A DNA stretch of 48,720 bases from a bacterium (GCA_020853235.1 JADYZG010000033.1:1-48720), one strand, 5' to 3'. Positions 1 through 48,720 are shown, counted from the first letter of the stretch. The notes: generated from the letters alone by a model not told the origin. A program made the numbers and translations.

Positions 1-138
1 AGGGGTTAATTCCATCGGAAGACCGAATAATTAAGGTCTAAATTTCTAGTTTCAGCAGATTATTGATTTTGAACATATCCAAGTTGAAGTTAAACTTCAG
101 GTTCAGGAATATGTCATATACGGGGAGAAATTTTATTT

Positions 139-1611
139 TCAAATGCTCCCTTTCTCGTAAAACACCTCATTTCTTTCAGAATCAACAAGTATTGCAGGGA
201 ACCTTTCTTTTTGTTGTCCTGATACTGGTACCGCCAGAAAATTTCTTAAATAGGGTTTATCTCTTGCAATCAGAACAACATTCCCACCAAAATTGTCCTT
301 AATTCCTTTACCAATTTCATACAGACCAAACAAAACACCAAAAGCGTTTCCTACCTTAAATTTCGAAACTTCAACGGGATATCCAAGCTCATTACCGTAT
401 TTTTTGTAGTCTGCTTCAACCGCTACTGTGTAAATTGATTCTGCAACTAATGGTAGTCCGTTTATCCCTCCTCTTTCACAATCTACCCTAACGAGTGTTT
501 TTACACGCTCATATTCAGTGCCTGCTCCAATCTCTGACATAAGTACAATATCTACTTCTTGATATCCATTCATATGTGCGTACGTGTTGAGCTTTCCCGC
601 AAAAGTATGTGCCTTTTTCTTGATAGCTACTTCATCAGATAATGGAATGACAGTACCACTAGGATACATATTTGAAACATCATCATCTGTGAGTAAAACG
701 ACGGGCTTTATGGAAATATTCAGTTTCTCAAATTTTTCAACCATACTGTGGAGATACCTAACTAAGGCTGTAGTATCTTCATATCTACGAATTTTGCCAC
801 CTCGGGTCTCGATTTCTTCGTAGCCTATGTTGGTACTAATACCAATGCGATTTCTACCGTCCGAGTCATTATCTTGTAGCAAACGCAAACACTGAACTTT
901 GACAAGATGAATGGGTAAACCATATACGATTGCTTCAAGAATTGCCGATTGTAGATTCCCCAAGTAACACTCTTCATCTCGTTTTTCCCCACGGGGGTTT
1001 GTTATATGAGAAATTATATCCATAGCTTGTACATATCTTGAGAATCCATCGTAAGAGAACTCACTTTGCTCACGTTCAACATAAGCCCTATATGATTTGC
1101 AATATCGGTCAATTTGCTTTAATCTTTTCACTTCAATAGGTAATCGTAACTCGATGCATTGGACATTCTTAATTCGAGTCAGCAATACTTCGGTGGCTTT
1201 AGCGACGAGGCTCGGATATTCTTCCAAAGAAGCTTTGCACATACCATTCATCACGGCGAATACCTCTTCAACTGGAATATTGTTTTGCCCAGAGACAACA
1301 TACGCAATAAGTTCACTGTAGAGATTTATCCCATTGCTCGTTTTGATGCTCTTTGTGATAGATAGTAATTCATCTGCTTGAACTGAATATTTCCTGTTCT
1401 CTCCCTTAGCCGGCGAGAACTCACAGTAAGCACGGTATACCTCTTGCTGTATCTCTTTGCCGACATCAAATGACACTTTCGAAGTGAGTTTGACTTGATT
1501 ACCAAAGAGTCTTCTCGTTATTTCGCTGATATCTCGAGGATTCACACCAAAGATAAACTGATTCGACGTTGGATTGGACAAATAAATTACCGTTTTTGCT
1601 TGTTTTTTCAT
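139..1611 (-). CDS. hypothetical protein, 490 aa, unrecognised
   Basis: I do not recognise a family. The product is a soluble protein of mixed composition with no signal peptide, no membrane segment and no nucleotide-binding loop that I can see. The second half alternates hydrophobic strand-like segments with charged stretches, including a Thr-Asp-Asp-Asp run near residue 308, and looks like an alpha/beta fold. The ATG is the first in frame; no Shine-Dalgarno sequence or -10 box lies close to it. The gene lies just downstream of tRNA-Trp on the same strand, so it may be co-transcribed from the promoter near 1835. The reading frame is long, open and free of rare-codon clusters, so it is very probably a real gene. 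Function unknown. Confidence 0.85.
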   Translation of the reverse strand: MKKQAKTVIYLSNPTSNQFIFGVNPRDISEITRRLFGNQVKLTSKVSFDVGKEIQQEVYRAYCEFSPAKGENRKYSVQADELLSITKSIKTSNGINLYSELIAYVVSGQNNIPVEEVFAVMNGMCKASLEEYPSLVAKATEVLLTRIKNVQCIELRLPIEVKRLKQIDRYCKSYRAYVEREQSEFSYDGFSRYVQAMDIISHITNPRGEKRDEECYLGNLQSAILEAIVYGLPIHLVKVQCLRLLQDNDSDGRNRIGISTNIGYEEIETRGGKIRRYEDTTALVRYLHSMVEKFEKLNISIKPVVLLTDDDVSNMYPSGTVIPLSDEVAIKKKAHTFAGKLNTYAHMNGYQEVDIVLMSEIGAGTEYERVKTLVRVDCERGGINGLPLVAESIYTVAVEADYKKYGNELGYPVEVSKFKVGNAFGVLFGLYEIGKGIKDNFGGNVVLIARDKPYLRNFLAVPVSGQQKERFPAILVDSERNEVFYEKGSI

Positions 1612-1647
1612 ATTCAGCCATATTTAGTTATCTAGAAATTTAAAATA

Positions 1648-1721
1648 TAGGCTAGGAGAGATTCGAACCCTCTTCTTAAGTTTTGGAGACTTATGTTTTA
1701 ACCACATCAAACTACCAGCCC
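1648..1721 (-). tRNA. trnW: tRNA-Trp (anticodon CCA)
   Basis: The minus strand folds as a full cloverleaf. The 7-bp acceptor includes a G1-U72 wobble, the D-stem is GTTT/AAAC, the anticodon stem is TAAGT/ACTTA with loop CTCCAAA, and the T-arm is GAGGG/CTCTC around TTCGAAT. Anticodon CCA reads UGG, so this is tRNA-Trp. No CCA tail is encoded. The discriminator base reads as A73, whereas bacterial TrpRS normally recognises G73. The tRNA sits between a structured leader and the 490-aa hypothetical gene. Confidence 0.9.
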
Positions 1722-1826
1722 GAAAATGAGCTGTCTGCTTGTTCGATATTCAAAAGCGAAATCAATAGCAAACAACCTCTAAATTAGAGGCACCACCAGA
1801 AAACGGTGCTTGAGTTTGCTTTCATA
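1722..1826 (-). ncRNA. structured leader RNA upstream of tRNA-Trp
   Basis: The transcript expected from the promoter at 1831-1839 carries about 100 nt before the tRNA. Part of it can fold into a three-way junction: outer helix GCAAAC/GTTTGC (1814-1819 with 1768-1773), hairpin GCACC/GGTGC (1805-1809 with 1790-1794) and hairpin CCTCT/AGAGG (1786-1790 with 1776-1780). I could not match it to a known RNA class. It may be only a tRNA precursor leader, but three nested perfect helices in 52 nt are more than needed for that. Confidence 0.4.
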
Positions 1827-1830
1827 CTAA

Positions 1831-1839
1831 ATTATATCA
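1831..1839 (-). promoter_or_regulatory. extended -10 promoter for tRNA-Trp
   Basis: Minus strand reads TGATATAAT, a perfect TGn-TATAAT extended -10 element. No convincing -35 box at 16-18 nt. Transcription would start near 1824. Confidence 0.6.
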
Positions 1840-1932
1840 TAAAACCAAGCTTTCGGCACAACAATTGGTCAAGGGTAACAGTTTCGAGTTCTATCCCTCG
1901 GTTCCGAAACGTGTCAACGAGGAGGAGTGAAA

Positions 1933-2019
1933 ATGATTTGTCACCAAAATTTAGCAACGAACACACCTATTAGCCATCTATCTAGAGGTTCTATTTCTAC
2001 ACTCTTCAACCTATCATAA
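1933..2019 (+). CDS. possible 28-aa small ORF with strong Shine-Dalgarno
   Basis: A short reading frame begins with ATG preceded by GAGGAGG at 1919-1925, which is an ideal ribosome binding site at good spacing. This is notable because most genes in this window have no such site. The peptide is polar, rich in Ser, Asn and Thr, and has no recognisable motif. Its TAA overlaps the first base of the -35 box of the next gene's promoter. No promoter for the small ORF itself is obvious. It could be chance or a remnant of a longer gene. Confidence 0.25.
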   Translation: MICHQNLATNTPISHLSRGSISTLFNLS

Positions 2020-2047
2020 TGACAAATGCCCTGTTATTTGGTATAAT
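2019..2047 (+). promoter_or_regulatory. sigma70 promoter with extended -10
   Basis: ATGACA (-35, 5 of 6 consensus) at 2019-2024, a 17-nt spacer, and TATAAT at 2042-2047 preceded by TGG, giving an extended -10. It is among the best-matching promoters in the window. It drives the 124-aa gene at 2086 with a leader of about 33 nt. Confidence 0.75.
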
Positions 2048-2085
2048 AATCCGTTGTCACTAAATAAATTGTCAGGTATGTCATC

Positions 2086-2460
2086 ATGACAGATCAACAT
2101 TCAAATTCACCAATTACAAATTCTTCAATTGGTGTAGTCAAATTCTCACAGGAAAAAGCAGGTCTTCCAGATGTGCGCAAAATTGCACAGGAATGGGAAA
2201 AAGATTCTGGCTTTAAACAAATCATTGTTCGTAAAGTCTCAAAAGACGATTACGGCATTCAATTTATCTATATCTCACAACCTGCCCAAACAGGTAAAGC
2301 CACTGGAGAAGACTTCTCTAAGTGGTTTATGGAAACATTCGTTTTTGCTTATAAAGAGCAATACGGTATGTATGCCTACGACATCAATCACTCAACAGGT
2401 GATGATAACTCTGACCATCTGAAAAAGATGTTCATAAAGAACGAGCCTATTACTTTGTAG
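2086..2460 (+). CDS. hypothetical protein, 124 aa
   Basis: Small soluble acidic protein without signal peptide or membrane segment. A polar N-terminal tail of about 15 residues precedes a compact domain with aromatic-rich segments (residues 60-110). I do not recognise the family. Start choice: the ATG has AGG about 10 nt upstream and a near-consensus promoter 39 nt away, so expression is probably strong. It is monocistronic, since a hairpin follows and the next gene has its own promoter. Confidence 0.75.
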   Translation: MTDQHSNSPITNSSIGVVKFSQEKAGLPDVRKIAQEWEKDSGFKQIIVRKVSKDDYGIQFIYISQPAQTGKATGEDFSKWFMETFVFAYKEQYGMYAYDINHSTGDDNSDHLKKMFIKNEPITL

Positions 2461-2474
2461 GTTCACTCTAGGTG

Positions 2475-2502
2475 GAGTCCCGTATGACAACTATCGGGGC
2501 TC
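2475..2502 (+). terminator. stem-loop after the 124-aa gene
   Basis: GAGTCCCG and CGGGGCTC form an 8-bp stem (one G-U) with a 12-nt loop, 15 nt after the stop codon. There is no good U-run behind it, so it may be a weak terminator or an mRNA-stabilising hairpin. Confidence 0.4.
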
Positions 2503-2595
2503 TTACCAATATAGCCTAAGAGCAAATAAGAAAGATGCCTGCCTTTCTGTAATCAATAATGCGATTCCCTATCTTTAATACTCTGATCTATTTTA

Positions 2596-2604
2596 TGTTA
2601 TAAC
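2596..2604 (+). promoter_or_regulatory. extended -10 placed for a leaderless mRNA (SDR gene)
   Basis: TGTTATAAC is a TGn-TATAAC extended -10. Only 5 nt separate it from the ATG at 2610, so the expected transcription start is at or next to the A of the start codon. Confidence 0.65.
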
Positions 2605-2609
2605 TACTC

Positions 2610-3446
2610 ATGAAAAACGTCGTCTTTATTACAGGTTGCTCCTCCGGGTTTGGGTATCTGACTGCATTGAAGTTTGTCAAAAATAATTGGGCAGTTTATG
2701 GAACTGTTCGTAACCTCAAGGCGCCAGTTGTTATGGAACTAAAAACCGCTAGAATTACTGTTTTACCGATGGATGTGACAGATGAAAAAAGCATAATAGG
2801 TGCAGTAAACAAAGTCATTGAGATGGAAAAGAAAATCGATGTACTTGTCAACAATGCAGGTGTTGGATTTATTGGCCCAGTGGAAGAATTTTCCACAGAG
2901 GAAATTCGCAAGCAATTTGAGGTCAATTTATTTGGAGTACAGAGAGTTATTAAAGAAGTACTTCCCCATATGAGAAGTAGAAACTCAGGAAAGATCATCA
3001 ACTTAAGTTCTCTGGCTGCAATTTCTACGACAGCGCTTTACGGCATCTACTCTGCAACTAAAACCGCACTCGAAGCGATGTCCGAAGCGCTGAATCTCGA
3101 AGTTTCTAAATGGAACATAACTGTTTCGCTTATTGAGCCAGGTAGTTTTGCAACCGATTTCGGAAAAAACATGCAAAGCCCCAGATGGCTAAATGGCAAT
3201 TCTCCTTATGAGCAACTTACAAAAAATTACAACCAATTACGTTCAAAGTTAGACGCGAGGAAACAACGGGTGCCATGGTTAAGAAATCCACAAAGAGTCG
3301 CGAATCTCATCTACAAAGTTGCTCAGAAAAGACACCCAAAACTACGGTATTCAATTGGGATTGGGGCTAAACTTATCTCTATTACTGCAAGAATTTTTCC
3401 CTATAGTTGGAGACTTGCCATTCTCAAATGGTACTATAAATGGTAA
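2610..3446 (+). CDS. short-chain dehydrogenase/reductase
   Basis: Classical SDR oxidoreductase of 278 aa acting on an alcohol or carbonyl with NAD(P)H. The N-terminal Rossmann fold carries the TGxxxGxG loop (TGCSSGFG, residues 8-15). NNAG follows near residue 85, the catalytic Ser lies in the INLSS segment (about residue 133), and the YxxxK motif appears as YSATK near residue 147. The C-terminal 90 residues resemble the extended substrate loop of the 17-beta-HSD/retinol-dehydrogenase-like branch, but the substrate cannot be told. No Shine-Dalgarno precedes the ATG, and the -10 box ends 5 nt upstream, so the mRNA is probably leaderless. It converges with nrdJ. Confidence 0.92.
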   Translation: MKNVVFITGCSSGFGYLTALKFVKNNWAVYGTVRNLKAPVVMELKTARITVLPMDVTDEKSIIGAVNKVIEMEKKIDVLVNNAGVGFIGPVEEFSTEEIRKQFEVNLFGVQRVIKEVLPHMRSRNSGKIINLSSLAAISTTALYGIYSATKTALEAMSEALNLEVSKWNITVSLIEPGSFATDFGKNMQSPRWLNGNSPYEQLTKNYNQLRSKLDARKQRVPWLRNPQRVANLIYKVAQKRHPKLRYSIGIGAKLISITARIFPYSWRLAILKWYYKW

Positions 3447-3494
3447 ACTCCCTAGTGAGTAGATATTTTGGACTAAACTACTTTCTATCCTTCC

Positions 3495-6400
3495 CTACGA
3501 ACAACCACTCGTTGCCCCACAATCCAAACACTTGTAACACGCGCCGTTACGTATCATAACCGCACCGCAATCAGAGCAAAGTGGAGCATCTTCATTATTC
3601 TGCTTTAATGCTTGTTGTGCTTGATCTTTTTTAAGCATTTCCAAATCTACGGAAAATGGTGTGGTAATTTGTTTTTCTATGCGCACAGGAACCGGTTTAG
3701 TCTCAACTATTCGAGTAGTAATTTCACCTCCCGGCGTTTGCGTTTGTACTGGAGCCCCAATAACACGTGGCTCGTAAGAAGCATGGTGGTGATAAACTTT
3801 TACGATATCTACTGCCTTGATGTCACCATTACTCATTGCTCTGTCAACTAATTCTGAAGTGTGATACTTTTTTGCTGTATCCGAATCAAGAAACTTCAAG
3901 GCCAACCATCGTGCCAAATAATCAACAATCGATTTTGCCATTGGAATATTTTTATTATTCGTCATGCCAGATGGTTCGAATCGAACATGAGAATACTTGC
4001 CGATGAGAACTTGCAAAGGTACTCCATATTGTAGGTTTAGAGATAACGAGATTGCCCAGGCATCCATAATTCCACTCAGCGTACTTCCTTCTTTATTCAT
4101 GGTTAAGAAAATTTCTCCTGGCGTACCATCAGCAAAAAGGCTAACCGTAATATACCCTTCATGCCCGCCAATTTCGAATTTGTGAGTGATACTAACTCTT
4201 TCCAGTGGCATTTTCCTTCTCAACGCTACTGCAGATGTCGATTGAGTAACGATTGCCTCCTTTTTAACAGCTTCTGCGACGACAGCTGGTGTTACGTTAG
4301 AATCGACCTCCTCTTCTCCAAAATCGAACAGTTTCGCATAAACACTACCCTCGTCCGAAGATGTTGATAATGGTTGAGAAAGTTTTGATCCGTCTCGATA
4401 AAGTGCGTTGCATTTCAAACCGAGCTTCCAACTAGTCATATAAATCTCTTGAATATCTGCAATTGTTGCATTTTCTGGCAAATTTACTGTTTTGCTTATT
4501 GAACCAGATATAAATGGTTGACCAGAGGCAAGCATTTTAACGTGGCCCATTGGGGCAATATATCTTGTTCCCCTACTTCCACATTTGTTTGCACAATCGA
4601 AAACTGGATAGTGTTCCATTTTCAAATGTGGAGCTCCCTCAACAGTCATTGAGCCACAAATATATTCGTTTGCTGCAGAAACCTGCTCTGTTGTAAATCC
4701 TAGTTCTTGAAGTAAATCAAAATCTGAAGAATTTATATCTTTATCAGACACTAAACTGTTAACAAAGTCGGCTCCAAGGACATACTGATTAAACAAAAAA
4801 GTAATATTAAAAGCCGACGCAAGTTGTGATTCAAGTGCATCTAATTTCTCGTCAGTAAACCCCTTTTCCTTTAAAGTTTGTCTGTTAATATGTGGCGCAC
4901 CATTAAGTGATGCTGAGCCAAGAACATATTGTAAAATATCATGTACTTGATACTCATCATAGCCCAGTGCTTTCAAAGCTGGTTCAACCGATTGATTAGC
5001 AATCTTAAAGTAACCACCACCGACAAGCTTCTTAAACTTTACAAGCGCAAAATCTGGTTCAAAACCTGTTGTATCACAATCCATAACCAGCCCAATAGTC
5101 CCTGTCGGAGCAATAACGGTTACTTGTGCATTCCTATAGCCAAATTTCTCTCCCAATTCTAGGGCTTTATCCCAACTTTCGCGTGCAGCATTTAACAGGT
5201 AAGGAGGAGTCATTGCTGTGTCAATAGCAACAGGGATTGTTGATAATTGTTCATATTCGGAAGGATTCGAGTTATAAGCGACTCGACGATGGTTTCTAAT
5301 TATACGCAGCATATGTTCCTTATTTGCTTCATATCTTTCAAATGTACCGACTACCTTCGCCATTTCTGCCGAGGCTGCATAAGAATCGCCTGTCATAATT
5401 GCTGTAAGAGCGCCGGTCATGTTCCTCGCCTCGTCACTATCGTATGGTAATCCCATTTTCATCAAGATAGTGCCTAAATTGGCATAGCCCAATCCGAGGG
5501 TACGATATTGAAAGGTTCTTTCTGCCATTTTTGCCGATGGCGATTGTGACATAAGTACAGAAATTTCAAGAACAATTGTCCAGAGTCTAATAACATGACG
5601 GTACGTTTGAATATCGAACATTTTTGTTTCTGGATCATAAAACTTCTCTAGGTTTATCGAAGCAAGATTACAGGCGGTTTCATCCAAAAACATGTATTCT
5701 GAGCAGGGATTCGATGCATTTATACGACCATCTTCCGGGCAGGTGTGCCAATCATTAATTGTCGTGTCAAATTGTAATCCTGGGTCTGCGGATTCCCATG
5801 CTGCCTCAGCAATTTGATCCCAAATATTCTTAGCCTTAGCAGTTTTCTTTACAGTACCGTCTACTCTACTCAATAAGTTCCATTCTCTATCTGCTTCAAC
5901 AGCTTCCATAAATGCGTCAGTAACTCGAACGCTATTGTTTGAATTTTGTCCATCCACTGTTACATATGCTTCCGAACGGTAATCAGTATCAAATGTACTA
6001 AAGTGAAATGCTTCAGAAGTTACTCCATTTTCTACCAACATAAGTACGCGCTTTACGTAATTTAGCGGAACATGTTGTTTGTTTGCTTCCTTAATCCTTT
6101 GCTTTAATTCTGGGTTCTTCTCTGGGTCAATCCCGTTTACTTCGGCAGATTGCATAATTCCCTTGAGATGCTCGTACGCAATTTTGCTCCCTGTGACCAA
6201 AGCAACAACTTTTCTTTCCTCTCGAACTTTCCATTGAATAAACTTTTCTATATCTGGATGATTCACATTTAGAATTACCATTTTTGCTGCTCGTCTTGTT
6301 GTCCCACCCGACTTAACCGATCCTGCTGCTCGATCAAAAACCGAAAGAAAACTCAAAACACCAGAAGATGTCCCCCCTCCCGAAAGTTGTGCACCTTCCT

Positions 6401-7151
6401 CTCGAAGATTTGAGAAGTTGGTTCCAGTTCCTGAACCATACTTGAATACACGAGCTTCTCGAGTTAGAAGATCAAAAATCCCCTGTGGATTAACAAGATC
6501 GTCATTAATTTCTTGAATAAAACAAGCGTGTGGCTGAGGATGAGAGTACGCATCAATCGATTTCGTTAACTCACCTGTAGTTGGGTCAACATAGTAATGA
6601 CCTTGTGCAGGACCATTCACCCCATATGCCCAATGTAATCCAGTATTGAACCATTGTGGAGAGTTTGGTGCTGTAGTTTGAGAAATTATTGTATATTTTA
6701 ATTCATCGTAGAATGCAGCTGCGTCTTCAGGTGTTTCAAAGTATCCATATTGCTCGCCCCACCAAGTCCACGCTCCTGCCAACCTATGTGCTACTTGTTT
6801 GATAGACCATTCCCCAGTAAATTCGTCTGGTTTACGAAGAGCCTTTTCCAATTTCTCAAAACTATCTTCCTTCGTAAAGTCAGTCTTCTCTACTATTTCT
6901 ACTGGGATTCCTCTCTTACGGAAATACTTTTGTGCAAGAATATCTGTTGCTACTTGTGACCAAGTTACAGGAACTTCCACGTCTTCTTTTTGGAAAATTG
7001 CTTTGCCAGTAACATCAACAATTTTAGATGTCCTTTTTTCGTAAACTATCTGCTCCAATAAGTTATTTTCTGGTGAAGTAAATATTCGTTTTATTTTTAG
7101 TCCTTTTTCACCAATATGTTCTTTTATAACCGCATCAATCGAATACTTCAT
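3495..7151 (-). CDS. nrdJ: vitamin B12-dependent (class II) ribonucleotide reductase
   Basis: Reduces ribonucleotides to deoxyribonucleotides using adenosylcobalamin to make a thiyl radical. It needs no oxygen and no second subunit. At 1218 aa it is a full-length long-form NrdJ. Visible signatures are the Cys pair C210 (in HACFI) and C494 (in ETACNLAS), the radical cysteine C483 in NPCSE with E485, the Gly-rich GSGTGTNFSNLR (239-250), and a C-terminal zinc-ribbon/redox tail with CSDC and CLDC pairs. No ATP-cone is evident at the N-terminus. The ATG has AGGGAG immediately upstream, unusually close to the start. I saw no cobalamin riboswitch and no clear NrdR box in the 170 bp upstream. It is the only deoxynucleotide synthesis gene here. 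Confidence 0.97.
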   Translation of the reverse strand: MKYSIDAVIKEHIGEKGLKIKRIFTSPENNLLEQIVYEKRTSKIVDVTGKAIFQKEDVEVPVTWSQVATDILAQKYFRKRGIPVEIVEKTDFTKEDSFEKLEKALRKPDEFTGEWSIKQVAHRLAGAWTWWGEQYGYFETPEDAAAFYDELKYTIISQTTAPNSPQWFNTGLHWAYGVNGPAQGHYYVDPTTGELTKSIDAYSHPQPHACFIQEINDDLVNPQGIFDLLTREARVFKYGSGTGTNFSNLREEGAQLSGGGTSSGVLSFLSVFDRAAGSVKSGGTTRRAAKMVILNVNHPDIEKFIQWKVREERKVVALVTGSKIAYEHLKGIMQSAEVNGIDPEKNPELKQRIKEANKQHVPLNYVKRVLMLVENGVTSEAFHFSTFDTDYRSEAYVTVDGQNSNNSVRVTDAFMEAVEADREWNLLSRVDGTVKKTAKAKNIWDQIAEAAWESADPGLQFDTTINDWHTCPEDGRINASNPCSEYMFLDETACNLASINLEKFYDPETKMFDIQTYRHVIRLWTIVLEISVLMSQSPSAKMAERTFQYRTLGLGYANLGTILMKMGLPYDSDEARNMTGALTAIMTGDSYAASAEMAKVVGTFERYEANKEHMLRIIRNHRRVAYNSNPSEYEQLSTIPVAIDTAMTPPYLLNAARESWDKALELGEKFGYRNAQVTVIAPTGTIGLVMDCDTTGFEPDFALVKFKKLVGGGYFKIANQSVEPALKALGYDEYQVHDILQYVLGSASLNGAPHINRQTLKEKGFTDEKLDALESQLASAFNITFLFNQYVLGADFVNSLVSDKDINSSDFDLLQELGFTTEQVSAANEYICGSMTVEGAPHLKMEHYPVFDCANKCGSRGTRYIAPMGHVKMLASGQPFISGSISKTVNLPENATIADIQEIYMTSWKLGLKCNALYRDGSKLSQPLSTSSDEGSVYAKLFDFGEEEVDSNVTPAVVAEAVKKEAIVTQSTSAVALRRKMPLERVSITHKFEIGGHEGYITVSLFADGTPGEIFLTMNKEGSTLSGIMDAWAISLSLNLQYGVPLQVLIGKYSHVRFEPSGMTNNKNIPMAKSIVDYLARWLALKFLDSDTAKKYHTSELVDRAMSNGDIKAVDIVKVYHHHASYEPRVIGAPVQTQTPGGEITTRIVETKPVPVRIEKQITTPFSVDLEMLKKDQAQQALKQNNEDAPLCSDCGAVMIRNGACYKCLDCGATSGCS

Positions 7152-7374
7152 ACTCCCTAAACTAACTTAACTGAAGGAGAATATTTCCTTGAATAATACG
7201 ATATAGGCTAGAAAGTTTCACGTCAACGGATAACTGAAAATAACCACAAAGTAATATCCTATACATATGGTGTACAGATAAACGACCAAATAATGGATTA
7301 TTTAGAACTTGTTTCATAAATAAATGTTTTGTATTCACCATGATACATTCCTGTATAACTTCTTGGGAAAGCTG

Positions 7375-7380
7375 TACAAT
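7375..7380 (+). promoter_or_regulatory. -10 box for PIG-L gene, leaderless arrangement
   Basis: TACAAT ends 6 nt before the ATG at 7387. There is no good -35 and no TGn extension, so this is weaker than the others, but the spacing fits the recurrent leaderless pattern. Confidence 0.45.
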
Positions 7381-7386
7381 ACCCTC

Positions 7387-8133
7387 ATGAATACATGCAT
7401 AGACCAATTTGCACAGATTTTCACCACTAAAAAAAAGATCATGGTCGTTATGGCACATCCAGACGACTCGGAGATCATGGCAGGGGGGACGATTTCTCGA
7501 CTCACCGCAGCCGGAAAGGAGGTTTGTGTTGTTAAGGTAACACGTGGAGGAAAGGGATCTCGCCAAGAAGTAATTACTGAAGAAACACTCGAAAAAATAA
7601 GAATCTCGGAGGATAATCACTCAATGGAGATTTTACGCATTAAACCAGAAAATCGTATTTTCCTAGATATCCCTGACGGAAATGTCGACAATTCTCTCGA
7701 AACCATTGGTAAAATCGCATTACAAATTCGACTTTTCAAACCAGAGCTGATTATTACACACAACCCCGAAGATGTTATTGTCAAATTCGATGCAGAAAAC
7801 AGCTGGATTAACCACCGAGACCACCGAAATACAGCACTTTCAACAATTGACGCGGCTTACCCATTCAGTAGAGACCTACTTTTCTTCCCAGAACACTTTC
7901 AAATCGCTGGAGCTGAATCACATTCGGTTACAGAATTCTTGCTTGTCGATTACTACAATCATGAAGACACCATTTGCATTGATGTCACCGGCTTCACGCA
8001 AAAAAGGACCGATGAGACAGCTTCCCATGCCTCACAATTTGATCGTAAACGGGCAGAGTCATTTACTGAATTTTTTACAAATTCAAATTCGGACAAAAAC
8101 TATGAAAAATTCAGATATGTTAAAGTCGACTGA
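7387..8133 (+). CDS. PIG-L/LmbE-family deacetylase
   Basis: Zinc-dependent N-acetylglucosaminyl deacetylase-like hydrolase of the PIG-L superfamily (248 aa from this start). It shows the family hallmark AHPDDSE near residue 21 (His and Asp metal ligands) followed by GGT, and the second metal motif HRDHR near residue 140. The exact substrate is unknown; relatives deacetylate GlcNAc-PI, bacillithiol or mycothiol precursors, and sugars. An ATG exists further upstream (7324), but I prefer 7387 because of the -10 spacing and because the upstream extension shows no conserved features. The last 32 nt overlap the next gene, suggesting an operon. Confidence 0.88.
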   Translation: MNTCIDQFAQIFTTKKKIMVVMAHPDDSEIMAGGTISRLTAAGKEVCVVKVTRGGKGSRQEVITEETLEKIRISEDNHSMEILRIKPENRIFLDIPDGNVDNSLETIGKIALQIRLFKPELIITHNPEDVIVKFDAENSWINHRDHRNTALSTIDAAYPFSRDLLFFPEHFQIAGAESHSVTEFLLVDYYNHEDTICIDVTGFTQKRTDETASHASQFDRKRAESFTEFFTNSNSDKNYEKFRYVKVD

Positions 8134-8701
8134 TAGTATTCTCAGGCATATAGTCCAAAAATTCTTAAAAGAGAAGTTTGATACTTCTGAGTTCCTGAAA
8201 CATACTTCTCGTAAATTAATTGAAACAATCGAAATAGAATTAAACAGCGCAATCTCCTTGTATAATATGAAAAGAACGACAGAGTTTAAACCTTATCATC
8301 GTAATGCGATTGAACTTTCAAATGTTTTGAAAGCTGATTTACCCATTTATAAAGATATCATCCATACCAAAAACCTATTGGATACTGTTGGCAAAGAACT
8401 TCATAATGAACCTTACTTTAGAGAAGTTTGGGAGATAGAAAACCAAGAATATTTACTTTGCAACTTATTGCTTCTTATTTACAGAACATCAATGCTTACT
8501 ATCAACAAAAGCATGCTCACCAATCCCGACGGGTCTAGAAAAGTGCAAATTTCGTCGGCAATAGAAGAAATGATCTTCGAGATGAAATTGAATGGTACTA
8601 ACTCAATATGCTATTCAGCATTTAAACCCTGGCTAGTAAACTGGAAAGAGGAAGGATTTTCAGAAGAACTATTTTTAGCAGTGCAACTATTAGAACCCTA
8701 G
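8102..8701 (+). CDS. hypothetical protein, 199 aa
   Basis: Predicted all-helical soluble protein with many Lys, Glu and Leu residues and no recognisable motif. The frame stays open far upstream inside the PIG-L gene, but that part is a shadow of the deacetylase; the first sensible starts are ATG 8102 or ATG 8117, both overlapping the PIG-L end. It is probably translationally coupled to it. It ends 1 nt from the stop of the convergent membrane-protein gene. Function unknown. Confidence 0.7.
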   Translation: MKNSDMLKSTDSILRHIVQKFLKEKFDTSEFLKHTSRKLIETIEIELNSAISLYNMKRTTEFKPYHRNAIELSNVLKADLPIYKDIIHTKNLLDTVGKELHNEPYFREVWEIENQEYLLCNLLLLIYRTSMLTINKSMLTNPDGSRKVQISSAIEEMIFEMKLNGTNSICYSAFKPWLVNWKEEGFSEELFLAVQLLEP

Positions 8702-8702
8702 T

Positions 8703-9146
8703 CTACTTTTTTCTAGGAATCGTGATCCCGAGGGGCAGGTATACCGTCACCAAAACACCAGCAATTGCCCACAAACTCATGTAGAAAATCATGAAAATCG
8801 GAAGTACTGTATCAGCTTGTCCATCTAATCCAATACGTGGCAAATTTAAAGAGGCAAGAACGGACAATATTACAGCAAAAACCGCAGTGATTGAAGTTGT
8901 CTCTCTTCGAAATTCCTGCGTCATTGCCCGACCTGTTATCTGTTTAAACAAAAGCGCAGCAAGTAGCGATCCGATAGTTGGGATTAGAAAGAGTAATAAT
9001 ACCGACCCCCACATCAACCAAGCAACAGGTGTAATAACCGCAGCAGAAACTACAACAACTGCAGCCACCATGTGTTTCTTCGTTTCAACATCAACAGATT
9101 GAACTAATCGAGACTTTTTCGATGACTTTTTTGAAATTTTAGGCAT
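8703..9146 (-). CDS. four-helix membrane protein, unknown
   Basis: A 147-aa protein with a basic, Ser/Lys-rich cytoplasmic N-terminus (residues 1-25) followed by four hydrophobic segments (about 27-45, 48-68, 86-102 and 117-140). There is no recognisable family. The positive-inside rule puts the N-terminus in the cytoplasm. It lies 19 nt downstream of gpmA on the same strand and is probably co-transcribed with it. Confidence 0.75.
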   Translation of the reverse strand: MPKISKKSSKKSRLVQSVDVETKKHMVAAVVVVSAAVITPVAWLMWGSVLLLFLIPTIGSLLAALLFKQITGRAMTQEFRRETTSITAVFAVILSVLASLNLPRIGLDGQADTVLPIFMIFYMSLWAIAGVLVTVYLPLGITIPRKK

Positions 9147-9165
9147 TTTAGGCAGGTTTAAAAAT

Positions 9166-9915
9166 TTAGACCTTTATTGCAGGTTCCTTTATAGAAAGTG
9201 TATCACGTTGGGTCCATGGCGTCCAATAAACTTTTCGTTCGAACGAAAGTTCTCCGCTACGCTTACTGATTTTTCCTGCATCAAACTCATAACGAATTAC
9301 TTCACCCGTTGGAAGATCAAGATTTACGATTTGCTCATCGGTAATATTTTCAATATATTTAACAATTGCCCGAAGACTATTGCCATGACCAGAAACAATG
9401 ACATTCTTACCAGAAGCGACATATGGCATTACTGTATTTTTGAAGTATGGAACGGCTCGCTTGTAAACATCTTCTAAACTTTCTCCTTCGGGAGGTTGGG
9501 CCATATATCCTCGTCTCCAATCCATAACCTGTTGCTCACCATATTTTATTTTCACTTCTGCTTTATCAAGCCCTTGAAGAAGACCGTAGTGACGCTCATT
9601 GAGTTTATGAGTTACATAAATAGGAATATCTTCAAGTGTCATAAAATTAGAAGTCAATGTTAACGCATCCTTATCAGCTGTATGTACAACAATACCAGTT
9701 TTATTCTGTCTTGAAAGGATCGTAAATAAGGTCTGTTGTGCACGGATTAATTCAGAAGTAAACGCGACATCAAATTCCGTATCTTTTAATTTGTCCCCAC
9801 ATTCTTGAGCTTCGCGAATACCTCGAACACTTAAAGTAACGTCAACCCAGCCGGTGAACCTGTTTGATGCATTCCACCTAGATTGTCCATGTCTAACCAT
9901 AACGAGTGAATTCAT
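9166..9915 (-). CDS. gpmA: 2,3-bisphosphoglycerate-dependent phosphoglycerate mutase
   Basis: Interconverts 3- and 2-phosphoglycerate in lower glycolysis. At 249 aa from the chosen start it has the usual family length. Signatures: RHGQS at residues 8-12 with the phospho-accepting His, N-x-x-N-R-F-T-G-W, LNERHYGLLQG, the DWRR segment, and GHGNSLRA with the second catalytic His. A longer frame extends upstream to 9984, but that extension has no homology. ATG 9915 lies 5 nt after a TGTTATATT extended -10, making a leaderless start likely. Confidence 0.95.
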   Translation of the reverse strand: MNSLVMVRHGQSRWNASNRFTGWVDVTLSVRGIREAQECGDKLKDTEFDVAFTSELIRAQQTLFTILSRQNKTGIVVHTADKDALTLTSNFMTLEDIPIYVTHKLNERHYGLLQGLDKAEVKIKYGEQQVMDWRRGYMAQPPEGESLEDVYKRAVPYFKNTVMPYVASGKNVIVSGHGNSLRAIVKYIENITDEQIVNLDLPTGEVIRYEFDAGKISKRSGELSFERKVYWTPWTQRDTLSIKEPAIKV

Positions 9916-9920
9916 ATGAC

Positions 9921-9929
9921 AATATAACA
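9921..9929 (-). promoter_or_regulatory. extended -10 for leaderless gpmA
   Basis: Minus strand TGTTATATT (TGn-TATATT) ends 5 nt before the gpmA ATG. This supports the short start for gpmA. Confidence 0.6.
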
Positions 9930-10067
9930 AACACTGACATAAAAAGCCACGTAAGTACTCGCAAGGGGCTGTGAGATTTCGCACAGTTCGCTGGGTTTTT
10001 TATAGCATTTTCGCAACAACTGTGTTACCATAAAAAAGGTATACATTAAACTAATTGAAGACATCGA

Positions 10068-10676
10068 ATGCAATTTAACACTGCTTTGACACTAGAGAAA
10101 CTCCTTCGTTCAAAAACAAGAACACGCATCCTTTGGCACTTCCTTGAAAATACAGATGTACGATCTGGACTTCGCGAACTTAGTCGTATTGTTAAGTTGC
10201 AAGTACATGCTGTTGGCCGTGAAATTACACTTTTGAAAAAAGCAAATTTACTTTTGGAGGAAAAAACCCCAGCAAAAAACTTCTATTCGCTCAACACGCA
10301 ACACCCTTTCTTTGATGAGATAGTTTCCCTTTTTCATAAATCGTATGGGGTCGGAGGAATGATTATGAATAATAAAGATATTTTAGAAGGGGCAGATTTT
10401 GTACTTCTTACCTCTCACTTCCTTTTCAGACAACAAAAAGGCAAGTATGATATTGATATTTTAATCATCGGAGCTCCAAAAATAGACCAAGTCTCGATAT
10501 TTTTACACAATATTGAAACTAGTTTACAAAGAGAACTACTCTATACGATTATCACCCCAGCCGACTTTAAAAATAGAAAGCAGAAGCTCGACCCCTTTAT
10601 TTGGAATATTCTTGAAAAACCGTCGGTCCTACTTCTTGGGAAACAAGCCGAACTTCTAAAAGGTTTCGCAAGTTAA
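10068..10676 (+). CDS. winged-helix plus nucleotidyltransferase-like protein
   Basis: A 202-aa protein. Residues 1-75 look like a winged helix-turn-helix: a helix-rich start, then LRELSRIVKLQVHAVGREI as the recognition region, then a wing. Residues 100-190 resemble a minimal nucleotidyltransferase fold with a D-x-D centre in YDIDILIIG (about residues 126-134). The usual Gly-Ser pair before the acidic motif is not clear. Such HTH-NTase fusions occur in archaea and candidate phyla and are sometimes compared to MNT antitoxins. No partner toxin gene is adjacent. Its stop overlaps the queA stop on the other strand. Confidence 0.7.
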   Translation: MQFNTALTLEKLLRSKTRTRILWHFLENTDVRSGLRELSRIVKLQVHAVGREITLLKKANLLLEEKTPAKNFYSLNTQHPFFDEIVSLFHKSYGVGGMIMNNKDILEGADFVLLTSHFLFRQQKGKYDIDILIIGAPKIDQVSIFLHNIETSLQRELLYTIITPADFKNRKQKLDPFIWNILEKPSVLLLGKQAELLKGFAS

Positions 10677-11800
10677 ATAATAAGCATAGAATCACCATAA
10701 GAGAAAAGTTTTGCATCATTTTTTATGGCAAACTCATAAATTTCTCTCCACGAAAGTCTCGATTTTTTCCATCCCAGAAAAGCATCAACCAGTGTGATAA
10801 GCGAACTCTTAGGGAAATGAAAGTTGGTTAATAATCCGTCCACAATCCGGAATTCATATGGCGGATAAATAAATAATTGTGTCTCTGAAAGTATATCTTT
10901 TTTAGCTTCTGTACTAAGAATTTGCGATGCGATGGATTCCAATGTTCTCGTTGTGGTTGTTCCCATAGAAATAATTTTTTTTGACCCTTCCTTCGCATGG
11001 TGCAAAAATTCAATCGTACTTTTCGTAACAAAAAATGGTTCAGCATGTAATACATTCATCTCGATGGTGTCGTTTCTCAAGGGAAGAAAGGTTCCTCTGC
11101 CGACATGAAGGGTAATCTCTGCAATCGCTGTCCCCTGGTCTTTTAATCGATTTTCAAGCGTTTGTGTAAAATTAAGCGATGCCGTCGGCGCTGCCACAGA
11201 ACCAAGTTTTTGCGCAAAAATGGTTTGATAACGTTCATCATCAGTAGATAGTGTTTCTCTTTTTATATAGGGAGGAAGCGGCACCTTTCCTCGATCTTCA
11301 AAGAGTTTAAACAGCTTTTCGACTGTAATTGTACCATCTTGCTTATAAAAAATACCTGTGAACGATTCACCTGTTGCTACGACCTTCTTCATTCTGTAAC
11401 CATCCCCAAAATCAATGTATCTCAGTCCCTCTGCTTTCAGTTTCCTTTTTGAGGTTAAGAATTCAAGCCGGAAGCCTTTCTCTTGTCTATCATACTGTCG
11501 TTTAGCATATTCTTCCAATGATTGCGCATGCGGTTCAGTAATAAAGATTTCAATTTTGTCACTATCTTTTCCAAAGATTCCAACTATTCGTCCGAACAAT
11601 CTTGCATGGAAAACTTTGGTAACGTTTCTTACCAATACATCCTCAGCAGTAACGTATTTATCAAGATTCTCATAAATATCAGCTTGGAGATATCCTGACT
11701 GCGTATCAACAACAAACAGTTTCGATTCTCCACGAACCTCTGGGGGATGAAGTGCGACCGCTGATTCTGGGTAAATGTAATCGTATTCTGAAATATTCAT
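10673..11800 (-). CDS. queA: S-adenosylmethionine:tRNA ribosyltransferase-isomerase
   Basis: Catalyses the penultimate step of queuosine formation at the tRNA wobble base, moving the ribosyl part of SAM onto 7-aminomethyl-7-deazaguanine. The family motifs are present in order: HARLFG, GKVPLPPYI, RYQTIFA, GSVAAPTASLNFT, LHVGRGTFLPL, YPPYEF, TNFHFP and a C-terminal FSYGDSMLI. The frame could extend to 11857 but would then run into the 3' end of rnpB; ATG 11800 begins the conserved sequence and gives 375 aa. No other queuosine gene (tgt, queC-G) is visible in the window, so the substrate base may be salvaged or made elsewhere. Confidence 0.95.
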   Translation of the reverse strand: MNISEYDYIYPESAVALHPPEVRGESKLFVVDTQSGYLQADIYENLDKYVTAEDVLVRNVTKVFHARLFGRIVGIFGKDSDKIEIFITEPHAQSLEEYAKRQYDRQEKGFRLEFLTSKRKLKAEGLRYIDFGDGYRMKKVVATGESFTGIFYKQDGTITVEKLFKLFEDRGKVPLPPYIKRETLSTDDERYQTIFAQKLGSVAAPTASLNFTQTLENRLKDQGTAIAEITLHVGRGTFLPLRNDTIEMNVLHAEPFFVTKSTIEFLHHAKEGSKKIISMGTTTTRTLESIASQILSTEAKKDILSETQLFIYPPYEFRIVDGLLTNFHFPKSSLITLVDAFLGWKKSRLSWREIYEFAIKNDAKLFSYGDSMLII

Positions 11801-11849
11801 AAACGCATAATAACAGTTTTTATCCTGATGTGTGAAAATAACGCAAGTA

Positions 11850-12103
11850 GGATACATAGTAAGCCCGCTTCTGTTCTATGCAGAAATTTATCTAAGCGTT
11901 TACACTTGCTCGACGTCAGGGGTTATCTCTAGCCAATTTGGCATTTCACCGCATTGCAATACTATTGCTAAACAATAGAAGCTCCGCGACTATTTCTGTG
12001 ACCCTATCCGTAAGATTTCTCCTACCAGACTTTCATCTGTGACATACTCGAGGCGGGACTTTCCTCTCTTTTTCAATGAAAAAGAGCTTCTGCTCATGTA
12101 TCC
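11850..12103 (-). ncRNA. rnpB: RNase P RNA (M1-like), compact
   Basis: The catalytic RNA of RNase P, which trims tRNA 5' ends. On the minus strand I see GAGGAAAGTCC near the 5' end (P4 5' strand, CR-I), ACAGAAA, GCGGTGAAATGC, and AACAGAAGCGGGCTTA near the 3' end (P4 3' strand, CR-V). The ends pair perfectly as P1 (GGATACAT with ATGTATCC), and P3 is a 9-bp hairpin. At about 254 nt it is clearly shorter than the usual 330-400 nt, so peripheral helices must be reduced. Confidence 0.93.
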
Positions 12104-12115
12104 TTCCTGTATCGT

Positions 12116-12124
12116 ATTATACCA
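12116..12124 (-). promoter_or_regulatory. extended -10 promoter of rnpB
   Basis: Minus strand TGGTATAAT, a perfect extended -10, about 13 nt before the P1 helix of rnpB. A TTGAAA lies too close (4 nt) to serve as -35. Confidence 0.7.
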
Positions 12125-12158
12125 TTTTCAAATCATAATTTGCGAGTTATATAACGAT

Positions 12159-12932
12159 ATGGTTTATACAACACTACTTGAGCCGTACTATTCCCCTCAA
12201 ATTATTCCTATTGAAGTTACAGTACTTCGAGGCGCCAGAAGGCTACGGTTGGGTAGTTCACTCAGAAGGAAATATAACGATTTCACACCAAAAATATGGA
12301 ATATATTAGCAAAACTTGGGTATCAAAAATACTTACAAAAGATTTACGTCAATATAGAATTCCCTCATCCAGTTACATCTTCATATTATCAACTCCCCAT
12401 TGTCGTAGCGATTCTTGACGGTGTCGGTATGTTGCGTCTCAGATCACCTCTGTATTCAATTGGGAGATTTCTCGCAGATTACACTATATCATATCCGGAA
12501 TTTACTGAGAGTAACGAAATACCTGGAATCAAGACGACTCCATTAATTCCAGGTGAAAAAATTGAGCAGTATCTTAACCATATTCACACAACTCCAGTCG
12601 ATTTTAAAACACCAAAATTCGATACAGCATCGCTCTTTCCCGGTGTCGCTTTTCAAGGAACTGCAATCAATTTAACAAAAACTCCGATCTCTATTCTCAG
12701 AAAGATACCTGAACAAACCTGGAAAAATGGACAATTTTTCATAACCCTTAGGAAGAACTCACTATCAGAACAACTATTGAATTTTATTGCATTACTTCCA
12801 CTGAATAAGAAACATGTAGTTTTCGACTATAAAAAATGTTTTTGTGAACAAATAATCTGCATCTGTACGAAATATAATAAGTCTCTCCACACAGAACAGC
12901 TTCTCTTCCTAAAAGAAATTTTTCAAAGATAA
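12159..12932 (+). CDS. ComM-like ChlI N-domain protein without AAA+ module
   Basis: A 257-aa protein whose first 100 residues resemble the ChlI domain (S5/Lon-like fold) found at the N-terminus of ComM/YifB Mg-chelatase-like helicases. It has the V-Y-T start, a strand equivalent to the ComM V-E-V-x-L segment, and YQLPIVVAIL matching the usual F-D-L-P-I-A-I-G-I-L segment. In ComM an AAA+ domain with Walker A follows; here there is none and the C-terminal 130 residues are unfamiliar. The open frame begins earlier (12039), but that part lies inside rnpB on the other strand. A TATA-rich -10 candidate sits directly before ATG 12159. Either a domain remnant or a stand-alone protein. Confidence 0.55.
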   Translation: MVYTTLLEPYYSPQIIPIEVTVLRGARRLRLGSSLRRKYNDFTPKIWNILAKLGYQKYLQKIYVNIEFPHPVTSSYYQLPIVVAILDGVGMLRLRSPLYSIGRFLADYTISYPEFTESNEIPGIKTTPLIPGEKIEQYLNHIHTTPVDFKTPKFDTASLFPGVAFQGTAINLTKTPISILRKIPEQTWKNGQFFITLRKNSLSEQLLNFIALLPLNKKHVVFDYKKCFCEQIICICTKYNKSLHTEQLLFLKEIFQR

Positions 12933-12991
12933 TGAGATTTTCGAGATAAGAAGTTGCACAAAAATTATAACTTTTGTTCTTGAGCGTAATC

Positions 12992-13027
12992 AAAAAGAAT
13001 AATTCCTTTCGAGAGCGAAAGAAGGAA
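12992..13027 (-). terminator. terminator of the alpha operon after rpsI
   Basis: Just downstream of the rpsI stop, CTTTCG/CGAAAG with a CTCT loop and flanking TTCC/GGAA forms a stem, followed on the minus strand by TTATTCTTTTT. Confidence 0.6.
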
Positions 13028-13031
13028 AATA

Positions 13032-13436
13032 CTATCGCTTTGAAAATCGTGGCGCCTTTCGTGCTTTCTTTAAACCAGCTTTCTTTCGTTCAACTGCCCG
13101 TGGATCACGAGTCATCAAACCTTCTTTTCGAAGTCCTGATTTAAGTTTTGCTTCAAATTCCACTAATGCTCGTGAAAGTCCAAGTGAGATTGCATCTGCC
13201 CAACCAGTCATTCCACCACCATTTGCTTTCACGCTAACGCTGAACTTGCCATTCATGCCAGCAACAACCAAGGGCTTCATAATGTGTTCTTGCGCTAATG
13301 CACTTGGGAACACTTGTTCGAGTGTTTTACCGTTGATGACAAATGTCTTTCCGTCATCAACTGTGATTCTAACTCGAGCAACTGCTTCTTTTCTTCTTCC
13401 AATTCCTTCGTAATATTTCAATTTCATGGTTGCCAT
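13032..13436 (-). CDS. rpsI: 30S ribosomal protein S9
   Basis: S9 of the small-subunit head, whose basic C-terminal tail reaches the P-site tRNA. It is 134 aa with the typical GIGRRKEAVARVR start motif, a GGGMTGWADAI centre and the terminal KAPRFSKR tail ending in Lys-Arg. The start could also be the Met at residue 4. It follows rplM by 5 nt, the standard L13-S9 pair, and is the last gene of the operon before a terminator. Confidence 0.97.
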   Translation of the reverse strand: MATMKLKYYEGIGRRKEAVARVRITVDDGKTFVINGKTLEQVFPSALAQEHIMKPLVVAGMNGKFSVSVKANGGGMTGWADAISLGLSRALVEFEAKLKSGLRKEGLMTRDPRAVERKKAGLKKARKAPRFSKR

Positions 13437-13441
13437 TATTG

Positions 13442-13876
13442 TTATGCGGTAATCTTAGTTGGCTTTTGCGCCTCATGAGGATGGGTTGCCTCGGTATAAA
13501 TATAAAGTCTTGAGAGGAATGTATCCTTCATTTTTGTATCTGGAAGCATACCACGAATTGCAGTTGTGATAACTTTTGCTGGATTATTTTCCATTAACAA
13601 TGAAACTTTCTCTTTTTTCAAACCACTAGGATACCCAGTATAGTGCTGAATATTCAAATATAATTGTTTTTGCCCTGTTAATTTGACTGCGCCTGCGTTA
13701 GTAATGATAACGAAATGTCCCATATCAAGGTTTGGCACATACTCGGGTGTTGTCTTGCCCATAAGGAATTTTGCTACTTTTCCGGCTAAACGTCCAAGTG
13801 AAATGCCGGTCGCATCAAATTCGTACCAGTTTCTAGTAACATCCTTACTGCTTTTCCACGTTGTTTTATTGTTCAT
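13442..13876 (-). CDS. rplM: 50S ribosomal protein L13
   Basis: Early-assembly large-subunit protein. Visible family features are WYEFDATGISLGRLA near the N-terminus, NAGAVKLTGQK, YTGYPSGLK and an A-x-R-G-M-L-P motif. The frame opens at 13891, but ATG 13876 (MNNKTTW) gives 144 aa, nearer the family's usual length. The gene overlaps the end of rplQ by about 11 nt, suggesting translational coupling. Confidence 0.96.
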   Translation of the reverse strand: MNNKTTWKSSKDVTRNWYEFDATGISLGRLAGKVAKFLMGKTTPEYVPNLDMGHFVIITNAGAVKLTGQKQLYLNIQHYTGYPSGLKKEKVSLLMENNPAKVITTAIRGMLPDTKMKDTFLSRLYIYTEATHPHEAQKPTKITA

Positions 13877-14246
13877 TACCCTTCTTTTCATCGTAATTTA
13901 TAATGGTAACTTCATATTGTGAAGCATTGTCTCCTTTACGTGGTTGAGTCTGAACGACTGAAACGGCAAAATTTGTTCCAAAGCTTTTCAATTTTCCAGA
14001 AACTCTCTTGTTATATTTCAATGTTGAAATTTCTGACTGTAACCATCGTTTTGTTTCAAGTGATGATTTATTCTTTTTGAAATCACTAACCTTCGACAGT
14101 GCATATGCTTTGAGTACTTTTGCACGTGGTTTTGTCGTGGTAACCTTGCCGTACATCAAGAGTGAGGTAAACAAGTTCTTTGCAAGTAACTTGTCGTGTG
14201 ACTTTGTGCTTTGGTTTAGGTTAAGCTTTTTTACTCTTTTTCGCAT
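13866..14246 (-). CDS. rplQ: 50S ribosomal protein L17
   Basis: L17, at the peptide-exit side of the large subunit. The conserved N-terminal body is visible (S-H-D-K-L-L-A-K-N-L-F-T-S-L, then a T-T-K-P-R-A-K segment equivalent to the usual T-T-x-A-K-A-K). About 126 aa from Met 14246; the ORF opens at 14255. The first residues are more divergent than in model bacteria. It overlaps the rpoA C-terminus by about 26 nt, keeping the classical rpoA-rplQ order. Confidence 0.93.
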   Translation of the reverse strand: MRKRVKKLNLNQSTKSHDKLLAKNLFTSLLMYGKVTTTKPRAKVLKAYALSKVSDFKKNKSSLETKRWLQSEISTLKYNKRVSGKLKSFGTNFAVSVVQTQPRKGDNASQYEVTIINYDEKKGNEQ

Positions 14247-15174
14247 TCTTCGCAAACCCTAAGTTATACTGATCTAGCAATTCTGAAAGTTCTTTAACCT
14301 GCTTTGCAGTAAGTTTCAAATCTTTTGAATAAAATGTTTTTGGTTGTGCTGCAACGTCCGAAAGTGTCGAAATCTTAGCAGCATCAAGTTTCGCAACGGT
14401 CTTAGCGTCGATTCCTAATTCTGCGACGGTCCAGTCACTCATTTTGGTTAATTCTGATGTTGGAGTATCATTCATCTCGCTTCCGAATACAACTGCTGTT
14501 TGACCGAAAAATGATCGAAGTATTCCACCAGCTTGTGCGATTGCATCTTCTGGAGAAACTGTCCCGTCAGTTGTAATACTCATAACGACTTTATCTAGGT
14601 CTGCTTGTGAACCCTTTCGCGTTGGAAGTACCGTAAATTCAACTAATCGAACTGGACTAAAGATTGTATCAACAGGAATACGTCCGATTTCATCTCGAAG
14701 TGATTCGTCTGCTCGCTTGTAGCCGACTCCTTTTTCAACAATTGCCTCGAAGTTCAAAGAGGTTGAATCATCCGTAATCTCAGCAATAACATACTCGCCA
14801 TTCACAATCTCGACACCTTTACTTGTAGTGAGATCTTTTGCTTTGATTACACCTTTTCCTTTCTTGTTGAGTGTTAAGACAGTTGAGGATTCTTTTCCTT
14901 CCATTTTAACTCGAACGTTTTTCAATCTGAGTACAATATCAAGTACATTCTGCTTAACGCCTGGGATTGTTGTGTATTCGTGTGTCAAATTGTTAATTCT
15001 AACGCTAGTAATTGCTGCACCTTCAAGAGATGAGAGCATAACACGTCGCATCGCGTTACCGAGCGTATTTCCATAACCCTTTGGTAATGGGCCAATTTCA
15101 AATGATGCTACTGCACCAATTTCCTTTTCGGAAACTTTGGCAAGTGTGATTCCAGAAAAATCTATCATAACCAT
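14221..15174 (-). CDS. rpoA: RNA polymerase subunit alpha
   Basis: The 317-aa alpha subunit, which dimerises to assemble RNA polymerase. The N-terminal domain is well conserved (FEIGPLPKGYGNTLGNAMRR near residues 25-44, then LSSLEGAAITSVRI). A linker near 235-245 leads to a C-terminal domain of about 60 residues. That domain is divergent: the position of E. coli R265 aligns with Lys, and the usual N-x-G-K-K-S loop appears as L-K-L-T-A-K-Q. UP-element recognition may therefore be weak, in line with the many extended -10 promoters here. Start may be Met1 or Met3. Confidence 0.97.
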   Translation of the reverse strand: MVMIDFSGITLAKVSEKEIGAVASFEIGPLPKGYGNTLGNAMRRVMLSSLEGAAITSVRINNLTHEYTTIPGVKQNVLDIVLRLKNVRVKMEGKESSTVLTLNKKGKGVIKAKDLTTSKGVEIVNGEYVIAEITDDSTSLNFEAIVEKGVGYKRADESLRDEIGRIPVDTIFSPVRLVEFTVLPTRKGSQADLDKVVMSITTDGTVSPEDAIAQAGGILRSFFGQTAVVFGSEMNDTPTSELTKMSDWTVAELGIDAKTVAKLDAAKISTLSDVAAQPKTFYSKDLKLTAKQVKELSELLDQYNLGFAKNAKKSKKA

Positions 15175-15185
15175 TAGTAATAAAG

Positions 15186-15794
15186 TTATCTCGAGTACAA
15201 CTCGACAATTAAGTTTTCTCTAATTGATGGATCAATTTGCTGTCTTGTTGGCAGTGCAGCAATTGTGACCTTATTCGCGTCAACATTTAACCATGCAGGT
15301 ACCATTGGTCCCTTATAGTCAATTTTGACTTTTAGATACATATCTTCTTTTAATTCGATAACATCATTTACTCGAACAACAAATGATGGGATCGTAACGC
15401 GCTTTCCATTAACATACACGTGCCCGTGAGAAACAACTTGTCTTGCGGCGTTCTTTGATTTAGCAAACAATGCTGCGTAAATCACATTATCCAAGCGCCT
15501 TTCAAGCATCTGTAACATAATGTACCCTTTATCTTGGTTTGAATTTTTTGCTGTTTTTACTGCGAGTGCATAGAATCGTCGGAACTGCTTTTCTCGCATA
15601 CCGTATTGACGTTTTACTTTTTGCTTTTCACGAAGCTGTCGTGCGTATGAGGAAAGCTTTGATGGCTGTACTCCGTGTTGACCTGGTTTGGTCTGTCGTT
15701 TTCCCCATGCTTCTTTTGCAGAAAAGCTACGTGCACCTTTGACGTATAGGTTTGTCCCTTCTCGTCTGCTTAATCTTTCTTTTGGTCCAATCAT
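15186..15794 (-). CDS. rpsD: 30S ribosomal protein S4
   Basis: Primary 16S-binding assembly protein, 202 aa. The S4-type RNA-binding motif is clear (LERRLDNVIYAALFAKSKNAARQVVSHGH and following). The N-terminus has the R-L-S-R-R-E-G-T-N-L segment and lacks the four-Cys zinc site of some S4 proteins. It ends with the family's terminal IVELYSR. Positioned between rpsK and rpoA, as in most bacteria. Confidence 0.97.
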   Translation of the reverse strand: MIGPKERLSRREGTNLYVKGARSFSAKEAWGKRQTKPGQHGVQPSKLSSYARQLREKQKVKRQYGMREKQFRRFYALAVKTAKNSNQDKGYIMLQMLERRLDNVIYAALFAKSKNAARQVVSHGHVYVNGKRVTIPSFVVRVNDVIELKEDMYLKVKIDYKGPMVPAWLNVDANKVTIAALPTRQQIDPSIRENLIVELYSR

Positions 15795-15816
15795 AATTCT
15801 TTAATAATCAACTAAC

Positions 15817-16230
15817 CTACTTTCGTGGTTTGCGTGGTGGACGGCATCCATTGTGTGGAGTTCTCGTCATATCCGCAAGTAATGTAACTGCGAGTCCTGC
15901 TGTTGCAAGTCCCTTAACTGCTGCATTTCTTCCAACGCGTGCTCCCTTAATATATACCTTTACTTCTCGTAAACCATACTTATCAATCGCCTCGGTTGCT
16001 GCTGCAAATGCTGCACGTGTCGCAGCATATGGCGTTTTCTTTTTTGAGTTCTTAAATCCAACACGGCTTGGTGTGTATTGAACTAGGGTATTACCATTTT
16101 CATCTGTAAGCGTAACGATTGTATTTGTAAATGTCGATAGGATGTGTGCCTCACCTGCCTGGACTTTTACTTTCGCCTTTTTTGATTTTTTGACGATTGT
16201 AGTTGTTTTTTCTGTTTGTACTTCAGCCAT
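15817..16230 (-). CDS. rpsK: 30S ribosomal protein S11
   Basis: Platform protein at the Shine-Dalgarno exit site, 137 aa. Typical segments are HILSTFTNTIVTLTD, the ATRAAFAAATEA helix, VKGLATAGL and the strongly conserved C-terminal TRTPHNGCRPPRKPRK. A Lys/Thr-rich N-terminal tail of about 25 residues precedes the fold. Confidence 0.97.
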   Translation of the reverse strand: MAEVQTEKTTTIVKKSKKAKVKVQAGEAHILSTFTNTIVTLTDENGNTLVQYTPSRVGFKNSKKKTPYAATRAAFAAATEAIDKYGLREVKVYIKGARVGRNAAVKGLATAGLAVTLLADMTRTPHNGCRPPRKPRK

Positions 16231-16247
16231 GTTTAGTCGTTTGAAAT

Positions 16248-16631
16248 TTAAGTCTTAGTAATCTTTGGGTTTAATCCACCAACTGCCATGTTTCGTCCAC
16301 GACGTGTGTGTGCATTGTGCCGAGTTCTTTGACCTCGAACAGGCATATTAATGATGTGTCGAATACCGCGATAGTTCTTAATATCCTTCAATCGTCGAAT
16401 ATGTTCTCTGATTTCTTGTCGAAGATAACCCTCTACAACATAATTCTCTTCAATAAAGTTCTGAATTGCTTTGATTTCTGTGTCTTTAAGCTCGTGTGCT
16501 CGCTTGTCAGGATCAATCTTACAAACTGCACAAATCTTTGCAGCTCGCATTGGACCAATTCCATAAAGATAACGCAAAGAAATTGTTACTTTCTTGTCAT
16601 CTGGGATTTGTATACCTAAAATTCGTGGCAT
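16248..16631 (-). CDS. rpsM: 30S ribosomal protein S13
   Basis: Head protein contacting the P-site tRNA and the L5 bridge, 127 aa. It shows the R-I-L-G-I-Q-I-P start, YLYGIGPMRAA helix-hairpin-helix, YRGIRHIINMPVRGQRT and the basic C-terminal tail. The order infA-rpmJ-rpsM-rpsK-rpsD-rpoA is the ancestral one. Confidence 0.97.
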   Translation of the reverse strand: MPRILGIQIPDDKKVTISLRYLYGIGPMRAAKICAVCKIDPDKRAHELKDTEIKAIQNFIEENYVVEGYLRQEIREHIRRLKDIKNYRGIRHIINMPVRGQRTRHNAHTRRGRNMAVGGLNPKITKT

Positions 16632-16651
16632 AGTTAGTACTAATCAATAAG

Positions 16652-16795
16652 TTATCCTTGCTTTTGCTTGTGCCTTGGATTGGCGCTGCAATAAACATAA
16701 ACTACTTTTTTATGCGGTTTGTGCGCGCCCTTTTTAGTGCGGATAACTACGTAGCACTTAGGGCATCGCTTGGTTACGCTTGCTTTAACCTTCAT
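16652..16795 (-). CDS. rpmJ: 50S ribosomal protein L36 with internal insertion
   Basis: Zinc-binding L36, 47 aa against the usual 37-38. The N-terminal [14 protein letters not shown] and C-terminal [13 protein letters not shown] are canonical, with four zinc ligands C11, C14, C36 and H42. About 9-10 extra basic residues ([10 protein letters not shown] region) lie between the two half-sites. The ATG overlaps the infA TGA (ATGA), so the two genes are translationally coupled. Confidence 0.95.
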
Positions 16796-17004
16796 CGATA
16801 CCTATAAACTATTTTACCTTGGCCTGGATCATACTCCGAGACCTCTATTTTGACCTTATCATTATCTGTGATAACAATATGATTCATTCTTATCTTTCCG
16901 GAAACATAACAGACGAACTGTCGGGTCTTTCCGTTATGCTCAACTTCAACTTTGTATTTTCCATCGGGCAGAGAGGATAGTACTTTTCCGTCGAGCGATA
17001 TCAT
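16792..17004 (-). CDS. infA: translation initiation factor IF-1
   Basis: OB-fold factor that occupies the ribosomal A site during initiation. It has the G-K-V beta-strand start, the [20 protein letters not shown] core and the terminal GKIVYRYR. The frame extends to a TTG at 17043, but ATG 17004 gives 70 aa, the family length, and the longer version would span a perfect extended -10 element. With this start the mRNA has a leader of only about 4 nt. First gene of the alpha operon. Confidence 0.95.
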
Positions 17005-17014
17005 AAGACGCTTA

Positions 17015-17023
17015 ATTATATCA
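17015..17023 (-). promoter_or_regulatory. extended -10 promoter of the alpha operon
   Basis: Minus strand TGATATAAT, a perfect extended -10. It ends 10 nt before the infA ATG and probably drives infA through rpsI. Confidence 0.65.
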
Positions 17024-17106
17024 GAGCTTCTCTGACTTATCAACTAATCTACTCCATAGCGTCGAAATGCCATGAATAGTTATATTGTCCCGTTTTTACA
17101 GGAAAT

Positions 17107-17751
17107 CTAACTTGACCGCATTCTACCCGTATACAAACGCTTTGTCAACACAGGAGCACCCAATTTTAGGACTCCAGCAATACTTTGCCCCACCCGAAGT
17201 TCCGTTTTACCACTCCATTGTAAGTGTGGAAAAATAGAAATTACTGCTTTACGATGAAATTCTTTTAATAATTCAGTTAACTTCTGTGACAAATCGTCAA
17301 AGATTTTTTCTGAAATTGTAATAAAATTACCCTTGACTAACTGTATTTGCAATTTTTTTTCTTTAATCATTTCTTGATATTCAGTCAAACCGGCTATCAA
17401 TATGGGCATATCACCACGTGTAACCTTTGAAATCACACCAACCTTGAAATAGCCCACTTCTGTATCAAATCTAATAACTATTGGCAGCACCGGTCTTTCT
17501 TTCAACTCCTTTAACTTCCACATAAATAATGCACCTAAATTTCCGCTTGCATTCGGTGATGCTAAAACATAATGAAGTGCATCCATGACAAGTTCTTGCT
17601 CCTCATATTTTGCAATCTTCATGTAGAGTGATTTGTGTCGTGGATCGCCTAGTTTTTCAGTAAGCACCATCGCGAGTTCTTGAAAGGGATATCGTATATG
17701 ATTACGACGCGCGTTAATTTCCTGAACAATCTGCTCGAGATTTATTACCAT
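17107..17751 (-). CDS. hypothetical protein, 214 aa
   Basis: A soluble basic protein with no recognised family. Residues 1-75 are helical; residues 90-150 look like alternating strands (PVLPIVIRFDTEVGYFKVGV); the C-terminus ends in a basic stretch. The ATG is preceded at exactly 5 nt by TATAAT on the same strand and no Shine-Dalgarno sequence is present, so this is one of the clearest leaderless candidates. It sits between tRNA-Glu and the alpha operon on the same strand. Confidence 0.8.
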   Translation of the reverse strand: MVINLEQIVQEINARRNHIRYPFQELAMVLTEKLGDPRHKSLYMKIAKYEEQELVMDALHYVLASPNASGNLGALFMWKLKELKERPVLPIVIRFDTEVGYFKVGVISKVTRGDMPILIAGLTEYQEMIKEKKLQIQLVKGNFITISEKIFDDLSQKLTELLKEFHRKAVISIFPHLQWSGKTELRVGQSIAGVLKLGAPVLTKRLYTGRMRSS

Positions 17752-17756
17752 ACGTG

Positions 17757-17762
17757 ATTATA
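17757..17762 (-). promoter_or_regulatory. -10 box for leaderless 214-aa gene
   Basis: Minus strand perfect TATAAT, 5 nt from ATG 17751. Confidence 0.65.
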
Positions 17763-17785
17763 CTGGAGAATCATATTGCTGTAAT

Positions 17786-17980
17786 TGCCGCTACGGGGAG
17801 TCGGTCACCTCATAACTCTCATTTTTCGCTACGCGTATCGAAGCGTTATTTCCTCGACCCCTCCCACTTCGTCGAATGTAGGTTACTACATTCTCCTTGG
17901 GGTTTCTCCTCCCCACATTCAAGAGGAATGGGCCTACAGTCAACTAGACTGCACGCCCATTCTGCCGCTACGGGGAGTCG
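17786..17980. repeat. 18-bp direct duplication of the tRNA-Glu 3' end flanking a hairpin-rich island
   Basis: The 18 bases at 17963-17980 (3' end of tRNA-Glu, acceptor and part of the T-arm) recur exactly at 17786-17803, 177 bp away in the same orientation. The sequence between them is unlike its surroundings: more GC-rich and made of successive palindromes. These are 17829-17847 (CGCT..AGCG), 17874-17893 (8-bp perfect stem, GTTA loop), 17899-17914 (GGGG/CCCC) and 17926-17962 (8-bp plus 5-bp stem, ending at the base next to the tRNA). A tRNA 3'-end duplication is the usual footprint of site-specific integration. No integrase is nearby, so this could be an att remnant, a small non-autonomous element or a dispersed intergenic repeat. 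Confidence 0.65.
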
Positions 17981-18034
17981 AACCCCGCCTCCTAGGATGA
18001 GAACCTAGTGTCCTAGCCGATAGACGATAGCGGC
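17963..18034 (-). tRNA. trnE: tRNA-Glu (anticodon CTC)
   Basis: The minus strand folds as a cloverleaf with acceptor GCCGCTA/TAGCGGC, the GTCTATCGGCTAGGAC D-arm typical of tRNA-Glu, anticodon stem CTAGG/CCTAG with loop TTCTCAT, and T-arm CGGGG/CCCCG. Anticodon CTC reads GAG. The discriminator is A; no CCA is encoded. The last 18 nt are duplicated 177 bp downstream. Confidence 0.93.
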
Positions 18035-18043
18035 GAATAGTGA

Positions 18044-18052
18044 ATTATAGCA
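18044..18052 (-). promoter_or_regulatory. extended -10 promoter of tRNA-Glu
   Basis: Minus strand TGCTATAAT ends 9 nt before the tRNA 5' end. Confidence 0.7.
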
Positions 18053-18094
18053 AATAATATTCTTGTCCTACAGAAAGGCGATTGATTGAGGTGC

Positions 18095-18122
18095 TTGACA
18101 GCTCATTTTTCTCTGCTACACT
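18095..18122 (+). promoter_or_regulatory. sigma70 promoter of greA
   Basis: TTGACA (18095-18100, perfect -35), 16-nt spacer, TACACT (18117-18122). This gives a leader of about 83 nt to the greA ATG. Unlike most promoters here it relies on a consensus -35. Confidence 0.6.
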
Positions 18123-18211
18123 CTGAATTGTACGTAACCATTGATTATAATTGCGTATTGAAGAAAATTAAAAATATACTCACCCCAAATTAACTTATTA
18201 AACCGAACGAC

Positions 18212-18673
18212 ATGTCCGCTATTTTCTTAACCAAAGACGGATTCAAATCTTTAGAAAGTGAATTAAAAGAACTACAAAAAACTACGCTTCCTGCCATTAA
18301 AGTTCGTATGGCAAATGCACGAGAAGATGGCGATTTAAGCGAAAATAATGCCTGGATTACCGCAAAAGAAGAAATGGAAATTGCACGTATGCGTGTTTCT
18401 GAGATTAAAGCAATGTTAAAAACAGCACAATTAGTTGAAGAAACAGGTAAAAAGGCAAACACAGTTCAGCTTGGAGATGAAGTAACAATCAAGATTAACG
18501 GTAACACTGTAAAAACAAAAATTGTCCCAACCATGGAAGCTGATCCAACCGCAGGAAAACTTTCGAGTGATTCACCAATCGGTAGGGCTGTTCTTGGTAA
18601 GAAAGTTGGAGATACCGTAGAAGTTGTAACACCAGCGGGAACCCAAACTGCAGAAATCATTAGGAAGAGTTAG
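18212..18673 (+). CDS. greA: transcription elongation factor GreA
   Basis: Rescues backtracked RNA polymerase by stimulating cleavage of the nascent RNA. It is 153 aa, typical length. The N-terminal coiled coil (residues 10-75) carries the tip motif AREDGDLSENNAW with the acidic residues that reach the polymerase secondary channel. The C-terminal FKBP-like domain has SPIGRAVLGKKVGDTVEV. Its stop overlaps the stop of the convergent membrane gene. Confidence 0.96.
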   Translation: MSAIFLTKDGFKSLESELKELQKTTLPAIKVRMANAREDGDLSENNAWITAKEEMEIARMRVSEIKAMLKTAQLVEETGKKANTVQLGDEVTIKINGNTVKTKIVPTMEADPTAGKLSSDSPIGRAVLGKKVGDTVEVVTPAGTQTAEIIRKS

Positions 18674-19353
18674 AAAAAAAGTACTAAAATTCCGGCACTT
18701 AAAACCATCAAACTCCAGACCTTTGCTGGGGATATATTCCACGATAACACCTTTTCCGCGTACGTAGTCGATACCATCCAATACACAACATATCCTGCAA
18801 GGGTACTATACAAAAGCACAATGATCACAGTCCAAATACCCCAAAACGGAAGAGTTATCCACTTAATTGTTATAAGTAACGCATATACGCAACATGCCCA
18901 CAAACTGTATTTTTGTCTTGCAATACACCGAGCACCTAAAAAGAAAAATACTGGCAAGACTGCAATTATGATTCTCAGTGTCGATAAGTCCATGTCGCCA
19001 TCAATTCCCCAGTACCAAATACTCGTAAGAACACCTATGCCAGCGCACGACATTGCCAAAGCAAATAATTCCTGAAGTATGTCCTCCACATAATAATCTA
19101 ACCGTTTTAACAAGTACGTCATGCAAGTTGCAATTCCAACAAATAAAAGCATGGAGACGATCGAAACTGGGTGCATATCTTGTCTTGTTACCCATTCTAC
19201 GCCGACTGCAAGTGTTCCCAAGATCATCAGGGCAACTACAAACTCTCGTTTAATTCGTGCCAAAGGCATAGACAAGATTGGCAACATACCAAACCAAAGT
19301 AAAAAGATCCAAATAACCGTCGATCCGTATAATGCAACTAACCCGTATGTCAT
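18670..19353 (-). CDS. multi-pass membrane protein, 227 aa
   Basis: Seven to eight predicted membrane helices, rich in Trp and aromatic residues, with only short polar loops. I do not recognise the family. The ATG overlaps the TGA of the upstream CAP-domain gene (ATGA), so the two are translationally coupled and may work together at the membrane. The 3' end overlaps the greA stop on the other strand. Confidence 0.75.
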   Translation of the reverse strand: MTYGLVALYGSTVIWIFLLWFGMLPILSMPLARIKREFVVALMILGTLAVGVEWVTRQDMHPVSIVSMLLFVGIATCMTYLLKRLDYYVEDILQELFALAMSCAGIGVLTSIWYWGIDGDMDLSTLRIIIAVLPVFFFLGARCIARQKYSLWACCVYALLITIKWITLPFWGIWTVIIVLLYSTLAGYVVYWMVSTTYAEKVLSWNISPAKVWSLMVLSAGILVLFF

Positions 19354-20636
19354 ACACGAATATATCCGAAGTTAAATGCAATCAATAAAATCCCTAAGAA
19401 AAACATGAAGGACAACAGTTCATATCGATGCAGTAGTAATTGCTTCTTGTATGCTAACTGTCCTGCATACAGTAACAAAAGCACGAAGGTTAATCCAAAT
19501 AGACCAAAAATCCATTCTCTAATTTGCAACGAAGGTAATCGATATGTATTCTCAGTTGTTCCAGCAATAGTTGTACTCTCAGTCGTTCTTCCAAGTTCTG
19601 AAAGCGTACTCATAAATGCAGTAGACGTTCCATCTGCAAATGTTAAAGAGAGAATTACGGTGGCATTTTCACGAGGTAAACTTGAGAGTGGAATAGAAAT
19701 ATCCCGAACGTTCCTATTTTGCATATATTTTGTCGTTCCAACCGTTGCGGTAAACGTTGTATTTTCTCTTTGACAATCGTAATGCAATTCAATCGCCAGA
19801 GCTGTTTTCTTACTCTGAATGCAAGTTTTTGAAATACCTACTGCACCAGTATCTTTGTTTACAACTGTAACAACAACCGAATCTGTCAAGTATATTTCAT
19901 CGTTCGATGCGACCTTAGCAGTTATCATTTGGTCACCTTCTGCAGCTGTAAGTGGTGATTCCAAGCTAAATTTCGAATCCTCTGATTGTGCGCTCCCTAA
20001 TAATGCATTATTTAAGTAGAGCGTTACCATCGGATCAGTTAAACCTTTTGTTTCGCCACGGATATTAGTGATGCCATCCTCAAGTATATCCCCATCTTTT
20101 GGATAATCAATTTTTAGCGTTGGCGTTATTGGCCGGGTCTCTGGCGGCCTGTATGTTGGACTTCCGAACATCTGTACTACTAAGAATACTTCTGACCCAA
20201 GCAGTCTCCCTTTTACTGTTGCAATCCCAACTTCTTGAAACTGCCCATCGAGTATGTTCGCACGATGTGTTGGACTTGCCATCCATGCATCATGAACCGA
20301 CTGCGAATCGCTAAAACCTTTTGCAAGATTCTCACCTGCATAGGCATAGGTATACCCCGACTCTAAAATGAATTGCCAAGGACTTTCCTTGTTTGGGCCA
20401 TAATGCGCCCAATACTGCTCTTTAAACATATTCTCGGCTTTTAAAAAGGCGGCGCGTTCCAATTTCTTATTGTATTTTAACGGAGGGAGCTCTTTTTCTT
20501 GTCGATCCTTATTTGCCAATTCAACAAGTGCAATTGACGATATCTCAGACGCAAGTAGGTCTGTAAACCCAAAACGGGATACAAAAACAATCGATAAAAG
20601 TAAGACGGAAAGGAGCCTGAGCGTGTTTCTGAGCAT
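19350..20636 (-). CDS. membrane-anchored CAP (SCP/PR-1) domain protein
   Basis: A 428-aa envelope protein. After an N-terminal hydrophobic segment (residues 5-25), a bacterial CAP domain spans roughly 33-160 with the expected motifs: R-x-x-x-x-L-P-P-L-x-Y, H-Y-G-P near residue 88, Y-A-Y-A-G-E-N-L-A, and a W-M-A-S-P-T-H-R-A-N-I-L segment. An Ig-like beta domain follows (about 170-265), then a Cys-containing beta region. Two hydrophobic helices lie at the C-terminus (about 370-390 and 405-425). The CAP fold acts on or binds cell-wall or lipid partners in other bacteria; activity here is unknown. TATACT lies exactly 5 nt before the ATG, suggesting a leaderless mRNA. Confidence 0.9.
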   Translation of the reverse strand: MLRNTLRLLSVLLLSIVFVSRFGFTDLLASEISSIALVELANKDRQEKELPPLKYNKKLERAAFLKAENMFKEQYWAHYGPNKESPWQFILESGYTYAYAGENLAKGFSDSQSVHDAWMASPTHRANILDGQFQEVGIATVKGRLLGSEVFLVVQMFGSPTYRPPETRPITPTLKIDYPKDGDILEDGITNIRGETKGLTDPMVTLYLNNALLGSAQSEDSKFSLESPLTAAEGDQMITAKVASNDEIYLTDSVVVTVVNKDTGAVGISKTCIQSKKTALAIELHYDCQRENTTFTATVGTTKYMQNRNVRDISIPLSSLPRENATVILSLTFADGTSTAFMSTLSELGRTTESTTIAGTTENTYRLPSLQIREWIFGLFGLTFVLLLLYAGQLAYKKQLLLHRYELLSFMFFLGILLIAFNFGYIRV

Positions 20637-20641
20637 GGGAC

Positions 20642-20647
20642 AGTATA
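20642..20647 (-). promoter_or_regulatory. -10 box for leaderless CAP gene
   Basis: Minus strand TATACT, 5 nt before ATG 20636. Confidence 0.55.
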
Positions 20648-20665
20648 GCCTATTTATAAGTTGTT

Positions 20666-21247
20666 TTATACTCTGTTATCTGAAACTTCTCTTCGTTTAA
20701 GAATAAGCATAACGCAAAAACTAAATCCAGCTAGTAAGCTGTAACTTGGGTACAACAGTGTCACGAATGTCATACTACTCATTGCAAAGATAGTCAGTAT
20801 CTGTCTTATACAACTTATTACGTACATTGATAACGTTTCCTGCCATGGATTGTTCCAAGATTTCCTAACCGTTGGAAATAGCGAGAATAAATCTATAAGG
20901 ACAACGAAAACAATAGATAATATTGGCTGTTTGATTATTAACCAGAAAATGGTTGCCACAAGTGCAAGAATAAATGAGATTCTATCCGATTTAGTAATAT
21001 TTTTAGTCCCATTCTTATATCCAAGGAAAACAAGGGCAAAGCAAATGATTGCCATGACGAGGTTTACATACGAGCCTTCCCCACCATTTCCCGCAAGTTG
21101 CACACCAAACGCGATAAGGGAAGACAACCCCCAAGTAAACCAGCTAAAGATATGCGGCTTTGTCCTACCTGTTACTGTGTCTTTAAAGTAAGGAATATAC
21201 CCAATAATAGCAATTGTGATAGATGCGATTGCAAGATACGATTTCAT
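20666..21247 (-). CDS. PQ-loop (SWEET-like) membrane protein
   Basis: A 193-aa protein with six to seven predicted helices in two halves. The first half has GYIPYFKDTVTGRTKPH followed by F-S-W-F-T-W, the PQ-loop arrangement (Y-I-P in place of P-Q, then a cytoplasmic turn and Trp-rich helix). The second half has a weaker copy with L-F-P-T-V-R-K-S-W. Relatives transport sugars or amino acids or act in membrane-lipid handling; the substrate is unknown. The TGATATAAT element lies 7 nt before the ATG. Confidence 0.75.
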   Translation of the reverse strand: MKSYLAIASITIAIIGYIPYFKDTVTGRTKPHIFSWFTWGLSSLIAFGVQLAGNGGEGSYVNLVMAIICFALVFLGYKNGTKNITKSDRISFILALVATIFWLIIKQPILSIVFVVLIDLFSLFPTVRKSWNNPWQETLSMYVISCIRQILTIFAMSSMTFVTLLYPSYSLLAGFSFCVMLILKRREVSDNRV

Positions 21248-21254
21248 TGCCAGA

Positions 21255-21263
21255 ATTATATCA
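21255..21263 (-). promoter_or_regulatory. extended -10 for PQ-loop gene
   Basis: Minus strand TGATATAAT, 7 nt before ATG 21247; essentially leaderless. Confidence 0.65.
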
Positions 21264-21283
21264 ATCTTTGAGAAAGTGAAAAG

Positions 21284-21322
21284 TCATAAAAAAAAGGGAG
21301 CGAGCAAAGCCCACTCCCTTTT
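21284..21322 (-). terminator. rho-independent terminator of HU gene
   Basis: AAAAGGGAG (21292-21300) pairs with CTCCCTTTT (21314-21322) in a 9-bp stem that can extend inward with wobble pairs. On the minus strand it is followed by a run of eight T. It is separated from the HU stop by about 128 nt holding another hairpin (TAGTGA/TCACTA). Confidence 0.88.
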
Positions 21323-21449
21323 ACTATATATCGCGATTTTGCTTTCGCATTAGTGATTTCGTCACTAGCATTATTTACATAACGCGAATCGCTCTATATT
21401 CCTTTTCTAAACGTCTACGCGCTCAGAAATAAAGTAGTACCGATACGGA

Positions 21450-21722
21450 CTACCTTACTGCTTCACGAAGCTGTTTACCAGCTTTGAATCGTGGAACGTT
21501 TCGTGCAGGAACGTTGACAACCTTGTCGGTCTTTGGAACGACTTGCTTTCGTGCCTTAAGATGTCCGACAGAGAATTTACCGAAGCCTGTGATGGTTACT
21601 GCATCACCCTTTTTCAAGGATGCGGTGACGACATCAACAAATCCTTCGACTGCTGCCTTTGCCTGCTTTTTTGACATACCTGTCTTATCGGCAAGCATGC
21701 TGAAAAGTTGTGCTTTGGTCAT
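21450..21722 (-). CDS. hup: HU-family DNA-binding protein
   Basis: Nucleoid protein that bends DNA as a dimer, 90 aa, the family length. Helical N-terminus MTKAQLFSMLADKTGMSKKQA, then GDAVTITGFGKFSV and the DNA-binding arm with N-V-P-A-R-N-V-P at its end (the usual form is R-N-P-x-T). The ORF opens at 21782, but ATG 21722 matches family starts and has AGGAGG 9 nt upstream, one of the few strong ribosome binding sites here. Confidence 0.95.
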   Translation of the reverse strand: MTKAQLFSMLADKTGMSKKQAKAAVEGFVDVVTASLKKGDAVTITGFGKFSVGHLKARKQVVPKTDKVVNVPARNVPRFKAGKQLREAVR

Positions 21723-21753
21723 GTTACATGTCCTCCTAATATTTGTTTTTTCA

Positions 21754-21782
21754 GTTATAGTGCAGTTTCGGCACTTTGTCAA
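21754..21782 (-). promoter_or_regulatory. sigma70 promoter of HU gene
   Basis: Minus strand TTGACA (21777-21782), exact 17-nt spacer, TATAAC (21754-21759). Near-consensus, leader about 25 nt with a strong Shine-Dalgarno. Confidence 0.8.
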
Positions 21783-21788
21783 GCATTA

Positions 21789-23306
21789 CTATTGGGAATT
21801 GCCCGAAGTTGCGTGTGCGCGGAGTTCGCGAACCACAACGACATTAACCATGCCAGGGAAAACGCCCGTTTCATCGATCTTTTTCGCAATATTCTGCGCA
21901 AGAACTACAGCTGCTTCGTCACTAATTTGGCTTGGTTTAACCATAACTCGAAGCTCTCGACCTGCTCTAACGGCAAATACTTCTTCTGCTGCATCGCCTG
22001 CTACTTCATATGCGGTTTTTTCAAGATTTTCAATTCGTTCGACGTAATCTTCAACGTTTTCTTTTCGTGCACCAGAGCGAGCACCCGAGGCTGCATCTGC
22101 AATTTTCATAATAACCGCTTCAACACTCTTTGCTTCTATATCCTCGTGGTGAGCTTCGATGGCGTTCACGGTAACTGGATCAAGACCATACTTACGTGCG
22201 ACATCTCCGCTAATATGATGATGAGGTTTCTTAACTTTTGTTGTTAACACTTTCCCAATATCGTGAAGAAGTGCGGCACGAAGAACAACATTGGTATCTG
22301 CTTTAAGTTCACGAGCGATATACTCTGCCATTTCCATAACTTCAAGCGTATGCTCAACCATATTTTGCCCCTTACTTCGTCGATATTTTAATCGACCAAT
22401 AATTTGGAGTAATTCCACTGGTGCATCGAACCAATTTGCTCTTTCAGTCATCATTTTACCTGTCTTCTCGAGTTCAACAAGAACCTCTTTTTTAGCCTTA
22501 TTATATTGCTCCTCGATAGTTGCTGGATGGATTCGACCGTCTTTAATCAATCGTTCAAGGACCATACGTGCAATTTCACGTCGAACACCATCGTATGATG
22601 AAAGTCCAATCGCTGTTGGTGATTCGTCAATAATAACGTCTACACCGGTGATTTTTTCGAAAGCACGAATGTTTCGACCTTCTTTTCCAATAATTTTCCC
22701 TTTTATTTCTTCATTACCAATTTCTACAATAGAAACAGTTACTTCGTCCACATACTCTGTCGCAACACTTTGCATTGCATCAACAATAAGTTCTCGAGCC
22801 TTTTCTTCTGCAGTAAGTTTAATCTCTTTTTCAATATCTGAAATTTTCTTTGCTTTGTAGGAAACGAGGCTTGCTTCGAACTCCTTCATGTAAACAGTTT
22901 GTGCCTCTTCTTTACTCATACCTGCCACTTTCTCAAGCTTTACCAAAAGGTTCTTGCGAGTTTCAGCTACTTCCTCTTCTTTTTTTACAAAATTGACTTC
23001 TTGATCTGCAACATGCTTTCGTTGTTCATCTAAAAGTTTTTCTTTATTTTCTAAAGCTTTCTGTTGAACACTAAATTGGCTCTTCAATCTGTCGTAGAAC
23101 TGCTTTGCCTGAGTACGAAGTTGCTGTGCTTCTTCGTCTGCCTCTTTATATTTATTTTGAAGTAACTGTTTTGCTACTTCTTTAACTTTATCTTGCGATT
23201 GCGATTTGAATGCTGCTACTTCCTTATCAAGTTTTTGTTTGAAAAAAAATGTACCTGCAACACCACCTACTGTCGTCAAGACGAATAATATTACTAATCC
23301 TGTCAT
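21789..23306 (-). CDS. rny: ribonuclease Y
   Basis: Membrane-anchored endoribonuclease that starts mRNA turnover. It is 505 aa. Domains in order: N-terminal membrane helix (residues 1-22), long charged coiled coil (25-190), KH domain with GKIIGKEGRNIRAFE (about 205-220), and an HD domain with H-T-L-E-V and LLHDIGKV (about 320-350) holding the metal-binding His-Asp pair. Full length. Lies between map and the HU gene; about 210 bp separate it from map, where I see no gene other than chance short frames. Confidence 0.96.
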   Translation of the reverse strand: MTGLVILFVLTTVGGVAGTFFFKQKLDKEVAAFKSQSQDKVKEVAKQLLQNKYKEADEEAQQLRTQAKQFYDRLKSQFSVQQKALENKEKLLDEQRKHVADQEVNFVKKEEEVAETRKNLLVKLEKVAGMSKEEAQTVYMKEFEASLVSYKAKKISDIEKEIKLTAEEKARELIVDAMQSVATEYVDEVTVSIVEIGNEEIKGKIIGKEGRNIRAFEKITGVDVIIDESPTAIGLSSYDGVRREIARMVLERLIKDGRIHPATIEEQYNKAKKEVLVELEKTGKMMTERANWFDAPVELLQIIGRLKYRRSKGQNMVEHTLEVMEMAEYIARELKADTNVVLRAALLHDIGKVLTTKVKKPHHHISGDVARKYGLDPVTVNAIEAHHEDIEAKSVEAVIMKIADAASGARSGARKENVEDYVERIENLEKTAYEVAGDAAEEVFAVRAGRELRVMVKPSQISDEAAVVLAQNIAKKIDETGVFPGMVNVVVVRELRAHATSGNSQ

Positions 23307-23516
23307 GCTTTATTAAGCAAAATTTAACTGCGGAATTACAGAAAATGTTTCTACAGACGTAACCAACAACCATGTTGCGTCTTGTTATTCTTCATTATTT
23401 CCATCTTTAATAGCCCATGTGCCGGCGGTATCTACGATCTTGCCGAAACAATCATACGTAAAGCTTATGCTTTAAGAATCTATAACAATCTAGTAATCCC
23501 TTATACGAATTGTACG

Positions 23517-24269
23517 TTACTCTAGCGTTCCAGTCAATAAAACACCACCTTGTTGACCGACATACAGTGAGTTTTCGTAAATAGCACAAACTTCGCCTGT
23601 CGCGGAGTGTGTTTGCCAACCATCTTTTGCATTCGTAATCGCTGGATTTGGGTGCTTAATAGCAATAATTTCAACAGCGAGTGTTTGAAATTCTTTTAAT
23701 ATCGGACCAGTATTTTTCTTCCCATATCCTGGAATATCAGGAGACATATGCAATCGTTCTCCTACTCCGTGACCTACCATCTCTCTAACGACACCATAAC
23801 TATTCTGAACTTCAACAATTTCTTGTGATGCGGCTGCCATATCACCTACCTTATTACCAACCTTTGCCTGAGCAACAGATGCAAAGTGAGCCTTTTTAAC
23901 AGTATTGATGAATTTCTGATATCCATGTATATCTTTTCCGACGACAACAGTTCTCGTCATATCTGAGTACCATCCTTTGTGAATTAATCCCATATCAACA
24001 GAAACAAGATCCCCTTCGACTAATTTCTTAGCTGAAGGGAAACCATGTACTACCATATCGTTAATGCCAATACAGAGATGGTATGGATATCCTTCAAACC
24101 CTTTAAACGCCGATTGAACTCCATATTTTTTAAGCTCCCCCTCGAAAATTTTCTCAAGGTCAAATCCAGAGGTACCGACGTGAATATGCGACAGTACGGT
24201 TTTCATAATCTCGGTGAGCATCCGCCCACCTTCTTTCATAATCTTGATTTTTTCTGGAAGATTTTGCAT
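23517..24269 (-). CDS. map: methionine aminopeptidase type I
   Basis: Removes the initiator Met from new proteins. It is 250 aa. The metal ligands are present: D in SVDMGLIHKGWYSDMTRT (two Asp), H in VGHGVGERLHMSPDIP, E in the AVEIIAI segment and E in CAIYENSLYV. The His of VVHGFPS matches the usual C-H-G-I-P. It follows secY by 13 nt, the usual secY-map neighbourhood, but adk is missing between them. Confidence 0.96.
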   Translation of the reverse strand: MQNLPEKIKIMKEGGRMLTEIMKTVLSHIHVGTSGFDLEKIFEGELKKYGVQSAFKGFEGYPYHLCIGINDMVVHGFPSAKKLVEGDLVSVDMGLIHKGWYSDMTRTVVVGKDIHGYQKFINTVKKAHFASVAQAKVGNKVGDMAAASQEIVEVQNSYGVVREMVGHGVGERLHMSPDIPGYGKKNTGPILKEFQTLAVEIIAIKHPNPAITNAKDGWQTHSATGEVCAIYENSLYVGQQGGVLLTGTLE

Positions 24270-24282
24270 CCTTCGTTTTTGC

Positions 24283-25611
24283 TTAGTAGTACGTCTTACT
24301 TGTTTGATCCATAGATTTCATTGCTTGAACTTGACGAATCATATCCATAATGACCCCCGCAAGAATCATTGAACCAGTCCCCGTAATGACTTGTTGGGGA
24401 AGACCAAAACGTTGTACAAGAATATTTGGCATAACAACAATAACCCCTAAAAGGATAGCTCCAAAGAGTGTCGTTGTCCAAAGGGCCTTATTAAGATATG
24501 TCTGAGTTTCTCTGCCTGGTCGAACTCCCTCAATAAATGCACCTTGTTTGTTAACATTTTCTGCGACTTCAACTGGCCTAAATACCATATACGCAGAGAA
24601 AAATGCAAAAAATACCGTTACAATCATAAGTAATCCATCGTAGTACATTTGATTTGATAAAAAGGTAACAACTCCATTAGCAAAAGTTTGAAACGCAGGA
24701 ACCGAAATTTGCGTACTTAAATACTGAATGAGAATTCTCGGTAAATCAAGAATCGAAATTGCAAAGATAACTGGCATAACGCCAGCGGTATTGATGCTCA
24801 AAGGAATATAGTTTGAATATCCACCAATTCCAGTCGGACGCACTCTTCGTGCATAAATAAGTCTAATTTTACGGACCGCAAGGGCAATAATAATTGCCAA
24901 AAGAACTGAACCAAGGATCAACCCCATAAGTAAAGCGAATTTACCAATAGCTTGGCTTGTACCCTCCAAGGTAAAGAACGGAATCGTCCCTGCCAGTTTT
25001 GTCGAGACGAGTTTAATACCAATCGTTTCGATATCACGAGCCAATTGAACAGGAACATTAACTAGTATACCTGCAAGAATAATAACTGAAGTACCACCAC
25101 CCATACCAAATTCGGTAATTAACTCGCCAAGCCACATCGCAAATACTGACCCGAAGGTAAGCAAGGCAACGATGGAGACTATCTGTATTGATGATGGCGT
25201 TGCTCCAAGTAGACCAAGCCTATTAAGAATTGTATAGATAACTACTGATTGAATGATTGCAAGAGGAACAGAAAGCAATCGAGTGTACATCGTCAACATT
25301 TTTCGTTCGACTGGGCCACCTTGGTACAGTTCCTTAATCTGGGGAATGGCAACACTTAATAACTGAAAAATATAGGACGCATTAATGTAAGGTCCTAAGC
25401 CAATTGTTAGAATACCAATACTCTGCAACATCCCTCCTGAAAGGAGACCTATAACCTGAACGAAATTATTACCCGTTAAGAGATCTTTTAATGCATCTTG
25501 TGGAATCCCTGGGATGGGAATAACTGCGACTAATCTAAAGATTGCCACAATAACTGATGTGAAGACTATCTTACGGACGATATCCCTATTCCAAAGTTTC
25601 ATTTTTATCAT
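24283..25611 (-). CDS. secY: preprotein translocase subunit SecY
   Basis: Channel subunit of the Sec translocon, 442 aa with ten predicted helices. Helix 1 with the IFRLVAVIPIPGI plug-proximal segment is clear, as are the MLTMYTRLLSVPLAIIQS helix, GGYSNYIPLSINTAGVMPVIFA, and the large cytoplasmic loops with R-P-T-G-I. Start may be Met1 or Met4 (MKLWNRDI). Its ATG overlaps the TGA of a 39-codon frame upstream. Confidence 0.96.
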   Translation of the reverse strand: MIKMKLWNRDIVRKIVFTSVIVAIFRLVAVIPIPGIPQDALKDLLTGNNFVQVIGLLSGGMLQSIGILTIGLGPYINASYIFQLLSVAIPQIKELYQGGPVERKMLTMYTRLLSVPLAIIQSVVIYTILNRLGLLGATPSSIQIVSIVALLTFGSVFAMWLGELITEFGMGGGTSVIILAGILVNVPVQLARDIETIGIKLVSTKLAGTIPFFTLEGTSQAIGKFALLMGLILGSVLLAIIIALAVRKIRLIYARRVRPTGIGGYSNYIPLSINTAGVMPVIFAISILDLPRILIQYLSTQISVPAFQTFANGVVTFLSNQMYYDGLLMIVTVFFAFFSAYMVFRPVEVAENVNKQGAFIEGVRPGRETQTYLNKALWTTTLFGAILLGVIVVMPNILVQRFGLPQQVITGTGSMILAGVIMDMIRQVQAMKSMDQTSKTYY

Positions 25612-25727
25612 GATAAATCTAGTGAATTAATTGGGAATATAAGGAGTAGGTCAGTACAAAGTGCTGATATTTGCGAAACGAGTGCCAATATGTCGGTCAC
25701 TCCGTTATTTTTGAAGTATGCGAACAT
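25608..25727 (-). CDS. possible 39-aa single-helix membrane microprotein before secY
   Basis: The 120-bp gap between rplO and secY is filled by one open frame that starts 4 nt after the rplO stop and ends in an ATGA overlap with secY. The peptide has a short polar head and then a continuous hydrophobic stretch (DILALVSQISALCTDLLLIF, about residues 12-31), so it could be a transmembrane peptide. There is no Shine-Dalgarno, as for most genes here. It is not a known spc-operon gene. It may be a leader peptide, a real membrane microprotein or chance. Confidence 0.4.
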   Translation of the reverse strand: MFAYFKNNGVTDILALVSQISALCTDLLLIFPINSLDLS

Positions 25728-25730
25728 GGC

Positions 25731-26165
25731 CTAGTCTATCACGACACCACCTGCAGTTTCAATTGCTTGACGTGCACCTGAAGAAATTCCAAGCTTTTTA
25801 ATCGTGATTTTGTGGGCGACTTTATCTTTTCCAACAATCTTCGCTTTATCCTGTGCTTTTTCAATAACACCTTTAGATACCAGGAATGCTGCATCAACTA
25901 CTTGACCTTCTACTGTGTGTGCATTTAACCAAGAAATTCTAACTGTTGCTGCTTTACCTGCCAATGAACGGAAGCCCTGTTGAGTTGGAAGCTTTCTATA
26001 TAACGGAATATTTCCACCTTCGAGTGTTGCCTTAACTTTGTGCCCACCTCGTGATCCCTGACCTTTTTGTCCGTAACCAATTGTGTGTCCACCAACGCCC
26101 GTGCCAATTCCACGACCACGTCTCTTTTGCTTATTAAGCACTAACTTTTTGAGGTTTACTTCCAC
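25731..26165 (-). CDS. rplO: 50S ribosomal protein L15
   Basis: Late-assembly protein of the large subunit, 144 aa. The Gly-rich N-terminus (RRGRGIGTGVGGHTIGYGQK) and the GGNIPLYRKLPTQQGF segment are diagnostic. Its start overlaps the rpsE end by 32 nt. rpmD (L30), normally between rpsE and rplO, is absent. Confidence 0.96.
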   Translation of the reverse strand: MEVNLKKLVLNKQKRRGRGIGTGVGGHTIGYGQKGQGSRGGHKVKATLEGGNIPLYRKLPTQQGFRSLAGKAATVRISWLNAHTVEGQVVDAAFLVSKGVIEKAQDKAKIVGKDKVAHKITIKKLGISSGARQAIETAGGVVID

Positions 26166-26688
26166 GTTTCACTTCTTTCAACTTAGACAATGCGAGAATT
26201 GTGCAGTATGCATTTGTTAATGAGTTTGATGCACCAAGGCGCTTTGCAACTACGTTTTCAACACCTGCGATTTCCAATACTTTACGAATTGAGCCACCTG
26301 CGACAACTCCCGTACCAATAGGTGCTGGCTTAATAAGGACACCTGATGCTTTATATTGCGCTTCAACCCTGTGCGTGATTGTTTTTTTCTCTTGATCGAG
26401 TTTCAAATCAAATAGTTTTGCGCTTGCTCGTTTCATAGCCTTTTGAATAGCATCCTGAGGATCAAGACCCTTGCCCATAGCAATACCTACCTTTCCTTTT
26501 TTATCACCTGCAATCAACACAACACTAAATCGGAGTCTCTTTCCTCCTGATGTCGCCTTAGCAACACGTCGTAATGCAATCATTTCCGAGAAAAGCTTCT
26601 CTTCTTGGTTATTATTTCTATTGTTACCGTGACCGTGGGATCTTCTATTATTTCGATTATCTGGTCGGTTGTTATTTCTATTATCCAT
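26134..26688 (-). CDS. rpsE: 30S ribosomal protein S5 with Asn/Arg-rich N-tail
   Basis: S5 shapes the mRNA entrance and decoding accuracy. It is 184 aa. The core is normal: VAKATSGGKRLRF, GDKKGKVGIAMGKG and PIGTGVVAGG with ALSKLKEVKRG at the end. The first 30 residues are a low-complexity Asn/Arg/His tail. That tail is coded in a region that is also open in the rplR frame, giving a 109-nt overlap. A shorter start at Met36 (MIALRR) is possible and would remove the overlap. Confidence 0.94.
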   Translation of the reverse strand: MDNRNNNRPDNRNNRRSHGHGNNRNNNQEEKLFSEMIALRRVAKATSGGKRLRFSVVLIAGDKKGKVGIAMGKGLDPQDAIQKAMKRASAKLFDLKLDQEKKTITHRVEAQYKASGVLIKPAPIGTGVVAGGSIRKVLEIAGVENVVAKRLGASNSLTNAYCTILALSKLKEVKRGSKPQKVSA

Positions 26689-27047
26689 TGAACTCGCGTG
26701 TATAATGTTAATCCTGCTTTCCTCATACCTTCAGCAAATGCCTTTACTTTGCCGTGATAAATATATCCTGATCTATCATAAGTTACTGCAGTAATACCTG
26801 CATCCTTAACCATTTTACCAAATGCCTCACCCATCTTTTCGATTCGTACAACTGGCTTTTCTTTTTCTAATTTTGCTGTTTTTACAAATGATTTCTCATG
26901 TAACGCAGCAACTACTCTTCCTTCGTTATGAGCATCAACAAGTTGTGCAAAGAAGTACTGGTTAGACTTATCTACTGAAACTCGTGGGAGCTTCGAGTTC
27001 ATTTTCACTTTAAATCTTGTTCGATTTCGTCTTTTGTTTAATTCCAT
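26580..27047 (-). CDS. rplR: 50S ribosomal protein L18 with C-terminal extension
   Basis: 5S rRNA-binding protein. The conserved part runs from the basic RRNRTRFKVK start to YDRSGYIYHGKVKAFAEGMRKAGL, where L18 normally ends. Here the frame continues for about 37 more residues, rich in Ile and Thr, reading through the start of rpsE in another frame. The tail may be translated or reflect loss of an older stop codon. Confidence 0.93.
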   Translation of the reverse strand: MELNKRRNRTRFKVKMNSKLPRVSVDKSNQYFFAQLVDAHNEGRVVAALHEKSFVKTAKLEKEKPVVRIEKMGEAFGKMVKDAGITAVTYDRSGYIYHGKVKAFAEGMRKAGLTLYTRVQWIIEITTDQIIEIIEDPTVTVTIEIITKKRSFSRK

Positions 27048-27064
27048 GGTTTCTTACTCAAATC

Positions 27065-27604
27065 TTATGCTGCTGCTGTCTTAACTTCTTTCTTACGAAC
27101 TACTTCACCAACGTATCTGATTCCTTTTCCTTTATATACTTCTGGTGGTTTGAGTGCTCGCACTTGTGAGGCAAAAAGTCCTACTTTCTGCTTGCTAACC
27201 GCCCACATTTTAATACTTGTTTGTGAAGGAACTTCAACTTTGATATCTGCTGGTATTGGATATTTAACCAAGTGCTTGTACCCGATTGCCAATGAAAGGT
27301 TTGTACCCTCTAATGAAACACGATAGCCAACACCAGACAATTCTAACTCAACAGAAAATCCTTCAGTAACACCAATTATCATGTTTGCAATAAGTGCGCG
27401 AACAGTTCCATGTAACATTTTTACGTTTCGTGAATCGTTTGCTCGAGAAACAGTAATCTTGTCACCATCAATAGTAACAGTAATATTTCGAGGAACTCTT
27501 TCTGAAAGTTCACCATTTTTACCTTTAACGATAATACGATCTTCTACTTGAGTAACAGTAACTCCAGATGGAATTGTAATAAGTTTTAATCCTACTCGTG
27601 ACAT
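27065..27604 (-). CDS. rplF: 50S ribosomal protein L6
   Basis: L6 of the large-subunit stalk base near the factor-binding site, 179 aa from ATG 27604 (MSRVGLKLI). The frame extends to a TTG at 27613, which I reject because ATG matches the family start and lies 2 nt after the rpsH stop. The C-terminal PEVYKGKGIRYVGEVVRKKEVK is diagnostic. Confidence 0.96.
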   Translation of the reverse strand: MSRVGLKLITIPSGVTVTQVEDRIIVKGKNGELSERVPRNITVTIDGDKITVSRANDSRNVKMLHGTVRALIANMIIGVTEGFSVELELSGVGYRVSLEGTNLSLAIGYKHLVKYPIPADIKVEVPSQTSIKMWAVSKQKVGLFASQVRALKPPEVYKGKGIRYVGEVVRKKEVKTAAA

Positions 27605-27606
27605 AA

Positions 27607-27990
27607 TTACCAAACCTCACAGATAAGTTCACCTCCAACGTTGAGCTTCCGTGCTTCAACAGTGGTCATAACACCTTGTGGTGTTGATACGACTTGAATA
27701 CCAGTTCCTGATCGGACTGGTTGCATTTCTTCTGCCTTGATATACCATCGTCGTCCTGGTCGTGAGTATAAACGGATATCCTGCAATGCAGAAAGTCCAT
27801 TATCAGCGTATTTCATTTTTACTTCTATATTTCGTCCTGCAATGTCATAGCCTTCGATAAAGTGTCGCTTTGCTAAAACCTCGAGAACTGCAATTGCATA
27901 TTTGAACTTTGGAACTTCAACAATCTTTTTGCTGACCATCGCTCCATTCTTTATTCTGATTAATACATCGCCAATACTATAGTTAGTCAT
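27607..27990 (-). CDS. rpsH: 30S ribosomal protein S8
   Basis: 16S-binding protein and, in E. coli, translational repressor of the spc operon. It is 127 aa; starts with D-V-L-I-R-I-K-N-G and ends with G-G-E-L-I-C-E-V-W, with the STPQGVMTTVEARKLNVGGE core. Confidence 0.97.
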   Translation of the reverse strand: MTNYSIGDVLIRIKNGAMVSKKIVEVPKFKYAIAVLEVLAKRHFIEGYDIAGRNIEVKMKYADNGLSALQDIRLYSRPGRRWYIKAEEMQPVRSGTGIQVVSTPQGVMTTVEARKLNVGGELICEVW

Positions 27991-27992
27991 AA

Positions 27993-28187
27993 TTACCAGC
28001 TCGATTTAGTTACACCTGGAAGTAATCCTTGATGGGCAAGTTCTCGCAAACAGATACGGCAAATACCAAAATCACGAATATATGCTGAGCGTCGGCCACA
28101 TCGTCCACACTGGTTATAAATCCGTGTTTTAAATGGCGCTCTTGCTACCAATCTTTTATGTTTTGCTGCACGAGTCTTTTTCGACAT
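27993..28187 (-). CDS. rpsN: 30S ribosomal protein S14, zinc-binding type
   Basis: Short, zinc-dependent S14 (64 aa) with two CxxC pairs (C27/C30 and C43/C46) and the [21 protein letters not shown] signature. Only 2 nt from rpsH and 3 nt from rplE. Confidence 0.97.
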
Positions 28188-28190
28188 CTT

Positions 28191-28733
28191 TTATTGTTCC
28201 TTAAAAATAAAACCTAATCTTCTCATTAAATCGCTTATTAACTCTCTCGTTCCATTAGAGAAGTTAATCGTTATAGCAAATCCTTTTGTCTTCACTACCT
28301 TTGTAGCATCGATTTCTGGAAATATGACGAGTTCAGTCACTCCCAATGTGTAGGTTCCAGCTGCATCAAATGATGTTGCAGAGATCCCACGGAAGTCTTT
28401 AACTCGAGGTAAGACGATGTTAATGAGCTTATCAATAAAGTGCCACATTTTATCATGTCGGAGAGTTGCTTTCAAGCCAATTACTGCGCCTTTTTGTAAG
28501 CTGAAGTCAGCGATACTCTTTTTTGCGCGTGTTTGAACTACTTTCTGACCTGCAATTGCTTCCAAATCTTTCGTATAAGTTTCAATAACACCTTTATCTT
28601 TTAATGCTTCACCAAGTCCCATGTTGATAACAACTTTCTTTGGAACTGGAGCTGCCATGATATTTTTAATACCATGATCTGCCATGAATTTTGGCAAAAT
28701 TTCTTTTTCAAAACGTTCTTTAAGCGGTTTCAT
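28191..28733 (-). CDS. rplE: 50S ribosomal protein L5
   Basis: 5S rRNA-binding protein of the central protuberance, 180 aa. Visible: VPKKVVINMGLGEALKDK, AGQKVVQTRAKKSIADF, LPRVKDFRGI and the ELVIFPEIDATKV region. Overlaps rplX by 14 nt. Confidence 0.97.
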   Translation of the reverse strand: MKPLKERFEKEILPKFMADHGIKNIMAAPVPKKVVINMGLGEALKDKGVIETYTKDLEAIAGQKVVQTRAKKSIADFSLQKGAVIGLKATLRHDKMWHFIDKLINIVLPRVKDFRGISATSFDAAGTYTLGVTELVIFPEIDATKVVKTKGFAITINFSNGTRELISDLMRRLGFIFKEQ

Positions 28734-29145
28734 TCTTCTTTGCCCTTGACTTAACTACTTTTTTCTTTGTAACTTTTTTTTCTGGTTTCTCGGAAACAAC
28801 TTCAGCTTCTTCTTTTGCTTCTTCTAATGCGACTTGCGTGACAACTTCGTTAGATCGCTTTGCAACACGAATTTTTTTACCATCACGGATTTCGAAGCGT
28901 ACTCTTGTTCCTTTTCCAGATTTTGGATCGATAACTTGGACGTTAGAAATCTGGAATGGTCTTTCAATCTCAACAACAGTACCGTCTTGATTCTGTCCGA
29001 GTGCATTCTTCTTAACGAACTTTTTCATTTTGTTAACACCTTCGACGACTACTCGGTTTCCTGAAACTGAAAGAACTTTTCCCTTCTTTCCTTTCTCGTC
29101 ACCTGTAATAACAACGACTGTGTCTCCTGCTTTTATCTTTCTCAT
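28720..29145 (-). CDS. rplX: 50S ribosomal protein L24 with Lys/Glu tail
   Basis: Assembly initiator of the large subunit. The KOW motif is clear (KAGDTVVVITGDEKGKKGKV). The core ends near residue 105; the rest (141 aa in total) is a charged tail alternating Glu-rich and Lys-rich stretches that is longer than usual. It overlaps rplN by 4 nt (ATGA). Confidence 0.95.
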   Translation of the reverse strand: MRKIKAGDTVVVITGDEKGKKGKVLSVSGNRVVVEGVNKMKKFVKKNALGQNQDGTVVEIERPFQISNVQVIDPKSGKGTRVRFEIRDGKKIRVAKRSNEVVTQVALEEAKEEAEVVSEKPEKKVTKKKVVKSRAKKNETA

Positions 29146-29513
29146 AATGTTTCTGGAGCCAAGTAAGTTATCTTGTCAAATCCTTTTGCTTTTAATTCTC
29201 GAGCAACAGGTCCAAAGATACGAGTTCCTTTTGGTTCGTTGGTTGTTCCTTCAAGAATAACTGCTGCGTTGTCGTCAAATCGAATATATGTTCCATCCTC
29301 TCGTCTCTGTTCTTTTCTGACACGAACGATGACTGCACGGTGCAATTCACCTTTTTTTACAGATCCACCTGGTCGTGCTGCTTTAACGGTAACCTTAACA
29401 ACATCACTTAATCGAATAATTTTTTTCTTAGTTCCACCGTATGTACCGATAATAGTCGCTTTTGTTGCTCCTGTGTTATCTGCAATATTGACGCTTGTTA
29501 AAAACTTTATCAT
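29142..29513 (-). CDS. rplN: 50S ribosomal protein L14
   Basis: Intersubunit-bridge protein, 123 aa. VADNTGATKA-like start (here NIADNTGATKATIIG), a VKKGELHRAVIVRVRKEQRR segment and the terminal ELKAKGFDKITYLAPETL are typical. Confidence 0.97.
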   Translation of the reverse strand: MIKFLTSVNIADNTGATKATIIGTYGGTKKKIIRLSDVVKVTVKAARPGGSVKKGELHRAVIVRVRKEQRREDGTYIRFDDNAAVILEGTTNEPKGTRIFGPVARELKAKGFDKITYLAPETL

Positions 29514-29514
29514 A

Positions 29515-29763
29515 CTATTTCTCGCTCACTTTAGTGTCATTTACAAATACGTAGTGTTTCAATTTCGAGATTCTTCGAGTTGCGGGAACAATAGAAACTT
29601 TTTCACCAACTTCGTGTTGATTTTCGCTGTGTACCAAAAATGACCTCTTGTATGCGACAATTTTTCGATATACAGGGTGAACTCTTTTATATGAGATAGT
29701 TACTCTATATGTTTTGTTTCCGCTAACACGAGTAATTTCACCGTTCAATGCACTATGCGCCAT
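29515..29763 (-). CDS. rpsQ: 30S ribosomal protein S17
   Basis: OB-fold 16S-binding protein, 82 aa. It has the G-x-I-T-R-V-S-G-N-K-T start, the K-R-V-H-P-V-Y-R-K segment and V-G-E-K-V-S-I-V-P-A-T-R-R-I-S. Overlaps the rpmC end by 11 nt. Confidence 0.95.
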   Translation of the reverse strand: MAHSALNGEITRVSGNKTYRVTISYKRVHPVYRKIVAYKRSFLVHSENQHEVGEKVSIVPATRRISKLKHYVFVNDTKVSEK

Positions 29764-29923
29764 GTTGAACTGTATTTAACTTATTCAATAATGATGCGAG
29801 TTCTCTTTTCGCTTTCTTGAGGCTGCTCGTATCCTTCAATGTTCCTTTAATCAATTCTTGCTGTCTGTCAGAAACAGTTCTTCGAAGTTCCTGAATTTTT
29901 GTTACTAATTCTGCTTTTTCCAT
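29753..29923 (-). CDS. rpmC: 50S ribosomal protein L29
   Basis: Two-helix protein at the exit tunnel and SRP/trigger-factor docking site. It is 56 aa from ATG 29923 (MEKAELVTKIQEL). The frame opens at 29941 inside rplP, but the shorter start directly follows the rplP stop. The C-terminal helix R-E-L-A-S-L-L-N-K-L is typical. Confidence 0.93.
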   Translation of the reverse strand: MEKAELVTKIQELRRTVSDRQQELIKGTLKDTSSLKKAKRELASLLNKLNTVQHGA

Positions 29924-29924
29924 A

Positions 29925-30335
29925 TTACTGTTTCTTAACAACTTTAACTTTTACTGAGATCTTGTGAGCTGCTCGTCGAAACGCTTCTAACGCATCCTTT
30001 TCTTCAACACCACCAAGTTCGAAGATAATACGACCTTTTTTGACAACTGCCGCATATCGATCGATATCACCTTTACCGCTACCCATTCGAGTTTCTGCTG
30101 GGTGCTTTGTAATTGGTCGGTCAGGAAAAACTTTCATCCAAAGCTTACCTTTTCTTTTTACAAATCCTACAATTGCGCGTCTTGCTGCGTCCAATTGATT
30201 GGCATTAACGAGCGCGTTTTCGATAGACATAATTCCAAATGATCCGAATGTTAATGAGTCAACAACCGGTTTTTTGTTATCTGGTGCGGCTCCGTGTGGT
30301 TTTCTGAATTTTAGTCTTTTTGGTTGTTGTAACAT
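29925..30335 (-). CDS. rplP: 50S ribosomal protein L16
   Basis: L16 positions A-site tRNA and helps build the central protuberance. It is 136 aa: LQPKR-like start with RKPHGAA, G-I-x-S-x-E region, [27 protein letters not shown] as the hallmark, and A-F-R-R-A-A-H-K near the C-terminus. Confidence 0.97.
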
Positions 30336-30357
30336 ACGCTATTTTCTAATCTTACCT

Positions 30358-30993
30358 CTAGTAAATTTCGCCTTTGTAAATCCAAACTTTAACACTTAAA
30401 ATACCTGCGTTCATTGACTTCGCTCGAACGTATGCATAGTCGATATCTGCCCGAAGAGTCTGTAATGGGACACGTCCCATCTGTTTTTTATACATATTTG
30501 CATGTTCTCCACCGGTCAATCGTCCTGCTACCCAAATTTTCATGCCTTGTACACTCGATCTTTGCGCTGCTTCAATTGCCCGCTTAACCAATGATTTAAC
30601 GCTTCGTCGTCGTTCAATACCATCTGCAATTTGCTGAGCAATAATTCTGGCCGAGAATTGTGGTTGCTGAACACCCTTTATTTGAAGATCAACGGTCTTA
30701 ACTGAGATGACGCGCTGCATATCTTTCTTTGCTTTCTCAATCAACTTTCCTTCTCGTCCAATCGCCATACCAGGTCGTCCTACATAAACAACAATCTCGA
30801 TTGCGCTTGGCGAACGATTGATTTCGATATCTTGTATTTCCGCCGACTTAAATGTCTCGTTAATAAATTCTCGAACTTTCAAATCTTCGTGAAGATTTTT
30901 TGTATAGTCGATACGCTTTCCACTAAACCAAGTAGAGAGCCAGTTTTTAATAACGCCTACGCGTAAACCGTTTGCGTTGACTTTATTTCCCAT
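30358..30993 (-). CDS. rpsC: 30S ribosomal protein S3
   Basis: mRNA-entry protein with helicase role, 211 aa. N-terminal MGNKVNANGLRVGVIKNWLS, KH domain with V-Y-V-G-R-P-G-M-A-I-G-R-E-G near residues 70-83, and the C-terminal domain with GMKIWVAGRLTGGEHA. Overlaps rplV by 11 nt. Confidence 0.97.
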   Translation of the reverse strand: MGNKVNANGLRVGVIKNWLSTWFSGKRIDYTKNLHEDLKVREFINETFKSAEIQDIEINRSPSAIEIVVYVGRPGMAIGREGKLIEKAKKDMQRVISVKTVDLQIKGVQQPQFSARIIAQQIADGIERRRSVKSLVKRAIEAAQRSSVQGMKIWVAGRLTGGEHANMYKKQMGRVPLQTLRADIDYAYVRAKSMNAGILSVKVWIYKGEIY

Positions 30994-31321
30994 AGGAGAG
31001 CTCTACGTATAAGTTAGATCGATATTTTCTGATAAAAGTTACTCGTCCGCGTGATGCAAAACGAACTTTTCTTAATTTTTTCATACCATCGGATGCCCAG
31101 ATTTTTGAAACAACCAACTTTGAAGTATCCAATTTGAAATTGTGCTCTGCGTTTGCAACTGCTGCGAATACGACTTTATATGCATAGAAAGCACCTTTCT
31201 TTGTCAAAAGTTTCAATTCGTCCAATGCTCGAAGAGCGTTGTGTCCTTTAACAACCTCAACAACGCGTGAAAGCTTCTTTTGGGACATTGGAATATTTAT
31301 TTGTTTTGCAGTTACAATCAT
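30983..31321 (-). CDS. rplV: 50S ribosomal protein L22
   Basis: L22 lines the peptide exit tunnel with its long hairpin. It is 112 aa. A conserved V-V-F-A-A-V-A-N-A-E-H-N region and a basic hairpin segment (R-K-V-R-F-A-S-R-G-R-V) are visible. The N-terminus is divergent. Confidence 0.95.
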   Translation of the reverse strand: MIVTAKQINIPMSQKKLSRVVEVVKGHNALRALDELKLLTKKGAFYAYKVVFAAVANAEHNFKLDTSKLVVSKIWASDGMKKLRKVRFASRGRVTFIRKYRSNLYVELSYGK

Positions 31322-31337
31322 AGTTACTCAATCAATA

Positions 31338-31652
31338 TTACTCTTGAAGGAATCTACCTGAGAATCCATATAATTTCGAAATCTTACCCTTCTTTGCATG
31401 ACCCTGGAACTTTCGAGTTGGAGAAAATTCACCGAGTCTATGTCCAACCATATCTTCTGAAATCAAAACAGTAACGAAGTCCTTTCCATTGTGGATTGCG
31501 AACTTCATTCCGACCATATCTGGGAAAATTGTACAGTCACGTGCCCATGTTTTAACAACCACTGAAGTTGCTTTTCCTGATGCACGAAGTGCTGCTACTT
31601 TCTTCTCAATATTTGGCGTAATGTATGGGCCTTTTTTTAGTGATCTTGACAT
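31338..31652 (-). CDS. rpsS: 30S ribosomal protein S19
   Basis: Head protein contacting S13 and A-site tRNA. It is 104 aa, starting [11 protein letters not shown] and containing [32 protein letters not shown], all diagnostic. Confidence 0.97.
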
Positions 31653-31664
31653 AGTTTCAGTGTT

Positions 31665-32492
31665 TTATTTAGTTCTTCGTTTTAAGATAAACTTGTCTGT
31701 TCTCTTATTTCTTCGGGTTCTAATACCAATTCTGTGACCATAAATATCCTTTGCTGGTCCACCAGTTCCGGTTTTACCTTCACCACCACCATGTGGGTGC
31801 TGCTGAGCATGCATAGCGACACCTCGAACTCCCGGTCGTCGACCGAGTCTTCGGTTAACACCTGCACTACCGATAACTTCGTGTAAGTGATCTTCATTTG
31901 AAACTGCTCCGATAGTTGCAAGACAGTCGCCGTGTAACAATCGTGTTTCGCCTGATGGCATTTTTACTTGTACATACTTTCCAACCTGACCTTGAACCTG
32001 GATTGAGTTTCCCGCCGATCGTCCGAGCTTAGCTCCACGACCTGGATACATTTCAACATTGTGAACATTGAATCCTGATGGAATATTCTTCAATAATGTT
32101 GCATTTCCTGGATCAAGAATAATTCCTTTCTTGCTTGAGATAATAGACATTCCAACTTCGAGTCCTGCTGGTGCAAGAACAAAGCGCTTGTCTCCATCTG
32201 GATAAACAATTAATGCAATTGCCCCGGTTCGGTTTGGATCAAATTCAATAGAGACAACTTTACCTGGGATTTCAAATTTGTTTCTATTGAAATCGATAAC
32301 GCGGTACATACGCTTTTGTCCACCACCTCGATGACGAACAGTAATACGACCCTGGCTATTTCGACCGGTAATTTTTGCAGTTGGTGTAAAAAGCTTCTTT
32401 GGTGCTGCTGTTTCTTTAGAAAAACCAGAGCGATCAATCATCACTCTTTGTCTTCGCGGATTAGTTATAGCTTTATATCTTTTAAGCGCCAT
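31665..32492 (-). CDS. rplB: 50S ribosomal protein L2
   Basis: Core protein near the peptidyl transferase centre, 275 aa. N-terminal RYKAITNPRRQRV, GRNSQGRITVRHRGGGQKR, and the HPHGGGEGKTGTGGPAKD loop with the His linked to subunit joining. The C-terminus is basic. Complete. Confidence 0.97.
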   Translation of the reverse strand: MALKRYKAITNPRRQRVMIDRSGFSKETAAPKKLFTPTAKITGRNSQGRITVRHRGGGQKRMYRVIDFNRNKFEIPGKVVSIEFDPNRTGAIALIVYPDGDKRFVLAPAGLEVGMSIISSKKGIILDPGNATLLKNIPSGFNVHNVEMYPGRGAKLGRSAGNSIQVQGQVGKYVQVKMPSGETRLLHGDCLATIGAVSNEDHLHEVIGSAGVNRRLGRRPGVRGVAMHAQQHPHGGGEGKTGTGGPAKDIYGHRIGIRTRRNKRTDKFILKRRTK

Positions 32493-32511
32493 TGCGCAAT
32501 TACCTAATTAT

Positions 32512-32787
32512 TTATTTAAAAAGATCTAAGGACTGGCCTTTCACAAGTCGGACATATACTTTCTTGTAATCGGGAGTTGTGTACGCTCTTCGTGTAACGA
32601 GATTTCGCTTTTGCTTTCCTTTCCTTACCAGAGAGGTGCACTCTACAACGTCGACATTATACACTTCCTTAAGTGCCTTGATTATATCAGATTTCTCCAT
32701 ATTTTGCATAGTGGCAAAAGTATAGACGCCTGTATTTGCAAGTTTAAAAGTTTTTTCAGTTTTAACTGGGTAAATCTTTGGTGTCAT
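32512..32787 (-). CDS. rplW: 50S ribosomal protein L23
   Basis: Exit-site docking protein for trigger factor and SRP, 91 aa. It has the T-E-K-T-F-K-L-A-N-T-G-V-Y-T-F start, IIKALKEVYNVDVV and the basic G-K-Q-K-R loop. The rplD stop lies 2 nt upstream. Confidence 0.95.
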   Translation of the reverse strand: MTPKIYPVKTEKTFKLANTGVYTFATMQNMEKSDIIKALKEVYNVDVVECTSLVRKGKQKRNLVTRRAYTTPDYKKVYVRLVKGQSLDLFK

Positions 32788-32789
32788 AA

Positions 32790-33416
32790 TTATTTAATTC
32801 GTTCAACTAATGCATTTAATGCGCCTTCTGCAAAAACGTACAACGCTTTTTTATTCATATCCATTGGGCTAATCAACGATGCCCTGCGGAGAGTAACACC
32901 TTTAATGTTTCTAAAGATTACTGCAGTCTTTTCATCTTTTGTCTGTAATACAACAACAACCTTCATTTTAAACGCATTTACTGCATTTATAAATGAAACC
33001 GCTTCTTTTGTTTTCTTTGCATCAGCATTCTCTGAAAATACAACAACTGATCCCTGTTCAATTTCTTTATCCAAAAAGAATCGCATTGCTTTTTGTTTCA
33101 ATGCTGAGGTAATTGTTAATCGCTTTGTATATGCTCGTGGTCCAAAAGTAACACCACCTCCAACCCAAATTGGTGAGTTTCGAGAGCCGTGACGTGCTCG
33201 ACCTGTTCCTTTTTGTCTCCATGGTTTCTTGTCTGGGTGAACTACTTCACCTCGAGTTTTTGCTTGTGCAGTACCTTGGTGCTGATTTGTCGTGTAAACA
33301 CGGATAACCTGTGCAACGACTGTATCAGAAAGTTTTTCTGCAAATGGCGTGTAAGAATAATCTGAGATTTTCTTCGCTTCTAAATTGTAAACTGGGAGTG
33401 TTACTGACATTACCAC
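32790..33416 (-). CDS. rplD: 50S ribosomal protein L4
   Basis: Tunnel-constriction protein and, in E. coli, autorepressor of the S10 operon. It is 208 aa. The basic loop [11 protein letters not shown][24 protein letters not shown] is the family hallmark. It overlaps rplC by 7 nt. Confidence 0.97.
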
Positions 33417-33988
33417 GATAATTGAATTATACTTCCGTTTGGTCCTGGGATTGCTCCCTTAAGAACCATGAGTGACTTACCATCTTCGGCAACCACTTTA
33501 ATTACTTTTAAGTTTCTTACTTTTACTGTGTCTGCGCCCATTCGACCTGCCATACGAGTGCCTTTGAAAATACGACCTGGCGTTGTACCTGCACCAACCG
33601 AACCTGGAGCACGAACCCGATCCGATTGACCGTGTGTTTCTTTTCCACCCTTAAATCCATGTCGCTTAACTACACCTGCGAATCCTTTACCTTTTGATGT
33701 CCCAGTCGCGTGAACTTTCGTTGGCATTTCTGATGGTATGAGTGTTCCAACAGTTGCTCCTTCTCGAGCCATATCACTTTCGACAACAATCTGTGGTGCA
33801 AATCCAAGGTCCTTATATTGTCCAAGCTGTGCTTTAGTCGGTTTCTTAATTTTTCCGAATCCAACAACAACTTTTTTGTCCGTTACTTTTGCGACCACAT
33901 TTTCTGTGATATCAACAACTGTCACTGGACTAACAAGGTAACCGTCTTCGATGTGTGTCATTCCGATTTTTTTACCAAAGAGTACCAT
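33410..33988 (-). CDS. rplC: 50S ribosomal protein L3
   Basis: Assembly initiator near the peptidyl transferase centre, 192 aa. [10 protein letters not shown] start, then [20 protein letters not shown] and [26 protein letters not shown], the diagnostic loop. The rpsJ stop lies 1 nt upstream. Confidence 0.97.
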
Positions 33989-33989
33989 A

Positions 33990-34310
33990 CTATTTCTGAT
34001 TCAATTCAACTGATACACCTGCGGGGACATTAACACTCTGCAATGATTCGATTGTTTTTGGGTTCCAATTAGAAATAAGAATCAATCGTTTATGGGTTCT
34101 CATTTCGAAGTGTTCCATAGAAGCTTTATAGACATGTGGCGATCTATTAACTGCCCATACTTTTCTTTCGACAGGAAGCATAACCGGCCCGATAATTTGT
34201 GCGCCAGTTTTAAGCACGTTTGCGACGATATTCTTAACAGTAATGTCAAGAAGTTTGATATCGTAGGCAGCGAGCTTTACTTTAATTTTGTATGCACTGT
34301 CATTTGCCAT
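33990..34310 (-). CDS. rpsJ: 30S ribosomal protein S10
   Basis: Head protein that also binds NusB in antitermination. It is 106 aa. Starts Y-K-I-K-V-K-L-A-A-Y-D-I and contains R-S-P-H-V-Y-K-A-S-M-E-H-F-E-M-R-T-H-K-R-L-I. TATAAA lies exactly 5 nt before the ATG and a terminator-like hairpin lies between tuf and this gene, so the S10 cluster seems to have its own leaderless promoter. Confidence 0.96.
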   Translation of the reverse strand: MANDSAYKIKVKLAAYDIKLLDITVKNIVANVLKTGAQIIGPVMLPVERKVWAVNRSPHVYKASMEHFEMRTHKRLILISNWNPKTIESLQSVNVPAGVSVELNQK

Positions 34311-34315
34311 AATTC

Positions 34316-34321
34316 TTTATA
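34316..34321 (-). promoter_or_regulatory. -10 box for leaderless S10 operon
   Basis: Minus strand TATAAA, 5 nt before the rpsJ ATG. A weak TTG-containing -35 lies about 17 nt further up. Confidence 0.45.
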
Positions 34322-34332
34322 GTTTCTGTAAT

Positions 34333-34365
34333 GTAAAAGAGCAAAGTGGGGTCTTGCGACCCCAC
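34333..34365 (-). terminator. hairpin terminator between tuf and rpsJ
   Basis: A perfect 8-bp stem GTGGGGTC/GACCCCAC with a 4-nt loop lies 6 nt after the tuf stop and is followed on the minus strand by TTTGCTCTTTT. It may terminate or attenuate tuf transcripts before the S10 operon. Confidence 0.8.
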
Positions 34366-34371
34366 TATACC

Positions 34372-35538
34372 TTATTTGATAATCTCGGTGACGACTCCTG
34401 CACCAACGGTGGTTCCACCTTCTCGAACAGCGAACTTCATTCCCTTTTCGATTACAACTGGAACAATTAATTTAACCGTAAGATTTGCGTTATCACCCGG
34501 CATAATCATTTCTGTTCCTGCCTCAAGAGTAACTTCACCAGTAATGTCTGCGGTCTTGATATAGAACTGTGGTCGATATCCACTAACAAATGCTGTGTGT
34601 CGTCCACCTTCTTCCTTCTTCAAAACGTAAACACTAGCCTTGAATTCTGTGTGCATTGTGACAGATCCGGTTTTCGCCAAAACCATACCACGTTCGACAT
34701 CCTTCCTTTCGATACCTCGGACCAAAATGCCGACGTTATCACCTGCAATTACTGAGTCAAGCGATTTACGGAACATTTCGAGTCCTGTTGCAGTTGTCTT
34801 TACTGGCTTATGACCAAGACCAAGTAGCTCAACTTCATCGTTGACCTTAAGAGTTCCTCGTTCAACACGACCAGTTACCACTGTACCACGACCTGTGATT
34901 GAGAAGACATCTTCAATACCCATCAAGAATGGCTTATCCATTTCTCGCTCTGGAAGTTCAAAGTATTCATCAATTTTTGCCATCATCTCACGTACTTTTT
35001 CTACCCATTCTTCATTTCCTTCTGCTGCGTTAAATGCATCGATCACAAATACAGGAGCATCTTTATCATAACCATTCTTAGCCAAAAGATCTCTTGCATC
35101 TTCAGTAATCAAGTCTAAAATTTCTTGATCAGTTTGACCGAATTTATTGATAACGACTGCCAATTTTGGAACACCAACCTGTCGAGCCAAAAGAACGTGT
35201 TCTCTTGTTTGAGGCATTGGACCGTCTGTTGAAGATACAACCAAGAGTGCACCGTCGAGTTGTGCTGCACCGGTAATCATGTTCTTGATGTAGTCTTTGT
35301 GACCTGGACAGTCAATCCATGCATAGTGTCGGTTTGGTGTTTCGAATTCTACGTGAGCAATTGAAATAGTAATACCACGCTGTCTTGATTCTGGTGCTTT
35401 ATCGATCTTGTCTGCAGTTGCTGCCCATTGTGGGTCAAATGCACGGAGGACTGCACGGGAAAGTGTTGACTTACCGTGGTCGACGTGACCAAGAGTACCA
35501 ATATTAAAGTGTGGTTTTGTTCGGTCAAATGTTGCCAT
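34372..35538 (-). CDS. tuf: elongation factor Tu with altered G4 and G5 motifs
   Basis: Delivers aminoacyl-tRNA to the ribosome. It is 388 aa, with three domains all colinear with E. coli EF-Tu. G1 is GHVDHGKST (17-25), the switch I Thr lies in RGITIS, G3 is DCPGH (76-80), and domains 2 and 3 are normal ([14 protein letters not shown]-like, GGRHTAF, GYRPQFY). The base-recognition motifs are not normal. G4, NKCD in E. coli, is N131-K132-F133-G134, so the Asp that reads the guanine ring is missing. G5, SAL in E. coli, is D167-A168-F169. EF-G in the same window shows a matching change. The nucleotide used may therefore not be, or not only be, GTP; this is inference. Own promoter upstream, terminator downstream. 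Confidence 0.96.
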
Positions 35539-35589
35539 TTTTATTTACTTTATAAATTAATATACATAATGTTTCTAAAAAGCTCCTTA

Positions 35590-35618
35590 ATAATATCAAA
35601 TGTTTTACGTGAATGCAA
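35590..35618 (-). promoter_or_regulatory. extended -10 promoter of tuf
   Basis: Minus strand TTGCAT (35613-35618), 17-nt spacer, TATTAT (35590-35595) preceded by TGA. Lies in the 159-bp fusA-tuf gap, which holds nothing else that I can identify. Confidence 0.5.
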
Positions 35619-35697
35619 GACCTTTTAACTGGTTTTTGCACTCTTTTTATAAAACCCTTCGATTTTACACTTACAAAGCTCTTTTCTACTTGAAAAT

Positions 35698-37791
35698 TTA
35701 CTTTGCGTTTTGTACCAACTGCGCTACGAGTGAGTTTGGAACTCTGTCGTAGTGTGAGAATTCCATATACGAAGATCCCCTACCCGAAGTTGATGCACGG
35801 AGTCTTGAAGTAAAGTCAAAGGTCTCTGAAAGAGGAATATCTGCAATAATAACTTGCAACCCTGCTCTTTCGTTTGCACCTTGGATTTGTGCTCGCTTAC
35901 TATTGAGTAAACCAGTTACTTCACCAAGATACTGATCTGGGACCATGACCTCAATTTTCATAATTGGCTCAAGGATGTATGGTTGCGCTGCCTTCTGACC
36001 GTCCTTGAATGCCTGCGCACCTGCAACTTTGAATGCTGCTTCCGATGAGTCGACGTCGTGGTATGAACCATCGTAAACTGCGACCTTAACGTCAACAACT
36101 GGATATCCTGCAACAACACCTGCCTGCAATGCTTCAATAACACCTTTCTTTACTGCAGGAATGTATTCACGAGGTATTGCCCCACCCTTAATTTCATCGA
36201 GGAATTCGAATCCTGCACCACGTTCCTGTGGTTCCAACCTGAGCCAGCAGTGGCCATATTGACCTTTACCACCTGACTGACGAACGAATTTACCTTCCAT
36301 TTTGACCGATGTGCCAATTGATTCTCGGTAAGCGACCTTTGGTTCACCCAATCGTGTTGAGAGGCCCATTGCACTTGCCATACGTTCTGTCCAAATTTGT
36401 AGGTGGAATTGCCCCATCCCCATAATAATCGTTTCTGAAGTTTCTGGATCAACTTTAACCTTGATGGTTGGGTCTTCAACCTGGACTTTTGCAAGGACAT
36501 CTGCCATCTTCTCCGCATCCTGCTTAGTCATTGGGAAAATCGAAGCCGAGACTCCCGGATCTGCAAATTTAATGTTCTCAAGTATTGCTGGATTTGTTTG
36601 ATCTGAAAGGGTGTCACCTGTGACACTCTTCTTCATACCGACCAATCCACCAATTTCACCTGCACGAAGTTCATCAACTTCTTCACGGTGTGCTGCGTGA
36701 ATAAGAAGTACTCGACCCACACGTTCCATTTCATTTTTTGTTGAGTTCCAAACATAGGTACCTGGTTTTAAAACACCCGAGTAAACACGAACATACGAGA
36801 GAGTTCCAACATGTTCGTCAGAAACAACCTTAAATACCAATGCCGCCAATGGTTCTTTTTCGTCTGGCTTTCGAACAACTGTTTCCTTTGTCTTTGGATT
36901 AATACCCTCAACTGGAGGAACATCCATAGGAGATGGAAGATAATCAACGACACAGTTTAAGAGATATCGAGTAAGTGGGCCTCGTGAGTCTCCACCCAAT
37001 ACAGGGAAGATCCCACTCATAACCGTTCCTTTTCGGAGTGTTTTTCGTAATTCCTCGACAGGGATTTCTTTGCCTTCGAGATATTGTTCTAGTAGCTTGT
37101 CATCAAATTCAACAATCTTTTCAATAAGAATATTTCTGTATTCTCTAGCTTTTGCGACCATATCCTCTGGAACTGGAATTTCTTCGAGCTCAAATTGATT
37201 AATATCCTTATATGAGTAGGCTTTCATATCAAGAAGATCAATAATTCCGTGTAGGTTTTCTTCAAATCCAATTGGAAGTGCAATTGCTGTTGCATTCTTT
37301 GACAGTCGATCTTGGATTGACTTCAAGCTTGCATAAAAGTCACCACCAATAATATTGAGTTTGTTAACAAAACAGATACGAGGAACATTATATTTGTCTG
37401 CTTGTCGCCATACAGTTTCTGTCTGTGCCTGAACACCTGTCTTACCATCGAAGATAACTGATGCACCGTCAAGTACTCGAAGTGATCGTTCGACTTCTGC
37501 TGTGAAATCTACGTGGCCTGGGGTATCAATTAGGTTTAATCGATACTTAATAGAATCCTTATTCCAGAAACAAGTAGTTGCTGCCGATACAATAGTGACT
37601 CCTCGTGCTTTTTCTTCTGCAAGATAGTCCATGGTTGCTGCACCTTCATGCACTTCACCAACTTTGTGTGTCTTACCAGTAAAATAAAGCATTCGTTCTG
37701 ATGTTGTGGTCTTACCGGCATCGATATGTGCAATAGTACCAAAGTTTCGAACTAAACTGAGGTCAATTTTTGTATTTTCGGCTTTTGCCAT
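35698..37791 (-). CDS. fusA: elongation factor G with altered G4 and G5 motifs
   Basis: Translocase that moves tRNA-mRNA after peptide bond formation. It is 697 aa and full length. G1 is AHIDAGKTT (21-29), the HEGAATMDYLAEEKARGVTI switch region and DTPGH (89-93) are intact, and domains II-V are normal. G4, NKMD in almost all EF-G, is N143-K144-L145-N146. G5, GSAF, aligns with G266-G267-D268-S269. The D-to-N change in G4 and the acidic gain in G5 parallel the changes in EF-Tu. rpsL and rpsG, usual partners upstream, are not here; the upstream neighbour is an envelope gene. It has its own promoter with a palindrome in the spacer. Confidence 0.96.
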   Translation of the reverse strand: MAKAENTKIDLSLVRNFGTIAHIDAGKTTTSERMLYFTGKTHKVGEVHEGAATMDYLAEEKARGVTIVSAATTCFWNKDSIKYRLNLIDTPGHVDFTAEVERSLRVLDGASVIFDGKTGVQAQTETVWRQADKYNVPRICFVNKLNIIGGDFYASLKSIQDRLSKNATAIALPIGFEENLHGIIDLLDMKAYSYKDINQFELEEIPVPEDMVAKAREYRNILIEKIVEFDDKLLEQYLEGKEIPVEELRKTLRKGTVMSGIFPVLGGDSRGPLTRYLLNCVVDYLPSPMDVPPVEGINPKTKETVVRKPDEKEPLAALVFKVVSDEHVGTLSYVRVYSGVLKPGTYVWNSTKNEMERVGRVLLIHAAHREEVDELRAGEIGGLVGMKKSVTGDTLSDQTNPAILENIKFADPGVSASIFPMTKQDAEKMADVLAKVQVEDPTIKVKVDPETSETIIMGMGQFHLQIWTERMASAMGLSTRLGEPKVAYRESIGTSVKMEGKFVRQSGGKGQYGHCWLRLEPQERGAGFEFLDEIKGGAIPREYIPAVKKGVIEALQAGVVAGYPVVDVKVAVYDGSYHDVDSSEAAFKVAGAQAFKDGQKAAQPYILEPIMKIEVMVPDQYLGEVTGLLNSKRAQIQGANERAGLQVIIADIPLSETFDFTSRLRASTSGRGSSYMEFSHYDRVPNSLVAQLVQNAK

Positions 37792-37829
37792 ATGGTTCTT
37801 ATTTATCTAATATATTGAGGAAACGTGCG

Positions 37830-37858
37830 ATTATACTACAGTGACAGTACTGTCGCAA
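37830..37858 (-). promoter_or_regulatory. promoter of fusA with palindromic operator candidate
   Basis: Minus strand TTGCGA (37853-37858), 17-nt spacer, TATAAT (37830-37835). A perfect 12-bp palindrome, GACAGTACTGTC (37843-37854), lies across the spacer and touches the -35 box. This is a classic position for a dimeric repressor site. The leader to the fusA ATG is about 30 nt. Confidence 0.6.
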
Positions 37859-37878
37859 CCGTTTAAAACAAACCTTTG

Positions 37879-38724
37879 CTAATCAATAATATATATCGTC
37901 ACCAACCTTCTACTCCAATTCCCATAACGAATATCATCGAAGGCAAGATCGATACGATTCCCCTTAATCTTTCCTCCTGTATCTTCAGCTTTTCCAAAAC
38001 CATACCCAGGGATATACATATTTGTGTGCAGTGGAATTATGCGTGGATCAACTGCAACAATACCTTTAGTTAAGTAAGCACCGGTCGCAGTCGTTTTATT
38101 ACATCCAGAGCAAGTATGATCGTACGATGTAGCTAGTACAGTCAGTTTTCTCCAATAGTGAACTTTTTCTCCGTCAATCTCAATTGTTTTAAGATCATAT
38201 TTTGTCCCTATTCGCAAATACTCTGTCACAGGTTCTTTCTCAATCCATCGATCGATCGTATAAAAATTACTCTTTCCACTTGAGAATCTAATCTCTTCGA
38301 CGACCTTTCCTTGTAAACCATACCGTCCGCCTTTTTCATAAACTTTTTTTCTATGGGGGAGATCTTTAACATATGTTATTACTGAATCGTGATCAATTTT
38401 TTGCCAGGTTAGTCTTCTGGTTCTTTCAACTGGTACTGCTGTCAGTATTCTTGCTCCTTCAGAAGTTACATCTGTGAGTATTTCAAAATGTTCTCTACTA
38501 TAACCAAAATCTTCTAAAATGTCGTATTTATCGGTAAAGCAAGAGATACCGCTAACCTCATTATTCTCCGGTAATTTAATTTTGATTGGATTATAGAAGA
38601 TGCATATTGCTTGGTTTTCATCCGAGTTCGATAGAGAAATGCCCATAGTTATCGAATATGCTGATATTCTAGTTTGACAGAAAACAAAAATGAGCAGTAA
38701 CAGCATTACGAAAAGTGTACGCAT
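37879..38724 (-). CDS. secreted G5-3D domain protein
   Basis: Envelope protein of 281 aa. A signal peptide or anchor covers residues 1-22. A G5-like segment (about 130-180, with YGLQGKVVEEIRF and I-E-K-E-P-V-x-E-Y-L-R-I-G-T-K) is followed by a C-terminal 3D domain (about 195-280). The three conserved Asp appear in VAVDPRIIP, KAEDTGG and NRIDLAFDD. The 3D domain adopts the double-psi barrel fold of MltA-type lytic transglycosylases; G5-3D proteins such as YabE and Rpf-like proteins act on peptidoglycan. The ATG directly follows the stop of the helicase gene, so the two form an operon. Confidence 0.85.
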   Translation of the reverse strand: MRTLFVMLLLLIFVFCQTRISAYSITMGISLSNSDENQAICIFYNPIKIKLPENNEVSGISCFTDKYDILEDFGYSREHFEILTDVTSEGARILTAVPVERTRRLTWQKIDHDSVITYVKDLPHRKKVYEKGGRYGLQGKVVEEIRFSSGKSNFYTIDRWIEKEPVTEYLRIGTKYDLKTIEIDGEKVHYWRKLTVLATSYDHTCSGCNKTTATGAYLTKGIVAVDPRIIPLHTNMYIPGYGFGKAEDTGGKIKGNRIDLAFDDIRYGNWSRRLVTIYIID

Positions 38725-40719
38725 CTAAATCGATACTCGTAATTTATCAGGGATGTCGTTGATGTATTGTGAAGGAACCGTTTCAAACATCATACTCCCT
38801 AATTGGCGTTTACGAGAACTCGACAAATATAAGTGTTCCTTAGCTCGTGTAATTGCGACATAGAAAAGTCGACGCTCTTCTTGCATCTGAATAGGGTTTT
38901 CAATCGAACGATTATGAGGGAAGCTTCCTTCTTCTAGACCTACGAGAAAAACAGTCCCAAATTCGAGACCTTTCGCTGCATGAATTGACATTAGGTGAAC
39001 TTTTCCTCGAACAGGACCTTGGGCATCGGCAACCTCTTTAGCTTCTTCGACAAGAGCTATATCTTCTAAAAACTTCATCAAACCCTCACGACCAACATAT
39101 TTATTTTTCTGTGCAACTGCAGCCAATTCTTGCACATTTGAGTATCGAGAAATAATTTCTTCTTTCGTACTTGCCATCTTTTCAATCCACGTTTTATACC
39201 CAACAGTTTCCACAACACTCATTACATAGCCCGAAATATCTACTTCAGGATTGAATGAGTCTTTGATTGCTTTACCTAATTGTTCAAAAAGTTGAGGGTA
39301 CTTCTTAAATATATCCGTTCCGGCTGTCTGAATATTCTTTAGTGATTCATCACTAATCATAGACATTGCAAATTCTGGATCATGCGCTATTACTGAGCCA
39401 TACCAAACAAACTCTGCAAGGTGTAGCCTTGCTTTCACGGCAATTTCTCGGAAGTTTTTGATTGCTCCATCACCGATTTTACGGGAAGGAATATTGATTA
39501 TACGCAGTAAACTTACTTCGTCTTTAGGGTTACTAATGAATTTAATGTATGCCATCATGTCTTTAACTTCCATTCGATGGTAGAACCCTACACCGCCGAC
39601 AAGTTTATAAGGAACACCGAATTTAACAAAGACTTCTTCAAAACTTCGAGACATCGAATTAACTCGATACAGAACAGCTACCTCGTCTAGATCATTTTGA
39701 TATTTCTGTAATTCTCGAAGTACTTGCATAGCTTCTGAGAATGGATCGTCCAAACGAGAAACGATAATTGGAAATTCTTTTGTCTTATCAGTCCACAAGG
39801 CTTTTGGAATACGGTTTGGATTCTTTGAAATAACGTGGTTTGCAGCATCAAGAATAATTTTTGTTGAACGATAATTTTGTTCGAGTTTAACAATCTTATG
39901 ATCAGGAAAATCTTTCTGGAAGAAACGTATATTATCAACCGTTGCACCACGCCATGAATAGATTGACTGATCTTCATCACCTACGACACAGAGCCGATGG
40001 TGTTTCTTCGCTAATGCGCGAACAATACGATATTGCTCCATATTAGTATCTTGATACTCCTCGACAAGGATATATTTGAATTGTTCCTGATATCGTTCGA
40101 GTATTTGCGGATTTTTATCAAATAACTTGACGACTAAAGAAAGTAAATCGTCGAAGTCAACGGCGTTTTGCGCCAGAAGTCTCTTTGTGTACTCTTTGTA
40201 GACTTTCGAGACAATTTCATCAAAATCTTCACCATAACTATTCTCAAAGTATTCACTTGCCATAATGCCTTTGTTCTTGGCATCAGAAATTTTTTCATGA
40301 ATAAGATTCGGCTTGTAATTCTGACTTATTTCGAAATCTTTACAGATTGCCTTTACAACCGAAAGCTGATCATCTTGGTCATAAATTGTAAATGAACGAT
40401 CCAGTCCAATATCTTGCGCGTGTCTTCTTAACAGAAATGCACCAAATGAGTGAAACGTTCCAACAAAAGGTTTCTGATCTTGATATTCAGGTGGGAGCAA
40501 TCGTGCAATACGCTCTTGCATCTCTGTTGCTGCTTTTTTTGTGAAAGTTACTGCGAGAATTGATCCAGGTCGATAATCAAGTTCGGTGATGAGATGTGCG
40601 ATTTTGACTGTTAAAACACGGGTCTTTCCTGATCCTGCTCCGGCTAAAATAAGTAACGGTCCATCACACGCAAGCACAGCTTCTTTTTGTGCAGAATTCA
40701 ATCCTTCAACTAACACCAT
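38725..40719 (-). CDS. pcrA: UvrD/PcrA-type superfamily 1 DNA helicase
   Basis: 3'-5' DNA helicase for repair and for removing stalled complexes, 664 aa. All SF1A motifs are visible: the Q motif LNSAQKEAV, Walker A AGAGSGKT (27-34), TFTKKAATEM, Walker B as ILVEEYQDTN with a Glu where Asp is usual, VVGDEDQSIYSWRGA, LEQNYRST, MSIHAAKGLEF (motif V) and the motif VI region RRLFYVAITRAKEHL. The C-terminal RNAP-binding tail of long PcrA proteins seems absent. UvrD and PcrA cannot be told apart by sequence alone. SD-like GGAAG precedes the ATG. Confidence 0.95.
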   Translation of the reverse strand: MVLVEGLNSAQKEAVLACDGPLLILAGAGSGKTRVLTVKIAHLITELDYRPGSILAVTFTKKAATEMQERIARLLPPEYQDQKPFVGTFHSFGAFLLRRHAQDIGLDRSFTIYDQDDQLSVVKAICKDFEISQNYKPNLIHEKISDAKNKGIMASEYFENSYGEDFDEIVSKVYKEYTKRLLAQNAVDFDDLLSLVVKLFDKNPQILERYQEQFKYILVEEYQDTNMEQYRIVRALAKKHHRLCVVGDEDQSIYSWRGATVDNIRFFQKDFPDHKIVKLEQNYRSTKIILDAANHVISKNPNRIPKALWTDKTKEFPIIVSRLDDPFSEAMQVLRELQKYQNDLDEVAVLYRVNSMSRSFEEVFVKFGVPYKLVGGVGFYHRMEVKDMMAYIKFISNPKDEVSLLRIINIPSRKIGDGAIKNFREIAVKARLHLAEFVWYGSVIAHDPEFAMSMISDESLKNIQTAGTDIFKKYPQLFEQLGKAIKDSFNPEVDISGYVMSVVETVGYKTWIEKMASTKEEIISRYSNVQELAAVAQKNKYVGREGLMKFLEDIALVEEAKEVADAQGPVRGKVHLMSIHAAKGLEFGTVFLVGLEEGSFPHNRSIENPIQMQEERRLFYVAITRAKEHLYLSSSRKRQLGSMMFETVPSQYINDIPDKLRVSI

Positions 40720-40766
40720 AGGTCTTCCAATAAAGTTACACTCCAGGAACGCACAGGAGAAACATA

Positions 40767-41903
40767 TTATAATCGTTCAGAAATAAATGGTTTGTAAATC
40801 CACCCCGTACGGCCTTCTTTCGTTTCAATCTTCACCCAAGCGTCTTGGTACCCGCGAATGATAACATAAATTCCAATATCAAGCCTATTTATAATTGACC
40901 CCGAAAGGCTAGGGGTCTGGCGAAGGTTTACGAAATCAGCACCATCTCGAGATATAATTCTCCCCAATTTATAGTGATCATTTTCAACGGTAAAAGTTAT
41001 GTCAATCGGCTTACCAATTTGAGTATTTCCTATTTTAAGCACCAGAGATTCACCATACTTACCTGGCAATAGTGGCGCACCGAGAGTTACTGCCAATGCA
41101 GTTTCTTCGCCAGGAAGGAGTAACCCAGGTGTTCTCACAATAACAGACGGCGCGAGCCAAGACGAATGATACAGCCTAGACAGTCCAGGCCCATGTGGTG
41201 CTAAGTAGAGTGAGTCCTTACCAGTTGAATAAATTGGAAACTCCCCGTCGTTTTTTACTTTCACGGAAAATGACACTAATTCTTTCTGTCTAACACTTTT
41301 CGAATAGGTTGGTTCCCCTACTGATACTTCATAAGCACGCTGAGAAATTGCTTCTTTACTTGCGCTCAATCCCATACAAAGTTGCGTGCAAGTTTTTACA
41401 TTGGCGAGTGCTATAGTTGTGTTTTTTTCATCAGAAACTGTAACGAGTTCAGCTTGTTGTAATTTAGAAAGTTTGAGTTTGTTGATAATTTCCTGCACTT
41501 CTTTTACAGGAACTGCACCAGAAATTGCCATAATGTAGTTACCTGTATCATCTGCAGAGACGACGTTAGTAAGATAATCAGGAAAATCACATGATAAATA
41601 GGCGATTTCGCCGTTATGCGAAATCGCATTAATCGGAGAAACATTATTTCCTCGAACATAAGCAAAATCAAAGAAAAGTGATTTTGCAATCTCCTCGGCA
41701 GTCGCTCCTGTCTTGATTGCCAAACGGTCGGTAACTTGTACCAACACAAGGGTCGTCATTGGACGATAGTTTCCTTTTGATCGTTCACACGCTATCGGCA
41801 AAAACGATTGAGGTTCTCTGGTTTCTGCAAAGACAGGATCCATCGTAACATTAGTGAAAAACACAAGAAGCACAAGAACCGAAATTTTTACCAACGATTT
41901 CAT
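40767..41903 (-). CDS. secreted protein with C-terminal bacterial SH3 domain
   Basis: A 378-aa exported protein. A signal peptide (MKSLVKISVLVLLVFFTNV to about residue 28) is followed by an unfamiliar domain (30-200), an Ig/NBR1-like beta sandwich (about 205-305, with LPGEETALAVTLGAPLLPGKY) and a bacterial SH3 domain (about 310-378, D-F-V-N-L-R-Q-T-P-S-L-S-G-S-I to G-W-I-Y-K-P-F). SH3 domains bind peptidoglycan peptides. The frame has an ATG at 41912 too, but that overlaps a TATAAT (41911-41916), so I prefer the second Met, 7 nt after it. It follows the GH25-M23 gene and probably shares its cell-wall role. Confidence 0.88.
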   Translation of the reverse strand: MKSLVKISVLVLLVFFTNVTMDPVFAETREPQSFLPIACERSKGNYRPMTTLVLVQVTDRLAIKTGATAEEIAKSLFFDFAYVRGNNVSPINAISHNGEIAYLSCDFPDYLTNVVSADDTGNYIMAISGAVPVKEVQEIINKLKLSKLQQAELVTVSDEKNTTIALANVKTCTQLCMGLSASKEAISQRAYEVSVGEPTYSKSVRQKELVSFSVKVKNDGEFPIYSTGKDSLYLAPHGPGLSRLYHSSWLAPSVIVRTPGLLLPGEETALAVTLGAPLLPGKYGESLVLKIGNTQIGKPIDITFTVENDHYKLGRIISRDGADFVNLRQTPSLSGSIINRLDIGIYVIIRGYQDAWVKIETKEGRTGWIYKPFISERL

Positions 41904-41949
41904 TACTTTCATTATACCTAGTAATAATGATTGGGCAAGGGCTATATCA

Positions 41950-44900
41950 TTATCGACACTTCAAACCATCTCCAGCAAGGCCACACATAGCAGCATATGC
42001 AGCATCTGGTCTACTATCCAAAACACCTTTAATCCAATATTCAAAATGAACGTGAGAACCGCTCGAACAAGGGCTTGGACCTTCTATCATGGCCGCAATG
42101 ACCCTCCCCTGCAGTACCGTAGTACCTAGAACACTTGGATTAGGGACAACATGTAAGAAGCGGTATTCACTACCATCTGACGAGGTAATTTTTACCCCCG
42201 AAACCGTACCGCCAGAGCTACATTTAATCGAAATACTCGAAACCCTCCCTGCCTTTGGGGCGACTACTTGAGCACTCCCCGGTCCAGGGCCAATGTCCAC
42301 AGCGTAATTACAGGGACCCGATTGGCATCTCGCCCCTCCATGTGATTCGGTACCATTTGGACCCTGTGTACATCTTGTAACACTCGTACCGCCCTGACGC
42401 TGTACAGGACAGGAGTTTGATGACAATGAATCATACTTACTCCAATCAATAGGTGGTAGTTCTCCTACACCACTACCAACTCCTGAAGCATATAATCCTG
42501 ACTCTCCTCCGTTACTACTCCATTTATCCATATCAACATTTCCAGAAATGCCATTGATCCTACCATTCGATGAATATTGCCAAACAACCCAGTCCGTCCA
42601 ACCTTTTGGCAAAGGTCCTGGTGCTGTGTCGTTCCAAGAGGCAACCCATAATGGATAGTCACCTGCCCAACTTGGCTGCGTCGTTACTGCACTCCACATC
42701 GCTGCACTCGTATAAATAATTGGTTTTGTACCAGTTTTTAATTCTAACCTATCTAACATTTTTTTAAGATTCGCCGTTCCCTTTTCCTTAGAGGCCCCAT
42801 TATAACAGACACTTTCAGCAGCTTTTTGAGATGTTGCCACCTCGACATCGACCGAAAGAAGGAAATCTGGTGTCCCACCAGCTTTACTTACTGTATTTAA
42901 AAAATTCTCAGCTTGAGCAGTACCGTCTATGTTTGGACAGAAGTAATGATACGCACTACGAACTATTCCATTTTTCTTGCTCTCTACCCAATTTTTCTTG
43001 AATTGAGGATCAACGTACGTAGAACCTTCTGTTGCTTTGATTATTGCAAATTCGATCTTACTTGTTTTAACTAAATCCCACTTAATATTACCTTGATGAT
43101 GGCTAACATCAATACCATCTGCACCGGCTAAATCTATTAATGGCGTTTGAACCCCAACTCCCTCCGGAGGTCCTTCTGCCGAGGCTAAAACGGGGGAATA
43201 CTCAGGGTCAGGCGGCCACAGAAAACCACCCTCAAAAACGCCCATCTTTGCATATTCTGCGAGATTCATCGCGGGTACTATCGTCACACTTCCAAGAAAA
43301 ATGATTCCAACGACAATTGCGACAAATATGGCAACGATAACTCGAAACGTCAGCTTGATCGTACCAAAAACAATCTTGTCCAGAGTACCAAAGCTAATCA
43401 AGTTTAAAAACTCATAGGTACCTGTGATAATGAGTGAAACACCACCAGAAAGAAAGGCTGCACCGCCTTCAATCGCGGCACGTATCCCGAGTTTCCCTGC
43501 TATTTTTAACGTCCATGTCCATAACTGTTTCTTGATCACGTTTACAGCTTTCTTTTTCAAAGCTGCGGGTAACCCAATTACTTTATGGACAGTTTCAAAA
43601 GCGTTAACAAGTTTTCTATACGCAGGATTCCTCAGTCTTTCTGTCCATTTAATGACATTTGCAGCACGCTGAAGGTTTTTTGCTTCTAATGAATTCTTGT
43701 TCGTTAACCTATTAAATCTTGTGTTAAGGTAAGCTCGTAGGTATTGAATACCCTGTTTTGAAGTCGGGTCATTAGGATTTTGCAAAAGTGATCCAAATGA
43801 TTTTCCACGAAGGAAGGTTTGTGCTGCACCGGGCAAAAAGAGTGAGCCTAAATCATCTGTTCTAAACAATTTCGCGATACTTTTATCTCGATACATTGCC
43901 CCATGTCCAGACGAAATATGAATCATGTTAGTAAACAGAGAACCATTCAAAAAACCTTTAACAATATTAACTGGGTGAAATACGTATCCATAGTATGACA
44001 TTCTTTGCGCGAGATTACCTTGATCAGAAATCAAAAACTGTGGGCCACCGTACTGGTTCCCAGCCTTACCATCATATGCCCAGTTTAAAAATTTTGATCT
44101 ATGTGAAGCACCGCCGTTCAACGAAAGTGTTTTTGCATTAACTCCTCCAAAAGCGCCCAAGACATTTATCCCCCTTCCCTGCAATGGGGCAACACCAGTT
44201 AACCCTCCAAACGCGTTCGCGAGATTCGCAAATCCTCCTGGATCTCCAAGTACGACCATAGGAATCGTAAGTAGTTGATTTGCCGATGGTAATGTTTGAA
44301 AGCGTTCGATTCCGTAAGTAACTTTATCAAAGAACCTTGGTTCACTAACACGAACTCCTGCACGAAATACGCCACCCTCAAGTGAGTTTGCATACCTAAC
44401 AAACCCCTTTGCTCTCAAATCATCAGAAAGCGTTTTAGTACCAACATTTACGACAGGAAGTAAATTACCAGGCAAAATAGTACCACTTTTCACCTTCGAA
44501 CCTTGAGTTACCATTGCTACGGGAGAGCTCATGGATTTTCCAAAAGCGCCAAGTAATCCCGCGAGTTTATTGTCCGAATAAATATTTTGTTCAAACTTAT
44601 CTAAATTACTTCGAAGATTAGCCGACAAAAGAGGATTACTTTTCGATCGTTGTACTACATCAAGCATTGCTCCTTGCAACATATTCCACTGGCCATCGGC
44701 ACCGAATAGTTCATTTTGTGTTAAGGAGGTACTATATTGTTTGCCGGTTCTTGGATCCTTTTGTGTAAAAATATCAAAAAAATTTGAGACTTCTCCATAT
44801 GCTCTGACATTTGCTCTCTGCACCGGATCAAAATACATTACTGTAGAAGCCCGAACCCTATTGTTATACTCTCTAGTTATCTCGGGCAATAGTCTTCTAT

Positions 44901-45705
44901 CTATAAGATTCGCAAACTCCTCTCGCTCGGCTTGGTTGCTAATTGTTGAAAACATACCTAACGACACGCCAGTCACTTGTCTCGCATTCGCCTCTGCACG
45001 GACGTAATTACTGTTCGGTGTCACTAAATCTTCTACTTTAAATACATCATTGGGATCTTGAGCATCTACTTTACGAGTAACAGCAAATGGCGTATTTACA
45101 ACAGAACTTTCGATTGTTGCAGCAATATCACTTGGAATATTGTCCTGCTTCATCATCCAGTAATTCGTTGCTTTTTTAAGCAACTCGTTGCCGTTCGAAA
45201 TAAGTGCTGCTCTTTTTATCTTTTTGATATTTTCCCAATATGCCTTAGCCGCAGCATCTGCAACACCGTTGGGGTTTTGAATAATATCGTTAGTATCGGC
45301 AAATTCTATTTTTGCTTCAGCTTTAACCGGACTCGAGCTACTCGCTTCAATTGAATTGTCATATTCCGAGTCAAAATTCATTGACCCTTGCCGCTGGTAT
45401 GTAGGAAACAGTGTTGATGGATCAAATGGAAGGAGTTGTGTTACATTAACTTTCCCTATAGTCGTCTTATCTCTAACATATTTATCAACTGAATCGAGAA
45501 CACTTTGAGCTGACTTTACGGCCGGGTTAACTGCTAGAACTCCACCAAGTTCAACCAATCCTTCTGCTAATGAATCAGAAAAATCACCAGAAGCAAAATC
45601 GGGAACTGCCTTCTGACCGTATTTTTTTGCCTGGCTTTCTGAAATTTCCAAGAGAGCATCATAAAACTGCCCTAATGCACTCATTGATTGGTTACTTGCA
45701 GCCAC
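41950..45705 (-). CDS. giant membrane-tethered GH25 lysozyme + M23 endopeptidase
   Basis: A 1251-aa protein with an architecture I have not seen named. Residues 1-740 are an unrecognised, mainly polar region without a signal peptide. Residues 743-773 and 789-812 are hydrophobic, the second a strong membrane helix. Residues 861-1063 are a complete GH25 muramidase (D866 in GIDVSHHQG; catalytic D953/E955 in SVDVE; WQYSS near the end). Residues 1110-1230 are an M23 LytM-type endopeptidase with candidate zinc ligands H1122, D1137 and H1218/H1220 (HVH). The two enzymes cut different bonds, glycan and peptide. The start is GTG with GAGGAG 6 nt upstream. It lies 12 nt after the VirB6-like gene, so the pair is an operon. 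Probably the N-part is inside the cell and the hydrolases outside. Confidence 0.93.
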   Translation of the reverse strand: MAASNQSMSALGQFYDALLEISESQAKKYGQKAVPDFASGDFSDSLAEGLVELGGVLAVNPAVKSAQSVLDSVDKYVRDKTTIGKVNVTQLLPFDPSTLFPTYQRQGSMNFDSEYDNSIEASSSSPVKAEAKIEFADTNDIIQNPNGVADAAAKAYWENIKKIKRAALISNGNELLKKATNYWMMKQDNIPSDIAATIESSVVNTPFAVTRKVDAQDPNDVFKVEDLVTPNSNYVRAEANARQVTGVSLGMFSTISNQAEREEFANLIDRRLLPEITREYNNRVRASTVMYFDPVQRANVRAYGEVSNFFDIFTQKDPRTGKQYSTSLTQNELFGADGQWNMLQGAMLDVVQRSKSNPLLSANLRSNLDKFEQNIYSDNKLAGLLGAFGKSMSSPVAMVTQGSKVKSGTILPGNLLPVVNVGTKTLSDDLRAKGFVRYANSLEGGVFRAGVRVSEPRFFDKVTYGIERFQTLPSANQLLTIPMVVLGDPGGFANLANAFGGLTGVAPLQGRGINVLGAFGGVNAKTLSLNGGASHRSKFLNWAYDGKAGNQYGGPQFLISDQGNLAQRMSYYGYVFHPVNIVKGFLNGSLFTNMIHISSGHGAMYRDKSIAKLFRTDDLGSLFLPGAAQTFLRGKSFGSLLQNPNDPTSKQGIQYLRAYLNTRFNRLTNKNSLEAKNLQRAANVIKWTERLRNPAYRKLVNAFETVHKVIGLPAALKKKAVNVIKKQLWTWTLKIAGKLGIRAAIEGGAAFLSGGVSLIITGTYEFLNLISFGTLDKIVFGTIKLTFRVIVAIFVAIVVGIIFLGSVTIVPAMNLAEYAKMGVFEGGFLWPPDPEYSPVLASAEGPPEGVGVQTPLIDLAGADGIDVSHHQGNIKWDLVKTSKIEFAIIKATEGSTYVDPQFKKNWVESKKNGIVRSAYHYFCPNIDGTAQAENFLNTVSKAGGTPDFLLSVDVEVATSQKAAESVCYNGASKEKGTANLKKMLDRLELKTGTKPIIYTSAAMWSAVTTQPSWAGDYPLWVASWNDTAPGPLPKGWTDWVVWQYSSNGRINGISGNVDMDKWSSNGGESGLYASGVGSGVGELPPIDWSKYDSLSSNSCPVQRQGGTSVTRCTQGPNGTESHGGARCQSGPCNYAVDIGPGPGSAQVVAPKAGRVSSISIKCSSGGTVSGVKITSSDGSEYRFLHVVPNPSVLGTTVLQGRVIAAMIEGPSPCSSGSHVHFEYWIKGVLDSRPDAAYAAMCGLAGDGLKCR

Positions 45706-45717
45706 AACGTCTCCTCG

Positions 45718-47295
45718 TTAACTGAACATCGAACCAACTAGAGGTATCTTCTGTAATTGTTTCATAGTTGCTTCGTTGACTTTATCGAGAGTCCCTGACC
45801 CTTTACCGGCGAATATATCAGCTATAACACCGGGAATTGAAGGCACCATGTTTAGAAGAACGATAAGAATAATCGCGTGGGGGGATATAAGAGCCATAAG
45901 AACATCTGCCGTACTTCTCGGCAATGCACCACCGGTTAGTCCTGCAAGTGGCGAAGAGAGTATCCCTCCTTCACCGGCGCCAGCAATCGCGGTCTTTAGC
46001 ACAATATATATGGTCGCATTAACCATTGCAAACATTATTGGCACTGTCAAAGAGTTCCTCAGCATTCTTGTTAACCAGTCCTTAACCACTGTCCCCTTGC
46101 TTGGGATTGCCGAGACAATAAACAGAATCGGTGCCACAACAACATCAATAGCCATATCAACATAAGTTTTAATTACAGCAAACCAAATTCTTAAACAGGC
46201 AACCAATATGACAGACGCAATCAATAATCTTACAGTTAAGGCAATGAGTCCAAAGATTCCATTCGTAACGATATTTGCTGCATCGAAAACTAGGCCAACG
46301 GCACCATTAAATAATGCCTCAACTCCAGATTTCAGAACACCATCACCAGAGGCCAATGATGTTCCAAAGATACTTATTGGTGAGTAATATGTTTTATCAC
46401 CCGCCATCAACAACAATATAATTTTTGCAAATAAACCAAATGGGTCGTTCAAATAGGTTATTCCGAAGTTTTCACCAGCTACCTTTCCAAACAGTCTCAT
46501 AATCCAGTTATCTCCCCCAGATAAATTTGGCCATAAGAACGTAGCGAACATTGTTGCGATTACAAACATCAGTGCTTTGGATAAATTCACAAAAAACACA
46601 CCAATTGCAAAACTTGCTAACGACATAACTGACGATAAAATCACGTTCTGCAATGCCATAGACACAGTAACTATTGTTTGTCCTCCAATTTTAGAGCGGA
46701 ACATAATCATAAAACCACTCACCAGTAGAACCAATACCACGAGCATCATTGAAATTGTGAAGGAAACTCCCCATAAATCTGCGATGCCGAACGCTTCCCA
46801 TGAATCCCCTGCTGAAGGACATTCTGGCCCCCGAGTGAGTAATCCAAAATCTTCACAACTTGCAGCATAAACTCCAGTGTTAGCAACTTCTTTTGGTAAC
46901 AACATATTTGCATAATATCCAGGAATATTTTCCGAGGGAGCGTTGTTAAAGGCAGAAGTCACACCACCGGTTGCAACGAAAAGCAACCCCGTGCTCGTTC
47001 TTGCGTCTTCCAGTGTCTCCGCTGTCGTACGATCTTCACAAGAACCAACAAATCCTAATATAGCCATGTAATTGTTAATAATCGAGGAATTTCGCACGTA
47101 GCTCGACGTTTTCACTATGTTCGATTGACCATCGGTCCCCAATCCTTCATCAATTTGTTCATCTCCATACTTAAACACATTAAGAAACGTATTCTTATCT
47201 GCATCACAGCTCCCTGCCGCACTAACCTGAGAAAAAGAGCCAGCGAAACTAATAACTAAAATTAATATAAAAAGGAATGGATAGAGTTTTTTCAT
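45718..47295 (-). CDS. VirB6/TrbL-like polytopic membrane protein
   Basis: A 525-aa protein with a signal peptide (residues 1-27, ending V-S-A-A), an extracytoplasmic Cys-containing domain (28-165) and then at least six hydrophobic helices. The segment SKIGGQTIVTVSMALQNVILSSVMS near the first helices resembles VirB6/TrbL proteins, the inner-membrane channel part of type IV secretion systems; the C-terminal segment with L-N-M-V-P-S-I-P-G is also usual in candidate-phyla versions. The assignment rests on pattern, not on a catalytic motif. A -10 box (TAGAAT) lies 5 nt before the ATG. Next to it are two small membrane proteins and the GH25-M23 gene. No VirB4 ATPase is in the window. Confidence 0.7.
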   Translation of the reverse strand: MKKLYPFLFILILVISFAGSFSQVSAAGSCDADKNTFLNVFKYGDEQIDEGLGTDGQSNIVKTSSYVRNSSIINNYMAILGFVGSCEDRTTAETLEDARTSTGLLFVATGGVTSAFNNAPSENIPGYYANMLLPKEVANTGVYAASCEDFGLLTRGPECPSAGDSWEAFGIADLWGVSFTISMMLVVLVLLVSGFMIMFRSKIGGQTIVTVSMALQNVILSSVMSLASFAIGVFFVNLSKALMFVIATMFATFLWPNLSGGDNWIMRLFGKVAGENFGITYLNDPFGLFAKIILLLMAGDKTYYSPISIFGTSLASGDGVLKSGVEALFNGAVGLVFDAANIVTNGIFGLIALTVRLLIASVILVACLRIWFAVIKTYVDMAIDVVVAPILFIVSAIPSKGTVVKDWLTRMLRNSLTVPIMFAMVNATIYIVLKTAIAGAGEGGILSSPLAGLTGGALPRSTADVLMALISPHAIILIVLLNMVPSIPGVIADIFAGKGSGTLDKVNEATMKQLQKIPLVGSMFS

Positions 47296-47300
47296 GCTCG

Positions 47301-47306
47301 ATTCTA
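47301..47306 (-). promoter_or_regulatory. -10 box before the VirB6-like gene
   Basis: Minus strand TAGAAT (5 of 6 consensus), 5 nt before ATG 47295. Fits the leaderless pattern, but the gene may also be read from the operon promoter at 47808. Confidence 0.4.
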
Positions 47307-47567
47307 TCTGGAATTTCCGCGCCTTGTCAACATAGGCGAAATTAATGAAAATATACTTTTTGCCGTCTTAATATAAGAAATTGCAGGACCATTAATAAAA
47401 TCTACAACGGATTCTTTTGCTTTTTCATAATACTCGATCATTTCGAGGAATGTATCGATCTTTTTCCCAATTTTCCCAAGTAAGAACAACACATATCCCA
47501 TTAGTCCAATAAAGACAAGAAGTGTAATAATTCCCAAGATTTGTAATGTAATAACAAGTTCAATCAT
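47304..47567 (-). CDS. small single-helix membrane protein
   Basis: An 87-aa protein with one long hydrophobic helix (about 3-31) and a mostly helical, charged C-terminal part (35-87). Organisation is like small bitopic subunits of membrane complexes. Unrecognised. It lies between the DUF5665 and VirB6-like genes on the same strand, and its stop is just 8 nt from the VirB6-like start, so a role in the same complex is likely but unproven. Confidence 0.65.
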   Translation of the reverse strand: MIELVITLQILGIITLLVFIGLMGYVLFLLGKIGKKIDTFLEMIEYYEKAKESVVDFINGPAISYIKTAKSIFSLISPMLTRRGNSR

Positions 47568-47585
47568 AATTTGGACAATACTAAT

Positions 47586-47801
47586 TTAGCTACCTTGCAG
47601 TCGTTGAACTTCTAGTATGATGTTATAAATGACTTCCCCAACAAGAGGAATCGTTTGGACACGCGAGACAATAAACCCTAGTACTCCAAATAACAGTGCT
47701 GCACCAATAATGGTGCCAATCCCCCAGCCAATGCCAGCAACAAGATTATCTGTAAACAACTGCGTCTTTGTTTTGTCGATATATACCTTTTGTGCTTTCA
47801 C
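47586..47801 (-). CDS. DUF5665-type small membrane protein
   Basis: A 71-aa protein. F-T-D-N-L-V-A-G-I-G-W-G-I-G-T-I-I-G and the following hydrophobic helix to V-P-L-V-G resemble DUF5665, a short family common in candidate-phyla and Gram-positive genomes, function unknown. The start codon is GTG. TGCTATACT (extended -10) ends 6 nt upstream, making it the likely first gene of the envelope operon and leaderless. Confidence 0.75.
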   Translation of the reverse strand: MKAQKVYIDKTKTQLFTDNLVAGIGWGIGTIIGAALLFGVLGFIVSRVQTIPLVGEVIYNIILEVQRLQGS

Positions 47802-47807
47802 AAAAAT

Positions 47808-47816
47808 AGTATAGCA
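47808..47816 (-). promoter_or_regulatory. extended -10 promoter of the VirB6/GH25-M23 operon
   Basis: Minus strand TGCTATACT, 6 nt before the GTG at 47801. Confidence 0.6.
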
Positions 47817-47881
47817 GATTACAACCGAATGGGTAATTCACAGGTGCGTAATACCGCTACCCGCTAATTATGGTTTGGCAA

Positions 47882-48178
47882 CTATTTTTCTAGTTTTGCA
47901 AGAATATCGTTTACAGCAACAATAGTGTACTTTGTACCATCGACGTCTACTTCTGTTCCTGCGTATTTTGAGTAAATAACCCAATCGCCGACTTTGATTC
48001 CTCGTTCGGTAATTTTTTTCGAGGTTCCTACTTCGACGACTTCTGCCATATTTGGCAACTTATCTTCTTTTGCGGTTTCTGGAATATATAACCCTGATTT
48101 TGTCTTAACTTCTGGCTCAACATTCTTTAAAACAAGGTACTTTGCAACTGGCTTAATGTTCATTTCTAATAATTTCAT
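47882..48178 (-). CDS. groES: co-chaperonin GroES
   Basis: Lid of the GroEL chamber, 98 aa. After MKLLE, the family start MNIKPVAKY appears, so the real start could be Met6. The mobile-loop region reads K-S-G-L-Y-I-P, then M-A-E-V-V-E-V-G and the closing GDWVIYSKYAGTEVDVDG. groEL is not next to it; a separate locus is implied. A near-perfect promoter lies upstream. I saw no CIRCE inverted repeat. Confidence 0.92.
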   Translation of the reverse strand: MKLLEMNIKPVAKYLVLKNVEPEVKTKSGLYIPETAKEDKLPNMAEVVEVGTSKKITERGIKVGDWVIYSKYAGTEVDVDGTKYTIVAVNDILAKLEK

Positions 48179-48198
48179 CTTAAATTGTAGTTAGTCTA

Positions 48199-48227
48199 AG
48201 TATAATATTGGCAGTCTATACAGTCAA
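48199..48227 (-). promoter_or_regulatory. sigma70 promoter of groES
   Basis: Minus strand TTGACT (48222-48227), exact 17-nt spacer, TATACT (48199-48204). Leader about 15 nt. Confidence 0.75.
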
Positions 48228-48255
48228 GTGCTAAAAATCATAATCAAGAATACTC

Positions 48256-48264
48256 TGATATACT
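48256..48264 (+). promoter_or_regulatory. extended -10 for leaderless SemiSWEET gene
   Basis: TGATATACT, 5 nt before ATG 48270; same geometry as the SDR gene. Confidence 0.65.
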
Positions 48265-48269
48265 CATTC

Positions 48270-48569
48270 ATGAAAAATTTTTTTGGTTTTCGAGACAAAA
48301 ACAAGAATAAAGTTGATGACAGACTTGATTGGCTGATTTCTGCTTGTGCTGTTATTTTGCCATTTACTACATACGATCAGCTCTACCTCGTTTATATCGA
48401 AAAACAAACTGCCGGAGTCTCCGCATCAACGTGGTTTCTGTACGGCGCGTTAAGTATTCCATTATTTTTCTATAGTTTGAAACGGAAAGAAACCCCAATG
48501 ATTATCTTGAATGGTTTGTGGGTAATAATTGATTGGGCAGTCTGGATTGGTGTAGTTCTTAATACCTAG
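48270..48569 (+). CDS. SemiSWEET-like PQ-loop membrane protein
   Basis: A 99-aa protein with three predicted helices, the size of one SWEET/MtN3 unit that works as a dimer. A charged N-terminus (F-R-D-K-N-K-N-K) precedes helix 1; TTYDQLYLVYIEKQTAGVSA with following W-F-L-Y-G is the Q-containing turn and W helix typical of the family. The substrate, perhaps a sugar, is unknown. The frame opens at 48228, but ATG 48270 is favoured by the -10 spacing and by length. Confidence 0.75.
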   Translation: MKNFFGFRDKNKNKVDDRLDWLISACAVILPFTTYDQLYLVYIEKQTAGVSASTWFLYGALSIPLFFYSLKRKETPMIILNGLWVIIDWAVWIGVVLNT

Positions 48570-48607
48570 TCGATATTCCTTGTTTGCAAGAAATTCTCCT
48601 TATTTAT

Positions 48608-48616
48608 TGCTATAAT
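48608..48616 (+). promoter_or_regulatory. extended -10 promoter of tRNA-Ser
   Basis: TGCTATAAT, a perfect extended -10, ends 16 nt before the tRNA. Confidence 0.7.
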
Positions 48617-48632
48617 CCGTAAGTTGTTATTT

Positions 48633-48720
48633 GGAGAGGTGTCTGAGTGGTCGAAAGAGCTCCCCTGGAAAGGGAGTATACCCATTACGGGTATCGAGGG
48701 TTCGAATCCCTCCTTCTCCG
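48633..48720 (+). tRNA. trnS: tRNA-Ser (anticodon GGA)
   Basis: Class II tRNA of 88 nt with a long variable arm (TATACCCATTACGGGTATC). Acceptor GGAGAGG/CTTCTCC, anticodon stem CTCCC/GGGAG with loop CTGGAAA, T-arm GAGGG/CCCTC. Anticodon GGA reads UCC/UCU. Discriminator G73 is the last base of the window. Confidence 0.95.

Follow-up and report, generated by a model that had tools for sequence, protein, structure and literature searches.

A VirB6-like protein paired with a giant, putative membrane-tethered wall hydrolase with exchanged heads in a putative Patescibacteria T4SS

Genes and domains of the locus

The stretch of DNA analysed here, the window, comprises 48,720 nucleotides of a bacterial genome (GCA_020853235.1, JADYZG010000033.1:1-48720) which, judging from its size, gene content and type of T4SS, probably belongs to the Patescibacteria. 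A preliminary description, made from the sequence alone, had pointed to a cluster of genes on the minus strand, and every gene named in it is indeed an open frame. Transcription runs from a DUF5665 gene through those for an 87-aa bitopic, a 525-aa, a 1251-aa and an SH3-domain protein to a PcrA helicase and a 3D-domain protein. The main features are:

47586-47801, minus strand: DUF5665 protein, 71 aa (Pfam E 9e-12); its conservation extends to G001 and G003
47304-47567, minus strand: 87-aa bitopic protein, conserved in the genus and in G003
45718-47295, minus strand: 525-aa polytopic membrane protein, VirB6-like; its start resembles a signal peptide and it has 8-9 hydrophobic segments
41950-45705, minus strand: 1251-aa putative VirB1/PrgK-like tethered wall hydrolase, GTG start
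43366-45705, minus strand: its N-part (residues 1-780), a largely helical region predicted to lie in the cytoplasm and matching no known fold
43291-43350, minus strand: its membrane helix, about residues 785-805 (hydropathy centre 794, positive-inside flank)
42547-43113, minus strand: its GH25 muramidase domain, residues 865-1053 (Pfam E 3e-46), an insert private to this genome
42025-42306, minus strand: its M23-type metallopeptidase head, residues 1134-1227 (Pfam E 4e-7), with H1122 just upstream
40767-41912, minus strand: secreted SH3-domain protein, conserved across families shortly after the hydrolase

Conservation across the class rules out chance. The 1251-aa gene begins 13 bp past the gene of the 525-aa protein, and the SH3 protein lies downstream of it, as previously described. 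The 3D-domain protein encoded after PcrA (37879-38724) is a possible muralytic or wall-binding enzyme, and a gene of similar size occupies the same place in G001.

Pfam and hydropathy confirm the membrane helix, GH25 domain and M23 domain that had been recognized in the 1251-aa protein, while its N-terminal part, initially set at 740 residues, extends to approximately residue 780. The sole strong membrane helix is centred at residue 794, and the hydropathy and positive-inside patterns agree with a predicted topology of an N-part inside the cell, a single membrane passage and catalytic domains outside. In several relatives, however, hydropathy predicts two such segments ahead of the head.

Both enzymes were thought to retain their catalytic residues. 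This holds for the GH25 domain, which keeps D866 in its GIDVSH motif as well as D953 and E955, the two acids of a D-x-E motif, and whose closest solved relative is the Streptomyces enzyme Cellosyl (PDB 1jfx, E 4e-36); the catalytic acids are kept in both, although here the domain is embedded in a membrane-tethered fusion. For the M23 domain the statement needs qualification. D1137, H1185, H1218 and H1220 correspond to positions that are invariant in the family alignment (D48, H96, H129, H131), but the spacing of the first zinc ligand is stretched: the candidate, H1122 in a near-invariant "SH", lies 15 residues ahead of the Asp instead of 4. This long and variable distance, compared with the classical HxxxD, is a family-wide property of the M23 heads in the alignment, and a PDB search with the head profile recovers M23 structures (best 2.4e-9).

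The first ~780 residues yielded nothing convincing in Pfam. Structure prediction, which the preliminary description had proposed, gave for the family member L050 an almost entirely helical N-part (pLDDT 76) but no match to a solved or viral fold, and comparisons with PDB chains, with viral folds and with the large proteins that accompany VirB6 in other families revealed no homology. With the N-part profile the partner was found in 45 of the 86 genomes of the class, whereas across the phylum (287 genomes) it recovered 17 in-class genomes and one marginal match. The N-part thus appears, at the level of sequence comparison, essentially confined to this class and without detectable relative or fold match.

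These data bear on the idea that the locus is what remains of a phage tail or of an endolysin system, with a tape-measure-like helical protein carrying M23 and GH25. The GH25 domain is 37% identical to phage endolysins and M23 heads do occur in tail proteins; however, the N-part has no viral fold match, the gene is in conserved chromosomal synteny with PcrA, and its partner is VirB6-like. We consider a phage origin very improbable.

The VirB6-like partner and the remainder of the T4SS

The preliminary description labelled the 525-aa protein as VirB6/TrbL-like. In profile searches this fails for the window protein itself, which has no match to Pfam VirB6/TrbL (PF04610); only one of 33 homologues reaches TrbL (6e-5), seven weak PF04610 matches in the class fall on orthologues (G011, G002, G007, G078, G079, G064, G062), and a sequence-profile search of the family against the PDB returned nothing. 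Fold and synteny, however, uphold the label. The AlphaFold model (mean pLDDT 68) retrieves with Foldseek R388 TrwI/VirB6 chains at ranks 1-3, with probabilities of 1.00, 0.98 and 0.72 although with E-values of 0.1 or higher; the best are 8rtd_L (probability 1.00, TMt 0.51) and 7o3v_G (probability 0.98), with E-values of just 0.12-0.14. TrwI/VirB6 chains occur again further down (ranks 7 and 22), and rank 37 is DotA. The gene is present in 50 of 58 relatives, and when the phylum was searched with the family profile, 104 of its 287 genomes gave a match. Of 20 VirB6-like loci in other classes, 11 have PrgI, mostly together with VirB4, on the same strand and approximately 2-7 kb further downstream. 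With this support from two independent tests, the resemblance to R388 TrwI/VirB6 and the synteny with PrgI-VirB4, the 525-aa protein is probably the VirB6 inner-membrane channel subunit.

VirB4 and pilin genes, for which a search nearby in the full genome had been proposed, were indeed found elsewhere in the genome. The window genome (G000) encodes VirB4 on C29 (P-loop_TraG 1.4e-24, CagE_TrbE_VirB 6.6e-6), with PrgI (3.3e-12) two genes ahead of it, and has five matches to the VirB2-like pilin profile PF18895 (best 9.5e-13). Among the 58 relatives VirB4 occurs in 57, T4SS_pilin in 55 and PrgI in 54. The profile PF10412 for the coupling protein VirD4 gives a weak match in G000 (6.7e-4, under the cut-off) and exceeds the cut-off in 7 of 12 relatives, matches that may represent other HerA-like ATPases. 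In the class of the window genome the linkage of VirB6 to PrgI is loose: 22 genomes have both on one contig, at distances of 14-87 kb (median 40 kb). The VirB6-hydrolase pair is probably an outlying piece of the chromosomal T4SS of Patescibacteria, a system that has already been described across this group (PMC12102498, PMC10633639, PMC12857230), is essential in Southlakia epibionticum (PMC10633639) and is accompanied by relaxases in few Patescibacteria (PMC12102498).

Two further observations concern the VirB4 regions. Two genes past VirB4 on C29 lies a gene for a carnitine/choline acyltransferase-like protein (L076:4219-6048; PF00755, 1.7e-13), unexpected in a reduced genome. A second VirB4 adjoining a TrbL-like gene (G003:C1:90167-94054 and G020:C7:111401-115093) probably belongs to a separate T4SS or conjugative element.

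Conservation of the gene pair and exchange of the head

The pairing of the two genes is well conserved in relatives. The VirB6 gene lies directly upstream of the N-part gene in 39 of 41 loci, the remaining two being cut by a contig end, and the spacing is -22 to +43 bp, except for one frame-shifted gene. The pairing is not a selection artefact, because 20 of these loci were retrieved through the N-part alone. The hydrolase is not a universal part of the system, however, since the VirB6 genes of families f4, f9, f11 and f13 are paired with other, unrelated large proteins.

In f4 (L052, L057, L058, L059) and in f9, f11 and f13 (L060, L061, L064, L065, L067, L071), the gene downstream of VirB6 encodes a small soluble protein, and next comes a 900-1570-aa multi-helix protein of unknown family; these large partners showed no relation to the N-part. 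Some f5 genomes carry a second, diverged VirB6/N-part cluster in which the partner protein has no enzymatic head (L048:8346-15037, L053:8832-12444, G038:C18:51451-54866). VirB8 mostly goes undetected in Patescibacteria. In f3, f5 and parts of f1 the hydrolase is followed by a ~313-360-aa protein with an N-terminal helix, the size and topology of which recall VirB8 (L043:13964-15019, L050:13010-14014, and 13 orthologues in alignment A8), although for the ~335-aa bitopic gene of f5 no PDB profile match was obtained. Upstream of VirB6, f5 encodes large fibronectin-type-III/phosphatase-N-domain proteins with N-terminal helices, which are possible surface adhesins (L043:2312-5788, L043:6173-7837, and orthologues).

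GH25 has been inserted between the M23 head and the membrane helix in this genome only; the domain was found in 3 of 58 relatives, but the fusion occurs just here. The dual hydrolase named in the preliminary description is therefore private to this genome, and we reject GH25-M23 as a conserved unit. Its restriction to one genome suggests that the insert is most likely a recent elaboration; it is unlikely to stem from misassembly, as the sequence on either side of it aligns to relatives. The base composition of the insert (GC3 0.306 vs. a mean of 0.32) is uninformative on a recent foreign origin.

The head itself varies among the loci. It is M23 in 25, zincin-like with an HExxH motif in 8, a C39 peptidase in one and unassigned in one (L046), the rest being cut or short. 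The HExxH heads share a conserved HExxH...E and are zincin-like by motif alone; the three of the eight that were scanned with Pfam had no known domain. Neither the HExxH nor the C39 heads are known as peptidoglycan enzymes. On the VirB6 tree at least five switches between M23 and HExxH are required, and the scatter equals that of shuffled labels. Even the two sisters within the window genus differ, G001 carrying M23 and G002 HExxH. L054 and L089 are 42% identical over 688 aa up to the helix, while their heads are unrelated beyond ~22 aa, and L033 and L034 likewise combine similar N-parts with unrelated heads.

This turnover is relevant to whether the protein serves the cell's own wall, in growth or cell separation, and has no more than its operon in common with VirB6. 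Its neighbours do include the SH3 protein and the possibly muralytic 3D-domain protein, and the M23 head of the window is well conserved with that of its sister L033 (56% identity). However, VirB6 pairing is strict in all assessable loci of the class and found nowhere else, and sister species swap heads for non-M23 domains; such swaps would not easily be tolerated in an essential housekeeping wall enzyme, and we therefore regard this role as unlikely. Changing targets outside the cell seem to account better than housekeeping of its own wall for the head turnover between sister species, and exchange of the head with a constant anchor may reflect adaptation to a variety of target envelopes, most likely those of hosts.

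Polymorphic heads on a constant N-part, together with the lack of a signal peptide, also resemble polymorphic effectors, so that the protein could be an antibacterial effector delivered by the T4SS, with an exchangeable C-terminal toxin head and the N-part as translocation region. This seems equally unlikely, given the membrane helix ahead of the head and the invariant position directly after the channel subunit; nor was a conserved immunity-like gene seen beside the hydrolase.

Comparison with known systems and implications

The combination had been thought to be unlike any described system. This does not stand. In PrgH/PrgK and Orf15/Orf14 we take the gene order to be VirB6 followed by the tethered hydrolase. 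Gram-positive T4SSs are known to combine VirB6 with a tethered multi-domain wall hydrolase that has a cytoplasmic N-part (PMC12857230), and because the arrangement is the same we interpret these two genes as the VirB6-VirB1 module of the T4SS in Patescibacteria. PrgK of pCF10 consists of an intracellular domain, a helix (254-274), LytM, muramidase and CHAP (PMC11323569; PMC12857230), and its LytM domain lacks either zinc motif (PMC11323569). The 1251-aa protein resembles this Enterococcus T4SS (PrgK/PrgH; DELTA-class VirB1) in its predicted topology, with an N-domain inside, a single helix and LytM/M23-type and muramidase domains outside, and in its VirB6 partner. It differs in the length of its N-part (~780 vs. 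~253 residues), which is unrelated to any PDB chain, in its muramidase, which is GH25 (in this genome only) instead of SLT-type, and in its M23 domain, which keeps HxH and the Asp whereas both zinc motifs are absent from the PrgK LytM. CHAP, present in PrgK, was not found in the family here, one relative having C39 instead. Also unlike PrgK, the head is exchanged between relatives and the gene lies far from virB4.

With VirB4, PrgI, VirB2-like pilins and VirB6 in one genome, the system resembles the chromosomal MPF_FATA-like Patescibacteria T4SS (PMC12102498). A 2025 survey of 20 genes on each side of virB4 reported 480 VirB6 homologues in 3,035 genomes and found VirB1 to be seldom virB4-linked (PMC12102498), whereas here VirB6 and the VirB1-type enzyme form a locus of their own tens of kilobases away; at such distances a virB4-centred survey would tend to miss it. 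The T4SS locus of Southlakia epibionticum also has wall-cutting enzymes, but there a lysozyme and a peptidase are encoded by separate genes downstream of virB4 (PMC12102498), in contrast to one giant tethered protein with VirB6.

We consequently favour, with a probability of roughly 0.7, the interpretation of the 1251-aa protein as a VirB1-type, PrgK-like hydrolase anchored at the VirB6 channel of the Patescibacteria T4SS. Its helical N-part would dock it from the cytoplasm to the VirB6/VirB4 base, and the single predicted helix would cross the membrane beside VirB6. By local cutting of peptidoglycan, the outer head may then let the channel and VirB2-type pili through the wall at the contact site; in this genome, with GH25 inserted beside M23, the protein could cleave glycan strands and peptide cross-links at the same time. 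Swapping of the heads on a retained anchor would tune the protein to different target envelopes, most likely those of hosts. Penetration of the host wall is a plausible function, which the head exchange favours. More tentatively, and with the odds somewhat against it, the T4SS of this class may possess a dedicated membrane-anchored cutting arm, the recombination-swapped tip of which (M23, zincin, C39 or GH25+M23) matches the host envelope. Such a device would open walls upon contact, its heads being interchangeable and its cytoplasmic anchor having a new fold.

The VirB6 type and the Patescibacteria T4SS are known; the N-part without known fold, the exchanged outer head and the GH25 domain as a private insert are new, and a giant VirB6 partner with an exchanged cutting end appears to be undescribed. 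The means by which Patescibacteria gain access to the interior of their hosts are a central question in the field, and their T4SS is essential in the sole species tested. Here VirB6 and a VirB1-type enzyme would stand together at a second locus, away from virB4, and the exchangeable heads may offer a testable handle on host range, since the head should match the chemistry of the host wall.
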